Source: Candidatus Siliceabacter maunaloa (GTDB lineage: Bacteria > Actinomycetota > Thermoleophilia > Solirubrobacterales > Solirubrobacteraceae). Taken from it: 60,286 bases of DNA. The notes under the pieces were generated by a model that did no database searches, was not told the DNA's origin, and saw only the letters and a list, made by a program, of their open reading frames with translations. The stretch lies in NCBI GenBank assembly GCA_024330185.1, contig JANDLV010000022.1, positions 1-60,286 on the forward strand. Reading direction: 5' to 3'. Made by a program: the position numbers and the translations under genes. This document shows, piece by piece, positions 1 to 60,286 of this stretch (the first letter of the stretch is position 1; every line of letters starts with the position of its first letter).

Positions 1-1
1 C

Positions 2-615
2 GACGTCGACCTGGCGGCCGAGGCGATCCGGCTCACCCGGCAGTTGGCGTCGATGACCGATGACGAGGAGACCGCGGGGCTGCTGGCGTTGATGCTGCTG
101 CATCACGCTCGGCGACCGGCGCGGACCCGGCGCGACGGCAGCCTGGTCGCCCTGGCCGAGCAGGACCGCTCCCGCTGGAACACCTCGCTCATCGCCGAGG
201 GCGTCGCAGTCCTGCAGGCCGCGCTGGGTCGGGATCGACTCGGTGAGTTCCAAGCACAGGCCGCCATCGCTGCCCTGCACGCCGACGCGCCGCGCGCCGA
301 GGAGACCGACTGGGTGCAGATGTCGGCTGGTACGACGAGCTGCTCCGGCTCACCGATAACCCGGTCGTGCAGCTCAACCGGGCCATCGCGATCGGCGAGG
401 CCGATGGCCCAGCGGCCGGCCTCGCGGCCTTGGCCACGGTGGACCCCGGCCTGCCTCGCCACACCGCCGCCTCGGCGTACCTCCACGAGAAGGCGGGCGA
501 CCTCCTGACCGCGGCACGGTTGTACGCCTACGCCGCCCGGTCCGCCCCCAACCTCGCCGAACGTCACCACCTCACCCGGCAGGCAGCGCGGATCAGTCAA
601 GCGCTGCGCGGGTGA
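2..615 (+). pseudogene. ECF sigma factor (SigJ/ECF42-like), C-terminal part, frameshifted
   Basis: The reading frame enters from the left edge and gives the C-terminal helical (TPR-like, DUF6596-type) extension of an ECF sigma factor. The pieces LLALMLLHHARR and DRSRWN are in one frame, and WYDELLRLTDNPVVQLNRA followed by a YLHEKAGDLL-like stretch in another. The frame changes near position 320, where one base appears to be missing from a codon pair that would normally read Ile-Val just before Gly-Trp-Tyr. In this family the C-terminal domain modulates sigma activity. The sigma2/sigma4 DNA-binding parts lie outside the window. Either a real one-base deletion or a sequencing error would explain it. 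Confidence 0.75.
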
Positions 616-790
616 ATCTGTTAGTCAACCACTCCCGCAAGAGGGATCGCTCTGCGACACGTGCGCCGCCACTTCATGGCATCTGTGAGCGAGCACCGTG
701 TCGTCCCGCAAGGGGGGGTCCTTGTGACACGGCACCAGTCGTCATCGACTATGCGAGGCGCTATGTCCTTAGGCAAGGTAACCTGCATAG

Positions 791-994
791 ATGGAGATCG
801 CGGACAACGCCCGCAAGCATGGCGTTGATGACCTCGACATGGAGCACGCGGTGCGCAACGCCAGCCGCGTGCTCGGTCAGGGCGACCGCGCCCTCTACAT
901 CGGCGCCGACCGCGCCGGGCGACTCCTTGAGGTCGTCGTCCTCGACGACGACGGCCAGCAGGTCGCGATCCACGCCATGGGGCTCCGCCCCTAG
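791..994 (+). CDS. small toxin-like protein of a two-gene module, probably shortened by a nonsense codon
   Basis: A 67-residue protein with an N-terminal helix (IADNARKHG), a HAVRNA-type helix and a beta-rich second half (RALYIGADRAGRLLEVVVLDDDG) ending HAMGLRP. The layout resembles small ribonuclease-like toxins encoded upstream of an HTH partner in actinobacteria. The stop is TAG at 992-994. Reading through it gives Phe-Tyr-Asp-Gln-Leu and a TGA at 1010-1012. From memory, relatives usually have Lys-Phe-Tyr here, so AAG to TAG is a plausible nonsense change. The HTH gene starts 40 nt downstream. The family call is from memory and tentative. Confidence 0.55.
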   Translation: MEIADNARKHGVDDLDMEHAVRNASRVLGQGDRALYIGADRAGRLLEVVVLDDDGQQVAIHAMGLRP

Positions 995-1034
995 TTCTAC
1001 GACCAGCTATGACCGACCACCCGAGGTGATGATC

Positions 1035-1316
1035 ATGCCCCGCACCCGCGAACAGCTCCAACAGGCCGCCGACGACGCCGAGCGGTGGCTCGACTCGCTC
1101 GACCCCGCCGCCGTCACCTCGCCGGACGCTGACGCCTGCCGTCTGCGTCGTATCGCGAACGCCGTCCGCGGTGCGGCGACGAGCCAGGCCGAACTCGCCG
1201 ACGCGGTTGTCGACGCCCGCGACCACGGCCACACGTGGAGCCAGATTGCCACGATGCTCGGCACGACCCGCCAGGCCGCCCAGCAACGCTACGACGTGCC
1301 GGCCAAGCGCCCGTAG
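1035..1316 (+). CDS. small helix-turn-helix protein, putative antitoxin/regulator
   Basis: A 93-residue protein with an N-terminal helical half (REQLQQAADDAERWLDSL) and a C-terminal helix-turn-helix around residues 65-85 (TWSQIATMLGTTRQAAQQRY), typical of small DNA-binding antitoxins and regulators. The ATG at 1035 is preceded by GAGG at 1023-1026 with 8-nt spacing. In-frame GTG 1026 and ATG 1029 are alternatives. It follows the toxin-like gene on the same strand, so the two are probably co-transcribed and this product may repress the pair and neutralise the toxin. That role is inferred from context only. Confidence 0.6.
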   Translation: MPRTREQLQQAADDAERWLDSLDPAAVTSPDADACRLRRIANAVRGAATSQAELADAVVDARDHGHTWSQIATMLGTTRQAAQQRYDVPAKRP

Positions 1317-1342
1317 GACGATCGTCAGTGAGACGGCGGAGG

Positions 1343-2098
1343 TCAGGTGATGCTGAAGCCGCCGTCGACGGCAAGCAGTGCTCCGGTGAGCCAGTCAGCG
1401 GTGGGGTCGGCGAGCTCGACAATCCAGCGGGCGGGGTCTTCGGGCTCTCCGAGCCGACCAAGGGGCGTCTCGCTGAGTTCTTGTTGGCGGATCGCCTTCT
1501 CGCCCTCAGCGGACGCGGCGCCCTGGCGCACGAACGCGCCGGTGTCAGTGGGGCCCGGCGCGACGGTGTTAACCCGGATGCCTCGTGGCGCGAGCTCGAC
1601 CGCCCAACAGCGCGTCAGGTGCTCGAGGGCAGCCTTGCTGGCGGCGTAGTGGCTGACTCCCGGAGCGGTCTTGCGCCCCGCGGCGCTTGAGACGTTGACG
1701 ATGGAGCCGCCCGAGGCCTCCAGATAGGGCAGTGCCTCCCTGGCCAACAGGCTGGCCCCGGTCACGTTGGTGGCGAAGGTGGTCGCGATGCGCTCGGCGT
1801 CGGCCTCGGCGAGCGGCATGACGAAGATCGCCGCCGCGTTGTTGACGACCACGTCGACACGGCCCCACAGCTCAACTGCCTTGGCCACCGTGTGCGGAGC
1901 GTCCTCGGGATTGCTGGCGTCGGCGACCAAGCCCTCGATGCCCTCGCTGACAGCCGCGGTCTCCTCGACGTCCTCGGCACGACGACCCGTGACGAGCACC
2001 CGCGCGCCCCGCTGGGCAAACAGCTCACCGGCGGCTCGTCCGATGCCCGAGGTGCCGCCGTTGATGATCACCACCCGCTCCGCGAAGTCGGCACTCAT
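1343..2098 (-). CDS. SDR family NAD(P)-dependent oxidoreductase
   Basis: A 251-residue classical short-chain dehydrogenase/reductase of normal length. The cofactor motif GGTSGIG is at residues 14-20, NNAA near 86-89, the catalytic Ser near 138, and Tyr151-x3-Lys155 in HYAASKAALEH. The PG motif after strand 6 (VNTVAPGPTDTG) is intact. Arg residues after the second strand (TGRR) suggest NADPH preference. The substrate cannot be told. The start is ATG. It is divergent from another SDR gene, and the gap between them holds a 26-bp perfect palindrome. Confidence 0.88.
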   Translation of the reverse strand: MSADFAERVVIINGGTSGIGRAAGELFAQRGARVLVTGRRAEDVEETAAVSEGIEGLVADASNPEDAPHTVAKAVELWGRVDVVVNNAAAIFVMPLAEADAERIATTFATNVTGASLLAREALPYLEASGGSIVNVSSAAGRKTAPGVSHYAASKAALEHLTRCWAVELAPRGIRVNTVAPGPTDTGAFVRQGAASAEGEKAIRQQELSETPLGRLGEPEDPARWIVELADPTADWLTGALLAVDGGFSIT

Positions 2099-2173
2099 CA
2101 GTCAAACGCTACCCACCAACGATGACGACCACGCACGTCATGCGCCGGTCGCTGGTGACGACGCGAGAGGACG

Positions 2174-2199
2174 TCCCGCAAGCGGATCCGCTTGCGGGA
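2174..2199. promoter_or_regulatory. 26-bp perfect palindrome between divergent SDR genes
   Basis: Each arm is 13 bases (TCCCGCAAGCGGA and its exact complement) with no loop. It sits 75 bp upstream of the minus-strand SDR start and 61 bp upstream of the plus-strand SDR start, which is where an operator for both would lie. The outer 9-mer TCCCGCAAG also occurs singly at 633-641 and 704-712. No regulator can be named. Confidence 0.55.
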
Positions 2200-2260
2200 T
2201 CCATAGCTCCTAAGTCGGTTCTGCGGTCCGACCTCACATTTCGCGGGCGGCCCGCGTCTT

Positions 2261-3025
2261 ATGGGTATGGCCCACTCCGGAAATAGCATCACGTCGAAGG
2301 TTGCCTTGGTGACTGGCGCTAACCGTGGTCTGGGATTCGAGATCGCCCGCCAGCTCGGCCAGGCCGGAAGCACGGTCGTAATCGGCGCCCGAGACCCGCA
2401 GCGGGGCGACCGGGCCGCCGCATTGCTTCGCGCCGAGGGGCTCGGTGCCGAGACGGCGACGCTCGACGTCGCTGACCCGGCCAGCGTCCAGGACGCGGCG
2501 CGCGAGCTGCGCGATCGATTCGGCACCCTGGACATCCTCGTCAACAACGCCGGCATCGCGCCCGAAGCAGCCACAGAGTGCTCGGAGGTCGTCAGCGCCA
2601 GCCTGTTTCGGCACACGTTCCACACGAATCTCATCGGCGCGGTCAGCACGGTGGAATGGTTGCTGCCGTTGCTGCGCCGGTCGGAGGCCGGACGCATCGT
2701 CAACGTCTCGACCACCATGGGATCGCTCGCGGACCAGAGCGATCCTGGCTCCCCCTACTACGCGACGGTCGTGCCGGCATACCAGGCCTCCAAGGCGGCG
2801 CTCAACAGCGTCACCGTCGGCCTGGCGAAGCTGCTCGCCGACACCCCGATCAAGGTCAACGCGATCTGCCCCGGTTTCGTGCAGACCGACATCACGCCGA
2901 TGAACCGCGACCACGCTCCGCTGACGCCGGCTGATGCGGCTCGCGTCGTGGTGCGCTACGCGCTCATCGACGACGACGGCCCGTCCGGTGGCTTCTTCGA
3001 TGCCGACGGACCGATCGCGTGGTAG
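2261..3025 (+). CDS. SDR family oxidoreductase (carbonyl reductase-like)
   Basis: A 254-residue classical SDR. TGANRGLG lies at residues 18-25, VNNAG near 95-99, Ser150 in IVNVST, and Tyr174-x3-Lys178 in AYQASKAALNS. The ANRGLG form and an extra segment before the active-site Tyr resemble monomeric carbonyl reductases of plants and bacteria. ATG 2261 and ATG 2267 are both possible starts. The next gene, an NTF2-like protein, follows 69 nt downstream on the same strand and may share the transcript. Confidence 0.87.
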   Translation: MGMAHSGNSITSKVALVTGANRGLGFEIARQLGQAGSTVVIGARDPQRGDRAAALLRAEGLGAETATLDVADPASVQDAARELRDRFGTLDILVNNAGIAPEAATECSEVVSASLFRHTFHTNLIGAVSTVEWLLPLLRRSEAGRIVNVSTTMGSLADQSDPGSPYYATVVPAYQASKAALNSVTVGLAKLLADTPIKVNAICPGFVQTDITPMNRDHAPLTPADAARVVVRYALIDDDGPSGGFFDADGPIAW

Positions 3026-3094
3026 GCGAGGCGACAACACGCCCAGCCGGCCCCGGCGAGCCCGCGGCCGACCAACACCGATGGAAAAGTCACC

Positions 3095-3541
3095 ATGATC
3101 ACACCCAAGACCGACACTCTGACCGTGCTGAAGGGCATGTACGCGGCCGAGGCCGACTACCTCGCCGCCGGCGGCCCGGGAATGGCGAGCTTCGAGATCG
3201 TCGCGCCCTTCTTCGCGCCCGACGTCGTGCTGCACCAGGCCGAAGCGCTGCCATACGGCGGCACCTGGCGCGGGCACGAAGGCATGGAACGGTTCTTCGT
3301 GGCCATGAGCAAGACCTGGGAAAGCTTTGACATGGTCGAGCAGGAGTTCCTTGCCACCGGCGACACCGCCGTCGTCCTGACCAAGGTGCACGCACGCTCC
3401 CGAGCCACCGGCAGCGAGCTCGACTTCCCGATCCTGCAAACGCTCGACGTCAAGGACGGACGCATCACCGAAGTGCGCCCGTTCTACTGGGACACGGTCG
3501 CGATCGCCGCGGCCTGCACAGAGCCCACGCCGGCGACGTAG
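3095..3541 (+). CDS. SnoaL/NTF2-like domain protein (ketosteroid-isomerase-like)
   Basis: A 148-residue single-domain protein with the cone-shaped NTF2-like pattern: an N-terminal helix (LKGMYAAEADYLAAGG), a FFAPDVVLHQ strand, the GTWRGHEGMERFF helix, and a C-terminal beta sheet ending in a conserved-looking RPFYWDT motif. Family members are isomerases, cyclases, hydrolases or binding proteins, so the reaction is unknown. It lies downstream of an SDR, a common pairing in which both act on one small molecule. Confidence 0.75.
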   Translation: MITPKTDTLTVLKGMYAAEADYLAAGGPGMASFEIVAPFFAPDVVLHQAEALPYGGTWRGHEGMERFFVAMSKTWESFDMVEQEFLATGDTAVVLTKVHARSRATGSELDFPILQTLDVKDGRITEVRPFYWDTVAIAAACTEPTPAT

Positions 3542-3691
3542 CGCCCAGGCGGCGCAACCTCGCTGATGTAGCACGCAAGGAAGCCATGGGTCACCTCGGG
3601 CAGGTTCGAGTGCGGCTATCCTGCGCTGGCGTACAGGACGTGATGGGTCATCGGGGGAGGGATGCCCGGAAGAGCGCCGTGGCACGTCTGG

Positions 3692-4081
3692 TCAGCGGGC
3701 CCGGTGCTGGGAGCGGGCACGAGTTCGGATTCCTGCACGTCGACGCCGTCGGCGCGCAGCAGCCATGACGTGGTCGCGCGTGATCCCGCGCAGCACCGTG
3801 GGCGGCGGCCGAGGTGCGGACCACGCCCTCGGAGACGAGGGCATCCTGGCGCTGCTCCTCCGAGCGCGCGCGCTTGACCCTCGCCGTCGGCCCTGGCAAG
3901 CAGTCAGCGCGATCGTCGCGCCGGGCGGTCGCACGACAACCCATCGCTTCGGACGGCCGTCGTTGGTCAGCGCGGGAGAGTCCTTGACGAGCTCGAAGCC
4001 GAGGACGTCGACGAAGAACCGGATGCCGTCGTCGTAGTCGTCGACGATGAGCGCAGCTGCTCGAGGTACATCCCTGGTCAC
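3692..4081 (-). pseudogene. VOC (glyoxalase-like) protein, frameshifted remnant
   Basis: The first 65 codons read cleanly as a vicinal-oxygen-chelate domain: an AALIVDDYDDGIRFFVDVLGF module followed by DGRPKRWVVVRPPG. The frame then breaks near 3900. The continuation LARADGEGQARALGG appears in a second frame, and LRADGVDVQESELVP near 3700-3740 needs another shift. At least two indels therefore separate recognisable pieces in the right order. No intact product is possible. Confidence 0.7.
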
Positions 4082-4173
4082 TCAACCACGACGACCGGAT
4101 GAGGCTCCCGAAAACCTCCGGGCAGTGTCCGTAGCGAAGCGCCTCTGCGGCGCGCGGAAGCTACGGTGTGCCG

Positions 4174-4573
4174 ATGAGCCTTGGGGCGTTGGCGATCGTC
4201 GAGGCATGGCACGAGGCCATCAATGCGACAGCCTCGAAGCGTGCCCGCAGGCTCTCGGCCGAGCAGATCGAGGTGCTGGGTCCCCGAGGCAGCAGCGTGC
4301 TGGCGAGCAGCGAGCTCGCGGCGTGGATGACGCGGTCAGGATTCTCGGCAACGCCACTGCGGTGGTTCCGCGGTGCAGACGGCAGCGTGGTCGTCGAGCA
4401 GGCCGCGCGCTGGGAGGACACCACGACCGGGCCGAGCGCAGCCGGGCGGTGATCGCGCCGACTTCCGCGTTAAGCACGCGCTCGTCGTCCGAGTCGGCCG
4501 TCACGACAGCTTGACGGCTACGTTGCACGCCGCCGGGCTGACCTGGTCGGACGAAGTCAGCGCGCCCCGGTAA
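4174..4573 (+). pseudogene. NTF2-like protein, frameshifted remnant
   Basis: The 5' part reads as an NTF2-like domain (IVEAWHEAINA, VLGPRGS, a WMTRSGF helix, LRWFRGADGSVVVEQAARWED). It ends at a TGA near 4450, but the rest of the fold continues in another frame as DFRVKHALVVRVGRHDSL and LHAAGLTWSDEV, ending with TAA at 4571-4573. One frameshift near 4430-4460 explains this. GTG at 4168 is an alternative start. Confidence 0.65.
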
Positions 4574-4580
4574 CCGATGG

Positions 4581-4715
4581 TCAGCGAAGCAGCGCGAGAA
4601 GTCCGCTGGACGTGAGGACCGGCTGGTCGAGTCCGGCGTCGAGAAGGTCGCGGTCGCCAGTCACGATGGTCGCGCCGGTCTGCTCTCGGTAGCGGATCCG
4701 CTGTGGAACGGCGTC
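4581..4715 (-). pseudogene. PIN-domain (VapC-like) C-terminal fragment
   Basis: The last ~45 residues resemble the end of a PIN-domain ribonuclease: GATIVTGDRDLLD followed by VLTSSGLLALL, matching the strand with the last acidic residues and the terminal helix. The N-terminal acidic residues of a PIN domain cannot be found upstream, where the sequence is instead the antisense of a broken acetyltransferase. Likely a truncated toxin relic with no partner. Confidence 0.5.
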
Positions 4716-4808
4716 GAGTGCCAACTGGCGCCGCGCGATCCGCGTTCCGTCGTCAGCGAGGGCCAGGGTCGATGAGATGCTCCGCGCCTCTCGACCGGGT
4801 GGGCGTTC

Positions 4809-5287
4809 TTGAAGGGCGAGCGACTCCTCGCCAAAGGCAGCGACGAACTCAAGGTCGCGATGGGCGGCGTGCCGCGCGCGTTTGCCTGCTGCGAAGCGAT
4901 CAACCGACTTCCCTACGCCGACCGGGACGCGATCGCAGTGCTTGGTCAGGCCTGACCGGCCGGCCGGTTGACGAGCGCTTTCGTCTGGTACCACCGGTCC
5001 ACAGTGATCACGGCGTCGAGCTTCGGGTCGGCGCCAACGTGTTCATCAATCACGGGTGCACGCTGAACGACATCGGGGCATCGACATCGGCGACGACACC
5101 AGGGCCGAACGTCAGTCTCCTCACGAGCGGCCATCCCACGGCGGTCGCCGAGCGTCGCGCCGGCATCATGGTCGCGCCGATCTCTATCGGCGCCAACGTC
5201 TGGATCGGCGCCGGCGCACCGCCCAACGCGACGGTCCGCAGGCGCTCGGCGTCGAGGGTGAGCGCGTCTGCGTCGGTCACCGCCTGA
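4809..5287 (+). pseudogene. maltose/galactoside O-acetyltransferase-like gene, multiply frameshifted
   Basis: Recognisable pieces of a LacA/NodL-type hexapeptide acetyltransferase are in the right order but different frames. An N-terminal helical segment (GERLLAKGSDEL, then INRLPYADRDAI) ends at TGA 4952-4954. LTGRPVDERFRLVPP and VGANVFINHGCTLNDIG then follow in another frame. A pair of small indels flanks the hexapeptide turn near 5075-5105. NVSLLTSGHP and ISIGANVWIGAGA precede a scrambled C-terminus. The catalytic His of the LTSGHP motif is present but the gene cannot make a full protein. Confidence 0.72.
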
Positions 5288-5677
5288 CCGGCACCCACCG
5301 CGATCGACTTCACAGGGACGGCCGACTGCTCGCTGGCCGATCCCGCCAACGCCCCGAACGCGTCCAGCTCGCTTGGGCTGACCATTCGGCGCCCCTCAGC
5401 CTCGGGCAGGCGGGAGGTCGCCCCACCTCGCCCGAGGACCAGGAGACGGGTGATCACCGGCCCGGAGTCCTCCGCGTTCGTGTGCGACGTCATCCCCCGA
5501 CGCCGACTGCGATTTCGCCGGCAGCTCGATCGGGCTTCCGACCGCGACCTACCGGGTGTCCTTCGGCTGCTTGTCGGTCACCGATTCGTTCACGACGGGC
5601 TGACCGGGCTGACCCACGTCGGGCCGGGCGGCGCCGGACGGGTCGACCCCCTCTCAGTCCGGCAGCGCTCCGGCTGG
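5288..5677. other. no supported gene
   Basis: Between the broken acetyltransferase and the atpC stop codon, open frames exist on both strands. None shows a domain I recognise, and codon-position GC bias makes such frames uninformative. This is probably residual DNA of the same degraded stretch. Confidence 0.4.
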
Positions 5678-6097
5678 CTAGGACCCCCCGCCGCCCGCGA
5701 TCTCGAGGAAGACCTCGGCGCGGCGCCTGTCGCGCTGGGCGCGACGCTGCTCCTCCGAGTTATCCTGCGCCGAGGAGGCGGCCTCCTCGGCACGCTTGCG
5801 GCGGTCCTCGAGGTCGCTGCGGTCTAGGTTCTCGGGCGCGGTGGCCTCCTCGACGAGCAACAGCACGCGGCCCTCGGCGACCTGGACGTAGCCCTCGCCC
5901 TGGGCGAAGCGCACGATGTCCGAGTCGCTGCGGTAGAGGCGCAGCTCGGTCGGGTCGAGGATGCCAAGCAGAGGCTCGTGGCGCGCGCGGATGCCGATGG
6001 AGCCCACCCCGGTGCGGGTCGACACCATCTCGACATCCTCCTGGAACACCAGCCCCTCCGGGGTGAGGACCTCGACCGCGAAGGTCTCGTGGGCCAC
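5678..6097 (-). CDS. atpC: F1Fo ATP synthase subunit epsilon
   Basis: The 139-residue central-stalk subunit of F1. The N-terminal beta-sandwich (residues ~3-85) shows the EVLTPEGLVFQEDVEMV and GSIGIRARHEPLLGIL patterns, with RFAQGEGYVQVAEGRVLLL near the domain end. A long, highly charged helical C-terminus follows (EDRRKRAEEAASSAQ...). Epsilon couples rotation to catalysis, and its C-terminal helices can inhibit hydrolysis. It is the last gene of the operon, 4 nt after atpD. The basic/acidic C-terminal tail is a little longer than typical and ends in a Gly run. Confidence 0.96.
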   Translation of the reverse strand: MAHETFAVEVLTPEGLVFQEDVEMVSTRTGVGSIGIRARHEPLLGILDPTELRLYRSDSDIVRFAQGEGYVQVAEGRVLLLVEEATAPENLDRSDLEDRRKRAEEAASSAQDNSEEQRRAQRDRRRAEVFLEIAGGGGS

Positions 6098-6101
6098 CGG
6101 C

Positions 6102-7544
<1,443 letters not shown>

Positions 7545-7634
7545 TTATCTCCTGTTTCGCCTCGCGACGCGCAAGCGGTGATGTTCTGGTTTCGCCTGCC
7601 GGTCGTCGCAAGCTCCGACCTTCGGCGACGTTAC

Positions 7635-8545
7635 CTACCCCAGGCCCTCGGCCCCGGCGACCACTTCAAGGATCTCCTGCGTGATCTCCGCCTGGCGCGC
7701 GCGGTTCATCTCCAGCGTCAGGTCGTCGATCAGCTCTCCTGCGTTCTCCGAGGCGCTGCGCATCGCGGTCATGCGCGCACCGTGCTCCGACGCGGTGGAC
7801 TCCAGCAGCGCGCGATAGACCGAGATCTCCACGTAGTCGGGCACCAGCCGCGAAAGGATCTGCTCGGGATCGGGCTCGTACTCGACCAGCGCGTGGTGCC
7901 CGGTCTTCTCCTCGTCGGCGCCCTCGGCCTCGCGCTCGGAGCCCTCGAGGATCGTGGCCCGGGCCAACGGCAGCAGGGTCTCACGGCGGACCTCCTGGGT
8001 CAGCGGGGAGACGTAGCCGTTGTAGAAGACCTCCACCCGGTCGACCTTCTCGTCGACGTAGGCGCTGACCAGGTCCTCGGCGATCTCGCGGGCGTCGGCG
8101 TAGGCGGGGCGGTCGGTGAACCCCGTGTAGGCGCCCTGCACCTCGCGGCTGCGGAAGGCCAGCGTCGACACCCCGCGGCGCCCCACGGCGGAGAAGGTCA
8201 CGCTGCGCCCCTCCCCCTCATACTCGACCGCGGCACGCACCCCCGGGCGGATGATCTGCGAGTTGAACGCGCCCGCCAGCCCGCGGTCGCCGGTGACGAG
8301 CAGCAGGGCCACGGAGCGCTCGGCGTCGTGCTCCTTGAGCACGGGAAGCGAGCCGATCTCCGTCCCCGCGGCCTCGGCGGCCTGGCGGGTCATACGGCGG
8401 ATCGCCCCCGCGTAGGGGCGCAGCGCCTCGATGCGCTGCTCGGCCCGACGCAGACGCGCCGCCGCCACCATCTCCATCGCCCGCGTGATCTTGCGGATGT
8501 TCTGGACCGAGGAGATGCGGTCCTTGACCTCGGCCTGGGTGGCGC

Positions 8546-8549
<4 letters not shown>
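7635..8549 (-). CDS. atpG: F1Fo ATP synthase subunit gamma
   Basis: A 304-residue rotor shaft subunit. The N-terminal helix ([31 protein letters not shown]) and the C-terminal helix ([39 protein letters not shown]) form the characteristic coiled coil around a Rossmann-like middle that starts with [17 protein letters not shown]. Its start codon overlaps the atpA stop by 4 nt, indicating translational coupling. Confidence 0.97.
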
Positions 8550-10225
<1,676 letters not shown>

Positions 10226-10262
10226 GGCGAAGCGGGTCTCCTACGGGGCTGGGTTCAGTGGC

Positions 10263-10799
10263 TCAAGCGGCCCCTCGAGCCACTTGCCGGCGAAGTCGGT
10301 CGAGGCGGGCGCGGATCGACGCGTCGAGGATCTGGTTGCCCACGCGCAGCACGATCCCACCCAGGATGGCGGGCTCGACCTGCGCGGTCAGCTCGACGCG
10401 CTGGCCGGTCTCCTGGCCGATGCGGTCGCCGATGCGCTTGACGGTCTCCTCGTCGAGCTGCGTGGCCGAGGTGATCTGCACGGGCAGCACCTTGTTCTCG
10501 CGCTCCCACATCACCTCCAGGTGTCGGCGGACGGCGAAGATCGCGGGCATGCGGTGCTTGTCGATGAGCAGCTCGAGGAAGTTGGCGACGATCTCGTCAG
10601 CGCCCTCGACGGCGCGGCGCAGGCCGTCCTTCTTCTCCTGGCTGGAGAAGTAGGGCGAGAAGAAGAAGATGGCCAGCTCGCGCTCGCCGTCCAGCGCGTC
10701 GGCGAACTGCCCGATCTGGTCGCGCACCTCTTCCAGCTTCTCCTGCCCGCTGGCCACCTCGAACAGGGAGCGGGCGTAGACCTCGGCGATCTCCTCCAT
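10263..10799 (-). CDS. atpH: F1Fo ATP synthase subunit delta
   Basis: A 178-residue peripheral-stalk subunit. The N-terminal helical bundle begins AEVYARSLFEVASGQEKLEEV, and the C-terminal domain has VQITSATQLDEETVKRIGDRI and the conserved hallmark VEPAILGGIVLRVGNQILDASI. The ATG at 10799 gives the standard length. The open frame continues 44 codons upstream into atpF sequence, but that extension lacks homology. Delta links subunit b to the top of alpha3beta3. Confidence 0.95.
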   Translation of the reverse strand: MEEIAEVYARSLFEVASGQEKLEEVRDQIGQFADALDGERELAIFFFSPYFSSQEKKDGLRRAVEGADEIVANFLELLIDKHRMPAIFAVRRHLEVMWERENKVLPVQITSATQLDEETVKRIGDRIGQETGQRVELTAQVEPAILGGIVLRVGNQILDASIRARLDRLRRQVARGAA

Positions 10800-10842
10800 C
10801 GCTAGATGGCCGCTCTCGTGGTCGCGGGAATGGGCATCTGGC

Positions 10843-11418
10843 CTAGTTCCTCCGGGCTTCCCCGGCCAGGCCGGCGAAGTCGAGCTCGCCCAGTGCCTCG
10901 TCGACCAGACGGCGCTGGTCGTCGTCGTCAAGGCTCTTGCGGGTCACCTTCTCGGTGGCCATGATCGTGAGGTCGGCGACCTCCTTGCGGATCTCCTGGA
11001 TCGCGCGTTGGGTCTCCTGCTCGACGTCGCGACGGGTCTGCTCCATGAGCTCCTCGCGGCGCTTTCGGGCGTCGGCCATCGAGTCGGCCTCGTGCTGCTC
11101 GCCCGCGCGGCGGGCGCGGGCGACGATCTCCTCGGCCTGGCTGCGAGCCTCCTTCAGGCGCTCGCGGTACTCGGCCAGGAGCTCCTCGGCCTCGGTCTTG
11201 GTGCGCTGCGCCGTGTCGATCGAGTCCTCGATGGCCTTCTGGCGCTTGTCGAGGTTCGCAGCGATGCGCGGGAACGCCGCCTTGCGCAGCACCAGGTAGG
11301 TGAGGCCGAAGGCCAGCAGCGTCCAGATCATCAGCCCGATGCTCGGGGTGACCAGGAAGGAGCCGCCGCCTCCGCCCTGGGCGAGGAACGGGGCCACGAT
11401 GGACAAGGTCGCGGTCAT
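10843..11418 (-). CDS. atpF: F1Fo ATP synthase subunit b
   Basis: A 191-residue peripheral-stalk subunit. One membrane helix lies around residues 27-46 (SIGLMIWTLLAFGLTYLVLRK). A long, charged, Ala/Arg/Glu-rich helix follows and dimerises in the cytoplasm. A Gly run (QGGGGGS) near residue 15 precedes the membrane segment. The stop of atpE is only 4 nt upstream of its ATG, as usual in the operon. Confidence 0.96.
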   Translation of the reverse strand: MTATLSIVAPFLAQGGGGGSFLVTPSIGLMIWTLLAFGLTYLVLRKAAFPRIAANLDKRQKAIEDSIDTAQRTKTEAEELLAEYRERLKEARSQAEEIVARARRAGEQHEADSMADARKRREELMEQTRRDVEQETQRAIQEIRKEVADLTIMATEKVTRKSLDDDDQRRLVDEALGELDFAGLAGEARRN

Positions 11419-11422
11419 CGGC

Positions 11423-11692
11423 CTAGAGGAAGAACGCGATGAGGCCGAAGATGAAGGCGTAGAACACGATCGCCTCGGTCAGCGCGAAGCCCAGCCACTG
11501 GATCGAGGTGATCTCGTCGCGCATCTCGGGCTGGCGGGTCACCGACTCGATGACCTTGCCGAAGATGAAGCCGACGCCGACCCCCGGGCCGATGGTGCCC
11601 AGGCCGGCGCCGATGCCCAGAGCGATGGCCTTGAGGCCGTCGTCGGTGACGCCGCCGCCCTGGGCGAGGAAGGTGATGAGCTCGAGGTCCAT
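11423..11692 (-). CDS. atpE: F1Fo ATP synthase subunit c
   Basis: An 89-residue hairpin of two membrane helices. The first has the glycine-rich packing motif GIGAGLGTIGPGVGVG (residues 27-42). The second carries the ion-binding carboxylate Glu73 in FALTEAIVFY. The polar loop is RQPEMRDE. There is no Na+-type Gln/Ser ligand set, so protons are the expected coupling ion. The short N-terminus contains FLAQGGG, echoing the N-terminus of subunit b. Confidence 0.97.
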   Translation of the reverse strand: MDLELITFLAQGGGVTDDGLKAIALGIGAGLGTIGPGVGVGFIFGKVIESVTRQPEMRDEITSIQWLGFALTEAIVFYAFIFGLIAFFL

Positions 11693-11708
11693 GTGGTCTC
11701 CTTGGTCC

Positions 11709-12623
11709 TTAGTGAGATTCGGCGACTGCCTCGCCGAGGTAGATGGCGGTCAGGGTCGCGAAGATGAACGCCTGCAGCGTCGCGATCAGCACGATCTCGA
11801 AGAGGAAGAACACCCACGCGATGGGCAGCGTGAAGTACCCCAGCGCCGCGAGGCCGAGGATCACGGCCAGGCCGCCGCCCATGAAGAGGATGAGCAGGTG
11901 CCCGGCCAGCATGTTGGCGAAGAGCCGCACGCTGAGGGAGATGATGCGCACGAACTGGGAGATGACCTCGATGATGAAGATCGGGAAGGCGGCGAAGCCG
12001 CTCACACCCGCGGGCACCCAGCCCTTGACGTACTTGACCGGCCCCTTGGCCCGCACCCCCTCGACGTGGTAGGCGATAACCACCATCAGCGTCAGCACGA
12101 GCGGCACGGAGATGTTGGCCGTGGCCGCGTAGATCGCGAAGGTGGGCAGCTTGAGCCCGCCGACCTCGATCGGATGCGCGGTGTTCAGGGGCAGCGGGAT
12201 GTACCCGATCATGTTCGACACCCAGATGAACAGGAACAGCGTCGCGACGAACGGAAACCACCGCCGCGCCATCGCGTCGTCCATGTTGCCCCGGGCGATG
12301 TTGTCGCGCATGAACGTGTAGGCCGTCTCCACCGCGGTCTGCGTTCGGTTGGGCCGCGCCTGCATGCGGTTGGCGATGTAGAGCATCAGGCCCAGCGTGA
12401 TGGCCGAGGCCAGCAGGAGGTAGAGGACCGCCTTGGTGGGCGACAGGTCGACCGGTCCGAGCTCGAGGGTGACGTAGGGCTCGAGGCGGAACTCCTCCTG
12501 GGGCTGGAAGTCGCCCTCGCCCGCGGAGGGGACGATGATGCCCAGCAGGATCGTCGGGATGAGCAGCGCGGCGAATCCGAGGCCGACCTTGGCGAGTGTG
12601 GGGAGGTTCTTGAGCGTCTTCAT
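11709..12623 (-). CDS. atpB: F1Fo ATP synthase subunit a
   Basis: A 304-residue membrane stator subunit with five to six hydrophobic helices. The essential arginine is in SLSVRLFANMLAGHLL (Arg233). PVSL-like loops and a C-terminal helix with FEIVLIATLQAFIFATL form the proton half-channels. ATG at 12623 gives an N-terminus of MKTLKNLPTLAK just before the first membrane helix. Longer upstream frames overlap the preceding gene and are proline/alanine-rich noise. Confidence 0.96.
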   Translation of the reverse strand: MKTLKNLPTLAKVGLGFAALLIPTILLGIIVPSAGEGDFQPQEEFRLEPYVTLELGPVDLSPTKAVLYLLLASAITLGLMLYIANRMQARPNRTQTAVETAYTFMRDNIARGNMDDAMARRWFPFVATLFLFIWVSNMIGYIPLPLNTAHPIEVGGLKLPTFAIYAATANISVPLVLTLMVVIAYHVEGVRAKGPVKYVKGWVPAGVSGFAAFPIFIIEVISQFVRIISLSVRLFANMLAGHLLILFMGGGLAVILGLAALGYFTLPIAWVFFLFEIVLIATLQAFIFATLTAIYLGEAVAESH

Positions 12624-12630
12624 GTGGGGG

Positions 12631-13023
12631 TCATGTGGCGGAGGCTCTGGGGGGGCGGCTGCCGCTGCCGGAGGGGCGCACCAGGGCCCTGAGGGTGAAG
12701 CGAACGGTGAACAGCACGACGGCAAGGATCGCCGCCGAGAGGCCGACGTCGTCTCCCGCTCCCAGGCCGACCGCAACAAGGATAAGGCCCAGCGCCCAAC
12801 CGCGCGCGATCATGGACCCGGCCATGAGCCCGGCCACCCGCCGCGGATCCTTCTCGCGGTCCGCGCGGCGCTCGGCCAGCTCCCCCACGCCGCGCCACAT
12901 GACCCACACGCCGGCGGCGGTCAGCCACCCCGGGACGGGCAGCCCGCCGAGGGCGAAGACGGGCAGCGCCAGGGCGAGGATCGCGAGGTCGAGGTTGCGC
13001 AGGACGGGCACTAGTGGGGCCAC
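12631..13023 (-). CDS. AtpI-like membrane protein of the ATP synthase operon
   Basis: A 130-residue protein with about four hydrophobic helices in two pairs (LAILALALPVFALGG and LTAAGVWVMW; ALGLILVAVGLGA and SAAILAVVLFTVRFTLRAL). Size, topology and position directly before atpB match the poorly conserved subunit I/AtpI, an assembly helper for the c-ring. The start is GTG at 13023, overlapping the stop of the upstream small gene by one base. Identification rests mainly on position and topology. Confidence 0.75.
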   Translation of the reverse strand: MAPLVPVLRNLDLAILALALPVFALGGLPVPGWLTAAGVWVMWRGVGELAERRADREKDPRRVAGLMAGSMIARGWALGLILVAVGLGAGDDVGLSAAILAVVLFTVRFTLRALVRPSGSGSRPPRASAT

Positions 13024-13250
13024 TAGATATCACCGAACCTGGTGATGACGAGGGCGATCCCCGCGGCGAACCCGGCGAAGACGCCGAGGATGACCAGCGG
13101 GGCGGTCGCGCCCACCAGCGCACCGAGCCCGAACCCGATCCCCGCTCCGAGGCCCACAGGCGTGAGGATGAGGCTGCCCGCCACGATCCCGCGGTTGGGC
13201 GACCGGCGGGGCGGCGGGGGCTGGTGCTCGTCGGGTGGTGGGCACGGCAT
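13023..13250 (-). CDS. AtpZ/AtpI-family small membrane protein, first gene of the atp operon
   Basis: A 75-residue protein. A proline-rich, basic N-terminus (PPPPRRSPNRG) precedes two glycine-rich membrane helices (SLILTPVGLGAGIGFGLGAL and LVILGVFAGFAAGIALVI), the hairpin layout of AtpZ-type proteins often found at the head of actinobacterial atp operons. Family members have been linked to c-ring assembly and Mg2+/Ca2+ transport. The function here is inferred from position. Confidence 0.7.
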   Translation of the reverse strand: MPCPPPDEHQPPPPRRSPNRGIVAGSLILTPVGLGAGIGFGLGALVGATAPLVILGVFAGFAAGIALVITRFGDI

Positions 13251-13253
13251 CGA

Positions 13254-13282
13254 ATCTACAACTTTGTGCGAGGGTGTTACAA
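13254..13282 (-). promoter_or_regulatory. possible promoter of the atp operon
   Basis: Read on the minus strand, TTGTAA (13277-13282) and GTAGAT (13254-13259) are separated by 17 nt. The -10 ends only three bases before the ATG at 13250, so transcription would start at or inside the start codon. Either the mRNA is leaderless or this is a chance match. Confidence 0.25.
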
Positions 13283-13314
13283 GATAGTGGCAGGCGGCAC
13301 GACGGGTCGACCGC

Positions 13315-13809
13315 TCACGTGAGCTCGATCAGCGCGAAGGTCGGGCGGCCGCCTTCCACCCTCGCGAGGCCCATGGTGTGCGCGGGCGCGCGGCGGCGCT
13401 GCGTGGGGCTGCCCGGGTTGAAGATCTGGAAGCCGTCCTCGGCGCGCTCGTGCAGCGGCAGGTGGGAGTGGCCGAACACCGCGGCGTGCGCGTCGGGGAA
13501 CCGGGTGCGCAGGCGGGCCAGGCGCCCGCGTGCGGGGCCTGCGTCGTGGACCATCGCGATGCGCGCGCCGTCCACCTCGACCAGGCGCTCCGCGGGCAGG
13601 CGGTCGTGCAGCGCGGCGTCGTCCACGTTGCCGCGGACGGCCAGGACCGGCGGTCCGTAGGCCTCGATGCTCCGCAGCGCTGCATCGGTCATGACGTCGC
13701 CGGCGTGCAGGATCAGGCCGGCCCCGCGCAGGCGCTGCACGCAGGCCTGGGGCAGGCGCCGCACGCCGCGCGAGAGGTGCGTGTCGGCGATGACGGCGAT
13801 GACCGTCAG
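13315..13809 (-). CDS. YfcE/MJ0936-type metallophosphoesterase
   Basis: A 164-residue calcineurin-like phosphoesterase with all metal-binding motifs in order: IADTH near the N-terminus, LHAGDV, RGNVDD, MVHDAG and FGHSHLP. Such short single-domain enzymes act on phosphodiesters or nucleotides, and the substrate is unknown. No ATG, GTG or TTG is positioned before the first strand. The best start is a CTG at 13807-13809 that overlaps the stop of the upstream glycosidase-like gene as CTGA, giving a 4-nt coupling overlap. A later GTG would delete the first metal ligands. Confidence 0.85.
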   Translation of the reverse strand: MTVIAVIADTHLSRGVRRLPQACVQRLRGAGLILHAGDVMTDAALRSIEAYGPPVLAVRGNVDDAALHDRLPAERLVEVDGARIAMVHDAGPARGRLARLRTRFPDAHAAVFGHSHLPLHERAEDGFQIFNPGSPTQRRRAPAHTMGLARVEGGRPTFALIELT

Positions 13810-14768
13810 CCTGCGTCGTCCCCCTCGCGCTGACCCTCCACGTACCGCTCCAGCACCCGGTAGGCCGGGCGCTCGCGGCCGCCCGGCGTGATCAGGCCGG
13901 AGTCCCACGACCCGTCCAGCTCGTCGATCTGCCAGTGGTAGACGTAGAGGCGCTTGATGCGCGAGGTGAGCGGGACGAGCTCGTCGAGGAGCCACTCGGT
14001 CGCGCGCGCCGCGTGGCTGGGCCCCTGTGGTAGCCGCAGGTCGCTGCGGTTGTTGCGCGACACGATGCCACCGACCTCGGTCAGCCAGATCTCGCCGCGC
14101 GTGTGGGCGCGCATCCTCCGGGTGCCGAGCGTCTTGAACCGGTTGGCGTCGACGTAGTTGTGCAGCCCCCAGTGCGAGGGCTCGCGCAGGTCGCCGCGGT
14201 AGTTCTCGCGCGTGTGCTTGCGGAAGTCCAGGATCCAGCGGCTCATGTTGTCCAGGTCGAGGATCTCGGCGGCGAGGATCGTGCACTCGCGGCAGGCCAG
14301 CGACAGCTTGCGCCAGTAGGCGGCAACCAGCTCCGGGCGGTTGCACGTCGGCTGGCCGCAGTGGTTGGCCTCGTTCCACACGGCGAACTGCGTGACCTGC
14401 GGGTGGCGCTCGCGCAGGGCGCGGAACTGCTGCACGAACTCCTCCGGGCGGGGCAGGTCGCGGCGGTCCAGCGCCGAGTGCTGGAAGGTGATCAGCGGCT
14501 CGATGCCCTGCTGCTGGAGGGTGGCCAGCCAGCGATCCAGGCGCGCCCGCTCGTAGTCGACCTCCAGGACGTTCCAGCTCACCCCGATGCGCGCGTGGCG
14601 CAGCTCCAGCTCGTGCACGCGCGGGTCGAGGAAGGTGTCGGCCTTCTGGTCGGCGATCCCGAGCACGAGGTCGTTCGCTCTCGCCGGACCGGCGAGGGCC
14701 AGCGCCACGACGCCGGTCAGGGCCAGCACCACCAGGGCCCTACCCACGCGCTGGGCCTCGGTGAACAC
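13806..14768 (-). CDS. exported glycoside-hydrolase-like (beta/alpha)8 protein
   Basis: A ~320-residue protein. An N-terminal hydrophobic export signal (ALVVLALTGVVALALAGPARA) is followed by a cellulase-superfamily barrel. VTQFAVWNEANHCG carries the Asn-Glu acid/base pair typical of clan A glycosidases, and EIWLTEVGG supplies the likely nucleophile Glu. Paired Cys residues (CGQPTC, CREC) suit an extracytoplasmic protein. GTG 14768 is chosen because it includes the whole signal, with GTG 14747 as an alternative. Substrate unknown. It is coupled to the phosphoesterase downstream. Confidence 0.72.
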   Translation of the reverse strand: MFTEAQRVGRALVVLALTGVVALALAGPARANDLVLGIADQKADTFLDPRVHELELRHARIGVSWNVLEVDYERARLDRWLATLQQQGIEPLITFQHSALDRRDLPRPEEFVQQFRALRERHPQVTQFAVWNEANHCGQPTCNRPELVAAYWRKLSLACRECTILAAEILDLDNMSRWILDFRKHTRENYRGDLREPSHWGLHNYVDANRFKTLGTRRMRAHTRGEIWLTEVGGIVSRNNRSDLRLPQGPSHAARATEWLLDELVPLTSRIKRLYVYHWQIDELDGSWDSGLITPGGRERPAYRVLERYVEGQREGDDAG

Positions 14769-14852
14769 CGGCGGGACGGTAGCGCGGGACGCGGCGGGGC
14801 GCGCCGTGCGCGCCGTGGGCGTTCGGCGGCCCGCGGGGTTAGTGTGCGGTCG

Positions 14853-15488
14853 ATGGGGACACCCAAGGCGCGTCGCGGGGAGCCTGCCACCCAGCGCCGG
14901 GCGGCGATCGAGGCGGCAGTGCTGCGCACGACCGAGCAGCTGCTCGGGGAGGGCCACTCCTACGCCGACCTCAACGTGGAGCGCATCGCGCGCGGCGCGG
15001 GCATCTCGCGGACCGCGTTCTACTTCTACTTCGCCGACAAGCGGGCGCTGCTCATGCGCCTGACCGCGGGCGTCAGCGAGCTGCTCTACGAGCGCGCCCA
15101 GGCGTGGTGGCAGGAGGAGGGCGCCGACACCGGCGAGCTGCATGCAGCGCTGACGCAGGTCGGCGAGCTGTACAACGAGCACGGGGCGCTGCTGCGAGCC
15201 ATCGTCGAGGTCTCGACCTACGACGACGAGGTCGCCGTCTTCTGGCGCGCCATCGTGGGCCGGTTCGTCGAGGCGACCCGCGGACGGATCGAGCGCGAAC
15301 AGGCCGCCGGGCGCGCCGACGACGCCCTCGAGGCGGGCGCCGTGGCCTTCAGCCTGGTGTGGATGACCGAGCGCACGCTCTACGAGCAGATGGTGCAGGA
15401 GCGCCCGATGACCGGTGAGGCCCTCATGGACGCCCTCACCGCGATCTGGGAGCGCTCGGTCTTCTCCCACAACCACCACGACCACTAG
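14853..15488 (+). CDS. TetR/AcrR family transcriptional regulator
   Basis: A 211-residue regulator. The N-terminal HTH spans residues ~20-65, with YADLNVERIARGAGISRTAFYFYFADKRALLMRL as the recognition region. The ligand-binding half is helical. It ends in a His-rich tail (HNHHDH). It is divergent from the glycosidase-like gene and its stop lies 2 nt before the DUF354 gene, so it is probably co-transcribed with that gene and may control both directions. The ligand is unknown. Confidence 0.9.
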   Translation: MGTPKARRGEPATQRRAAIEAAVLRTTEQLLGEGHSYADLNVERIARGAGISRTAFYFYFADKRALLMRLTAGVSELLYERAQAWWQEEGADTGELHAALTQVGELYNEHGALLRAIVEVSTYDDEVAVFWRAIVGRFVEATRGRIEREQAAGRADDALEAGAVAFSLVWMTERTLYEQMVQERPMTGEALMDALTAIWERSVFSHNHHDH

Positions 15489-15490
15489 GC

Positions 15491-16501
15491 ATGCGCGTCT
15501 GGGTCGACCTCACCAACACCGCCCATGTCGTCGTGCTACGCCCCCTGGTCGAGGAGCTCGAGGCGCGTGGGCACGAGGTGGCCATCACGGCGCGACCGCT
15601 GTCGCACACGCTTGAGCTGCTGGATGACTGGGGCCACCCCTACACGGCCCTGGGCCACCATGGGGGTGCGGGGCGCGCGGGCAAGGCGCACGCGGCGGCC
15701 GACCGGGTGGCGCGCATGGTCCGCTTCGGACGGGGACAGCACTTCAACGCAGCGCTGGCCCACGGATCGACCGACCTGCCACCGGCCTGCCGAGTGCTGC
15801 GCGTGCCCAACACGACGATGTTCGACTACGAGTTCGCCTTTGCCCAGCATCACCTCAACTGCCGGGCGGCCACGCGGGTGCTGGTGCCCGAGGCGATCCC
15901 GGCCGACCGCCTGGCCCGCTTCGGCGCCCGCGGGCGCAAGCTCGTGCGCTACCCGGGGCTCAAGGAGGAGTACTACCTGCACCGCCACCCGCCTGACCGG
16001 GCGCTAGCCGCGGCACTGGGCGTGCGGTTCGACGCGGTGCTGTGCGTGGTGCGCACCGCGGCCAGCTACGCCACGTACCTGGGCGGGGCGGAGAGCACCC
16101 ACCTTCCCGGGCTCCTGCGCCACCTCGTGGACCACCCGGACGTCGACGTGGTCGTGCTGCCCCGCACGCCCGAGCAGGGAGAGGCGGTGCGGGCGCTGGG
16201 CCTGGAGCGCGTGCTCGTCCCGCCGCGTGCGGTGGACGGCGGCGCGCTCGTGGCCCTCGCCGACCTGGTGGTCAGCGCGGGCGGAACCATGAACCGCGAG
16301 GCCGCCGCGCTGGGCGTTCCGGTGTGGTCGATGTTCGAGGGGCGCGTTGGGGCGGTGGATGAGTGGCTGGTGCGCGAAGGGCGTCTGAAACTGCTCGGCG
16401 TCCCGGCCGACGTCGTGCCCGTGCGCCGCGACAGGGTCGACGCCCGCGCGGTCAGACGCGACCCGGTGGAGCTTCTTCGCCTGGCTGTTCCCGGGGCGTA
16501 G
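15491..16501 (+). CDS. DUF354 family protein (GT-B-like fold)
   Basis: A 336-residue protein opening with VWVDLTNTAHVVVLRPLVEELEARGHEV, the DUF354 signature. It resembles UDP-GlcNAc 2-epimerase/MurG-type Rossmann folds. VLRVPNTTMFDYEFAF and a C-terminal nucleotide-binding-like segment (LADLVVSAGGTMNREAAALGVPVWS) are conserved features. A role in glycan or sugar-nucleotide metabolism is likely, but the reaction is not established. The 3' end overlaps the convergent pgsA gene by 50 nt. Confidence 0.85.
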   Translation: MRVWVDLTNTAHVVVLRPLVEELEARGHEVAITARPLSHTLELLDDWGHPYTALGHHGGAGRAGKAHAAADRVARMVRFGRGQHFNAALAHGSTDLPPACRVLRVPNTTMFDYEFAFAQHHLNCRAATRVLVPEAIPADRLARFGARGRKLVRYPGLKEEYYLHRHPPDRALAAALGVRFDAVLCVVRTAASYATYLGGAESTHLPGLLRHLVDHPDVDVVVLPRTPEQGEAVRALGLERVLVPPRAVDGGALVALADLVVSAGGTMNREAAALGVPVWSMFEGRVGAVDEWLVREGRLKLLGVPADVVPVRRDRVDARAVRRDPVELLRLAVPGA

Positions 16502-17033
16502 CCCCGCGCGCGAACCGCGCCACGACGTCGACGCCGGAGGCCAGCGTGGCCGCGACCGTCGCGGCGATGAGGACATCGATCCACAGCAGGCCGGGATCGC
16601 CCACCGCGCACAGCACGAGCACCATCCCGATCTGCAGCGTCATCTTCAGCTTCCCCAACGAGCTCGCGTCAATGATCTGCCCACGCCTCACCCCTGCCGT
16701 GCGCAGCGCGGTGACCAGCACCTCGCGGGCGAGGATGACCACGGGTACCCACACCGCGAGCCGGCCGGCCAGCACGAGCGCGACCAGCGCCGCGCCGACC
16801 AGGAGCTTGTCCGCGATCGGGTCCAGCAGCTTGCCGACATCGGTGACCAGGCCGCGGGAGCGCGCGAGCGCGCCGTCGAGCACGTCGCCCAGCGCCCCGA
16901 CCGCGAACACCGCCGCCGCGAGCAGCGAGCCGCCGGTGGCGTTGAGCAGGACGACCACGAGCACCGGCGCCAGCAGTATCCGCGTCACCGTGATGGTGTT
17001 GGGAAGGTTGATCGGCGAGGCCGCGGCCGCCAT
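16452..17033 (-). CDS. pgsA: CDP-alcohol phosphatidyltransferase (phosphatidylglycerophosphate synthase-like)
   Basis: A 193-residue membrane enzyme that transfers a phosphatidyl group from CDP-diacylglycerol to a polyol, probably glycerol 3-phosphate. The CDP-alcohol motif D-G-x2-A-R-x8-G-x3-D-x3-D is intact in DVLDGALAR...GKLLDPIADK. NLPNTITVTRILLAP at the N-terminus is the classic PgsA opening. Five to six hydrophobic helices are present. ATG 17033 is only 9 nt from the start of the divergent cdsA. Assignment to glycerol phosphate rather than inositol phosphate is by overall similarity. Confidence 0.88.
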   Translation of the reverse strand: MAAAASPINLPNTITVTRILLAPVLVVVLLNATGGSLLAAAVFAVGALGDVLDGALARSRGLVTDVGKLLDPIADKLLVGAALVALVLAGRLAVWVPVVILAREVLVTALRTAGVRRGQIIDASSLGKLKMTLQIGMVLVLCAVGDPGLLWIDVLIAATVAATLASGVDVVARFARGATPREQPGEEAPPGRV

Positions 17034-17042
17034 GTCAGGCTG

Positions 17043-17900
17043 GTGCCCGTGGCCGGTCACGTGAAAACCGCAGCCGGCGACGCCCGGGCAGCGCGGGGGC
17101 GGCGGCTCCCCGCCGATCTGGGCCCACGCGTCGCGGTCGCGTTGCCCGCCGCCGCGGTCACCGTCGCGCTGATCCTCGTCGGCGGAGCCGCCTTTGCCTG
17201 CGCCGTCGCTGCGCTCGGCGCGCTGGCCGCGGTCGAACTGACCCGAGCGACCGGCGCTGCCCCGCTCCTGCGCGCGGCAGCGGGCGGCGCCGTCGCAGCA
17301 CTGGTGCTCGCCGCCCTCACCCAGGACCGTGCCCTGCTGCTGGGCCTGCTGGCGGCCGGCGTGGCCCTCGTGTTCACCGCCGGCGCCGCCGACCCGCGCC
17401 GGCCGGGCATCGCCGGGGCCGTCGGCGCCGGCGTGCTCGCCGCTGCCTGGATCGGCCTGGGGCTGGCCCACGGTGTGCTGCTGCGTGAGCTGCCCGGCGG
17501 CGCCGGGCTGCTGCTCGCCGTGCTGCTGGGCACCTTCCTGGGTGACACCGCGGCGCAGCTGGTGGGCAGCGCGTGGGGCCACCGGGCGCTGGCGCCGGCG
17601 ATCTCGCCGGCCAAGTCGGTCGAGGGCGCCGCGGCGGGCCTCGTCGTGGCGACGGTGGTCTGCTCGGGTGCCGCGCTGATGCTCGTCGACGGCCTCACGG
17701 CCACCCGGGCACTGGCCCTCGGCGCCGCCGTCGCCGTCGCCGCACCCGCGGGCGACCTGTTCGAGTCGCTGCTCAAGCGCGATCTGGGCATCAAGGACAC
17801 CGGGACCTTCTTCGGCGCCCACGGCGGCGTCCTGGATCGCATCGACGCGGTCCTGCTCACCGCGGTCACCGGCTACTACGTGAGCCTGGCCGTGCTATGA
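17043..17900 (+). CDS. cdsA: phosphatidate cytidylyltransferase
   Basis: A ~285-residue integral membrane enzyme that makes CDP-diacylglycerol from phosphatidic acid and CTP. About eight hydrophobic helices are followed by the CdsA signature near the C-terminus (LLKRDLGIKDTGTFFGAHGGVLDRIDAVL), with the conserved Lys-Asp and Gly-Gly-x3-Asp-Arg. PGHGG is replaced by GAHGG. FLGDTAAQLVGSAWG and ISPAKSVEG are also typical. The GTG at 17043 is uncertain, and GTG 17061 would leave more room for a promoter. It supplies the substrate for the adjacent pgsA. Confidence 0.9.
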   Translation: MPVAGHVKTAAGDARAARGRRLPADLGPRVAVALPAAAVTVALILVGGAAFACAVAALGALAAVELTRATGAAPLLRAAAGGAVAALVLAALTQDRALLLGLLAAGVALVFTAGAADPRRPGIAGAVGAGVLAAAWIGLGLAHGVLLRELPGGAGLLLAVLLGTFLGDTAAQLVGSAWGHRALAPAISPAKSVEGAAAGLVVATVVCSGAALMLVDGLTATRALALGAAVAVAAPAGDLFESLLKRDLGIKDTGTFFGAHGGVLDRIDAVLLTAVTGYYVSLAVL

Positions 17901-18925
17901 GCCGGCCGTGCGAGCTGGCGACGCACCGCGGCGTTCACGTCATGCCCCGTGGCCAGGGCGCCGGCCCACACCGCGACGGCGCCGATGGCCACGCCGGCGA
18001 TGTCGTCCACGACGTAGTGCCACCCGAAGTAGATCGTGGCCAGGGCCGTGAGGCCGACGAAGGCCCACAGCGACGAGGTGACCCAGCGCGGCAGCCCGAC
18101 CAGCGAGGCGATGGCCGCGGCGGTGAAGGTGATGGACACGTGCAGGGACGGGAAGGCGGCGATCCCGTGCACCGCCTCGGTGGCCCAGGGTCCCGCGAGG
18201 ACCTCGGCACGCTCGGCCAGGAGGGTGGACTGCAGCTGGGAGACCCCGGTTTCCGGCAACGCCGTGAACAGGGTGGGCTCGGCGAAGATCGGGCCCATCG
18301 CGGGCATCAGGAAGTAGACGGCGGTGCCCAGCACCCAGTTGACCCCCAGGGCCGTGACGTACCAGTAGCCGAGGCGCAGGTCTCGCGACCAGACCAGGGC
18401 GGCGGCCAGGGAGACCGGGACGAAGATCAGGAAGAACAGGTAGACGAGCGACAGCGCGTAAGCGGCCACCCCGGTGCCCAGAATCTGGTGCAGGATCGTG
18501 GCCGGATCGGAACCCAGCGCCGCCACGCGCTCGAACTCCAGCAGCGAGCGGTCGTGGAGGTCGCTGGTCAGCATGGGCAGGAAGCTCTTGAGGTTGCGGT
18601 AGGCGACGTAGGTCACGTAGAAGCTGACAAGGCCGACGAGCACGACCGCCGCGCGGCGCAGGGCCCAGCGCTCGCCGATCACCTCGCGCAGGGCGCGCAG
18701 CGTGCCCCCGCCACCGCGCCGGGCGCGCGCCACCGCGCGCGGAACCACGTCGAGGCAGAACAGCAGCGCGACGAGCGCCGGCAGGCGGATGCCCGCCGGG
18801 CCGCCGATGCCGTCGGGGTCGCGCAGAGGCAGATCGGCGACGACCGCGACGAGGACGGTCAGCGTCGCGAACGCTGCCGCCAGCACGATGGCCCACAGAT
18901 AGGGGCGGCGAACTGTGGTCGTCAT
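17876..18925 (-). CDS. PAP2-superfamily membrane phosphatase
   Basis: A ~349-residue membrane protein with about seven hydrophobic helices. The phosphatase core is near the C-terminus: AFPSLHVSITFT (catalytic His) and YFGWHYVVDDIAG (second His, Asp). A Lys/Arg-x6-Arg-Pro motif is not clear. The large N-terminal membrane part and the order of motifs resemble inositol phosphorylceramide synthase-type PAP2 proteins. ATG 18925 (MTTTVRR) or ATG 18934. Convergent with cdsA and overlapping its end by 25 nt, it probably acts on lipid phosphates or polyprenyl phosphates. Confidence 0.85.
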   Translation of the reverse strand: MTTTVRRPYLWAIVLAAAFATLTVLVAVVADLPLRDPDGIGGPAGIRLPALVALLFCLDVVPRAVARARRGGGGTLRALREVIGERWALRRAAVVLVGLVSFYVTYVAYRNLKSFLPMLTSDLHDRSLLEFERVAALGSDPATILHQILGTGVAAYALSLVYLFFLIFVPVSLAAALVWSRDLRLGYWYVTALGVNWVLGTAVYFLMPAMGPIFAEPTLFTALPETGVSQLQSTLLAERAEVLAGPWATEAVHGIAAFPSLHVSITFTAAAIASLVGLPRWVTSSLWAFVGLTALATIYFGWHYVVDDIAGVAIGAVAVWAGALATGHDVNAAVRRQLARPAHSTARLT

Positions 18926-18991
18926 TGAAGGCATTGTGGTGAACGAGCGGTGAATGCCTACCCGGTGCAGGGCACGGGTACCACCCCGACG

Positions 18992-19921
18992 ATGTCGCGG
19001 CCCTCGCAGCGCCTGCTGCTGATCGCCAACCCCGCCGCGTCGCGCGTGTCCGGTCGGGTGGTGGACGGCGTGCACCGGGCGCTCTCCGACCGCTTCGCCG
19101 TAGAGGTGGTCTCCACCTCCACCCGCGGCCATGCTACGACACTGTGCCGACGGGCGGCACAGGAGGGTTGGGAGTACGTGGCCGTGCTGGGGGGCGACGG
19201 CACCCACGGCGAGGCCGCCGAAGGCCTGATCGGCACCGCGACGGCGCTGGCGCCCCTGCCCGGCGGATGCACGAACGTCTTCGCGCGCAGCATCGGAACG
19301 GCGCGCATGCCGGTGGAGGCCGCTCGGAGCCTGTCCGCCGCGGGCCTGCGCTCGCGCCGGCGGGTCGACGTCGGCCGGGCCGCCGGGCGGTGCTTCCTCT
19401 TCTCCGCCGGCATCGGGGCGACCGCCGAGCTGATGGAGCGCGCCGCGCGCCGGCCGCGCCAGAAGGGCGTCCTGCGCCAGGCCGCGTTCTGGCTGGCCGG
19501 CGTGTCGCTGGTGGCGGAGCGGCGCCGTCCGCGGCTGCCCGCCTTCCGCGTCGAGGCGGCCGGGCGCGTGGCCCGGGGCGTCTCCCTGATCGCCCAGAAC
19601 GCCTCGCCGCTGACCTACCTGGGCTCTCGGCCCGTCGATGTCTGTCACGGGGCCGGGGCGCAGACGGGCACCTTCTCCTTCACGCTCGCGCACCGAGCGC
19701 GGGCGGGCGACGTCGGCTCAACCCTGCGCCGCCTTCGCACGGGCGACGCCGCGACGATGCTCGACCATCCCCAGCTCGAGGGCTTCACCGCCGTGGCCCA
19801 CGCGCGCGTGGAGGCGCTGGACGAAGGGCCGTTCGCGCTGGAGCTCGACGGTACGGCGGTCGGTCGTCACACGTCCGTGGAGCTCACGGTGGCGCCCGCC
19901 TCCCTCACCGTCGTCGGCTGA
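18992..19921 (+). CDS. diacylglycerol/lipid kinase (YegS/DagK family)
   Basis: A ~309-residue lipid kinase. LLLIANPAAS opens the nucleotide-binding domain, and VLGGDGTHGEAAEG is the ATP-binding GGDGT motif, with His in place of the more common Val/Leu-Asn. LAPLPGGCTNVFARSIG matches the conserved PxGTxNDFAR-like segment, with Cys replacing Thr. A second beta domain ends LELDGTAVGRHTSVELTVAP. ATG 18992 is preferred, and GTG 18950 would add 14 residues. It fits the surrounding phospholipid genes by phosphorylating diacylglycerol or a related lipid. Confidence 0.85.
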   Translation: MSRPSQRLLLIANPAASRVSGRVVDGVHRALSDRFAVEVVSTSTRGHATTLCRRAAQEGWEYVAVLGGDGTHGEAAEGLIGTATALAPLPGGCTNVFARSIGTARMPVEAARSLSAAGLRSRRRVDVGRAAGRCFLFSAGIGATAELMERAARRPRQKGVLRQAAFWLAGVSLVAERRRPRLPAFRVEAAGRVARGVSLIAQNASPLTYLGSRPVDVCHGAGAQTGTFSFTLAHRARAGDVGSTLRRLRTGDAATMLDHPQLEGFTAVAHARVEALDEGPFALELDGTAVGRHTSVELTVAPASLTVVG

Positions 19922-20960
19922 CGGCCTCGGCCAGGACCGCCTCGATGCGCTCGACCTGCCGGCGTAGGTCGTGGCCTGCGGCGGACTCGCGGGCCGCGGG
20001 GTTCGGACGGGGCAGCGCGGCCGCCTCGCGCAGGCCGCGGGCGATGTCCGTGACGTCGTGGGGGTCGACGAGGACCCCCGCCGACGGCGGCACGAACTCC
20101 GGCGGGCCGCCGACACGGGTGGCCACCACGGAGCGCTCCATGGCCATGGCCTCCAGCAGGACCATGCCGAAGGGCTCGGTGAGGCTGGGCAGGCACAGCA
20201 CGTCGCAGTCGGCGATCCACGCGGGCACCTCGTCGTGGCCCACGCGGCCGGCGAGGCGCACGCCGGGCCGGCCCTCGAGCGCCATGCGCAGCGGGCCGTC
20301 GCCCAGCAGGGTGAGGGACCCAGCGCCCAGGGTCGCGAAGGCGTCGGCCAGCGCGACGACGTTCTTGCGCTCGACGAGGGAGCCGACGAAGAGGAAGCGC
20401 GGGCGGGGCGGCGCGGTCGCCGGATCGGCGGTCCGGGGCACCTGCCCTCCGCGCGGCGCCTCCCCTCGCTCCGTGCGCGGCGCGAAGCGCTCGAGGTCGA
20501 CGCCGCAGCTGATCACGTGCGTTCGGCCGGCCGCGGCGGGGATGGCGGCCTCGAGCTCCCTGCGCAGGGCGTCGGAGACGCACACGACCGCGCTCGCACG
20601 AGCGCACGCCCACGCAGTCGCCCGGCGAACCGCGGGCATCGCGGCGGCATTGCGCACGTCCTGACCGTGTGCGGTCAGCACGATGGGCCGGCGGATCAGC
20701 GCGCCCGCGCCGACGGCGAGGACGCCCGCGGGCGCCAGGAAGTGGGCGTAGACGACATCGGGGCGTCGACGCAGCGCCGCGGCCAGGACGCGGATGCCGA
20801 AAGCGGCATGCTTGGTGCGCGGCCCGCCCCGACGATCCACCGCCACGCGGTCGATCGCATGCCCGCGCGCGCCGAGCTCGCGCTCGAGCTGGGCGACGAA
20901 GGTTCCCAGGTCGGGGTCGCCGGGCCCTGGATACATCTGCGAGACCAGGAGGATTCGCAC
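19905..20960 (-). CDS. GT4-family glycosyltransferase
   Basis: A 351-residue GT-B glycosyltransferase. The acceptor domain begins ILLVSQMYPGPGDPDLGTFVAQLERELGARGH, and VISCGVDLERFAP precedes the donor domain (FLFVGSLVERKNV). The E-x7-E region is SLTEPFGMVLLEAMAMERSVVATRVGGPPEF. GT4 enzymes retain configuration and use nucleotide sugars, but the sugar cannot be told. The start is GTG, with AGGA upstream. It overlaps the end of the convergent lipid kinase by 17 nt. Confidence 0.92.
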   Translation of the reverse strand: MRILLVSQMYPGPGDPDLGTFVAQLERELGARGHAIDRVAVDRRGGPRTKHAAFGIRVLAAALRRRPDVVYAHFLAPAGVLAVGAGALIRRPIVLTAHGQDVRNAAAMPAVRRATAWACARASAVVCVSDALRRELEAAIPAAAGRTHVISCGVDLERFAPRTERGEAPRGGQVPRTADPATAPPRPRFLFVGSLVERKNVVALADAFATLGAGSLTLLGDGPLRMALEGRPGVRLAGRVGHDEVPAWIADCDVLCLPSLTEPFGMVLLEAMAMERSVVATRVGGPPEFVPPSAGVLVDPHDVTDIARGLREAAALPRPNPAARESAAGHDLRRQVERIEAVLAEAVSRRR

Positions 20961-20964
20961 AGCC

Positions 20965-22959
20965 CTACAGCGCCGCCACGGCCGGCACGAGGGGGCGCGT
21001 CAGTGCCTGTGTCCAGTGGCTCCGACGCACGGTGGGGTCGGGCTCCGCGTCGAGGCGGGCCACCAGCTCGCGGGCGATGTCGCCGGCCGGAGCTGCCGTG
21101 CCCTCGATCGGCACGCAGCCCGCGAAGCGCTCCACCCCCAGGACCTCGCCCTGGCCCACGAGCACCTCGTCCATGGTCTCCCCCACGCGTACCCCCAGCA
21201 GCGCGATGTCGGGAGCGCCGGCGCGCCCGGCACCGCGCCAGATGCGCTCGGCGACCTCGCCCACACTGAGAGTGACCGGCTCGGCGGCGGTGAGTAGGGG
21301 GACGTCGGCGGCGCTGAGCGCCCCGTGGGCGAGCAGCGTGGCGGCGTGGCCCATGGTGATCCAGTAGCGGCGCATGCCCCCGTCGGTGACCGTCAGCGGC
21401 ACCCCGGCGCGAGCCTGGCGCAGGAAGAGGTCCGACGCGCTGCCCGCGCTGCCCAGCACGTTGACCAGGCGCACGGCGGCACGCCCGCCGTCCGTGCGCT
21501 CCCCGGCCAGAGCGGTGAGGGCCTCCATCAGGCGCTTGGAACGCCCGTAGCGGCCGGCGGCCCGCGCGGCCTTGTCGGTTGAGGCGACCACCACGGTGGC
21601 CTCACCCGCCGCGCGCAGGACGTTCCAGCTGCCATCGAGGTTCGTCGCGGCGAACTCCTCGGGGAACCGCTCGGCCCAGTCGACGTGCTTGTAGGCAGCG
21701 AGGTGGAAGATCACGTCGGGGCGTGCGCGGGCGACCTCCTCCTCCAGACGCCTGCGCTCGCGCACATCGCACAGCACATGCTCGGTACGCACGAGCTCCT
21801 CGGCCTCGCGAGCACGGCGGTCGGCGGTCAGCGAGGCCTCATGGACGTCGAGCAGGGTGAGGGTGCGGGGGCGGAAGGCGAGCAGCAAGCTGGCCAGACT
21901 GGTGCCGATGGAGCCGGCACCGCCCGTGATGAGCACGCGGCGCCCCGCGAAGCGCTCCTCCAGCCCGAGCACCGCAGGCAGCGGGTCCCGGCGGCCCACC
22001 GCACCGGGCCAGTCGAAAGGCTCGGGCCGCAGGCGGGGCGCGCGCGGGTGCCAGCGCTGCGCCGGCTCGCGCAGGGCGGCCTCGATCGCGCGGTGGCCGG
22101 CCTTCATGGCCGGCGAGCGCGCCGGGTCGGGCTCGTTGACCTCGGCGACGATCGCGGGCACCCCCGCGGCGGCCAGGCGGCGCACCACGGGGTCGAGGTC
22201 GAGCTCGCCCTCGCCGTAGGGAAGGCCCTCGCCGAGGACGCCCGTGGCGTCCGAGACGTGGGCGACATGGGTGTGTGCGGCCAGCTCCGCGACGTAACGG
22301 TCGAGCACCAGCTCGTCGGGGTCCCCGATGGCGAACTGCGCGGGCGCCGCGAGCCCGAAGGTCCGAAACAGAGCGGCGTGAGAGGTGTCCAGCGTGAAGC
22401 CCAGGGCGGGGACGCGCTCGCGCCAGGCCAGCAGGTCGCGCCAGTGGCCACCGATCGGCGAGAGGAACACCCCGCCCGTGCGCATGCGCAGGATGGGCGG
22501 CACGTTCTCGATCAGGGGGGTCACGCCGCGCCTCTGGCAGGCGCGCGCGAACGCGTCGAGGAAGGCGTGCACGGCCTCCTCGTCCACGCCCGCCGCGGTG
22601 CGGAAGACCGCAGGCTCCTGGGGCACGAAAAGGTGGATCGTGAGCACGGGAGAGCCGATGCGCGCCGCGAAGTCGGCGCTGCGTTCGATGCCCTCCCGAG
22701 CCTCGGCGGTGAGCTCGTCCACGCGCACGAAGGCGCCGCTGGGCCAGGCGACCGGGGCCTCCGCGGTGACCCGCGCCGGCGCGGGGTCAGCCTCGGTGAC
22801 CGCGCGGACGGCGGCGTCCAGGGCGCCATCGTCGGCCACGTCGGCGGGCATGAGGCACAGCTCCAGCCCGCCCCACGGCCCGCTGGCCAGCCGTTCGGCG
22901 ACCTGCTCAGGCCTGGGCGCGGCCTTCAGCAGCGGGATGGCGGCGCAACCAGTCGACAT
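20965..22959 (-). CDS. fusion of a xylose-isomerase-like TIM barrel and a CapD/FlaA1-like nucleotide-sugar dehydratase
   Basis: A 664-residue two-domain protein. Residues ~1-290 form an AP-endonuclease-2/xylose-isomerase-like barrel with metal-ligand-like segments VLTIHLFVPQ, TPLIENVPP, GFTLDTSHAALF, HTHVAHVSDATG and AIVAEVNEPD. Residues ~335-664 are an extended SDR with GGAGSIGTSL, FHLAAYKHVDWAE, VVASTDKAARAAGRYGRSKRL (Tyr-x3-Lys present) and RYWITMGHAA, hallmarks of CapD/FlaA1 UDP-sugar 4,6-dehydratases. There is no stop or frame break between the halves. It overlaps the downstream epimerase by 53 nt and likely works in glycan precursor synthesis. Confidence 0.88.
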   Translation of the reverse strand: MSTGCAAIPLLKAAPRPEQVAERLASGPWGGLELCLMPADVADDGALDAAVRAVTEADPAPARVTAEAPVAWPSGAFVRVDELTAEAREGIERSADFAARIGSPVLTIHLFVPQEPAVFRTAAGVDEEAVHAFLDAFARACQRRGVTPLIENVPPILRMRTGGVFLSPIGGHWRDLLAWRERVPALGFTLDTSHAALFRTFGLAAPAQFAIGDPDELVLDRYVAELAAHTHVAHVSDATGVLGEGLPYGEGELDLDPVVRRLAAAGVPAIVAEVNEPDPARSPAMKAGHRAIEAALREPAQRWHPRAPRLRPEPFDWPGAVGRRDPLPAVLGLEERFAGRRVLITGGAGSIGTSLASLLLAFRPRTLTLLDVHEASLTADRRAREAEELVRTEHVLCDVRERRRLEEEVARARPDVIFHLAAYKHVDWAERFPEEFAATNLDGSWNVLRAAGEATVVVASTDKAARAAGRYGRSKRLMEALTALAGERTDGGRAAVRLVNVLGSAGSASDLFLRQARAGVPLTVTDGGMRRYWITMGHAATLLAHGALSAADVPLLTAAEPVTLSVGEVAERIWRGAGRAGAPDIALLGVRVGETMDEVLVGQGEVLGVERFAGCVPIEGTAAPAGDIARELVARLDAEPDPTVRRSHWTQALTRPLVPAVAAL

Positions 22960-23791
22960 AGTCGGTGACCGCCTCCCGAAGGGGACGGGCGGTCAAGGAT
23001 AGACGCCCGTCCGCGGAGGACGGCGCATAGCTCTCGTTCTCGCCCGGTGGCAGATCACCTCCCGGCAGCTCGATCTCCACGCCGGTGCCCGCGGCGTCGC
23101 GCGCGGCGCGCGCCGCCTCCAGTAGCGGCGTCGAGGTCCCGCTGGCGGCAGTGAGCATCCTGTCCCAGGGCCCCTCACGCAGCAGGCGCTCAAGGCCCTC
23201 GACCAGGTCGTCGACGTAGAGGAAGTCACGCGTGCGGCCGGGCGCGCCGGGGATCACGATGGGCCTGCCCTCCAGGGCCCGGGCCACGAAGGCGGCGATC
23301 GCGCCGGTGGCGCCCTCCCAGGCGACCTGGCCGGGCCCGAAGACGCTGGCCAGGCGCACCACTGCCGTCGGCGCGGTGTGGAGGCGACAGGCCTCCTCGC
23401 CCAGCCGCTTGGAGGCCGCGTAGGGATCAGGGGCGGGCTCGAGGGCGGCGCGCACGGAGGAGGGATAGACCAGCGCGACGCCGTGGTGGGCGCACCCCTC
23501 GAGCAGGTTCAGCGTCGTGCCGACGTTCGCTCGCACGGCGGCGGCGGGGTCGACGCGGGCGCGGGCCGGATCGGGGATGCCCGCGAAGTGCAGGACGGCC
23601 TCGTGGCCGGCGACGAGGTCACGCGCCGCGGGGTCGCCCGCGTCGCAGGCCACAATGTCAAGGCCGCGAGCGGCGGCGCGGTCCCGCGCGCCCGGGCGGG
23701 TCAGCGCGGTGACCGTGTGCCCACGCTCACGCAGCAGCACCGTGGCGCGCCAGCCCAGGTACCCGGTGGCGCCCGTGACCAGGAGCCTCAC
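22907..23791 (-). CDS. NAD(P)-dependent sugar-nucleotide epimerase/dehydratase
   Basis: A 294-residue extended SDR. VTGATGYLG is the cofactor loop, LHFAGIPDPAR follows strand 4, and PDPYAASKRLGEEACRL carries Tyr-x3-Lys. TRDFLYVDDLVEGLERLL is the typical C-terminal substrate-domain motif. The GTG start at 23791 overlaps the stop of the upstream epimerase as GTGA, and the 3' end overlaps the fusion gene, so the three are translationally coupled. Confidence 0.88.
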   Translation of the reverse strand: MRLLVTGATGYLGWRATVLLRERGHTVTALTRPGARDRAAARGLDIVACDAGDPAARDLVAGHEAVLHFAGIPDPARARVDPAAAVRANVGTTLNLLEGCAHHGVALVYPSSVRAALEPAPDPYAASKRLGEEACRLHTAPTAVVRLASVFGPGQVAWEGATGAIAAFVARALEGRPIVIPGAPGRTRDFLYVDDLVEGLERLLREGPWDRMLTAASGTSTPLLEAARAARDAAGTGVEIELPGGDLPPGENESYAPSSADGRLSLTARPLREAVTDYVDWLRRHPAAEGRAQA

Positions 23792-24645
23792 CGGGCCAGG
23801 TACCCCGCCACCTCGTGCGTGTAGGCGAACGGGCTGCGCACCGTGTAGGCGGCCCCGCCGGCTGGCGCGCGGCCCTCGGCCAGTGCGGCCACGTCCGCCA
23901 CGGTGATGGTCTGCGCCGCCACGTCGTGGGCGACGACTCCCGGCCCGGGCACGCAGTCGTGCAGGATGCGTGCGCAATCGTCGAGGTGGACGACACCGAT
24001 GGTGGCCGTCCCGCCGTCGTCGAAGGGCAGCGGCTCCCCCGCGGCGGCGAGGCCGGCGAACCTGTCCACCACCGTCTGCGACCCGGCGCGCTCGTGGACC
24101 ACCGGGCCCGACCCGTAGACGATGCCCAGGCGCAGGAGCACGACCGCCAGGCCGTGACGCTGGGCGTACAGGCGCAGGCAGAGCTCTCCGTAGACCTTGG
24201 ACAGGTGGGCCAGGTCGCCCTGAACGCCGTAGGGCCGGTCGGCGGCGACCTGTCCGCTCAGCTCGGAGCCGTAGACGTGCAGCGAGCTGGCGAACACCAG
24301 GGGCGGCCCGCCGCGCGCGGCCACCGCCTCGGCCACGCGGCGCACGCCCGTGACGTTGGTCGCCTCGGTGTAGTCCGGCTCCGTGATGGACAGCGGCCGG
24401 CTGGCCTGGGCGGCAAGCAGGTGCACGCGGTCGGGGGCCGTGGCGCGCAGCATGCCCTCGACGGCGTCGCGATCGCGGATGTCCAGCGTGACCACATCGG
24501 CTCCCCGTGCGGCCAGGCCGTCCAGCTGCGCGCGGTCGGTGGCGTACCAGTTGTCGGCGAGCACGACCTCGCCTCCAGCTTCCAGCGCACGCGCGGCCAG
24601 CGCAGCGCCGATGTAGCCGGCGCCGAGGATGAGCAGGCGCGCCAT
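23788..24645 (-). CDS. NAD-dependent epimerase/dehydratase-like protein with altered active site
   Basis: A 285-residue extended SDR. LILGAGYIGAAL is the nucleotide loop, VHLLAAQASRPLSITEP follows, and LVFASSLHVYGS supplies the Ser. At the Tyr-x3-Lys position the sequence is Ala-His-Leu-Ser-Lys, so Lys is kept and Tyr is lost. TIGVVHLDDCARIL matches the family's C-terminal motif. It is first of a three-gene coupled set and divergent from the MraY/WecA-like gene. It may be a binding protein or an enzyme using another acid. Confidence 0.82.
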   Translation of the reverse strand: MARLLILGAGYIGAALAARALEAGGEVVLADNWYATDRAQLDGLAARGADVVTLDIRDRDAVEGMLRATAPDRVHLLAAQASRPLSITEPDYTEATNVTGVRRVAEAVAARGGPPLVFASSLHVYGSELSGQVAADRPYGVQGDLAHLSKVYGELCLRLYAQRHGLAVVLLRLGIVYGSGPVVHERAGSQTVVDRFAGLAAAGEPLPFDDGGTATIGVVHLDDCARILHDCVPGPGVVAHDVAAQTITVADVAALAEGRAPAGGAAYTVRSPFAYTHEVAGYLAR

Positions 24646-24711
24646 ATGGACGCAGGCTATCCACGGATCGCGTCCGCGGGCCCCGCCGGCCCCTGCGTCA
24701 TACTTTCCGCG

Positions 24712-25935
24712 ATGTCCTTCAGCGAGACGCTGTCTGCCCTCGCTCAGGAGGGCGCCGTCTTGGCGGGCCTCGCGATCGCGCTGGCCATCGCCCTTGTCGC
24801 AACGCCGCTCGCCGGTCGCCTCGCCGGCGTGGGCGGCGGGGTCGACCCCGTCGATCGCCCACGCATCCACACCATCCCGACGCCGAACACCGGTGGGGTG
24901 GCGATCGTGCTGGCGATCGCCGCGGGCTCGCTGGTCTTCGTCGACCTGAGCGGTTCGATGGCGGGGATCTTCGTCGGGCTCCCGTTCGTCGCTGCGCTCG
25001 GGCTGCTCGACGACCGGCGGGGGCTGCGGCCCCTGATCAAGCTGGCGTGCCTCACGGCCATCGTCCTCATCCCGGTGGTCGCATACGGCTTGTCCTTCGA
25101 TCGCGTGACGCTGCCCGTGCTGGGCGACGGCGACCTGGGCTGGGTCGCCTACCCGCTGACCATCCTGTGGATCGTCCTCGTCGCCAACCTGGTGAACCTC
25201 ATCGACGGGATGGACGCCCTCGCCGCGGGCATCGTGGCCATCGCGGCCGCCACCCTGGCGCTCATGGCAGTGTCGTTCGGCCGGTTGGATGTCGCGGTGG
25301 TCGCGGCCGCCGTGTGCGGCGCCACGCTGGGCTTCCTGTGGCACAACTACCACCCGGCCAAGATCTTCATGGGCGACAGCGGCGCGCTCAGCCTCGGCTA
25401 CCTGCTGGCCGCGCTGTCGGTCGAGGGGCTGCTCAAGACCCCGGCGACCATCACGCTGCTGGCCCCGCTGCTCATCATTGCCGTGCCGCTGCTGGACACC
25501 TCGTTCGTCGTTCTCAAGCGGCTGAAGTATCGCCGCCCACCGTTCGGGGCCGACCACAACCACTTCTACCACCGCTTCCTACGCATCGGCTTCTCGCAGC
25601 GGCGAACGGCGGCCTACCTGCATCTCTGGGCGGCCGCGCTGGCCGCCTGGGCCATCCTCGTGCGCTTCCTGCCACCCCGTCCGACCGGTGACTGGGACCT
25701 GAGCAACTCGCTCATCGTCGGCGGGACCGGCCTGGCCGTCGCGGCCGGCTCGATCTGGATGGTCTACACCCTGGAGATCCTCAAGTTCCGCCGCCTCGAC
25801 GCCCTGCGCCTGCGCCGCACCCGCCCCGCCGCGACGGAGACCGAGATCCGCGGCGAGGTCGAGCAGGACCTCGAGACCGGCGAGTTCCAGGCCGTCAGCG
25901 CCGAGACCGGCGAGTTCGGCGCGGTCGGCCGGTAG
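24712..25935 (+). CDS. polyprenyl-phosphate sugar-1-phosphate transferase (MraY/WecA/TagO family)
   Basis: A 407-residue integral membrane enzyme with about ten helices that transfers HexNAc-1-phosphate from UDP-HexNAc to undecaprenyl phosphate, the first step of cell-wall or surface glycan assembly. Key segments are ALGLLDDRRGLRP (Asp-Asp), NLVNLIDGMDALAAG, AKIFMGDSGALSLGY and the cytoplasmic His-rich loop FGADHNHFYHRFLRIG. The C-terminal ~60 residues are a charged tail with a near-repeat ETGEFQAVSAETGEFGAV. The gene sits between glyA and the atp operon, as wecA-like genes often do in actinobacteria. Confidence 0.92.
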   Translation: MSFSETLSALAQEGAVLAGLAIALAIALVATPLAGRLAGVGGGVDPVDRPRIHTIPTPNTGGVAIVLAIAAGSLVFVDLSGSMAGIFVGLPFVAALGLLDDRRGLRPLIKLACLTAIVLIPVVAYGLSFDRVTLPVLGDGDLGWVAYPLTILWIVLVANLVNLIDGMDALAAGIVAIAAATLALMAVSFGRLDVAVVAAAVCGATLGFLWHNYHPAKIFMGDSGALSLGYLLAALSVEGLLKTPATITLLAPLLIIAVPLLDTSFVVLKRLKYRRPPFGADHNHFYHRFLRIGFSQRRTAAYLHLWAAALAAWAILVRFLPPRPTGDWDLSNSLIVGGTGLAVAAGSIWMVYTLEILKFRRLDALRLRRTRPAATETEIRGEVEQDLETGEFQAVSAETGEFGAVGR

Positions 25936-26097
25936 CCGGCCAGCGAGCGACCCGGCCCAAGCCCGTCCGCCCCGGCGATCGGCGCCTACCTTCCCGCCGC
26001 CACTCCCCCCTGGGAAGCACCGATACCATCGGTGGGATGAGAAGTCGCCCGGACGAGGCTTGGTTCGCTGACGACGCCAGGCGCAACACGGCAGCAG

Positions 26098-26388
26098 ATG
26101 AAGCGCGGACGGCAGCCGAGCACGCACGGCTGGCCGAGGGCGACCAAGGACATCGACATCTGCCCGGCGCCGTCCAGGGAGAACTGGACCCGCCTCGCGC
26201 AGTCGCTCGTCGACCTCGAGGCGCAGCAGGAGGGCGACTTCGACCCGGCCGAGCTCCCGTTCGACCCGACCGATCCGTTCTGCTCACTCGAGGATCTCAG
26301 GACGATGAAGGAGAGCGCCGGACGCCCGCGCGACCTCGATGACCTGCAGCACCTGCCGCGGCCGAGCAATCGGAAGGAGAGCAGATGA
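26098..26388 (+). pseudogene. nucleotidyltransferase-like gene with internal deletion
   Basis: The N-terminal part (PRATKDIDICPAPSRENW, then FDPAELPFDPTDP) looks like a small nucleotidyltransferase of the AbiEii/MNT type, with the Lys-Asp-Ile-Asp metal motif. It passes directly to CSLEDLRTMKESAGRPRDLDDLQHL, the normal C-terminal end of the same family. About 60-70 residues of the middle are missing and the usual N-terminus is scrambled. The frame stays open across the junction, but the product would lack a complete fold. Confidence 0.6.
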
Positions 26389-26391
26389 GGC

Positions 26392-27666
26392 TCAGGCCAG
26401 GTGCTCGTAGAGGGGGAAGCGCTGCGCGACGGCGCGCACGCGCTCGGCGAGATCGTCGCGCCGGGCGTCGAAGTCGGGCGTGAGCGCGGTGGCGATGATG
26501 GAGCCGACCTCGGCGAAGTCGCCGGCCCGCAGGCCCCGGGTGGCCAGGGCGGGCGTACCGATGCGCAGGCCGCTGGTGACCATGGGCGGGAGGGGGTCGA
26601 AGGGGACCGCGTTGCGGTTGACGGTGATGCCGATGGAATGCAGACGGTCCTCGGCCTGCTGGCCGTCCAGCTCGCTCTCGCGCAGGTCGACCAGGGCGAG
26701 GTGGACGTCGGTGCCGCCGGTGAGCACGGTGATGCCGTGGCCGGCGCCCATGAGCGCGTCCGCCACCGCCCGGGCGCCCTCGACGGTGCGCCGCTGGCGC
26801 TCGCGGAACAGCTCGCTGCCGGCGATGCGCATGGCGATGGCCTTGGCGGCGATGACGTGCTCCAGCGGCCCCCCCTGCTGGCCCGGGAACACGGCCGAGT
26901 CGATGGCCTTGGCGTGCTCCTCACGGCACAGGATCATCCCGCTGCGCGGCCCGCCCAGCGTCTTGTGCACGGTGGTGGCCACCACGTCGGCGTGGGGCAC
27001 CGGGCTCGGATGCTCGCCGGCGGCGACCAGGCCCGCGAAGTGGGCCATGTCGACGAACAGCAGCGCGCCGACCTCGTCGGCGATCGCACGGAAGGCCGCG
27101 AAGTCGAGGTGGCGCGGGTAGGCCGACCAGCCCGCCACGATCATCTTGGGCCGCTCGCGCCGGGCGATCTCGGCCACCGCATCCATGTCGATGCGGCTCG
27201 TCTCGCGGTCGACCTCGTAGGCGGCGATCTCGTACAGGCGCCCCGAGACGTTGATCTTCATGCCGTGGGTGAGGTGCCCGCCGTGGGCCAGCGAGAGGCC
27301 CATGAGCTTGTCGCCCGGGCGCAGGAGCGCGTGGTAGACCGAGGCGTTGGCCTGCGCGCCCGCGTGGGGCTGGACGTTGACGTGGTCGGCCCCGAAGAGG
27401 CCCTTGGCGCGATCGATGGCCAGCTGCTCGGCCACGTCGACGTGCTCGCAGCCGCCGTAGTAGCGCTTCCCGGGGTAGCCCTCGGCGTACTTGTTGGTCA
27501 GCACGGAGCCCTGGGCCTCGAGCACCGCGCGCGGAACGAAGTTCTCCGAGGCGATCATCTCCAGCGTGGACTGCTGGCGGTGCAGCTCGTCGCGCAGCAC
27601 GGCGGCGATCCCGGGGTCGACCTCGGCGACGGGTCGGGAGAAGTAGTCGGGCTCCAGGTCGGTCAT
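26392..27666 (-). CDS. glyA: serine hydroxymethyltransferase
   Basis: A 424-residue PLP enzyme interconverting serine and glycine and loading tetrahydrofolate with one-carbon units. [35 protein letters not shown] and [39 protein letters not shown] are standard, with PLP-binding Lys235 in the last. Length is normal. The ATG overlaps the rpiB stop as ATGA, so the two are coupled. Confidence 0.97.
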
Positions 27667-28109
27667 CCCGGGACGTCCTCGATCTCGCCGATCTGCTCGA
27701 CGCGGCGTGCGTGACGGCCGCCCTCGAAGTCGGCGGCCAGGAAAGCACGGACGATCGCGTGCGCGGCCTCGGGCTCCAGGGTGCCGCCGGCCAGGGTGAC
27801 CACGTTGGCGTCGTTGTGGCGGCGCGCCATCTCGGCCTCGTCGGGCGCGTGGGCGTTGACCGCCCGCACCCCGTCGACCTTGTTGGCGGCGATCGCCACC
27901 CCCACCCCCGAGCCGCACACGAGCACGCCGCGATCTGCCTCCTCGCCGGCGACCAGGCGCGCGGCGGCCGCCGCGAAGGGCGGGTAGTCGGCGCGCTCGG
28001 GCGAGTCGGTGCCCACGTCGACGATCTCGTGGCCCTCGTCGGCGAGCAGTGCCTTCATCGCCTCCTTGAGCGCGAAGCCTGCGTGGTCTGATCCCAGGGC
28101 GAGCCGCAT
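27663..28109 (-). CDS. rpiB: ribose 5-phosphate isomerase B
   Basis: A 148-residue RpiB/LacAB-family isomerase of the pentose phosphate pathway. It opens [15 protein letters not shown], and [17 protein letters not shown] and [24 protein letters not shown] carry the catalytic Cys and the anion hole. [18 protein letters not shown] is the conserved helix/strand. It is first gene of the rpiB-glyA pair and divergent from thiC. Confidence 0.94.
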
Positions 28110-28150
28110 GGTGTGATCTCCGTGATGGCGGTAGGACGGGGGCAGCGCTC

Positions 28151-28179
28151 TTGAACACCGCGCGCCGGACGCCTACGGT
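28151..28179 (+). promoter_or_regulatory. thiC promoter
   Basis: TTGAAC (28151-28156) and TACGGT (28174-28179) are spaced by 17 nt, a good match to a housekeeping promoter. The expected transcript start near 28186 lies just upstream of the TPP riboswitch, which supports it. Confidence 0.6.
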
Positions 28180-28194
28180 ACTGGGCGCAACCCG

Positions 28195-29636
<1,442 letters not shown>

Positions 29637-29654
29637 GGGGGGCGAACATGGGTT

Positions 29655-29680
29655 CCCATCGCCCCAGGGAGGGCGATGGG
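29655..29680 (+). terminator. stem-loop downstream of thiC
   Basis: A perfect 10-bp stem (CCCATCGCCC at 29655-29664 with its complement at 29671-29680) and a 6-nt loop lie 19 nt after the thiC stop. There is no T-run after it, as is common in high-GC actinobacteria. It could act as a terminator or an mRNA 3' end. Confidence 0.5.
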
Positions 29681-29712
29681 CACGCCGATCAGAGAGGTAT
29701 ACGACGGAAGCG

Positions 29713-29887
29713 ATGACGGTCGCGCAGCGCATGACTGCGCAGGAGTACTTCACGCTCCCCGAACACCGCTGGGCCCAGCTCATCGACGGTGAGTCTCGCT
29801 CGCGGCGACACGCTGACGTCGCCGCTGCTGCCCGGCTTCGGGCTGACGCTCGACGCGGTGTTTACACCAGCGAAAACCTCCGCCTAG
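29713..29887 (+). pseudogene. Uma2-family (DUF820) gene with internal deletion
   Basis: MTVAQRMTAQEYFTLPEHRW and QLIDGE are the standard N-terminus of the Uma2 restriction-endonuclease-like family. About six bases later, in another frame, LARGDTLTSPLLPGFGLTLDAVF appears, the standard C-terminus, followed by TAG at 29885-29887. The ~130 residues between, including the catalytic Asp/Glu-Lys core, are absent. No function is possible. Confidence 0.7.
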
Positions 29888-30007
29888 CGGCTGGCCTCCC
29901 ACTCGATGGGATCGCTGGCCGCTGCGGTGCGGTGCGGGATCGGCTCACCCCGCCTTCGACCTGCGCGAGGTCTCGACGGTCGGCCTCGATGACGCTGCAT
30001 GATGATT

Positions 30008-30631
30008 TCACAGCCCGCGCAGGGCGGCGGCGACGGTCGTCTGCGCGACGGCGCCCTCACGCATGACGCGCCAAGCGCCCGCGTCCTCGAAGCCGCGCAG
30101 ATCGACGACCGTCGACGGCGTGCCCGGCAGCTCTCCGCCGTCCAGGACGAGGTCGGCGGCGTCACGCAGCGCCGGCGGCACGTCGGCGAGACGGCGGGCG
30201 TCGGGGGCGCCTGAGGTGTTGGCGCTGGACTGCATGACCGGCCAGCGCACCGCCTGGAGCGCGGCCACCGGCGGCGGGAGGGCGGGCACGCGCAGACCGA
30301 CCGTGGACGGGTCCGGGCCGCAGGCCAGCGGCCAGCGGCCCGCCGGGTTGGACAGCAGCAGCGTGAGGCCGCCGGGCAGCAGGGCCGCGAGCGCGGTGCG
30401 GGTGCGGGGACCCAGCTCGGGCAGCGCCTCGAGGGCGAGGTCCAGCGCGAAGAAGAGCACCGCCGCGGGCTTGTCGATCGTGCGGCGCTTGAGTAGGTAG
30501 AGGCGCTGCACGGCCTCCCTGGCGTCGGGGTCGCAGGCCACGCCGTAGACCGTGTCGGCCGGAAAGACCGCCAGGCCGCCTACGGCCATGCAGCGTTCGA
30601 AGGTGGTGGCGTCCTTGGCGGTGAGGGTCAC
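30008..30631 (-). CDS. Sua5/YciO/YrdC-family L-threonylcarbamoyladenylate synthase
   Basis: A ~207-residue enzyme making threonylcarbamoyl-AMP for the t6A modification of tRNA. GGLAVFPADTVYGVACDP, RLYLLKRRTIDKPAAVLFF, LPGGLTLLL, VGLRVPALP and MQSSANTSGAPDARRLADVP match the YrdC fold and its nucleotide site. It has only the YrdC domain, without the C-terminal Sua5 domain. The start is GTG 30631. It lies 37 nt downstream of prmC, its usual actinobacterial neighbour. Confidence 0.92.
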   Translation of the reverse strand: MTLTAKDATTFERCMAVGGLAVFPADTVYGVACDPDAREAVQRLYLLKRRTIDKPAAVLFFALDLALEALPELGPRTRTALAALLPGGLTLLLSNPAGRWPLACGPDPSTVGLRVPALPPPVAALQAVRWPVMQSSANTSGAPDARRLADVPPALRDAADLVLDGGELPGTPSTVVDLRGFEDAGAWRVMREGAVAQTTVAAALRGL

Positions 30632-30668
30632 GGCGGGGCGCCCAGTGAATCGCTGCGCGCGGTGCGCC

Positions 30669-31492
30669 TCACCGGCGGGCGACCACCACGCGCTCGATGC
30701 CGGCGAGATCGGCACGCGTCGCGACGTCGGCGAAGCCCGCCTCGCGCGCGAGCGCGACGACGGCGGGCGCCTGGCCCGCGCCGACCTCGAGGGCGAGGAG
30801 CGCTGCTCCGCCTCCCTGCGCCGCCGGCACCAGCCGGCGGATGACGTCCAGGCCGTCAGGACCGGCACGCAGCGCCACCCACGGCTCGTGGCGGGCGATG
30901 TCGGGCGGCAGCGCGTCGCCGTCGGCGACGTAGGGCGGGTTGGCGAGCACGGCGTCTGCGGTGAGGCCGGCCAGCAGGTCGCCCTCCGCGAAGCTGACCT
31001 CGAGCCTCAGCCTCGCTGCGTTCCCTCGAGCCACGGCGAGCGCCTCCGCGCTCACGTCGGTGCCCATGACGTCGAGGTCGGGCCGCTCGTCCTTGAGCGC
31101 CAGCGCCACCGCGCCGCTGCCGGTGCCCACGTCGACCACCTGAGCGCCGCGCGGCAGCTCCAGCCCGACCTCCACGAGCAGCTCGGTCTCCGGGCGCGGG
31201 ATCAACGCGCGTGGGTCTACGTCCAACTCCAGGCGCCGGAAGCCGCGGCGGCCCAGCAGGTAGGCGACCGGGGCGTGCTCCACGGAGCGGCGGCGGGCCA
31301 GCGCCTGGAAGGTGCGTGCCGCTTCGCCCCCGACCTCCCGCTCGGGATCGAGGAACAGCGCCGTACGATCCACGCCCAGCGCGTGGGCCAGCAGCAGCTC
31401 CGCGTCCAGACGAGGCGTCGTCGACCCGCTCGCCGTGATGGCGATGACCGCCGAGTCCAGCGCGTCGCGGACGCTCGCGCCCCGCAGAACGC

Positions 31493-31496
<4 letters not shown>
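30669..31496 (-). CDS. prmC: peptide chain release factor N5-glutamine methyltransferase
   Basis: A 275-residue SAM-dependent enzyme that methylates the Gln of the GGQ motif in release factors. The N-terminal helical domain (RLDAELLLAHALGVDRTAL) is followed by IPRPETELLVE, the SAM motif VDVGTGSGAVALAL and the catalytic NPPY (residues 186-189). The GTG start overlaps the prfA stop by 4 nt, so it is coupled to its substrate's gene. Confidence 0.96.
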
Positions 31497-32554
<1,058 letters not shown>

Positions 32555-32633
32555 CGTCTCGCCAGCCTAGTGGTCGTCACCGGAGGTACGTGGACGACCA
32601 CCAGCCCGCGGTCGGGCCCGCGGACGGGCGCGC

Positions 32634-33035
32634 TCAGCGCCGCTCGAGGACCACGACGGGGATGTCTCGGTCGGTCTTGGATTGATACTCGTCGTAGGCC
32701 GACCAGCGCTCGACCATGACCGGCCACAGCGTGCGCTTCTCGTCGGGCGTCGCCGTCCGCGCGTGCGCGGTGAAGCGATCGCCGCGGACCTGGACCGCCA
32801 CCTCAGCGGAGGCGTCGAGGTTGAGGTACCAGGCGGGGTGCTCCTCGGCCCCGCCCTTGGAGGCGACCACGAGGTGGTCGTCGCCGTGCTTGCCGTAGAT
32901 GAGCGGCGTGCTGCGCTGCTCCCCCGACCGGCGGCCCGTGGTGGTGAGGATGAGCACCGTGGTGTCCTGCCAGTCGTGGCCCTCCTCGCCGTCGGTGGCG
33001 ACGTAGCGTTCGACGTGCTCCTGGCCGAAGAGCAT
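32634..33035 (-). CDS. deazaflavin (F420)-dependent nitroreductase/Ddn-family protein
   Basis: A 133-residue split-barrel protein. VLILTTTGRRSGEQRSTPLIYGKHGDDHLVVASKGGAEEHPAWYLNLDAS is the Ddn-family core that binds coenzyme F420, and WSAYDEYQSKTDRDIPVVVLERR is its typical C-terminus. Members reduce quinones or nitro compounds. Its ATG overlaps the last base of the DUF1385 stop. It is an insertion in the otherwise conserved rpmE-DUF1385-prfA order. Confidence 0.9.
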   Translation of the reverse strand: MLFGQEHVERYVATDGEEGHDWQDTTVLILTTTGRRSGEQRSTPLIYGKHGDDHLVVASKGGAEEHPAWYLNLDASAEVAVQVRGDRFTAHARTATPDEKRTLWPVMVERWSAYDEYQSKTDRDIPVVVLERR

Positions 33036-33997
33036 CAGGCGGCCACCTCCATGCCGACGGCGTCGGCGTCGTTTGCACCGGGGGTCTCCACGGCGAGTAC
33101 GGCCTCCAGGGCGGTGATGGCCACGGCGAGCTGGGCGGTGTCGGGCTCGCGGGTGGTCATGCGCTGGAGCGCCATGCCCGGCCACATGAGCCCGCGGGCC
33201 CACGGCCTCGTGCGGTTGCGTCCGAACCACTTGAGGACCTCGAAGCTCAGGCCGGCGATGATCGGCACGGCCAGGATGCGCGACGGGTAGAGGACGTACC
33301 ACTCGGGCGCGCCCAGCGGGGCCAGCACGACGATGGCCAGGAGCATCACGATGAGCATGAAGCTCGTCCCGCAGCGTGGGTGCAGGCGGCTGAACCGTTG
33401 CGCGTTGTGGGGCGTGAGCTCCTGCCCGGCCTCGTAGGTGTGGATGACCTTGTGCTCGGCGCCGTGGTACTCGAAGACGCGGCGCAGGTGGGGCAGGCGG
33501 CTGACGAGCCACAGGTAGGCCAGGAAGATCGAGACGCGGAAGACCTTCTCGACCACGACGAAGGCCACGCCGTTGTCGGCGCCCGCGCCGCTGAGCGAGG
33601 TCAGCCCCGCGGGCAGCAGGAAGAACAGGCCGACGGCCAGGCCCAGGCCGCCGGCCACGGCCAGGGCCCACTGGCCCCTGGTGATCTCCTCCCGCTCGCC
33701 GGGCGGGGCCTGCGCCTCGGCGGAGAGGCGCAGCGCGCGCAGCCCGATGGCCAGCGACTCGCCCAGCGCGACGACGCCGCGGATCACGGGCAGGCGCAGC
33801 CAGCGGCGCCTCCCCAGCGCCGAGGCGATGGGGAAGGACTGCGTGCTGACGGTGCCCTGGACATCGCGCACGGCGACCGCCCACGTCGAGACGCCGCGCA
33901 TCATCACGCCCTCGAGCACGGCCTGCCCGCCCACGGGCGCGTCGCGCTGGGCGATCGGGGCTCCCGTGGGGCGGGGCTCGGCCTGCTCGGTGGCCAC
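33035..33997 (-). CDS. DUF1385 family membrane protein
   Basis: A 320-residue protein with the family hallmark VGGQAVLEGVMMRG near the N-terminus, then several membrane helices (LAVAGGLGLAVGLFFLLPAG; ILAVPIIAGLSFEVLKWF) and the conserved FEYHGAEHKVIHTYEAG and RLHPRCGTSFMLIVMLLAI segments. The His/Cys-rich parts hint at metal binding. The biochemical function is unknown. It commonly sits between rpmE and prfA in Gram-positive bacteria, as here. Confidence 0.93.
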   Translation of the reverse strand: MATEQAEPRPTGAPIAQRDAPVGGQAVLEGVMMRGVSTWAVAVRDVQGTVSTQSFPIASALGRRRWLRLPVIRGVVALGESLAIGLRALRLSAEAQAPPGEREEITRGQWALAVAGGLGLAVGLFFLLPAGLTSLSGAGADNGVAFVVVEKVFRVSIFLAYLWLVSRLPHLRRVFEYHGAEHKVIHTYEAGQELTPHNAQRFSRLHPRCGTSFMLIVMLLAIVVLAPLGAPEWYVLYPSRILAVPIIAGLSFEVLKWFGRNRTRPWARGLMWPGMALQRMTTREPDTAQLAVAITALEAVLAVETPGANDADAVGMEVAA

Positions 33998-34012
33998 GCG
34001 GCGGGTGCGGCT

Positions 34013-34222
34013 CTAGCTCTTGTCGCGCCGGGCCGCGCGGCGGCGGAAGCGCTCCACGCGCCCGCCCGTGTCGACCAGCTTCTGGCGCCCGGTGTAGAAC
34101 GGATGGCAGTTGGAGCAGATCTCCACGTTGATCGCGGACTGCGTCGAACGCGTGGTGAACTCGTTGCCACACGTGCAGCGAACGTGGGACTCGATGTACT
34201 CGGGATGAATCTCCGTCTTCAT
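34013..34222 (-). CDS. rpmE: 50S ribosomal protein L31
   Basis: A 69-residue zinc-ribbon form of L31, starting [20 protein letters not shown] and containing the [24 protein letters not shown] core. Cys residues at CTC and CSNC make the zinc site, so this is the Zn-containing (C+) paralogue. Zn-free copies usually replace it under zinc limitation, but none is in the window. First gene of the rpmE-DUF1385-prfA block. Confidence 0.97.
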
Positions 34223-34425
34223 GGGGTCCAGTGTAGGGGACGGGAGAGGAGGCGACGCAGGCGCTGGGCGACCGTGCCGGAAGTGCCGCAGACCTCCTGA
34301 GCGCCCGATCGTGGATGCCTGGGCGTGCGCGCGGGAGCGGGACAGTGCGCCAGCACGGCCCGCTCCAGCGCGTGCGGCCAGGCGCCGCCGGGCACACGCG
34401 AGCGAAGCTCGTGGGTCGGGGGTGC

Positions 34426-36174
34426 TCAGGCCTGTTGGTAGAGGGGGCCGTCGCCCCCCTCGGGGACCGTCAGCCGGCCTCCCTTGGCGGTGATCGCGCC
34501 GCACTGCACGCAGTTGGTGTAGTTGACCGTCACGTCGACCGGGCCCTCCTCGGGCGCGTCCTCGGGGATCTCGTAGACGGCCGCGGGGCACATCCACGCC
34601 CACGTCTCCGCGATCTCGCGGGGTACGTTCTTCTGCACGCGGATGTGGTTGGGCGCGTCGTCACGGGTCGCGTTGCCCGAGATGAAGACCGACGAGAGCT
34701 TGTCGAAGGTGTACTTGCCGTCGGGCTTGGGATAGCTGTCCTTGGTGTCGCCGATGAACATCGGCTTCTCGTCGTTGCGATGCCACGCCAGGCGCCCACC
34801 CGGGAACCGGCCCTTGGTGGCGATTAGCAGGTTGACGATCGGCCCGCCCTGGATGAAGCCCTTCTGGAAGGGCTGGCGGGTGTTGCGCACCTCGTAGAGC
34901 TCCTGGGCCGTCGGGGAGGCCTCGAGCGCCTGCTCGTAGGCCTCGAACGACGACGCACCCCGCTTGAGCGACGTGTAGATCGCCTCCGCGGCGAGCATGC
35001 CCGAGCGGATGCTGTGGTGCACGCCCTTGAGCGCCACCGTGTCGACCATGCCGCCCGAGTCGCCCACCAGCACCGCTCCGGGCATCGACAGCTTGGGCAT
35101 CGACCAGTAGCCGCCGCCGGGCAGCGCCTTGGCGCCCCAGCCGACCCGCTCGCCGCCCTCCAGGACCCCCCGCACGAGCGGGTGGGTCTTGAAGAGCTGG
35201 AGGAGGTCGTGGGCGGAGGTGGTCGCGTCGGCGTACTCGAGGTCGATCACGAAGCCGATCGACACGAGGTCGTCGCCGGTCTTCTCGTCCTTCATCGGGT
35301 ACAGCCACGTGCCGCCGATCTGCCCGTAGCGCGAGCTCAGCTTCAGCGGCCACGGGCCGATGGTGTGGATGATGCGATCCAGCGCCTTGGGGACCTTCCA
35401 GATCTCCTTGACGCCGAGCTCCCACACCTGCGGCTCGCGGTCGTCGGACAGCCCGAACTCGCGGATGGCCGCGCCGGTGAGGTGGCCCCAGCAGCCCTCG
35501 GCCAGGACGGTGGCCTTCGCCTGCACGTCGGTGCCGGGCTCGAAGTTGGACAGCGGCTCGCCCTCGCGGTCGCGGCCCTTGTCGCCCGAGCGCACGCCGA
35601 CCACGCGGCCGTCTTGCACGATGAGCTGGGAGGCCGACGTCTCGGTGAGGATGTACGCGCCGCCCTCCTCGGCCTTGGCCGCCTGGTGGCGGGCCAGCGC
35701 CGCGACGGAGATGACCTCGTTGCCGTGGTTCTTGAACGGCGGCGGGGTCGGGATCTTCAGCGCCCGCTTGGCGGTGGGCATCAGGTAGACGGCTTCCTTG
35801 GTGACCTCGCCGAAGGCGAAGCCCTCCTTGCGCCAGTCCTCCCGGGACATCTCGGGGAAGAGCTCCTCGAGCGGGCCGGGGCGCATGACCGCGCCCGACA
35901 GGCTGTGCCCGCCGCAGGCCTTGGCCTTCTCGATGACCGCGACGGGGACCTCTCCGAGGCGCTCCATCGTCTCGGGGTCGTCGCCCAGGAGCTGGAGCAG
36001 GCGGTTGGCGCAGGCCAGGCCGGCGGTGCCCCCGCCGACGATGGCCACGCCCACGTCGATCCGCTCGTCCTCGCCGTCGAGCTCCCGCTTGACGAACTCC
36101 TCGGGGGAGTCCACCGGAGGCGGGAACAAGGACGGAGCGACGTTCCCCTTCTCGATCGCCGGAGCAGAGGCCAT
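34426..36174 (-). CDS. electron-transferring-flavoprotein:quinone oxidoreductase
   Basis: A 582-residue membrane-associated FAD/Fe-S enzyme that passes electrons from reduced ETF to the quinone pool. [20 protein letters not shown] binds [19 protein letters not shown] and [29 protein letters not shown] are ETF-QO hallmarks. The C-terminal Fe-S domain has CPAAVYE, but then [12 protein letters not shown], where the usual C-x2-C-x2-C is C-x2-C-x2-I. One of four expected cluster ligands is therefore missing. [12 protein letters not shown] ends the protein normally. It lies 30 nt downstream of etfA in one operon. Confidence 0.93.
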
Positions 36175-36204
36175 CAGTGGTTCCTGACCGGAGGGAGCAC
36201 TGGC

Positions 36205-37179
36205 TCAGCCGCCCTTCTTGACCTTGATGGCGTCGTTGAGCTTGGGGACGATCTTGTTGAGGTCGCCCACGATGCCCAGGTCGGAGTACTCGAAGATCGG
36301 GGCGTTGGCGTCCTTGTTTATGGCCACGATGTTCTCCGAGGACTGCATGCCGACCTTGTGCTGGATCGCGCCGGAGATGCCGGCGGCCAGGTAGAGCTTC
36401 GGTGCGACGGTCTTGCCCGTCTGGCCGATCTGCGCGGCGTAGGGGAACCAGCCCGCGTCCACCACGGCGCGCGTGGCGGCCACCGCGCCGCCGAGGGTGC
36501 CCGCGAGCTGCTCGAGCATCTCGAAGCCCTCGGCCTTGCCCAGGCCGCGTCCGCCGGCCACGAGCAGGTCGGCGCCCTCGATGTCCACATCCACGCCGCG
36601 CTGCTCGCCGCGCTTGACCATCGTGGCCCTGGTCGACCACTCGGACAGCTCGACGTCGAGGTCCTCGACGGTCGCTGCGCCGGAGCCGGCCTCCTGCGTC
36701 TCGAAGGCGTTGAGGCGGCCGATGATGATCCCGAAGCCCTTGTACCTGGACGACGAGATCGACGAGTCGCCGTGGATCGGGCGCTCGGCCACGAGCCTCC
36801 CGCCGTCGACGTTGACGGCCGTGACCTCCATGGTCACCCCGGCGCCCAGGCGCGCGGCCAGGCCGGCGCCGATCTCGAAGCCCAGCAGGCCACCGCCGAA
36901 CAGCGCGTAGTCGTAGCCGCCGTCGGCCACGGCCTTGGCCATGGCGTCGACCACGGGCTGCGCGAGCCCCTCGGGGCCCTTGGCGCGCAGCACCTTGGCG
37001 GCGCCGTAGCGACCCAGCGACGCGCAGAGGTCGTCGGTGAGGTCGTCGCCACCCATGACGATGGCGTGCGCCTCGGTGCCCAGCTCGCCGGCCAGGCGTG
37101 CGGCCTCGCTCACGGCGCCCAGGGAGTTCTTGTTGATGGCGCCCTCGTAGTGCAGGGCGTAGACCAGAATGCCGGGCAT
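36205..37179 (-). CDS. etfA: electron transfer flavoprotein subunit alpha
   Basis: A 324-residue FAD-binding ETF subunit. The C-terminal FAD domain shows [70 protein letters not shown], with the Arg, Ser/Thr and His residues that contact [32 protein letters not shown] completes it. It forms a heterodimer with EtfB to shuttle electrons from acyl-CoA dehydrogenases to the ETF-QO encoded next. Confidence 0.97.
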
Positions 37180-37181
37180 AA

Positions 37182-37973
37182 TCAGATGAGCTTCCTCTCG
37201 TCCAGCCACGCGACAATCTTCCCGACCGTCTCGATGGTGTCCTCGTCCTCGATGATGGTCCCCGCCTGCTTGGCCGGCGGGGCCTTGAAGGTGCCGCAGT
37301 CCACCTGCGAGCCCTCGGCACCGACCTTGGAGATGTCCACGCCGACGTCGCCGGCGCCGAGGGCCTCCAGAGGCTTCTTCTTGGCGCCCATGATCGCCTT
37401 GAGCGACGGGTAGCGCGGCTCGTTGATGGCGTCGCCGACGGAGATGACGGCGGGCGTCCGGATCTCGACGGTGTCGTAGCCGTACTCGGCCTGGCGCTCG
37501 CAGGTGAGCTTGCCCTCGACCACGTCCATCTTGATGACCTGGGTCAGGGAGGGCATGCGCAGGTGGTCGGCCAGCACGGCGCCGATCGTGTAGCACTCAC
37601 CGTCGTCGGACTGCTGACCCAGCAGGACCAGGTCCGGGCTCTCCCGCTCGAGCGTCTGGGCCAGCGCGTAGCCGGTGGCGGCGACGTCGGAGCCGGCCAG
37701 CGCGTCGTCGCTGAGGTGCACCGAGCGGTCGGCGCCCAGCGAGACGGCCTTGTGCAGCGCGCGCACGGCCGAGGCCGGGCCCATGGTCACGGCGACGATC
37801 TCGTCGACCTCGACGGCGCCGCCCTCCTTGATCTGCATGGCCGCCTCGATGGCGTGCGTGTCATACGGGTTGAGGTTCCTCTCCCCGCTGCGGTCCATCC
37901 GCCCCGTCGAGGGGTCGATGCGCTTCTCGACGGCGGCGTCCGGCACCTCCTTCACCAGGACGCAGATCTTCAA
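37182..37973 (-). CDS. etfB: electron transfer flavoprotein subunit beta
   Basis: A 263-residue AMP-binding ETF subunit: KICVLVKEVPDAAVEKRIDP, NLNPYDTHAIEAAMQIKEGG, LVLLGQQSDDGECYTIGAVLADHLRMP and the recognition-loop-like RYPSLKAIMGAKKKPLE. The start codon is TTG (37971-37973), supported by a perfect AGGAGG at 37980-37985 six bases before it. First gene of etfB-etfA-ETFQO. An 8+8 bp palindrome lies 55-74 bp upstream. Confidence 0.96.
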   Translation of the reverse strand: MKICVLVKEVPDAAVEKRIDPSTGRMDRSGERNLNPYDTHAIEAAMQIKEGGAVEVDEIVAVTMGPASAVRALHKAVSLGADRSVHLSDDALAGSDVAATGYALAQTLERESPDLVLLGQQSDDGECYTIGAVLADHLRMPSLTQVIKMDVVEGKLTCERQAEYGYDTVEIRTPAVISVGDAINEPRYPSLKAIMGAKKKPLEALGAGDVGVDISKVGAEGSQVDCGTFKAPPAKQAGTIIEDEDTIETVGKIVAWLDERKLI

Positions 37974-38027
37974 GTCAGGCCTCCTAAGTCAGCCGAACAC
38001 TCGTTCTCAGAGGCAGCGATCCTAGCT

Positions 38028-38047
38028 GATTGACTGACGAGTCAATC
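38028..38047. promoter_or_regulatory. TetR-type operator upstream of etfB
   Basis: GATTGACT, a 4-nt spacer GACG, then AGTCAATC form a perfect 8+8 bp inverted repeat. Its TTGACT on the minus strand also resembles a -35 box, with TAGGAT 15 nt further on. A repressor bound here would block RNA polymerase. The size and spacing fit TetR-family operators seen at fatty-acid-degradation genes. The regulator itself is not identified. Confidence 0.6.
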
Positions 38048-38291
38048 TGCCCGGTCGCGGAGGCCGGCTTTCTCCACAAGCCTCAATCCGCCGGGGCTTG
38101 GGGGCATGGTGCTTGAGTGGCGCTGAGAGGGTCTCTGCCCGACGGCTAGACCATGATCTTGATCAGGCCGCTCGGTGGCCGGCGATCGACAGCCCGAGGA
38201 ACCACCGAAGCGGGGCCCGTCGCCCGTCGCCAAAGCGTCCTATCATGGCGCCAGGACGGTTCCGGGCTCGTCGCAACAGAGGAGGTTCCCC

Positions 38292-38630
38292 ATGGCAGTT
38301 GGTGACCCCGGGTCGCTTGAGCCCGGTTCGTCAGCCGGACAAGCCGGCGATGGGACGGTCAGCGCCGAGGAGCGCAAGCGGAAGCTCGCCAATCAGATTC
38401 GGACCGAGGTCACACAGGGCGGTCGCGTCGAGTCTCAGAACGACTTCGACGCAGTTGTGGCGACGGGTAAGGAGGTCAATCACACCGTCCACCTCATCGC
38501 CACGGTCGTGAGCTGCGGCATCTGGGGCATCGTCTGGCTCGTAATGGCGCTGACCGGCGGCATCAAGCGCAAGATGGTGGTTGCCGACGAGTACGGCCAG
38601 ATCCTCGTGCAGAACATCAACACAAAGTAG
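38292..38630 (+). CDS. small single-pass membrane protein, function unknown
   Basis: A 112-residue protein. A charged N-terminal region (EERKRKLANQIRTEVTQGGRVESQNDFDAVVATGKEVNH) precedes one strong membrane helix (LIATVVSCGIWGIVWLVMALTGG) and a short charged end. Similar RVESQxDxxAVxxxGxxVNHxLHL proteins occur in actinobacteria and their phages. GGAGG at 38281-38285 supports ATG 38292, although an open frame continues upstream to 38175. It heads a plus-strand trio of small membrane or zinc proteins. Confidence 0.75.
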   Translation: MAVGDPGSLEPGSSAGQAGDGTVSAEERKRKLANQIRTEVTQGGRVESQNDFDAVVATGKEVNHTVHLIATVVSCGIWGIVWLVMALTGGIKRKMVVADEYGQILVQNINTK

Positions 38631-38635
38631 CCGTC

Positions 38636-38950
38636 GTGGACTGGGGCTCACGGATGTCTCGCGGGGCCCTTGTCGCCTCCGCATGGGTAGTCGGACGGTC
38701 CGCTTTTCGCGTGACAGGCGCCCGCAGCGTCCGGCTCCGTTGGCGACACAACGGTAGGCCCGTCGATTCCCTCTGTCCGGTACGCCACCTCACGGGCCGT
38801 CGGTGCCCTGGTTGCGGTGTGACGCGGGCAGTAGGGCTGCTCGCACACGGTCACCCGGTGACGGCAACACGGCTCAACCCGATGGTCTGGATATTGGTGG
38901 CGCTGCTTCTTGCGCCGCCCGATACAAGCGCTCAAAGGACCTATTGGTGA
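38636..38950 (+). CDS. DUF2752-type small membrane protein
   Basis: A ~104-residue protein with the DUF2752 signature CPVRHLTGRRCPGCGVTRAVGLLAHGHPVTA around residues 47-77, then a hydrophobic helix (NPMVWILVALLLAPP). The CPGCG-x-TRA motif suggests metal or redox chemistry at the membrane. No function is established for the family. GTG 38636 or ATG 38654 could start it. It lies 5 nt after the preceding gene. Confidence 0.65.
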   Translation: MDWGSRMSRGALVASAWVVGRSAFRVTGARSVRLRWRHNGRPVDSLCPVRHLTGRRCPGCGVTRAVGLLAHGHPVTATRLNPMVWILVALLLAPPDTSAQRTYW

Positions 38951-39135
38951 TCCGTCCTGCGAGTCCGTGCCCGTCTGGGCGGTTGCCGGCGCCGGCTGGC
39001 AAGGACGAGGTGAGGGAGTGGGCCTGCAGGCCCATGACCGAGCGAGGACGCCGCGGGCGTCGACGGCGAAGCCGTGGGTCGGTGATCGGCGACCGATCCC
39101 AACGGGTGCGTACCTGCAGGGCGGGCCACCACTAG

Positions 39136-39714
39136 GTGCGCTCGGGGTATCCACCCGAGAGGCTGGTGATCGAACTGCAATCGCGGCTCGGCCCCAGCCT
39201 TGCCGCGAAGGGGTATCGCGTCGTCGGTCACGGGGTGACGGGCGTGACGTGGCAGCGGGAGCTGCCCGGACGTCTGACCGCCGGGCTCTTGTTCCTCGGT
39301 TTCTTCGCCCTGGCCCTGTTCGCAACCGCGACGGTCGGGTCCGTCCTCCTGGGGCTCATCTGCATCGCAGTCGCAAGCGTCGTCCTCTATGCCCGCCGCC
39401 CGGCTACCGTCACCGTCGGTCTCTCACGGGTGCCGGGCGGCACTGAGATCTCCGTCTCCGAGGGGCCTGAGGCCCACTCGGTGAAGGACGTCCTCCACAC
39501 GCTCACCTCGTCGAGCCGTCCCATCGCACCCGCCCCGAGTCCTCCACTCGCGCCGAGCGCGTGCGACGCGTGCGGGCACCAGGTTGGCGGGAACTTCTGC
39601 GCGAACTGCGGCAGGGCGCGGACGCGCACTTGTTCCGGATGCGGCCAGCTCGGACTGATGAGCGACTTCTGTCCAAGCTGCGGGGCGGCAACGTATGAGC
39701 CGCCCGTGGCTTGA
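39136..39714 (+). CDS. membrane protein with C-terminal double zinc ribbon
   Basis: A ~192-residue protein. Two adjacent membrane helices (AGLLFLGFFALALFATATVGS and VLLGLICIAVASVVLYAR) are followed by a Pro-rich linker and four CxxC knuckles (CDACG, CANCG, CSGCG, CPSCG) at residues ~143-186, a paired zinc-ribbon module. The GTG start is tentative. Together with the two preceding genes it may form a small envelope unit. Function unknown. Confidence 0.7.
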   Translation: MRSGYPPERLVIELQSRLGPSLAAKGYRVVGHGVTGVTWQRELPGRLTAGLLFLGFFALALFATATVGSVLLGLICIAVASVVLYARRPATVTVGLSRVPGGTEISVSEGPEAHSVKDVLHTLTSSSRPIAPAPSPPLAPSACDACGHQVGGNFCANCGRARTRTCSGCGQLGLMSDFCPSCGAATYEPPVA

Positions 39715-39719
39715 GTCGC

Positions 39720-40130
39720 TCAGGGGGTGATGCGATCCTGCAGGAAGTCGACGATGTCCTGCGCGGAGGCGCCCGGAGTGAAGACCTCGGCGACCCCGAG
39801 CTCCTTGAGCTGGGGGATGTCGTCGGCGGGGATCGTCCCGCCCACCGTCACCAGCACGTCACCGGCCTCCTGCTCTTCGAGCAGTTCCACGATGCGCGGC
39901 ACCAGCGTCATGTGCGCGCCTGACAGGATCGACAGCCCGACCGCATCGGCGTCCTCCTGGATGACGGTCTCCACGACCTGCTCGGCCGTCTGGTGCAACC
40001 CGGTGTAGATGACCTCCATCCCCGCGTCGCGCAACGCCCGCGCGATAATCTTCGCGCCACGGTCGTGACCGTCCAGGCCGGGCTTGGCCACGACGACGCG
40101 GATCTTGCGGTTGGTGGTCGCCTCGGCCAT
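39720..40130 (-). CDS. methylmalonyl-CoA mutase small (cobalamin-binding) subunit
   Basis: A 136-residue B12-binding domain. [34 protein letters not shown] contains D-x-H-x2-G with cobalamin-ligating His22, [14 protein letters not shown] has the SxL motif, and [13 protein letters not shown] has the GG motif, so it is a base-off/His-on binder. ATG 40130 removes an unrelated upstream extension. It is the stand-alone partner of the large subunit at 50634-52283, which lacks this domain. Confidence 0.93.
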
Positions 40131-40298
40131 GATCGGGCCGATCGTAAGCGATCGGTGAGCTGCTGTGGGCTGAGGCGGCCGCTCGTCGCACCTGCCCCGG
40201 TGGCGGTTCACCGGGCGCGCTAGCACCCCTCGGGAGGGGAGAGCGCGCACGTCGCCGAGTCGTTGCGTTCGGCTGGTTCCCGAGACTACGATCGGATC

Positions 40299-41636
40299 AT
40301 GGTCACCAGCACCCGTTCGGGGGCGCCGGCGCGGCGGGGTCTACCGCCGGGGCCTCCGGGTGGGGCGGCGACGAACATGCCGGCGTGGGTGCTCGAGCCG
40401 CTGCGCACACTGCGGTGGTGTGCCCAGCAGTACGGAGAGGTGTTCACCCTTGACCTCGGTCCCTTCGGGCGATTCGTCTTCGTCTGCGATCCAGAACGGA
40501 TCCGCGGGATCTTCACGGGCGACAGCGACGTGTTGCGTGCGGGTGAGCCCAACGGCGAGGTGCTGGAGCCCATCGTGGGACTGCGGTCGGTTCTCACCAG
40601 CGACGGCGTCCGGCACCTGCGCCAGCGCAAGCTCCTCCTTCCGCCGTTTCACGGCAAGCGCCTCGAGCAGTACCGGCCGTGGATGCGTGGGGCCGCCGGG
40701 GCGATGGTCGATCGCTGGCCCCTCGGTCAGCCGTTCGCGGTCGCTCCTTCCCTCCAGCGGCTGACGCTCGAGGTCATCGTCGAGCTGATCTTCGGGGTGC
40801 AGGATCGCCACCGCCGCGAGCGCCTGCTCGACCTGCTCCCGAGGATGAGCAAGGCGGCGACGACGATCATGTTCCTGCCGGCCCTGGCTCGCGACCTGGG
40901 CCCCGGAAGCCCGGGTCGTCGCTTCACGCGCCTGCGTGAGGAGACCGACGCGGTCATCATGGCTGAGCTCGCCGAGCGACGCCACAGCGGTGAGGACCAG
41001 AACCGCAGCGACATCCTCTCGTTGCTGCTGACGGCACGCGACGAGCAGGGCCAGAGACTGACCGACGAGGAACTGCGTGACGAGCTGCTGACCCTGCTGT
41101 TCGCCGGCCATGAGACCACGGCGACGGCACTTGCGTGGGCGATCGATCTCGTCTTGCACCACCCGCCTGTCCAGCAGCGGCTCGTTTCCGAAGCGGCTGC
41201 GGATGACGAGTACCTCGATGCCGTCATCAAGGAGGTCCACAGGCTCCGCCCGACGGTGCCCAACGTCGTGCGCCGCCTGCACGAACCGTTCGAGCTCGGC
41301 CCCTGGGAGCTTCCCGAGGGGACCGTCGTGTCACCGGCCATCTATCTCGCTCACCGTCGAAGCGATCTCTATCCCGACCCCCACGCCTTCCGGCCGGAGC
41401 GCTTTCTCGGAGCTCAGGCGCCGTCGTACACCTGGCTGCCGTTCGGCGGCGGGGTTCGGCGCTGCATTGGCGCGGGATTCGCGACGCTCGAGATGCAGGA
41501 GGTCCTACGAGCGGTGTTCTCCCGGGTCGAGTTGCGAGCGGCGTCACCTGGCCGTCCCGAGCGTCCGAAGCGCCGAACCGTGACGTCGGTGCCCTCACGG
41601 GGAACGAGGGTCGTCGCTCAGCGGCGCGCCGGCTAG
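40299..41636 (+). CDS. cytochrome P450
   Basis: A 445-residue soluble monooxygenase. The I-helix oxygen-binding motif AGHETT is at 269-274, the K-helix ExxR at Glu312-Arg315, and the heme loop [12 protein letters not shown] has thiolate ligand Cys389. LPPGPPG near the N-terminus is the proline-rich hinge. There is no membrane anchor. The closest look is the CYP110/CYP102-like bacterial lineage acting on fatty acids or terpenes, but the substrate is not inferable. No redox partner gene is adjacent. Confidence 0.95.
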
Positions 41637-41657
41637 GAAGTGCCAGACTTGTCCACC

Positions 41658-42080
41658 ATGGTTGATCCCTCGATGTCGGGAGGCTGCCTGTGCGGCGGCG
41701 TGCGCTTCGAGCTCACCGAGCCGGCGCCGGCCGCCGGCTACTGCCACTGCACCCGCTGCCAGCGCCGAACCGGGACCGCCGCGTCGGCGCAGGCGCGGAT
41801 CGACGGCCGCACGTTCCGGCTGGTGCAGGGAGACGAGCTGGTGAAGGCCTGGCGCCCTCCGGACAGCGGTTTCGAGAAGTGCTTCTGCCGCGAATGCGGG
41901 GCGCACCTGTTCAGCCGCAACCCCGACGACCCCACGCAGATGAGTGTGCGCATGGGGGCCTTCGACGGCGATCCGGGGGCGCGGCCCAGCTGGCGTACCT
42001 ACGTCGCCCACGCGGCGGCCTGGGAGCCCATCCCCGACGACGGGCTTGCGCGCGTCGCAGAGGGAAAGCCGCGGGCCTAG
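41658..42080 (+). CDS. GFA (CENP-V) family zinc protein
   Basis: A 140-residue protein of the family named for glutathione-dependent formaldehyde-activating enzyme. Zinc-binding Cys residues lie in GGCLCGGVRFEL, YCHCTRCQRRTGT and KCFCRECGAHLFSR. Most members have no proven activity. ATG 41658 follows the P450 stop by 21 nt and may share its transcript. Confidence 0.9.
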   Translation: MVDPSMSGGCLCGGVRFELTEPAPAAGYCHCTRCQRRTGTAASAQARIDGRTFRLVQGDELVKAWRPPDSGFEKCFCRECGAHLFSRNPDDPTQMSVRMGAFDGDPGARPSWRTYVAHAAAWEPIPDDGLARVAEGKPRA

Positions 42081-42116
42081 GGGCGCACGCCGCCATCATC
42101 CCGCCACTGGGCTTGG

Positions 42117-43298
42117 TCAGGAGCTCCAGCCCCATGCGATCGAGGACCTGCCTTCGCGCCCGAAGCTCACGTCGACGCGAAGGTCGCGCTCTGTGGGCCG
42201 ACCGTGCCGCTTCCAGCGCTCGACCAAATCGCGCAGGAGGCGCTCGGGCCCCGGGTCGCCGTAGGCCTCGATGCGCGTGATCGTGCGCCTTCCGGCCAGC
42301 AGCGCGAGTCCACGTCCGTCGGCGCCGATCAGCCCGGGCGCAAGCCAGCTGCCGACGAAGTGCTGGGGCGCCTCCAGCACGAGGTAGAGCAGCAGCGCTC
42401 CACGCGGGCCGCGCAGCCCGAGCTGCGAGACACGGGGCTCTGATAGGGCCAGCGACAGCAACCGCCGCCTGGCTGTGGCCGACAGCTTCCGCAGGGCCTC
42501 GCCGCCCAGCATGACCAATGGGCGGCCGTGCCCGCCGACTCGCTCGTTCGCGCTCAGCTGCACGCCACCGGCCGGCACCGCAGCGCCCGCCGCCTCGCGC
42601 AGCGGCATGAAGCCGCCGAACAGCACGGCCGTCGAACGCAGCCGACCAGCCTGCTTGCGAAAGGTCACGATCGCCTGCGTCTGACCCGCACGATCGACCC
42701 ACAGCGGCAGCTCCAGCAGGCCACCCTCGACGAGCTGCTCGAACAACGCCGACGGCACCTCCGCCCCGCTCGCCGTGACGATGATGCGGTCATAGGGCGC
42801 GCCGCGTCCGAAGCCCTGCCTGCCATCGCCTCCCACCACCTTGACGGGCGCGAACCCCGCCAGCGCGCGGCGTGCCCCGCGCGCGGTGGCCGGCTCGAGC
42901 TCGACCGAGACGACCCGCCCGGCGGGCCCGACGAGCTCGGCGAGCAGCGCGCCGTTGTAGCCCGTGCCCGCACCGATCTCGAGCACGCGCTGGCCCTCGC
43001 GCACGTCGAGGCGCTCGAGCATCAGCGCCATGATCGACGGCTGGGAGGAACTGCTCGTCCACATCCCGCGCTCGTCGCGGGTCGTCAGGATCACCTGGTT
43101 GCGGTAGACCGCCTCGAGTCCGTCCCGCGCGGCCGCCTCGGGTACGAAGCGCTCACGCGGCACCGCGAGAAACGCCTTGCGGACCGCCGCATCGGTCAGC
43201 GAGCCATCACGCTCGAGGCGCTCGACTAGCTCTCGCCGCAGCCGCCTGCTGCTCCGAGCCCGGCCGCCCCTCTCTGCACCCTCACCTCTGCTCGCCAC
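42117..43298 (-). CDS. PCMT-like SAM-dependent methyltransferase with C-terminal extension
   Basis: A 393-residue protein. Residues ~15-215 match protein-L-isoaspartate O-methyltransferase: AFLAVPRERFVPEAA, SSSSQPSIMALMLERLDV, VLEIGAGTGYNGALLAELVG and APYDRIIVTASGAEVPSALFEQLVEGGLL. PCMT alone is ~210 residues. The extra ~180 (VLFGGFMPLREAAG, a VMLGGEALRKLSATARRRLL helix, RTITRIEAYGDPGPERLLRDLVERWKRHGRPTERDL) resemble the second domain of actinobacterial methyltransferase-like proteins that modify precursor peptides or proteins. Damage repair or another target are both possible. Confidence 0.85.
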   Translation of the reverse strand: MASRGEGAERGGRARSSRRLRRELVERLERDGSLTDAAVRKAFLAVPRERFVPEAAARDGLEAVYRNQVILTTRDERGMWTSSSSQPSIMALMLERLDVREGQRVLEIGAGTGYNGALLAELVGPAGRVVSVELEPATARGARRALAGFAPVKVVGGDGRQGFGRGAPYDRIIVTASGAEVPSALFEQLVEGGLLELPLWVDRAGQTQAIVTFRKQAGRLRSTAVLFGGFMPLREAAGAAVPAGGVQLSANERVGGHGRPLVMLGGEALRKLSATARRRLLSLALSEPRVSQLGLRGPRGALLLYLVLEAPQHFVGSWLAPGLIGADGRGLALLAGRRTITRIEAYGDPGPERLLRDLVERWKRHGRPTERDLRVDVSFGREGRSSIAWGWSS

Positions 43299-43310
43299 GG
43301 TCGGCCGACC

Positions 43311-43517
43311 CTAGCCAGAACACCGCGAAAAATCGCGTAGGCTTGACGGAGCCCGGCCTGCAGGCGAACGCGTACATGGAGCAGCCGGTGGCTGAGCGGT
43401 AGCGGCCTCGACGGCGTCGATCCAGAGCTCGCCGAAGGCCTTCGCGTCGATGTCCACGACGACCTTCGTGGCACGTCCGCCTTCGTCGGGCGAGAACCTC
43501 AAGACCTCCTTTTCCAT
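43311..43517 (-). CDS. small hypothetical protein
   Basis: A possible 68-residue product. The first half (EVLRFSPDEGGRATKVVVDIDAKAFGELWIDAVEA) looks protein-like, with alternating strand/helix character, while the C-terminal half is Arg/Pro/Ser-rich and looks like noise. It could be a truncated gene. It lies just downstream of the nucleoside hydrolase on the same strand. Confidence 0.3.
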   Translation of the reverse strand: MEKEVLRFSPDEGGRATKVVVDIDAKAFGELWIDAVEAATAQPPAAPCTRSPAGRAPSSLRDFSRCSG

Positions 43518-43523
43518 CACCGG

Positions 43524-44345
43524 TCACAGGCGCATCTCCTCGATCGCCGCGCCCTGCCACCCGAGCGCCACCGCGCAGGTGACCGGGTCGTGGTGGAAGT
43601 TGACGAGGTCATCGGGCAACCCGGCGTGCGAGCGGGCAAGCCTGGCCAACCTCAGGTCATCGCGACGAGCTTCTGACTGCCGTGCGAGCAGCGCTCCGAG
43701 CGGCCCGCACGCGTGCAGGCGCGGCAGATCTCGCTCACGCAGATGGGCCTCGAGCGTCACCGGGAGCGGCGCGAGGGTGAGATCGCCGGCGGCAGCGGCG
43801 ACCGTCTGCGCCGCGTGGGTGTCCCACTGGACGTTCCAGTCCCTTTCCGGTCTCCAGGGAGGAAGGCCGTCGGCCGGCGGGTCGATCCAGCCGCCCATCG
43901 CGACGACGTGTGCGCCGCCGAGGCATCCGGGTCGGGCTCGCTCGAGCTGAGCCAGGTTGGTCAGAGGCCCGATGGCGATGACGGTCAGGCCCTGTCGGAC
44001 GCTGCGAGCGAGCATCTCGACCGCAGCGCCCGGCGGACTCGGAGTCGGCGCTATGCCGTCCGGCCAGTAGCGCTCGTCGGTGGTGGCTGGACGGGCGATA
44101 GCGCGGGTGGTCAGCGACGCCTCCTCGCCGGCGACGACGGGAACCTCTTGCCGTCCGGCGAGCGTCAGGCAGTGGGAGACGCAGGCGGCCCGCTGGCCGC
44201 CTGGGTCGATCGTGGTGGTGATGGCGGCGATCTCGACGCCGGGCCACCCCAAGAGCATCGCCAGGGCGCACGCGTCGTCGGGATCTCCACCCAGGTCCGT
44301 ATCGAGGTGGACGCGCGCGCTCGCATGGCTCTGGCGCATGGTCAT
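43524..44345 (-). CDS. nucleoside hydrolase (IUNH family)
   Basis: A 273-residue ribohydrolase that cleaves nucleosides to base and ribose. The Ca2+-binding N-terminal motif LDTDLGGDPDDACALAMLL holds the Asp cluster, VTVIAIGPLTNLA and HVVAMGGW follow, and WNVQWDTHAAQTV contains the distal Asp/Asn region. It is shorter at the C-terminus than typical 300-320-residue members. ATG 44345 is chosen; ATG 44339 also fits. It may act in nucleoside salvage. Confidence 0.85.
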   Translation of the reverse strand: MTMRQSHASARVHLDTDLGGDPDDACALAMLLGWPGVEIAAITTTIDPGGQRAACVSHCLTLAGRQEVPVVAGEEASLTTRAIARPATTDERYWPDGIAPTPSPPGAAVEMLARSVRQGLTVIAIGPLTNLAQLERARPGCLGGAHVVAMGGWIDPPADGLPPWRPERDWNVQWDTHAAQTVAAAAGDLTLAPLPVTLEAHLRERDLPRLHACGPLGALLARQSEARRDDLRLARLARSHAGLPDDLVNFHHDPVTCAVALGWQGAAIEEMRL

Positions 44346-44461
44346 GATCTTGACGCTTCCTGACGGCGAACCCGGGCGCGGGAGCGACGCGGTGCCCCAC
44401 GCGTGGACCGTGCCCACCTCGTCGAGCGCGAAGTTGTTCAGGCGACGGTATCGTCGCGCGC

Positions 44462-44565
44462 ATGGCGCTGATCGATGGGGTGTATCTGCGAGGTGGTCCC
44501 TGCGACGGCGACGGAGTCTGGCGCACCGTGCTCGAGTTCCGTCGAACTGTCGCGCGCGACTCGTA
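44462..44565 (+). other. short open frame, possible gene remnant
   Basis: A 34-codon frame reading MALIDGVYLRGGPCDGDGVW and ending TAG. The LRGGPCDG motif recurs in small actinobacterial and phage proteins, so it may be the start of a lost gene. The rest of the gap 44346-44642 shows nothing recognisable. Confidence 0.25.
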
Positions 44566-44642
44566 GAACACGACGATCTTGGGGAGAAAGCGCGGGGCCG
44601 ATGGCGAAAGGCCAGCTCGGCGTGCAGCACGCAGTCGCCTGA

Positions 44643-45737
44643 CTAACTCCGATCCGCGGCAGCCTCGACGAACCCGAGCTCCACGAGCCGGCGAGCCAGC
44701 GCCAGACCCTCCGCGCGGTTTTCGCCGGGCAGGTCGGTCAACACCGCGCCGAGCTGCCGAGTCCCGTCCAGGCCCCACAGCATCGGGAGCAGGTCGGCAG
44801 GCACGACGGCCTGTACGCCGACCGTCGGGACGACCCTCAGCGTTGCCTGCCCGGGCTGCCACTCACCGGAGCGCCGGCGCGTCCCGTGCTCCACCCGCAC
44901 GCCGTCGACGACCGCGAGCGCCGCTGCGCGCAGCGCCTCGTCGCCGCGACTGGCCAGGTCGGTGCCGCGCAGCATGCGCTCCGCGTGCAGACCGGCGCGG
45001 GGCGTCGGCGCAGTCGAGGCCTCCAGCGCCTGCAGTCGCGCCGCACCATCGTCCTCGCGTCGGCGCAGGAGCAGGAAGGCAGCGCCGATGGCCTTGATAT
45101 CCCGGTCGCGATACCACTCCAGCCACCGTGCCATGCGCGCGTCGCGGTCGGGCCCCGCGGGCACCCAGGTCTCGGCGTACTGGCCGGGGCGCATGGTGGC
45201 GTGGTGCACCACGAGCGCGTCGCAGCCCGGGGGGATCCAGTCGTGCAGCGGCGTGACCCAGTCATCGGGCTCGTGCACCCAGTTGATGAGGAACTCCGCC
45301 AGGCCACCGGCCACCAAGTACTCGGCGGCCGTGCGCACCACGCCCGCCGTGGCATCCGAGCCGTCGCGAAACAGCAACCGCGTCTCTGGCGAGACCACGT
45401 AGGGCGGGTTGCACGCGATGAGCTCAAAGCGCCGGCCGCGCACAGGGGCATACCAATCGCCCTGGCGCCACTCCACGTTTGCGATGCCGCTCAGGTGGGC
45501 CGAGCGCCGCCCGAACTCCAGCGCTCGAGGGTTGACGTCGCTGGCCACGACATGCTGGGCGCGGCGCGCCATGGTGAGCGCCAGGACCCCACACCCCGTG
45601 CCGAGGTCCAGCGCCGTTCGCACCGGCCGCTGCACGAGCAGGCCGGCGAGCGTCCGCGCGGCCGACGTGACGCCCTGCACCACGTCGGGACGCTCGCGAT
45701 CACAGACGAGCCTGAGCCCGTCGAACTCCTCGATCAC
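44643..45737 (-). CDS. HemK-like class I SAM methyltransferase (NPPY type)
   Basis: A 364-residue protein. ALDLGTGCGVLALTMARRAQHVVASDVNPRALEFGRR is the SAM site and LIACNPPYVVSPETRLLFRDG carries NPPY, which marks N-methylation of Gln, Asn or an exocyclic amine. The ~200-residue C-terminal region (WYRDRDIKAIGAAFLLLRRRE, then a helical wing) is typical of actinobacterial release-factor/ribosomal methyltransferase-like proteins. It differs from PrmC at 30669. The target is unknown. The start is GTG. Confidence 0.85.
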   Translation of the reverse strand: MIEEFDGLRLVCDRERPDVVQGVTSAARTLAGLLVQRPVRTALDLGTGCGVLALTMARRAQHVVASDVNPRALEFGRRSAHLSGIANVEWRQGDWYAPVRGRRFELIACNPPYVVSPETRLLFRDGSDATAGVVRTAAEYLVAGGLAEFLINWVHEPDDWVTPLHDWIPPGCDALVVHHATMRPGQYAETWVPAGPDRDARMARWLEWYRDRDIKAIGAAFLLLRRREDDGAARLQALEASTAPTPRAGLHAERMLRGTDLASRGDEALRAAALAVVDGVRVEHGTRRRSGEWQPGQATLRVVPTVGVQAVVPADLLPMLWGLDGTRQLGAVLTDLPGENRAEGLALARRLVELGFVEAAADRS

Positions 45738-45920
45738 GCTGTCGCACCCCTCCCCGCCTCGGCCAGTTCGCTGCGCGACGCTCGGTCAAACGCCCGCCGC
45801 ATCGCCGTCTCCGCGCAGCCACGCACATCGAGAGTGCTACACCATCACACCGCCGGTCCGCGCAGCGCGCGCCGATGATCGCGCCGCGACGCGAGGGACT
45901 AGATGAGTAGTTCCACGGGT

Positions 45921-46328
45921 TTAGGCGGTGTAGTCGACCAGGGCGCGTGGGGGGCGGCCGAGTTGGTGGTTGAGCGCGATGGCGGCGGCGAGTGCGAGGA
46001 AGCGGCTGGCGATGCGGGCGCGCAGGCCGCGCAGGGTGCGGGCGCCGTGGCGTTCGAGGGTGAGGATGTCTTTGGCGGTCCAGTAGATGCTTTCGATGCG
46101 TTGGCGGATCGGCGCCAGGTGCGGTCCGCGACCGGGTTCGTCTTTGCGGCGGGGGCGGGCGATCGTGACGTCAAGGGTGGCGGCTTGGGCTTCGAAGTCG
46201 CGTCCGGCGTAGCCCTTGTCGCCGATGACGGTCAGCGGGCCGTGGCGGTTGACGCGCCCAAGCAGCCCCAGGCAGACGTCACGCTCGCTGTCTTTGTGAG
46301 CCAGGCCGGGTTCGGCGGAGACCTCGAA
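45921..46328 (-). pseudogene. IS982-like DDE transposase, C-terminal remnant
   Basis: The last ~130 residues of a transposase: GPLTVIGDKGYAGRDFEAQAA (second catalytic Asp), then HLAPIRQRIESIYWTAKDIL (catalytic Glu) and LERHGARTLRGLRARIASRFLALAAAIALNHQLG. The N-terminal half with the first Asp is missing. The frame breaks at the left end of the IS3-type element, which probably landed in it. The missing half is not visible on the other side. Confidence 0.75.
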
Positions 46329-46365
46329 ACCAGGTTCCGTCCTGGAGGAAGTCGAGGCTTCATCG

Positions 46366-46668
46366 ATGCCTGCCCCCAAGAAGTATCCCGACGAGCTGCG
46401 TGAGCGTGGGGTTCGCCTCGCGCTGGAGAGTTCGCGGCCGATCGCGCATGTCGCCCAGGATCTGGGCGTGCATCGCGAGACGCTGCGTCTGTGGGTCCGC
46501 CAGGCCGAGGCCGACGCGGGCTCGCGCAACGATCGCGTGACCAGCGACGAGCGCGAGCGCATGAAGGCGCTGGAGCGCGAGGTGCGAGAGCTGCGCAAGG
46601 CCAACGAGATTCTCAAGGCCGCCTCGGTGTTTTTCGCCAAGGAGCTCGACCCGACCCGATCGAAGTGA
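46366..46668 (+). CDS. IS3-family transposase OrfA
   Basis: A 100-residue protein with a helix-turn-helix that binds the insertion sequence ends (AHVAQDLGVHRETLRLWVRQAE) and a leucine-zipper-like helix (RERMKALEREVRELRKANEIL). It overlaps orfB. A run of five T (46630-46634) shortly before its stop is a candidate site for the -1 frameshift that makes the OrfAB fusion in this family. Confidence 0.92.
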   Translation: MPAPKKYPDELRERGVRLALESSRPIAHVAQDLGVHRETLRLWVRQAEADAGSRNDRVTSDERERMKALEREVRELRKANEILKAASVFFAKELDPTRSK

Positions 46669-47639
46669 GCGCGTTCATCGACGCGCAGCGTGAGCGCTTC
46701 GGGGTCGAGCTCAGCTGCCAGACCATCGACGTGTCGGCGTCGGCCTACTACCAGCGCGCGACGGGCCAGCGCTCGGCGCGCGTCGTGGAGGACCAGCGGC
46801 TGGTCGGTGTGATCCGCGAGGTCCACGAGGCCAACTACTGCGCCTATGGCTACCGGCCGATGTGGAAGGCGCTGCGCCGCGGCGGCGAGGACGTGGGGCG
46901 CGGGCGGGTGCAGCGCCTGATGGCCCAGGAGGCCATCCAGGGCGCCAAGCGTCGCGGCCGCCCGTGGCGCACCACCACGCCCGATGAGCATGCCCAGCGG
47001 CGCCCCGACCTGGTCGGGCGTGACTTCAGCGCCCCGGCGCCCGACCGCCTGTGGGTCTGTGACTTCACCTACCTCAGGTGCTGGGAGGGGGTGGTGTTCT
47101 TTGCCTTCGTCATCGACGTCTACTCGCGGCGGATCGTGGGCTGGCAGTTCGCGGGCCACATGCGCACCGACCTGGTCCTCGACGCGCTGCGCATGGCGCT
47201 GGGGCGGCGCGGCCCGGGCGCCGACGTCGCGCTGGTCCACCACAGCGACCGTGGCAGCCAGTACACCAGCCACGACTACACCCAGACCCTCGACGACGCC
47301 GGCGTGCTCGCGTCGGTGGGCTCGACCGGGGACGCCTACGACAACGCGCTGGCCGAGAGCTTCGTCGACACGTTCAAGACCGAGCTGATCGCCAACCGCG
47401 TCTGGCAGACGCGCACCCAGCTCGAGCTGGCCATCGTCGAGTACGTCGGCTAATTCAACGACCGTCGCCTGCACGAATCGCTGGGTGACGTGCCGCCCGC
47501 CGAGTTCGAACTCGAGCACGCCGTCGCCGTCCCCTGCGCGGCGAGCGCGCCGGACGGCTGCTGCTCCGCCGTCGCCCTACGGGCGCCGGCTCCACAGCAG
47601 CCGTCCGCCACCCCAGCTACCGTCCTATCAACCAAATAA
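46665..47639 (+). pseudogene. IS3-family transposase OrfB with internal stop codon
   Basis: The integrase-type DDE catalytic protein: DRLWVCDFTYLR (first Asp), LVHHSDRGSQYTS (second Asp) and STGDAYDNALAESFVDTFKTEL (Glu). After VEYVG comes TAA (47451-47453) where relatives have Trp, and the frame then resumes with FNDRRLHESLGDVPPAEFE to a TAA at 47637-47639. The ~60 residues after the stop include a conserved C-terminal motif. GTG 46665 overlaps the orfA stop, and synthesis by frameshift from orfA is usual. Confidence 0.88.
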
Positions 47640-47847
47640 CCCGGCCTCCGTGGAACCCGGTCCGGCTCAGGCCATGCGATCTCACCTCCTTTTCTGACGG
47701 CTTGGGCGTGCTGCGTCAGAAGCGTGACCGGCCAGCCGGATGCGACGACGGTCTGCACCAAAGAGCACGCGATTTAGAAGTCGGCTCGCAGGCCCGTCGC
47801 GCCCGTCGAGTCACGCTTCTGCTCCCGGCTGCCTCGACCCCCGCATA

Positions 47848-47877
47848 GGGTCACGCCTTTCGTACGAAGCGTGACCC
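47848..47877. repeat. 30-bp inverted repeat with palindromic centre
   Basis: Arms GGGTCACGC and GCGTGACCC (9 bp, perfect) enclose a 12-nt centre containing the 10-bp palindrome TTCGTACGAA. The GCGTGAC core is shared with the 11-bp repeats at 47718 and 47810, making four copies in 160 bp. Confidence 0.7.
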
Positions 47878-47922
47878 CAACGCCAAGGCCGCGACGAAGC
47901 CGGTCCGCTCGGCACGGGCAGC

Positions 47923-47951
47923 GGGTGGGCACCCCTACGGCGTGCCCACCC
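47923..47951. repeat. 10-bp stem hairpin
   Basis: GGGTGGGCAC (47923-47932) pairs perfectly with GTGCCCACCC (47942-47951) across a 9-nt loop. Another 6-bp stem (AGGGCG/CGCCCT, 47963-47980) follows 11 nt later. Terminator-like but without a T-run. Confidence 0.65.
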
Positions 47952-48306
47952 TCTGGAGTGAAAGGGCGTTCGTCCGCCCTATTGGGCAAGCAGACCTATG
48001 GCGAGTCCCGCCACCGCGATGACCGCTCCGGCGGCTGCCGAAGCCACCTTCATGTCGCGGGCGGCGATCCCTCCAACCAGCCATGAAAGCGGCAAGCCAA
48101 AGACGAGCTCGTCGACTTTGGATCGCAGACTTTCCGGTCAGTAACGCGTCCGGAGCGCGAGAGCGAGGCCGCCGACCTACGGGCACGCCTGTCTCCTGGC
48201 GGTGGGTGCCTGTGCGTCGGGGGCCCCTGTTGCGGCGAAGGCCCCGATGCTCAACTCCCCTGGCCCCCTCTATTCGCTCGCGGCACTCAAGGGCGTGAAC
48301 CAGTCG

Positions 48307-48834
48307 CTACGCGGCCGACTTATTGGGCCGGCGAGCCTTCTTCTGCAGGCGTTTGTGGGCCGAAGCGGCGTAGGAGGCCACCGCCGGTCGGTGGTCCTCT
48401 GTGACTTGCGCGATCACGTCGGTCAGGCCGAAGATGTGGTACTTGGCCGCAGCGTCTAGGGCGCCGAGGACGACCCAGGTGTCGTCGGCGCCCTCGATGA
48501 CCTCGCGCAGCACGTCTTCGGCGACGGCGGGATCATGGGCTGCGAGTTCGCGGAGGGCGTCGATGCGTAGATCGCGAAACTCCTCGTCGCGGCCCAGGCT
48601 GCGGTAGAGGCGTACGAGCTCGTCGGTGTGGCCGTCGACCGCGAGCTTCTTGAAGTGTCGGCGGACTCGCCGGCGGTCTCGCCTGCTGCCTGTCATCTCG
48701 CCGCTGCCTGTCATCTCACGCGTCGCCGACGCGTCCACGGCGGCATCGGCGAACAGTCCACGGGTGACCCGAACCAACCAGCCGATCGCCGAGAGGACGG
48801 CATCAACGACGATCTCAAGGACGGCGGCGAGCAT
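48307..48834 (-). CDS. HEAT-like repeat protein with N-terminal hydrophobic segment, function unknown
   Basis: A 175-residue protein. The first ~28 residues are hydrophobic (AAVLEIVVDAVLSAIGWLVRVTRGLF), likely a membrane anchor. A basic region (RRDRRRVRRHFKKL) precedes helical repeats with LRIDALRELAAHDPAVAEDVLREVIEGADDTWVVLGALDAAAKY, suggesting HEAT/ARM-type helix pairs. A short tandem duplication encodes EMTGS twice (around 48698-48728). Not otherwise recognised. Confidence 0.6.
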   Translation of the reverse strand: MLAAVLEIVVDAVLSAIGWLVRVTRGLFADAAVDASATREMTGSGEMTGSRRDRRRVRRHFKKLAVDGHTDELVRLYRSLGRDEEFRDLRIDALRELAAHDPAVAEDVLREVIEGADDTWVVLGALDAAAKYHIFGLTDVIAQVTEDHRPAVASYAASAHKRLQKKARRPNKSAA

Positions 48835-48869
48835 GGTGATTCGGGTACCCGAGGCGAACGCGAGCTAGC

Positions 48870-49211
48870 TCAGCAGATCCACGTCTTGCTGCAGAACCAT
48901 GCCCTCAGGAACGAGGTCACCGCCGGCGTGACGCTGCCGTGGAGGAACTGGCGCCGCACGGTCCTGGGCATCCAGTTGTAGCACCTGACCTTTATACAGG
49001 CCCGGATGGCCAGGCCCATCCAAAAGGGGTCGGCGGTCACGCCGTACTCGTACGCGCCGTCGCGGTGGTTGATGACCTGCGTGAGCGTGGTCCCGTCGAC
49101 CTCGTAGTGCGTGGGCACCTCCCTGCCCGCGGCGTCGCGTGCCCACGGAGCCGAGAAACCGCCGACCAGGGAACCCGCGGCCTCGTAGGCCGCGACGGAC
49201 CCGTCCGGGTT
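48870..49211 (-). pseudogene. 5'-truncated fragment of a secreted actinobacterial protein
   Basis: The frame reads DGSVAAYEAAGSLVGGFSAPWARDAAG, then VPTHYEVDGTTLTQVINHRDG and YGVTADPFW, a C-terminal module common in large exported actinobacterial proteins. A ~35-residue tail with four Cys follows (AIRACIKVRCYNWM...FCSKTWIC). Nothing matching lies upstream, where a plus-strand PIN gene begins at 49220. It is either a gene end left by rearrangement or a short gene with an unrecognised start. Confidence 0.55.
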
Positions 49212-49219
49212 TAGCGCTA

Positions 49220-49612
49220 ATGCTCGTCGTCGATGCGAGCGTCGCCCTCGGCGCGTGCGCCGTGGAGAACGGGTTCGGCGACCTGCGCGATCCCGACCTG
49301 GTGGCCCCGCCGCTGATGTGGTCGCAGGCTCTGTCGGTCCTGCACGAGCAACGGTGGCGCGACGTCATCCACGCCGATGACGCCGAGGATTCACGCGCGC
49401 GACTTGAGCGGGCGCCGGTCGTCAGGCGTGAGCCCGCCCAGCTACGCGCGGAGGCGTGGCGGCTTGCGGATGTGCTGGGCTGGGCCAAGACATATGACGC
49501 CGAGTACCTCGCGCTGGCGACGCTGATCGGCTGCCGAGTCGTGACCGTGGACGGACGGCTGCGCCGCGGAGCGGACCGGCTCGGCCTGGTCGTGCTGCCC
49601 AGCGAGCTCTGA
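49220..49612 (+). CDS. PIN-domain protein (VapC-like), orphan
   Basis: A 130-residue PIN-domain ribonuclease-like protein. The acidic positions are LVVDASVALG (Asp), LMWSQALSVLHEQRW (Gln where most VapC toxins have Glu), KTYDAEYLALA (Asp) and VVTVDGRLRRG (Asp). No antitoxin gene precedes it on the same strand, since the upstream DNA is a minus-strand fragment. The Glu-to-Gln change would weaken the metal site. It may be an inactive or solitary toxin. Confidence 0.8.
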   Translation: MLVVDASVALGACAVENGFGDLRDPDLVAPPLMWSQALSVLHEQRWRDVIHADDAEDSRARLERAPVVRREPAQLRAEAWRLADVLGWAKTYDAEYLALATLIGCRVVTVDGRLRRGADRLGLVVLPSEL

Positions 49613-49698
49613 CGTCTTCGCGATGCGCACCGATGAGTCTCGCCGCGCCCGGGAGTCTCTTCTGCCAGAAGGCATCAACCACCAAAGGAGAAGAGCTC

Positions 49699-50091
49699 AT
49701 GAGTTTGGCCAGCGCCCAGGTGCGCGCGACGATCGCGGTCTCCGACATGACGAACGCCGTGAACTTCTATGAGGGGACGCTCGGCCTGCCGCCGCGCGGC
49801 GACGAGATCATGGACCACGTGCGGATCTACTCCTGCGCAGGCGGCAGCCTCCTGCAGGTCTATGCGTCAGAGCACGCCGGCACGGCGACGGCGACGGTCG
49901 CCAGTTGGAGCGCCGACGACTTCGAGTCCGTGGTCGACGACCTCAGGGCCAAGGGCGTGACGTTCGAGACCCAGGGCGGGCCGGAGACCGACGAGAGGGG
50001 CGTTCACACGTTCGGCGGACACAAGGTCGTCTGGTTCAAGGACCCCGACGGGAACACGATCGCGGTCGACAACGGCGGCGCGCCGTCGTAG
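49699..50091 (+). CDS. VOC (glyoxalase/bleomycin-resistance-like) family protein
   Basis: A 130-residue protein with two beta-alpha-beta3 modules: RATIAVSDMTNAVNFYEGTLGLPP and WSADDFESVVDDLRAKGVTFE...WFKDPDGNTIAVDNGG. The metal-ligand positions are not all obvious, so the activity is uncertain. AAAGGAG at 49684-49690, 8 nt before ATG 49699, is one of the best ribosome binding sites in the window. Confidence 0.88.
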   Translation: MSLASAQVRATIAVSDMTNAVNFYEGTLGLPPRGDEIMDHVRIYSCAGGSLLQVYASEHAGTATATVASWSADDFESVVDDLRAKGVTFETQGGPETDERGVHTFGGHKVVWFKDPDGNTIAVDNGGAPS

Positions 50092-50177
50092 GACGACCGG
50101 GCTCTCCGTGTAGGAACAGCAATTGGCCGGCGCGCGGCGACGACCAGCAGCTCCTCGCGGGCCAGCCGGTGAGGAGG

Positions 50178-50390
50178 TCACTCCTCCTCGAGGAGCCGAT
50201 CGTCACGATGAGCTCCGAAGAGCTCGGTGTAGCGCTCCGTCACCCTGGCCATGGTCGCCTCTTCCCGCGCGATCCCGAAGACGGTTTGCGGGAAGTCCAG
50301 TTCGCGCTGGGTCGCCCAGAGCTCCTCGTGTCGCTCGGGCGGGAAGAGCCGCGCTGGGTCGCCCACCGCGATCCAGCCGATCGGCACCGT
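50178..50390 (-). pseudogene. gamma-carbonic-anhydrase-like hexapeptide protein, C-terminal fragment
   Basis: About 70 residues: VPIGWIAVGDPARLFPPERHEELWATQRELDFPQTVFG, then ATMARVTERYTELFGAHRDDR. This matches the C-terminal end of actinobacterial gamma-carbonic-anhydrase/PaaY-like proteins. The hexapeptide beta-helix with the metal His residues is absent upstream, replaced by low-complexity frame next to a long inverted repeat. Confidence 0.6.
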
Positions 50391-50471
50391 GGCCTCGGCT
50401 CTCCGGCAGCTCGGGCCGGCCAACACGACGCTCCGAGGCCCGCCAGCCGGGCGATCAGCAGATCGGGGCCT

Positions 50472-50574
50472 CAACACGTCACGGCCTCCCCGCGCCAGAG
50501 GCTGTGTCGTCTTACGCCCCAGATACGGGCGCAACACGACACACTCCTCCACGAGCCGAGGCCGTGACGCGTTG
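50472..50574. repeat. ~100-nt imperfect inverted repeat
   Basis: The outer arms CAACACGTCACGGCCTC (50472-50488) and its complement at 50558-50574 match in 16 of 17 positions. The inner arms TGTGTCGT (50503-50510) and ACGACACA (50536-50543), then CGCCC/GGGCG, close on a 7-nt loop near 50523. The whole would fold into a long, interrupted hairpin. It lies between a gene fragment and the end of the mutase gene. Confidence 0.6.
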
Positions 50575-50633
50575 GCGCCCCGGCCCCATCGCACCTCCCC
50601 ACCCTGGCGGGAGCGCCTGGATCGCGCCGGCCC

Positions 50634-52283
<1,650 letters not shown>

Positions 52284-52297
52284 GAGGTGCGCTCGCT

Positions 52298-52861
52298 TCA
52301 GCCCGCCTCGATCTCGCCGCAGGCGGCGCGACCGCCGCTGTCGCCGGTCTCGAGGGTGTCCTCGTCGGGCCCGTCGGGCTCGTAGCGCTCGGGGATGTTG
52401 GCGAAGTTGTCGGCACCCTCGTGGACCATCACGGCGCTCCCGTCGTCGTCGCGCAGGTCGTCGAGGTCGAAGCGGTCGGTGGTGACGCGCAGCGTCGCGG
52501 TGCCGTTGCGCTTGACCAGCAGCGAACTCATGTCGCCGGTGTGCTCGGCGTGATCCTCGCCCTCGGTCTCCCCGACGTGGCCCATCGCGCTCATGAAGTC
52601 GGGCGCCTCGCACTCACCGACGGCGTGCACGTGGAAGCCGTGGAAGCCCGGCTCCAGGCCGCGCACGCGCGCCTCGACGTCGACCGTGCCGAAGCGCGTC
52701 TCACTCATGCGCACCTCACCGATCTCGTTGCCGTTGGCGTTGACCATGTTCACGCTCATCTCCTCGCCCTGAGCCAGGACGGCGGTGCTGAACAGGGCGG
52801 CGCCCAGCAGGGCGAGGGTGACGGGGACGACGATGCGGGTGCGAAGGCGTGGAAGGCGCAT
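52298..52861 (-). CDS. sodC: Cu-Zn superoxide dismutase, exported
   Basis: A ~187-residue precursor. The N-terminal signal is [27 protein letters not shown]. The metal site shows [18 protein letters not shown] (Cu and bridging His, first disulfide Cys), and [12 protein letters not shown] supplies the second Cys. His in [14 protein letters not shown] and [16 protein letters not shown] fits the Zn and Cu sites. ATG 52861 is preferred over GTG 52897. It is 14 nt upstream of the mutase gene but functionally separate. Confidence 0.9.
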
Positions 52862-52909
52862 GAAACGCCGGGTACCCCGCCGGCGCGGTGTGGACACACG
52901 CCGCAGCGC

Positions 52910-53704
52910 TCAGCGCGTCGCCGACCGGCGCCCCCTGCGGTGGACCACGTGGCCCGCGCCGCCCAGCGCGGCGACGGCCGCGAAGGCGGCGGCGACCTTG
53001 AGGCTGCGCCCCAGCGTCTCGAAGCGCAGCACCTCCCAGCCCTCCTGCGCGGCGGCGCACGCCAGCTCGCGGTCGGGGTTCACTGCGACGGGATGGCCGA
53101 CCGCGCGCAGCATGGGCAGGTCGGAGGACGAGTCGGAGTAGGCGTGGGAGGCGGCCAGGTCGAGGTCGTGGGCCTCGGCCAGCTCACGCATGCGCGCCGG
53201 CTTGCCCTCCCGGTAGCAGAAGGGCCCGTCGAAGCGGCCGGTGTAGACGCCGTCGACCTGCTCCAGGCGCGAGCCCGCGGCGCCGTCGAACCCGAGCACG
53301 TGGGCGAGCATCGCGGCCGTCTCCTGCGAGGCCGCGGTGCAGATGAAGATCGGGCGCCCCGCGTCCTGGTGGCCGTAGGCGACCTCGAGCATCTGCCCGT
53401 AGAGGCGGGGCAGCACGCCGGCCAGCACGCCGGGTGCCAGGCGGTCGAGGTCGACGACCCGCCGGCCGGCCAGCCACGCCCCCACCCGCTCCTTGACGCG
53501 CTCGGTGCCCTGATCGGTCGAGCCGCGCAGGCGGAACTGCACGTTGGCCCACACGTCGGCCAGGAGCTGGCGGCGGGCCAAGAGGCCCGCACGATGGGCC
53601 GCCCGGGCCCAGTGGAACCCGGACGACCCCGCCATCAGCGTGCGGTCGAGGTCGAAGAAGGCCGCCGCGCGCGGCACAGCTTTGGGGGTGCCGGGGGCCG
53701 TCAC
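52910..53704 (-). CDS. HAD-IB family phosphatase (SerB-like)
   Basis: A 264-residue HAD hydrolase. FFDLDRTLMAGSSGFHWARA contains D-x-D-x-T, FICTAASQETAAMLAHVLGFDGAAGSRLE is the motif II region of the IB subfamily, and AYSDSSSDLPMLRAVGHPVAVNPDREL is motif III. A C-terminal hydrophobic helix and basic end (AAAFAAVAALGGAGHVVHRRGRR) suggest membrane association. Substrate unknown. The start is GTG. Confidence 0.88.
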   Translation of the reverse strand: MTAPGTPKAVPRAAAFFDLDRTLMAGSSGFHWARAAHRAGLLARRQLLADVWANVQFRLRGSTDQGTERVKERVGAWLAGRRVVDLDRLAPGVLAGVLPRLYGQMLEVAYGHQDAGRPIFICTAASQETAAMLAHVLGFDGAAGSRLEQVDGVYTGRFDGPFCYREGKPARMRELAEAHDLDLAASHAYSDSSSDLPMLRAVGHPVAVNPDRELACAAAQEGWEVLRFETLGRSLKVAAAFAAVAALGGAGHVVHRRGRRSATR

Positions 53705-53739
53705 GTGGCTGCGACCGGCGGGGCCCCCACCGTTGTCCC

Positions 53740-54930
53740 CTAGGAGCCGTTGGCCGGCACGCGGACGAGCACCGCGTCGCCCTGGCCGCCGCCCGAGCAG
53801 ATAGCAGCGCAACCCAGCCCGCCGCCGCGGCGCTTGAGCTCGTGGATCAGCGTGCCCAGGATGCGGGCGCCCGAGGCGCCGATCGGGTGGCCGATGGCCA
53901 CCGCGCCGCCGTTGACGTTGACCTTGTCCTCGTCGACCCCCAGCATGCGGATCGAGTTCAGCGTGACCGAGGCGAAGGCCTCGTTGATCTCCCACAGATC
54001 GACGTCGTCGGCCGTCAACCCCGCCTTGTCCAGGGCCATCTGCGCCGCCTTGGCGGGCGTGCGGGCGAGGTAGGCGAAGCCGTCGGCGATGGCGGCCTGG
54101 CCGACGATCTCTCCCAGCACCGTCTTGCCGTTGCGCGACGCCCACTCGTCGGAGGCCAGCACGAGCGCGCCGCCCCCGTCGTTGATCCCCGGCGAGTTGC
54201 CGGCGGTGTGGCTGCCGTCCTTGAGGAAGATCGCCGGCAGCCTGGCCAGGGACTCCAGCGTGGTGTCGCGGCGGGGCGACTCGTCGACCTCGACGACGGT
54301 GTCGCCCTTGCGACCCTTGACGGTGACCGCGACGATCTCCTCGGGCAGGCGTCCTTCGTCGGTGGCCCGGAGGGTCAGCTCGTGGGAGCGCACCGACCAG
54401 CGGTCCATGTCGGCGCGGGTCAGCTCGAGCTCCTCGGCGACCTCGGAGGCCTCATGGGCCATGTGCTTGCCGCTGAACGGGTTGGTCAGGCCGTCCTTGA
54501 GCATGGCGTCGAACATCTTGCCGTCACCCATGCGGTAGCCGAAGCGGGCCTGGGGCAGCAGGTAGGGCGCGTTGGACATCGACTCCATGCCGCCGCCCAC
54601 GCCGACCTCGAGGTCGCCTGCGCGGATGGCCTGGTCGAGCATGCCGGCGGCGCGGATGCCCGACGCGCAGACCTTGTTGATGGTCTCCGAGGAGACCTCC
54701 TTGGGGATGCCTGCCTCGATCTGGGCCTGGCGCGAGGGGATCTGGCCCTGGCCGGCCTGCAGGACGGTGCCCATGACGACGTGCTGGACCTCCTCGGGGC
54801 CGACGTCGGCCCGCTCGAGGGCGCTGCTGATGGCCAGGGCGCCCAGCTCGGTGGCGGCCAGGGTGCTCAGGCCTCCCCCGAGCTTCCCCACGGGGGTCCG
54901 GGCGGCGCCGAGGATCACGGTCTTGGGCAT
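53740..54930 (-). CDS. acetyl-CoA acetyltransferase (thiolase)
   Basis: A 396-residue thiolase. Nucleophile Cys88 is in TINKVCASGIRAAGMLDQAI, His348 in AIGHPIGASGARILGTLIHEL and Cys378 in AAICSGGGQGDAVLV. MESMSNAPYLLP and DLWEINEAFASVTLNSIRMLG are conserved. The family covers both biosynthetic and degradative thiolases. Near the ETF operon and mutase a role in acyl-CoA degradation is plausible. ATG 54930; the thiolase is divergent from the aminopeptidase gene. Confidence 0.95.
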   Translation of the reverse strand: MPKTVILGAARTPVGKLGGGLSTLAATELGALAISSALERADVGPEEVQHVVMGTVLQAGQGQIPSRQAQIEAGIPKEVSSETINKVCASGIRAAGMLDQAIRAGDLEVGVGGGMESMSNAPYLLPQARFGYRMGDGKMFDAMLKDGLTNPFSGKHMAHEASEVAEELELTRADMDRWSVRSHELTLRATDEGRLPEEIVAVTVKGRKGDTVVEVDESPRRDTTLESLARLPAIFLKDGSHTAGNSPGINDGGGALVLASDEWASRNGKTVLGEIVGQAAIADGFAYLARTPAKAAQMALDKAGLTADDVDLWEINEAFASVTLNSIRMLGVDEDKVNVNGGAVAIGHPIGASGARILGTLIHELKRRGGGLGCAAICSGGGQGDAVLVRVPANGS

Positions 54931-55000
54931 GCGGTCAGAATCTCCAGGCGGGTTCGGGTTCGCTGGCAGGGGTGGCCGCAGGCACGTTACCGTCCCGCCG

Positions 55001-56449
55001 ATGCGCGCCGAGGCCACGACGCAACTCCCCGTCGAGACCGACGCCGACACGGTCGTCGTGGGCCTGCTCGAGGGCGAGCGGATCGCCCACGACCTCCCCG
55101 GCGGCGAGCTGACCACCCTGGTGGCGGCCGGCGAGGCGGCCCCCAAGCCCCGGCGGCTCGCCCACATCCACGCCGCCGGCAAGCGCTGGATCCTCGTCGG
55201 GCTGGGCGCGCGCGAGGAGCTGGACGGCGAGGCGGTACGCGTCGCCGCGGCGCTGTCGCTGGGCCGCGCGCGCGAGCTGCGCTGCGAGACGCTGTGCTGG
55301 GAGGTGCCACACAAGGTGGGCGACGAGATCGCCGGCGCGCTGGTGGAGGGCACGCTGCTGGCCGCCCACCGCGACGCGCGCTTCCGCTCCCCGGCCGGCC
55401 GGCGCGACGACGACGACCCGCCGGGGCCGGAGCGCCTGCTGGTCAGCGCGCACCACGACGTCGGCGAGGCGGTGGGCCGCGCCGCGACGGTGGCCGAGGC
55501 GGTCAACTGGGCGCGCGAGCTGCAGGACGCGCCGGCCAACGTGCTGACCCCCACCGCGCTGGCCGATGCGGCGCGCGCGATCGAGGGCGTGACCGTGGAG
55601 GTCGACGATCGTGCCGGGATCGAGGCGCGCGGCATGGGCTGCTTCGCCGCCGTGGCCCGGGGCGCCGCGACCGAGCCCGCGCTGATCACCCTGTGTCACG
55701 AGCCGCCCGGCGCCCGCGGGCCCCTCCTGGCCCTGGTCGGCAAGGCGGTGACCTTCGACACGGGCGGAATCTCGATCAAGTCGGCCAGCAAGATGGCGGA
55801 CATGAAGTACGACATGTCCGGCGGCGCCGCCGTGCTCGGGGCCATGCGCGCCATCGCCGCGCTGGGCCTCCCGGTCAACGTGCTCGGCGTGGTGGGCGCG
55901 ACGGAGAACATGCCCTCCGACCGCGCGCTGCGCCCCGGCGACGTGCTGGAGGCCATGGACGGGACCACGGTCGAGGTGCTCAACACCGACGCCGAGGGCC
56001 GCCTCGTGCTGGCCGACTGCCTGGCCCACGCCGTGGCCCGGGGCGCGGAGCGCATCGTCGACCTGGCCACCCTGACCGGCGCGATCGTCACCGCCCTGGG
56101 CGACACCCACTGCGGCCTGATGGCCGACGACGACGCCTGGGCCGCGAGCGTGGAGGCCGCCGGGCGGACCACCGGCGAGCTGGCCTGGCGCCTGCCGCTG
56201 CACCCCGAGTACGGGGAGTTGCTGCGCAGCCGCGTGGCCGACGTATGCAACCTCAACGAGCAGCGCAAGGCAGCGTCGATCGTCGCCGCGATGTTCCTCG
56301 AGCGCTTTACCGGCGACGTGCCCTGGGCGCACCTGGACATCGTCGGCCCGGCCTGGGACCTCGGCCGCCCCTACGCGGCCAAGGGCGGCTCGGGCTTCGG
56401 CGTGCGCCTGCTGGTGGAGCTGGCCGACGCGCTGGGCGCCAGCGGCTGA
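55001..56449 (+). CDS. pepA: leucyl aminopeptidase (M17 family)
   Basis: A 482-residue cytoplasmic metallopeptidase that removes N-terminal amino acids. The catalytic C-terminal domain has LVGKAVTFDTGGISIKSASKMADMKYDMSGGAAVLGAM (metal ligands Lys/Asp), the M17 hallmark VLNTDAEGRLVLAD, DLATLTGAIVTALG and AHLDIVGPAW. The N-terminal domain is typical but variable. ATG 55001 is 70 bp from the divergent thiolase start, so both promoters share that gap. Confidence 0.96.
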   Translation: MRAEATTQLPVETDADTVVVGLLEGERIAHDLPGGELTTLVAAGEAAPKPRRLAHIHAAGKRWILVGLGAREELDGEAVRVAAALSLGRARELRCETLCWEVPHKVGDEIAGALVEGTLLAAHRDARFRSPAGRRDDDDPPGPERLLVSAHHDVGEAVGRAATVAEAVNWARELQDAPANVLTPTALADAARAIEGVTVEVDDRAGIEARGMGCFAAVARGAATEPALITLCHEPPGARGPLLALVGKAVTFDTGGISIKSASKMADMKYDMSGGAAVLGAMRAIAALGLPVNVLGVVGATENMPSDRALRPGDVLEAMDGTTVEVLNTDAEGRLVLADCLAHAVARGAERIVDLATLTGAIVTALGDTHCGLMADDDAWAASVEAAGRTTGELAWRLPLHPEYGELLRSRVADVCNLNEQRKAASIVAAMFLERFTGDVPWAHLDIVGPAWDLGRPYAAKGGSGFGVRLLVELADALGASG

Positions 56450-56453
56450 CGCG

Positions 56454-56666
56454 CTATTCGTAGTCCTTCAGCGAGTCGCCGATGAGCCAGAACGTCGGCG
56501 GCCAGAGGCCGACGAAGAGGGCGCGGCGCTCGGCGTTGCCGCGCTCGTCCTGGTCGACGGTCTTGGCGCGGATCCAGAGGCCGATGCACAGCCCGACCGA
56601 GCCCAGGGAGGCGGCGTGCATCTGCCAGCTACGAAAGCGTAGGTCGTGTATGAGGCGCGTGATCAC
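56454..56666 (-). CDS. small membrane protein, function unknown
   Basis: A 70-residue protein with two hydrophobic segments (AASLGSVGLCIGLWI and RALFVGLWPPTFWLIGDSL) separated by a charged loop (AKTVDQDERGNAERR). The loop sequence is reminiscent of small conserved actinobacterial membrane proteins. The start is GTG 56666. It lies convergent to pepA, with 4 nt between the stops. Confidence 0.65.
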   Translation of the reverse strand: MITRLIHDLRFRSWQMHAASLGSVGLCIGLWIRAKTVDQDERGNAERRALFVGLWPPTFWLIGDSLKDYE

Positions 56667-56739
56667 ATCGGGTGGCTACCCGGCGCGCGGGCACGCTGCA
56701 CCGAGGCTGGCCGATGGTGACCCGGGGTAGTCGTGACAG

Positions 56740-58143
56740 GTGTCCCGCCGCCCGACGCTCTCGCGCCGCCTCAGCACCGCCGCGCGCTGGCCCGTGGGCA
56801 TCGGCCTCACGTCGTGGCGCTACCTGTGGCGCGTGACGCCGATGCGCCGCAGCGAGACCGTGGGCACCTGGCGCCTCGACGCGCCCCCTGAGATCACACA
56901 GGACGTCGTCGACGGCGAGCTGCAGCGCCCGTCCGACGGCTTCGGCCCGTTGTTCCACCGCCGTTACCGCGCCTTCGTCGAGGGGGCGCGCCTGGATCCC
57001 GAGGAGCTGTTCGCGCTCCTGCATGCCGACCCCGACCGCGCCGCACCGCGCGAGTTCGCCAGCTTCCAGAAGGTCGCCGGCGACCAGGGGGCGATGCGCG
57101 TGGGCGACGAGTTCGTCGTGCGCATGCCCGGCCCCTGGGACGGGCCGGTGCGCGTGGTGGAGGTCACCCCGGCGTCCTTTCGCCTGCACACCCTGCACGG
57201 CCACCTGGAGGCGGGCCAGATCGCCTTCTCCGCACGCGAGCGCGACGGCCTGCTCGCGGTGGAGATCGAGGCGTGGGCGCGCAGCGGCGACCGGCTGTCC
57301 AACCTCCTCTACAGCCGCCTGCGCATGGCCAAGGAGGTGCAGATGCACATGTGGGTCTCCTACCTCGAGAGCATCGTCGAGCTGTCGGGCGGGCGCCGTC
57401 GGGGGCCCCTGGAGACCCGCACCCGCCACGTGGACGAGCCCACCGTCGACGCCTCCGAGCCGCTCGACGACGCCGCCAGCCGCGCGCTGGCCGACATGCG
57501 TGAGCGGCCGCTGAACTTCACGCCCGACTCTCCTGAGCAGCACACCCCCGAGCACGGCTGGGCCGTTGACCGCTACTGCTCCTCGCTGCCCGCCGAGCCG
57601 CCCGGCGACCCCGTCCCCGACGGCTCGTGGGAGATCGCGCGGCGACTCATGCGCGAGTACGCCTTCGCCGACCCCACCATCATCCGCGCCACCTACGACC
57701 CGCGCCGGTCGCTGGAGGAGCGCACCATGCTGCTCGAGGCCCGCTTCCACGGCCTGCGCTTCCACATCGGCGTGCGCGTGAGCGAGGTGGTCGACGAGAC
57801 CCGTGACGAGGGCGGGCGACCCGTGCGGGTGTGGGGCTGGAGCTACCGGACGCTGCAGGGCCACCTCGAGGCGGGCGAGATGGGCTACGAGGCGTGGAAG
57901 TGGCTGGACAGCGGCGAGGTCGAGTTCCGCATCCACCGCATCGTACGCTCGGCCGCGGGGGGCAACCCGATCGTACGGCTGGGGTTCCGTCTCTTCGGCC
58001 GCCGCGAGCAGGTGCGCTTCGCCCGCCGCGCCGGGGAGCGGATGGCCGCCCTCGTGGGGGCCGAGCTGGAGGCCGGCGCGGCGGTCAGCGAGCCCCCGTC
58101 GAAGGTGGGAGCCTGGCAGCTCAACGACTCGAAGAACTGGTGA
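56740..58143 (+). CDS. protein with two DUF1990 domains
   Basis: A 467-residue protein made of two related halves. The first (~residues 60-225) has GPLFHRRYRAFVEGARL, VVEVTPASFRLHTLHGHLEAGQIAFSA and LSNLLYSRLRMAKEVQMHMWVSYLESI. The second (~290-445) has HIGVRVSEVVDETRD...GWSYRTLQGHLEAGEMGYEAWKWLDSGEVEFRIHRIVRSAAGGNPIVRLGFRLFGRREQVRFARR. The GHLEAG motif occurs in both. DUF1990 proteins are usually single ~170-residue domains of unknown, possibly lipid-binding, function. The GTG start is tentative. Confidence 0.8.
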   Translation: MSRRPTLSRRLSTAARWPVGIGLTSWRYLWRVTPMRRSETVGTWRLDAPPEITQDVVDGELQRPSDGFGPLFHRRYRAFVEGARLDPEELFALLHADPDRAAPREFASFQKVAGDQGAMRVGDEFVVRMPGPWDGPVRVVEVTPASFRLHTLHGHLEAGQIAFSARERDGLLAVEIEAWARSGDRLSNLLYSRLRMAKEVQMHMWVSYLESIVELSGGRRRGPLETRTRHVDEPTVDASEPLDDAASRALADMRERPLNFTPDSPEQHTPEHGWAVDRYCSSLPAEPPGDPVPDGSWEIARRLMREYAFADPTIIRATYDPRRSLEERTMLLEARFHGLRFHIGVRVSEVVDETRDEGGRPVRVWGWSYRTLQGHLEAGEMGYEAWKWLDSGEVEFRIHRIVRSAAGGNPIVRLGFRLFGRREQVRFARRAGERMAALVGAELEAGAAVSEPPSKVGAWQLNDSKNW

Positions 58144-58145
58144 CG

Positions 58146-58888
58146 ATGGAGCATCGACCGGTCAGCGTTCTCGCTGAAGACCCGGACTTGGGCAGCGCAC
58201 TGCAGGCCTCTCAGCTGGCCCCCGCTCGGCGCCGCGCGCCCACTCGCTCGGGCGGGGCTCGTGGGCGCCGCCGGAGGCACCGGGGGTCGATCCAGGCGAC
58301 GCGATGGGCCTGTTGGTCATCGAGGGACTGCTCACGCGTCAGATTCGAGTGGCGCGGAGGCGAAGCCTCGAGCTGCTCGGGCACGGCGACGTGCTGCGCC
58401 CGTGGCAGCCAGACAATGACGAGTACGCGATCGTTCCGTCCGAGGCGCAGTGGAGGGTGGTCGAGCCGGCCCGGCTTGCGGTGCTCGACCGCCACTTCTC
58501 CCAGGCCGTCGCGGGTTGGCCAGAGCTCGTGGCCGCGATCATGGGCCGCGTGGCGCAGCGGGCGCGTTCGCTCGCTGTTCGTCTGGCGATCGCTCAGATC
58601 CCCCAGCTTCCGTCGCATCTGTTGCTGATGCTCTGGCATCTGGCCGACCGCTGGGGCAAGGTGGGGCGGGGAGGCGTGGCGCTGCCCTTGCGTCTTTCCC
58701 ATGCCATGCTCGCCGACCTCGTGTCGGCACAACGCCCGTCGGTGTCCAACGCGTTGCGCGCGCTGCGAGAGAAGGAGCTTGTCCGCCAAGCGTCTGACGG
58801 GACCTGGCACCTGCGCGGCAACCCCCCGCCCGAGCTCGAGCAGCTCTCGGCGTTCGGCACCGAGCCGGCCGACGCGAGCCAGCGGTAA
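58146..58888 (+). pseudogene. Crp/Fnr-family regulator, frameshifted
   Basis: The first ~30 codons (PVSVLAEDPDLGSALQASQLAPARRRA) match the start of a Crp-like family common in Thermoleophilia. The rest (WAPPEAPGVDPGDAMGLLVIEGLL, LLGHGDVLRPWQ, a long helix, and the winged HTH MLADLVSAQRPSVSNALRALREKELVRQ) is in another frame. The switch lies near 58236-58260. The ATG at 58304 could still give a 194-residue protein lacking part of the effector domain. It follows the DUF1990 gene by 2 nt. Confidence 0.72.
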
Positions 58889-58898
58889 GGCGCCGTAC
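58885..58898. repeat. palindromic box 1 (GTAAGGCGCC-GTAC)
   Basis: A 14-bp palindrome with one mismatched pair, containing the TAA stop of the Crp-like gene. It is the partner of the perfect copy 42 bp downstream. Confidence 0.6.
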
Positions 58899-58926
58899 AG
58901 CTCTCCGTATCGCTGGTCGATCTCCC

Positions 58927-58940
58927 GTAAGGCGCCTTAC
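58927..58940. repeat. palindromic box 2 (GTAAGGCGCCTTAC)
   Basis: A perfect 14-bp palindrome. Its 42-bp distance from box 1 is four DNA turns, so both boxes face the same side of the helix. The RHS reading frame starts 22-43 nt downstream, suggesting a paired operator, although recombination debris is also possible. Confidence 0.6.
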
Positions 58941-58962
58941 AGCGAGGCCCTTCTCGCCGCCC

Positions 58963-60286
58963 ATGGATGCCCATAGGGGGACCGTGACCTACATCTATGA
59001 CAAGGTCAACCTGCTGGAGCGCCTGCGTGAACCCCAGGGCACCGAGACCGCGTTTAGCTATGACGACAACAACCAGCGCATCCTGACGGTCTATCCCAAC
59101 GGGTCCTCCCAGCGCGTGGACTACGACGACTCCGAACGCATCGAGACGGTGCGCTCGCGACGCTCGGGCAGCACAGGGCCGATCGTGCACGAGCTGGACT
59201 ACGACTACCGCGACCCGCTGTGCCAGGGCACCCCGCAGCAGTGCGATCGCGAGCTGGTCCAGACGGTGATCGACAAGCAGCGCGACCGCGAGACCGCCTA
59301 CACCTATGACCTGTTGGGCCGCCTCACCGACGCGAAGATCACCACCACCAACACCGACGAGACGTTGGAGAGCTTTGAGTACGGCTACGACAAGGCCTCC
59401 AACCGCACCCGCCAGGTCCACGACGACCAGACCACGACCTATGACTACAACCAAAACAACGAGCTGACGCGCAGCGACGCCGGCCTGCTGGAAGGCTCCA
59501 CGACCTATGACTACGACCCCGCCGGCAACCTCACCCAAAGCACCGCCGGCTTCCAAGCCGACTACAACGCCCAGGGCCAGACCACCCGGATGCAGGGCAC
59601 CGGCAGCCTGATCGACCAGGCGCTGGGCAGCGACCGCGAAGCGACCTTCGCCTACGCGGGCACCGACCAGACCCAACGCACCCAAAAGAACAGCACCCTG
59701 TTTACCGACAGCCTCTTCGGCCTGGCTTCCGAGACCACCGCCGGCGACGCGCAGTACTACACCCGCGACAACACGGGCCGCCTGATCTCCGTGCGCACCC
59801 CGCAGGGCAGCCACTACTACCTGACCGACAACATCGGCACGGTAGTCGCGCTCACCGGCCCCGGCGGGGACGTCTCGGCCAGCTACCGCTACGAGCCCTT
59901 CGGCCAGACCCAGGACACCACCGGCCAGCTCATCCAGCCCTACCGCTTCGCCGGCCAATACCTCGACACCCAGACCGGCCACTACAAGATCGGCCTGCGC
60001 TACTACAACCCCCAACTCGCACGCTGGACCCAACAAGACCCCCTCACCGGCTACACCGACCCCCGCCGCGCCAATCCCTACATCTACGCGAGTCAAAACC
60101 CCGTCAACAACACCGACCCCACGGGGGCTCATCCCCAGGGCGTGGGCGGACGAGCCTTCGCCGCGCTGGAGGAGAGAGTATTCGCTCCGTTCTTTCGCGG
60201 CGCCCAAAGCGCTGGAGTGGGATGTGTACAACTCCCTTTCCGCACTTCTCGGTCGCTATTTCTCCCCCCACCCTTCGGCGTGCTGA
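58963..60286 (+). CDS. RHS/YD-repeat protein, 5'-shortened and cut by the window end
   Basis: An open frame of ~441 codons with no stop before the right edge. Repeats of the YD type occur throughout: TYIYDKVNLLERLREP, TAFSYDDNNQR, TAYTYDLLGRLTD, FEYGYDKASNRT, TTYDYNQNN and TTYDYDPAGNLTQ. The conserved RHS core follows (YYLTDNIGTVVALTGPGGDVSASYRYEPFGQ and YRFAGQYLDTQTGHYKIGLRYYNPQLARWTQQDPL...NPYIYASQNPVNNTDPTG). The variable tip (after ~residue 388) begins AHPQGVGGRAFAALEERVF and runs off the window. There is no signal peptide or plug domain, so the N-terminal part seems lost. ATG 58963 or GTG 58984. Confidence 0.85.
   Translation, partial: MDAHRGTVTYIYDKVNLLERLREPQGTETAFSYDDNNQRILTVYPNGSSQRVDYDDSERIETVRSRRSGSTGPIVHELDYDYRDPLCQGTPQQCDRELVQTVIDKQRDRETAYTYDLLGRLTDAKITTTNTDETLESFEYGYDKASNRTRQVHDDQTTTYDYNQNNELTRSDAGLLEGSTTYDYDPAGNLTQSTAGFQADYNAQGQTTRMQGTGSLIDQALGSDREATFAYAGTDQTQRTQKNSTLFTDSLFGLASETTAGDAQYYTRDNTGRLISVRTPQGSHYYLTDNIGTVVALTGPGGDVSASYRYEPFGQTQDTTGQLIQPYRFAGQYLDTQTGHYKIGLRYYNPQLARWTQQDPLTGYTDPRRANPYIYASQNPVNNTDPTGAHPQGVGGRAFAALEERVFAPFFRGAQSAGVGCVQLPFRTSRSLFLPPPFGVL

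Follow-up and report, generated by a model that had tools for sequence, protein, structure and literature searches.

A xylose-isomerase-like barrel fused to a CapD/PglF-type dehydratase in Thermoleophilia, a candidate bifunctional enzyme of surface-glycan sugar synthesis

A single reading frame of Candidatus Siliceabacter maunaloa joins a xylose-isomerase-like barrel to a CapD/PglF-type SDR dehydratase, and this fusion recurs in about 20 independent genome assemblies of the class Thermoleophilia, at 60–91% identity and across many genera. Both parts belong to known enzyme families; the combination is new, not the kind of system. Our tentative interpretation, held at somewhat less than even confidence, is a bifunctional enzyme for an activated surface-glycan sugar, in which the dehydratase would produce a UDP-4-keto-6-deoxy-HexNAc and the barrel would epimerise or isomerise a keto-sugar of the same pathway. 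The product is probably an unusual cell-surface sugar. A limited literature search returned no description of this architecture.

Domain architecture and active sites

The window, that is the whole stretch of DNA analysed (60,286 nucleotides, contig JANDLV010000022.1), contains the fusion as follows.

20965..22959, minus strand: fusion gene, 664 residues, barrel plus CapD/PglF-type dehydratase (open reading frame, Pfam, conservation in about 20 genomes)
22060..22959, minus strand: barrel domain, residues ~1–300 (Pfam, alignment, predicted structure, structural matches)
21952..22059, minus strand: linker, residues 301–336 (comparison by eye, PglF alignment)
21130..21951, minus strand: SDR dehydratase domain, residues ~337–610 (Pfam, alignment, solved-structure matches)

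The sequence-only reading had proposed one 664-residue frame uniting two enzyme classes, and the open reading frame list (ATG start, 664 codons, uninterrupted) and Pfam bear this out, both domains scoring above curated cut-offs. AP_endonuc_2, the xylose-isomerase-like barrel, matches residues 77–287 (E 2e-14; 54.3 bits against a gathering score of 31.1), and Polysacc_synt_2 (PF02719, CapD/PglF-type SDR) matches residues 342–607 (E 1.5e-52; 179 bits against a cut-off of 20.2). The barrel, at about residues 7–300, precedes the dehydratase in the same chain. The start of the gene is uncertain, as the alignments of three relatives (L028, L030 and L031) begin only at residue 7–10. A predicted model of the full-length protein reached a pTM of 0.55, from which the facing of the two active sites is not readable.

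The SDR half carries TGGAGSIG at residues 345–352, S460-T461-D462-K463 and Y471-x3-K475, and [ST]DK..Y/M-x3-K has been described as the catalytic motif of UDP-GlcNAc dehydratases (PMC8987622). Across 19 aligned fusions, two of them truncated, K424, S460-T461-D462-K463, Y471 and K475 are invariant and the TGG.G.IG pattern is retained; all 19 relatives match Polysacc_synt_2. Solved-structure matches comprise PglF, the best (338–344 aligned columns), and the short enzymes Pen, PseB and CapE/WbjB (E 1e-16 to 1e-23). On these grounds the half can be predicted with good reason to be a 4,6-dehydratase of UDP-HexNAc. The more specific PseB (TIGR03589) and FnlA (TIGR04130) equivalogs did not reach their curated cut-offs, scoring 100 bits against 408 and 72 bits against 730, respectively.

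Long-form WbpM, PglF/WlaL and CapD proteins (PF02719) have this C-terminal half in common with the fusion, and the second half of the fusion linker resembles, by eye, that of long-form CapD proteins. The best matches within the order are likewise C-terminal halves of CapD-type proteins, in open frames of ~640–750 residues, and the long forms of the class itself (~650 residues) are similar to the fusion in length. However, WbpM, PglF and these long forms possess another N-terminal half where the fusion has its barrel, and Met at the catalytic position where the fusions carry the invariant Tyr471. The simplest reading of the sequences is that the fusion would be a long-form dehydratase whose N-terminal half has been swapped for a barrel. 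Short PseB/FlaA1, CapE/WbjB and Pen enzymes share the T-D-K..Y-x3-K motif, but they are stand-alone SDRs of ~340 residues and, within the class, match the fusion more weakly than the long forms do. The motif fits the C5-inverting type and Pen, whereas in structure the retaining PglF is nearest. Phylogenetically, the fusion SDRs group as a single clade (support 100/99), separate from 13 long and 4 short sequences; eight further sequences in which the trimming motif was absent were left out, and under midpoint rooting the sister group is not settled.

Predicted alone, the N-terminal half gives a good (beta/alpha)8 barrel (pTM 0.81, mean pLDDT 77), and 18 of the 19 relatives match AP_endonuc_2 at E 0.001. 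A search of the PDB gave no sequence relative. The best VIA-align matches of the model are D-allulose, L-ribulose and D-tagatose 3-epimerases with close relatives including the isomerase Art22 (Z ~21.5–23), followed by UlaE, YcjR, IolE and mannonate dehydratase (Z 19.5–21; YcjR 19.8). In the 3-epimerases, Glu152, Asp185, His211 and Glu246 bind the metal, and both glutamates exchange the C3 proton via an enediolate (PMC8167858). The presumed ligands of the fusion barrel, E151, D191, H234 and E273, lie at the ends of strands 5, 6, 7 and 8 and provide the same E-D-H-E set, matched by strand position rather than by superposed coordinates. Identity to the ketose 3-epimerases in structural alignments is nevertheless ~10–16%, and the fusion barrel is joined to a dehydratase. 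Fold and metal site together suggest an isomerase or epimerase, although fold likeness does not prove activity; its barrel type and E-D-H-E pattern are those of the ketose 3-epimerases, but we do not file it with that family, which is defined by C3 epimerisation of free ketoses.

Invariant barrel residues in the 19-sequence alignment are H109 (an additional His at the end of strand 4), E151, D191, H194, H234, E244, E273, N275 and E276. The motifs first noted in both halves are present, the barrel's metal site is conserved, and the suggestion that both halves look active holds to the extent that both active sites are invariant across the family. Comparison of the window with its nearest relative gave dN/dS values of 0.13 (barrel), 0.29 (linker), 0.22 (SDR) and 0.35 (tail). 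Purifying selection acts on both halves, and the low dN/dS together with the invariant active sites indicates that both domains are maintained.

Distant relatives of the barrel occur behind another enzyme. A profile search of 396 genomes sampled from the rest of the phylum recovered as sole barrel relative one fused behind NeuB and SAF (G619); 40 genomes from the class of G619 contained no further copy. Plasmid and phage collections yielded matches to the SDR half only, plus one NeuB-barrel on an Ensifer plasmid.

L067 2–1870, minus strand: NeuB-SAF-AP_endonuc_2 fusion, another class of the phylum
L092 10504–12897, plus strand: NeuB-SAF-AP_endonuc_2 fusion, Ensifer plasmid

These proteins contain the same barrel subfamily as the fusion, placed behind a nonulosonate synthase instead of before a dehydratase. 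Profile–profile comparison of the two barrel types gave E 6.8e-10 over 133 columns, and the motifs N.PP, D.SH..L and H.(S/A)DA.G..GEGL..G.G, located around the metal ligands, are common to both; the strand-5 Glu is Gln in the Ensifer protein. The Ensifer gene adjoins a putative CMP-sugar synthetase, named from its sequence. The barrel subfamily is thus joined to at least two different glycan-sugar synthesis enzymes.

Gene neighbourhood

Five further genes of the window bear on the pathway setting.

15491..16501, plus strand: DUF354-type (GT-B-like) protein (named from sequence)
19905..20960, minus strand: GT4 glycosyltransferase (open reading frame, Pfam)
22907..23791, minus strand: SDR1, NAD-dependent epimerase/dehydratase family, Y-x3-K (Pfam, alignment)
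23788..24645, minus strand: SDR2, GalE-like SDR without the usual catalytic Tyr (Pfam, alignment)
24712..25935, plus strand, start approximate: WecA/MraY-type polyprenyl-phosphate sugar-1-phosphate transferase (sequence features)

The minus-strand run reads SDR2, SDR1, fusion, GT4. Two further epimerases had been said to overlap the fusion; one does, SDR1 by 53 bp, whereas SDR2 overlaps SDR1 (a 4-bp GTGA overlap) and not the fusion. GT4 starts 4 bp past the fusion stop, an adjacency seen in some relatives only, and wecA is divergent from SDR2. Wherever the contigs of relatives extend far enough, SDR2, SDR1 and the fusion form one group that has wecA as its neighbour. The DUF354-type gene, whose product has no NCBIfam hit, lies beside wecA in many relatives and 8 kb away in the window. 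In fusion-less genomes (L013–L020) a long-form CapD gene is found near a DUF354-like gene, a pair that seems to travel together. In the nearest relative (L021 2464–6123), wecA-like matches are fragmented and partly doubled and an SDR2 fragment sits on the opposite strand, reflecting local duplication or assembly trouble.

SDR1 is presumed to be the keto-reductase or epimerase of the pathway. In SDR2, the catalytic Tyr four residues before the Lys is missing from all aligned relatives, and a conserved DL.HLSK motif occupies the site in 17 relatives, so that SDR2 may not be a standard oxidoreductase. Many relatives encode a nucleotide-sugar 6-dehydrogenase of ~430 residues, nearest the WecC/Cap5O type, between wecA and SDR2 (L027 4986–6287; L031 4955–6244); its best match in the window's genome, at 69%, is on another contig (G000:C88:66513-67805). 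The gene set resembles capsule and O-antigen pathways that pair a 6-deoxy-HexNAc with a HexNAc-uronic acid. The NeuB fusion also raised the possibility of a nonulosonate pathway; no NeuB was recognised in the conserved cluster, and that of the window's genome lies on another contig.

Proposed function and alternatives

In the proposed bifunctional enzyme, the C-terminal SDR with bound NAD(P)+ would oxidise C4 of a UDP-HexNAc, probably UDP-GlcNAc, Asp462 and Lys463 would eliminate water across C5–C6, and return of the hydride to C6 would give UDP-4-keto-6-deoxy-HexNAc. The N-terminal barrel would hold one divalent metal through its four presumed ligands, chelating the keto group and the adjacent hydroxyl, while the two glutamates, as acid and base, would epimerise the carbon beside the keto group or shift that group via an enediolate. 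The keto group would next be reduced by SDR1, giving the sugar on which WecA and the glycosyltransferases would act. This proposal is supported by the invariant sites, the dN/dS values, the SDR matches and motif, the 3-epimerase-like barrel, the conserved operon and the presence of a barrel relative on NeuB, another glycan-sugar enzyme. It gains further support from YcjR, which shares the fold and is cited as a 3-keto-D-glucoside 4-epimerase, and which thereby sets a precedent for keto-glycosides as substrates of such a barrel; YcjR is, however, a stand-alone catabolic enzyme whose substrate is not a nucleotide sugar. The proposal is weakened because the fold family also includes isomerases, lyases and dehydratases, so that the barrel reaction is not fixed, and because 3-epimerases of known structure use free ketoses rather than nucleotide sugars.

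The sequence-only reading, which saw in a bifunctional isomerase/dehydratase a new route to a modified sugar nucleotide, is supported in part: the fusion, the intact sites and the conserved operon bear it out. What the barrel acts on, and whether its step is coupled to the dehydration, we infer only weakly. The most natural substrate would be the 4-keto sugar formed by the attached dehydratase. Perhaps, on odds of roughly one in three, the barrel acts directly on this nucleotide-linked sugar to yield a 3-epimer or 3-keto isomer, without the cupin-type or SDR-type enzymes that normally handle NDP-keto-sugars. Alternatively, both domains may be active in one pathway on different intermediates, the barrel serving a free, phosphorylated or UDP-released sugar and the fusion merely keeping the enzymes together. 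This is a serious contender, itself short of an even chance: structurally known members of the fold mostly take free or phosphorylated sugars as substrates, the barrel relative joined to NeuB would adjoin a user of free amino-hexoses (a substrate known from the family), and the 6-dehydrogenase of many relatives marks a second branch, so that several sugars would be made and the barrel might serve another of them. Against it, the conserved cluster contained no recognisable kinase, phosphatase or NDP-sugar hydrolase, as judged from the window genes and large frames in the gaps.

A metal-dependent lyase, dehydratase or hydrolase acting on a keto-sugar or UDP-sugar is improbable. Mannonate dehydratase and AP-endonuclease-like proteins belong to the fold family, Mn-dependent barrels that beta-eliminate 3-keto-glycosides have been described (PMC10628242), and the extra invariant H109 would suit such a role, but every top structural match is a 3-epimerase or a close relative of one, and the E-D-H-E ligands are the same. 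Less probable still is a non-catalytic barrel that stands in for the N-terminal half of the long forms as a scaffold or oligomerisation domain. It does sit where that half sits in WbpM and PglF, and in WbpM the half anchors the protein in the membrane and is dispensable for activity; yet the presumed metal ligands are all invariant, as are many pocket residues, and constraint is stronger on the barrel than on the SDR.

Distribution and significance

A search for the same domain order had been suggested as a check, and that order was found in about 20 Thermoleophilia species. The figure of about 20 species is a union of scans in which many genomes are the same assemblies found by two tools. A single frame encodes the full fusion in 10 of 61 related genomes, the window's included, and an eleventh copy is cut by a contig end. 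A scan for short peptide patterns in one genome per species across GTDB gave 19 loci, all in records titled Thermoleophilia, its families or orders, or unplaced Actinobacteria/Actinomycetota MAGs. Among 299 Thermoleophilia genomes the barrel is present in 16, each time fused or cut by a contig end, with no stand-alone orthologue. As the scans rest on conserved patterns or genome samples, absence beyond these loci covers the sampled set only.

Separately encoded halves, raised at the outset as a possible refutation, were not seen in these 299 genomes. Candidate split genes were rejected, the other barrel hits being cut at contig ends (G060, G241) or a NeuB-type fragment (G011). The last was the only genome added by a wider profile that included NeuB-type barrels; there, a NeuB-type barrel C-terminus (L104 3574–5160, minus strand) follows an unrelated upstream frame, so that either the gene is truncated or the assembly is broken there. 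That the fusion itself is an artefact of assembly or deletion has a negligible chance, for although the window's genome is a draft of 120 contigs and the named relatives come from metagenome assemblies, the identical joint, without stops and with conserved flanks, recurs in so many independent assemblies. Many relatives carry the cluster in the same neighbourhood (glyA, yrdC, hemK, prfA and often atpB), a pattern suggestive of old vertical inheritance with losses.

Should the barrel act on a nucleotide sugar, NDP-sugar biosynthesis would gain an enzyme class, and an unknown surface sugar would be indicated in soil bacteria that are mostly uncultured. The fusion of the same barrel subfamily to NeuB further suggests that several glycan-sugar pathways of bacteria include a step still to be assigned.
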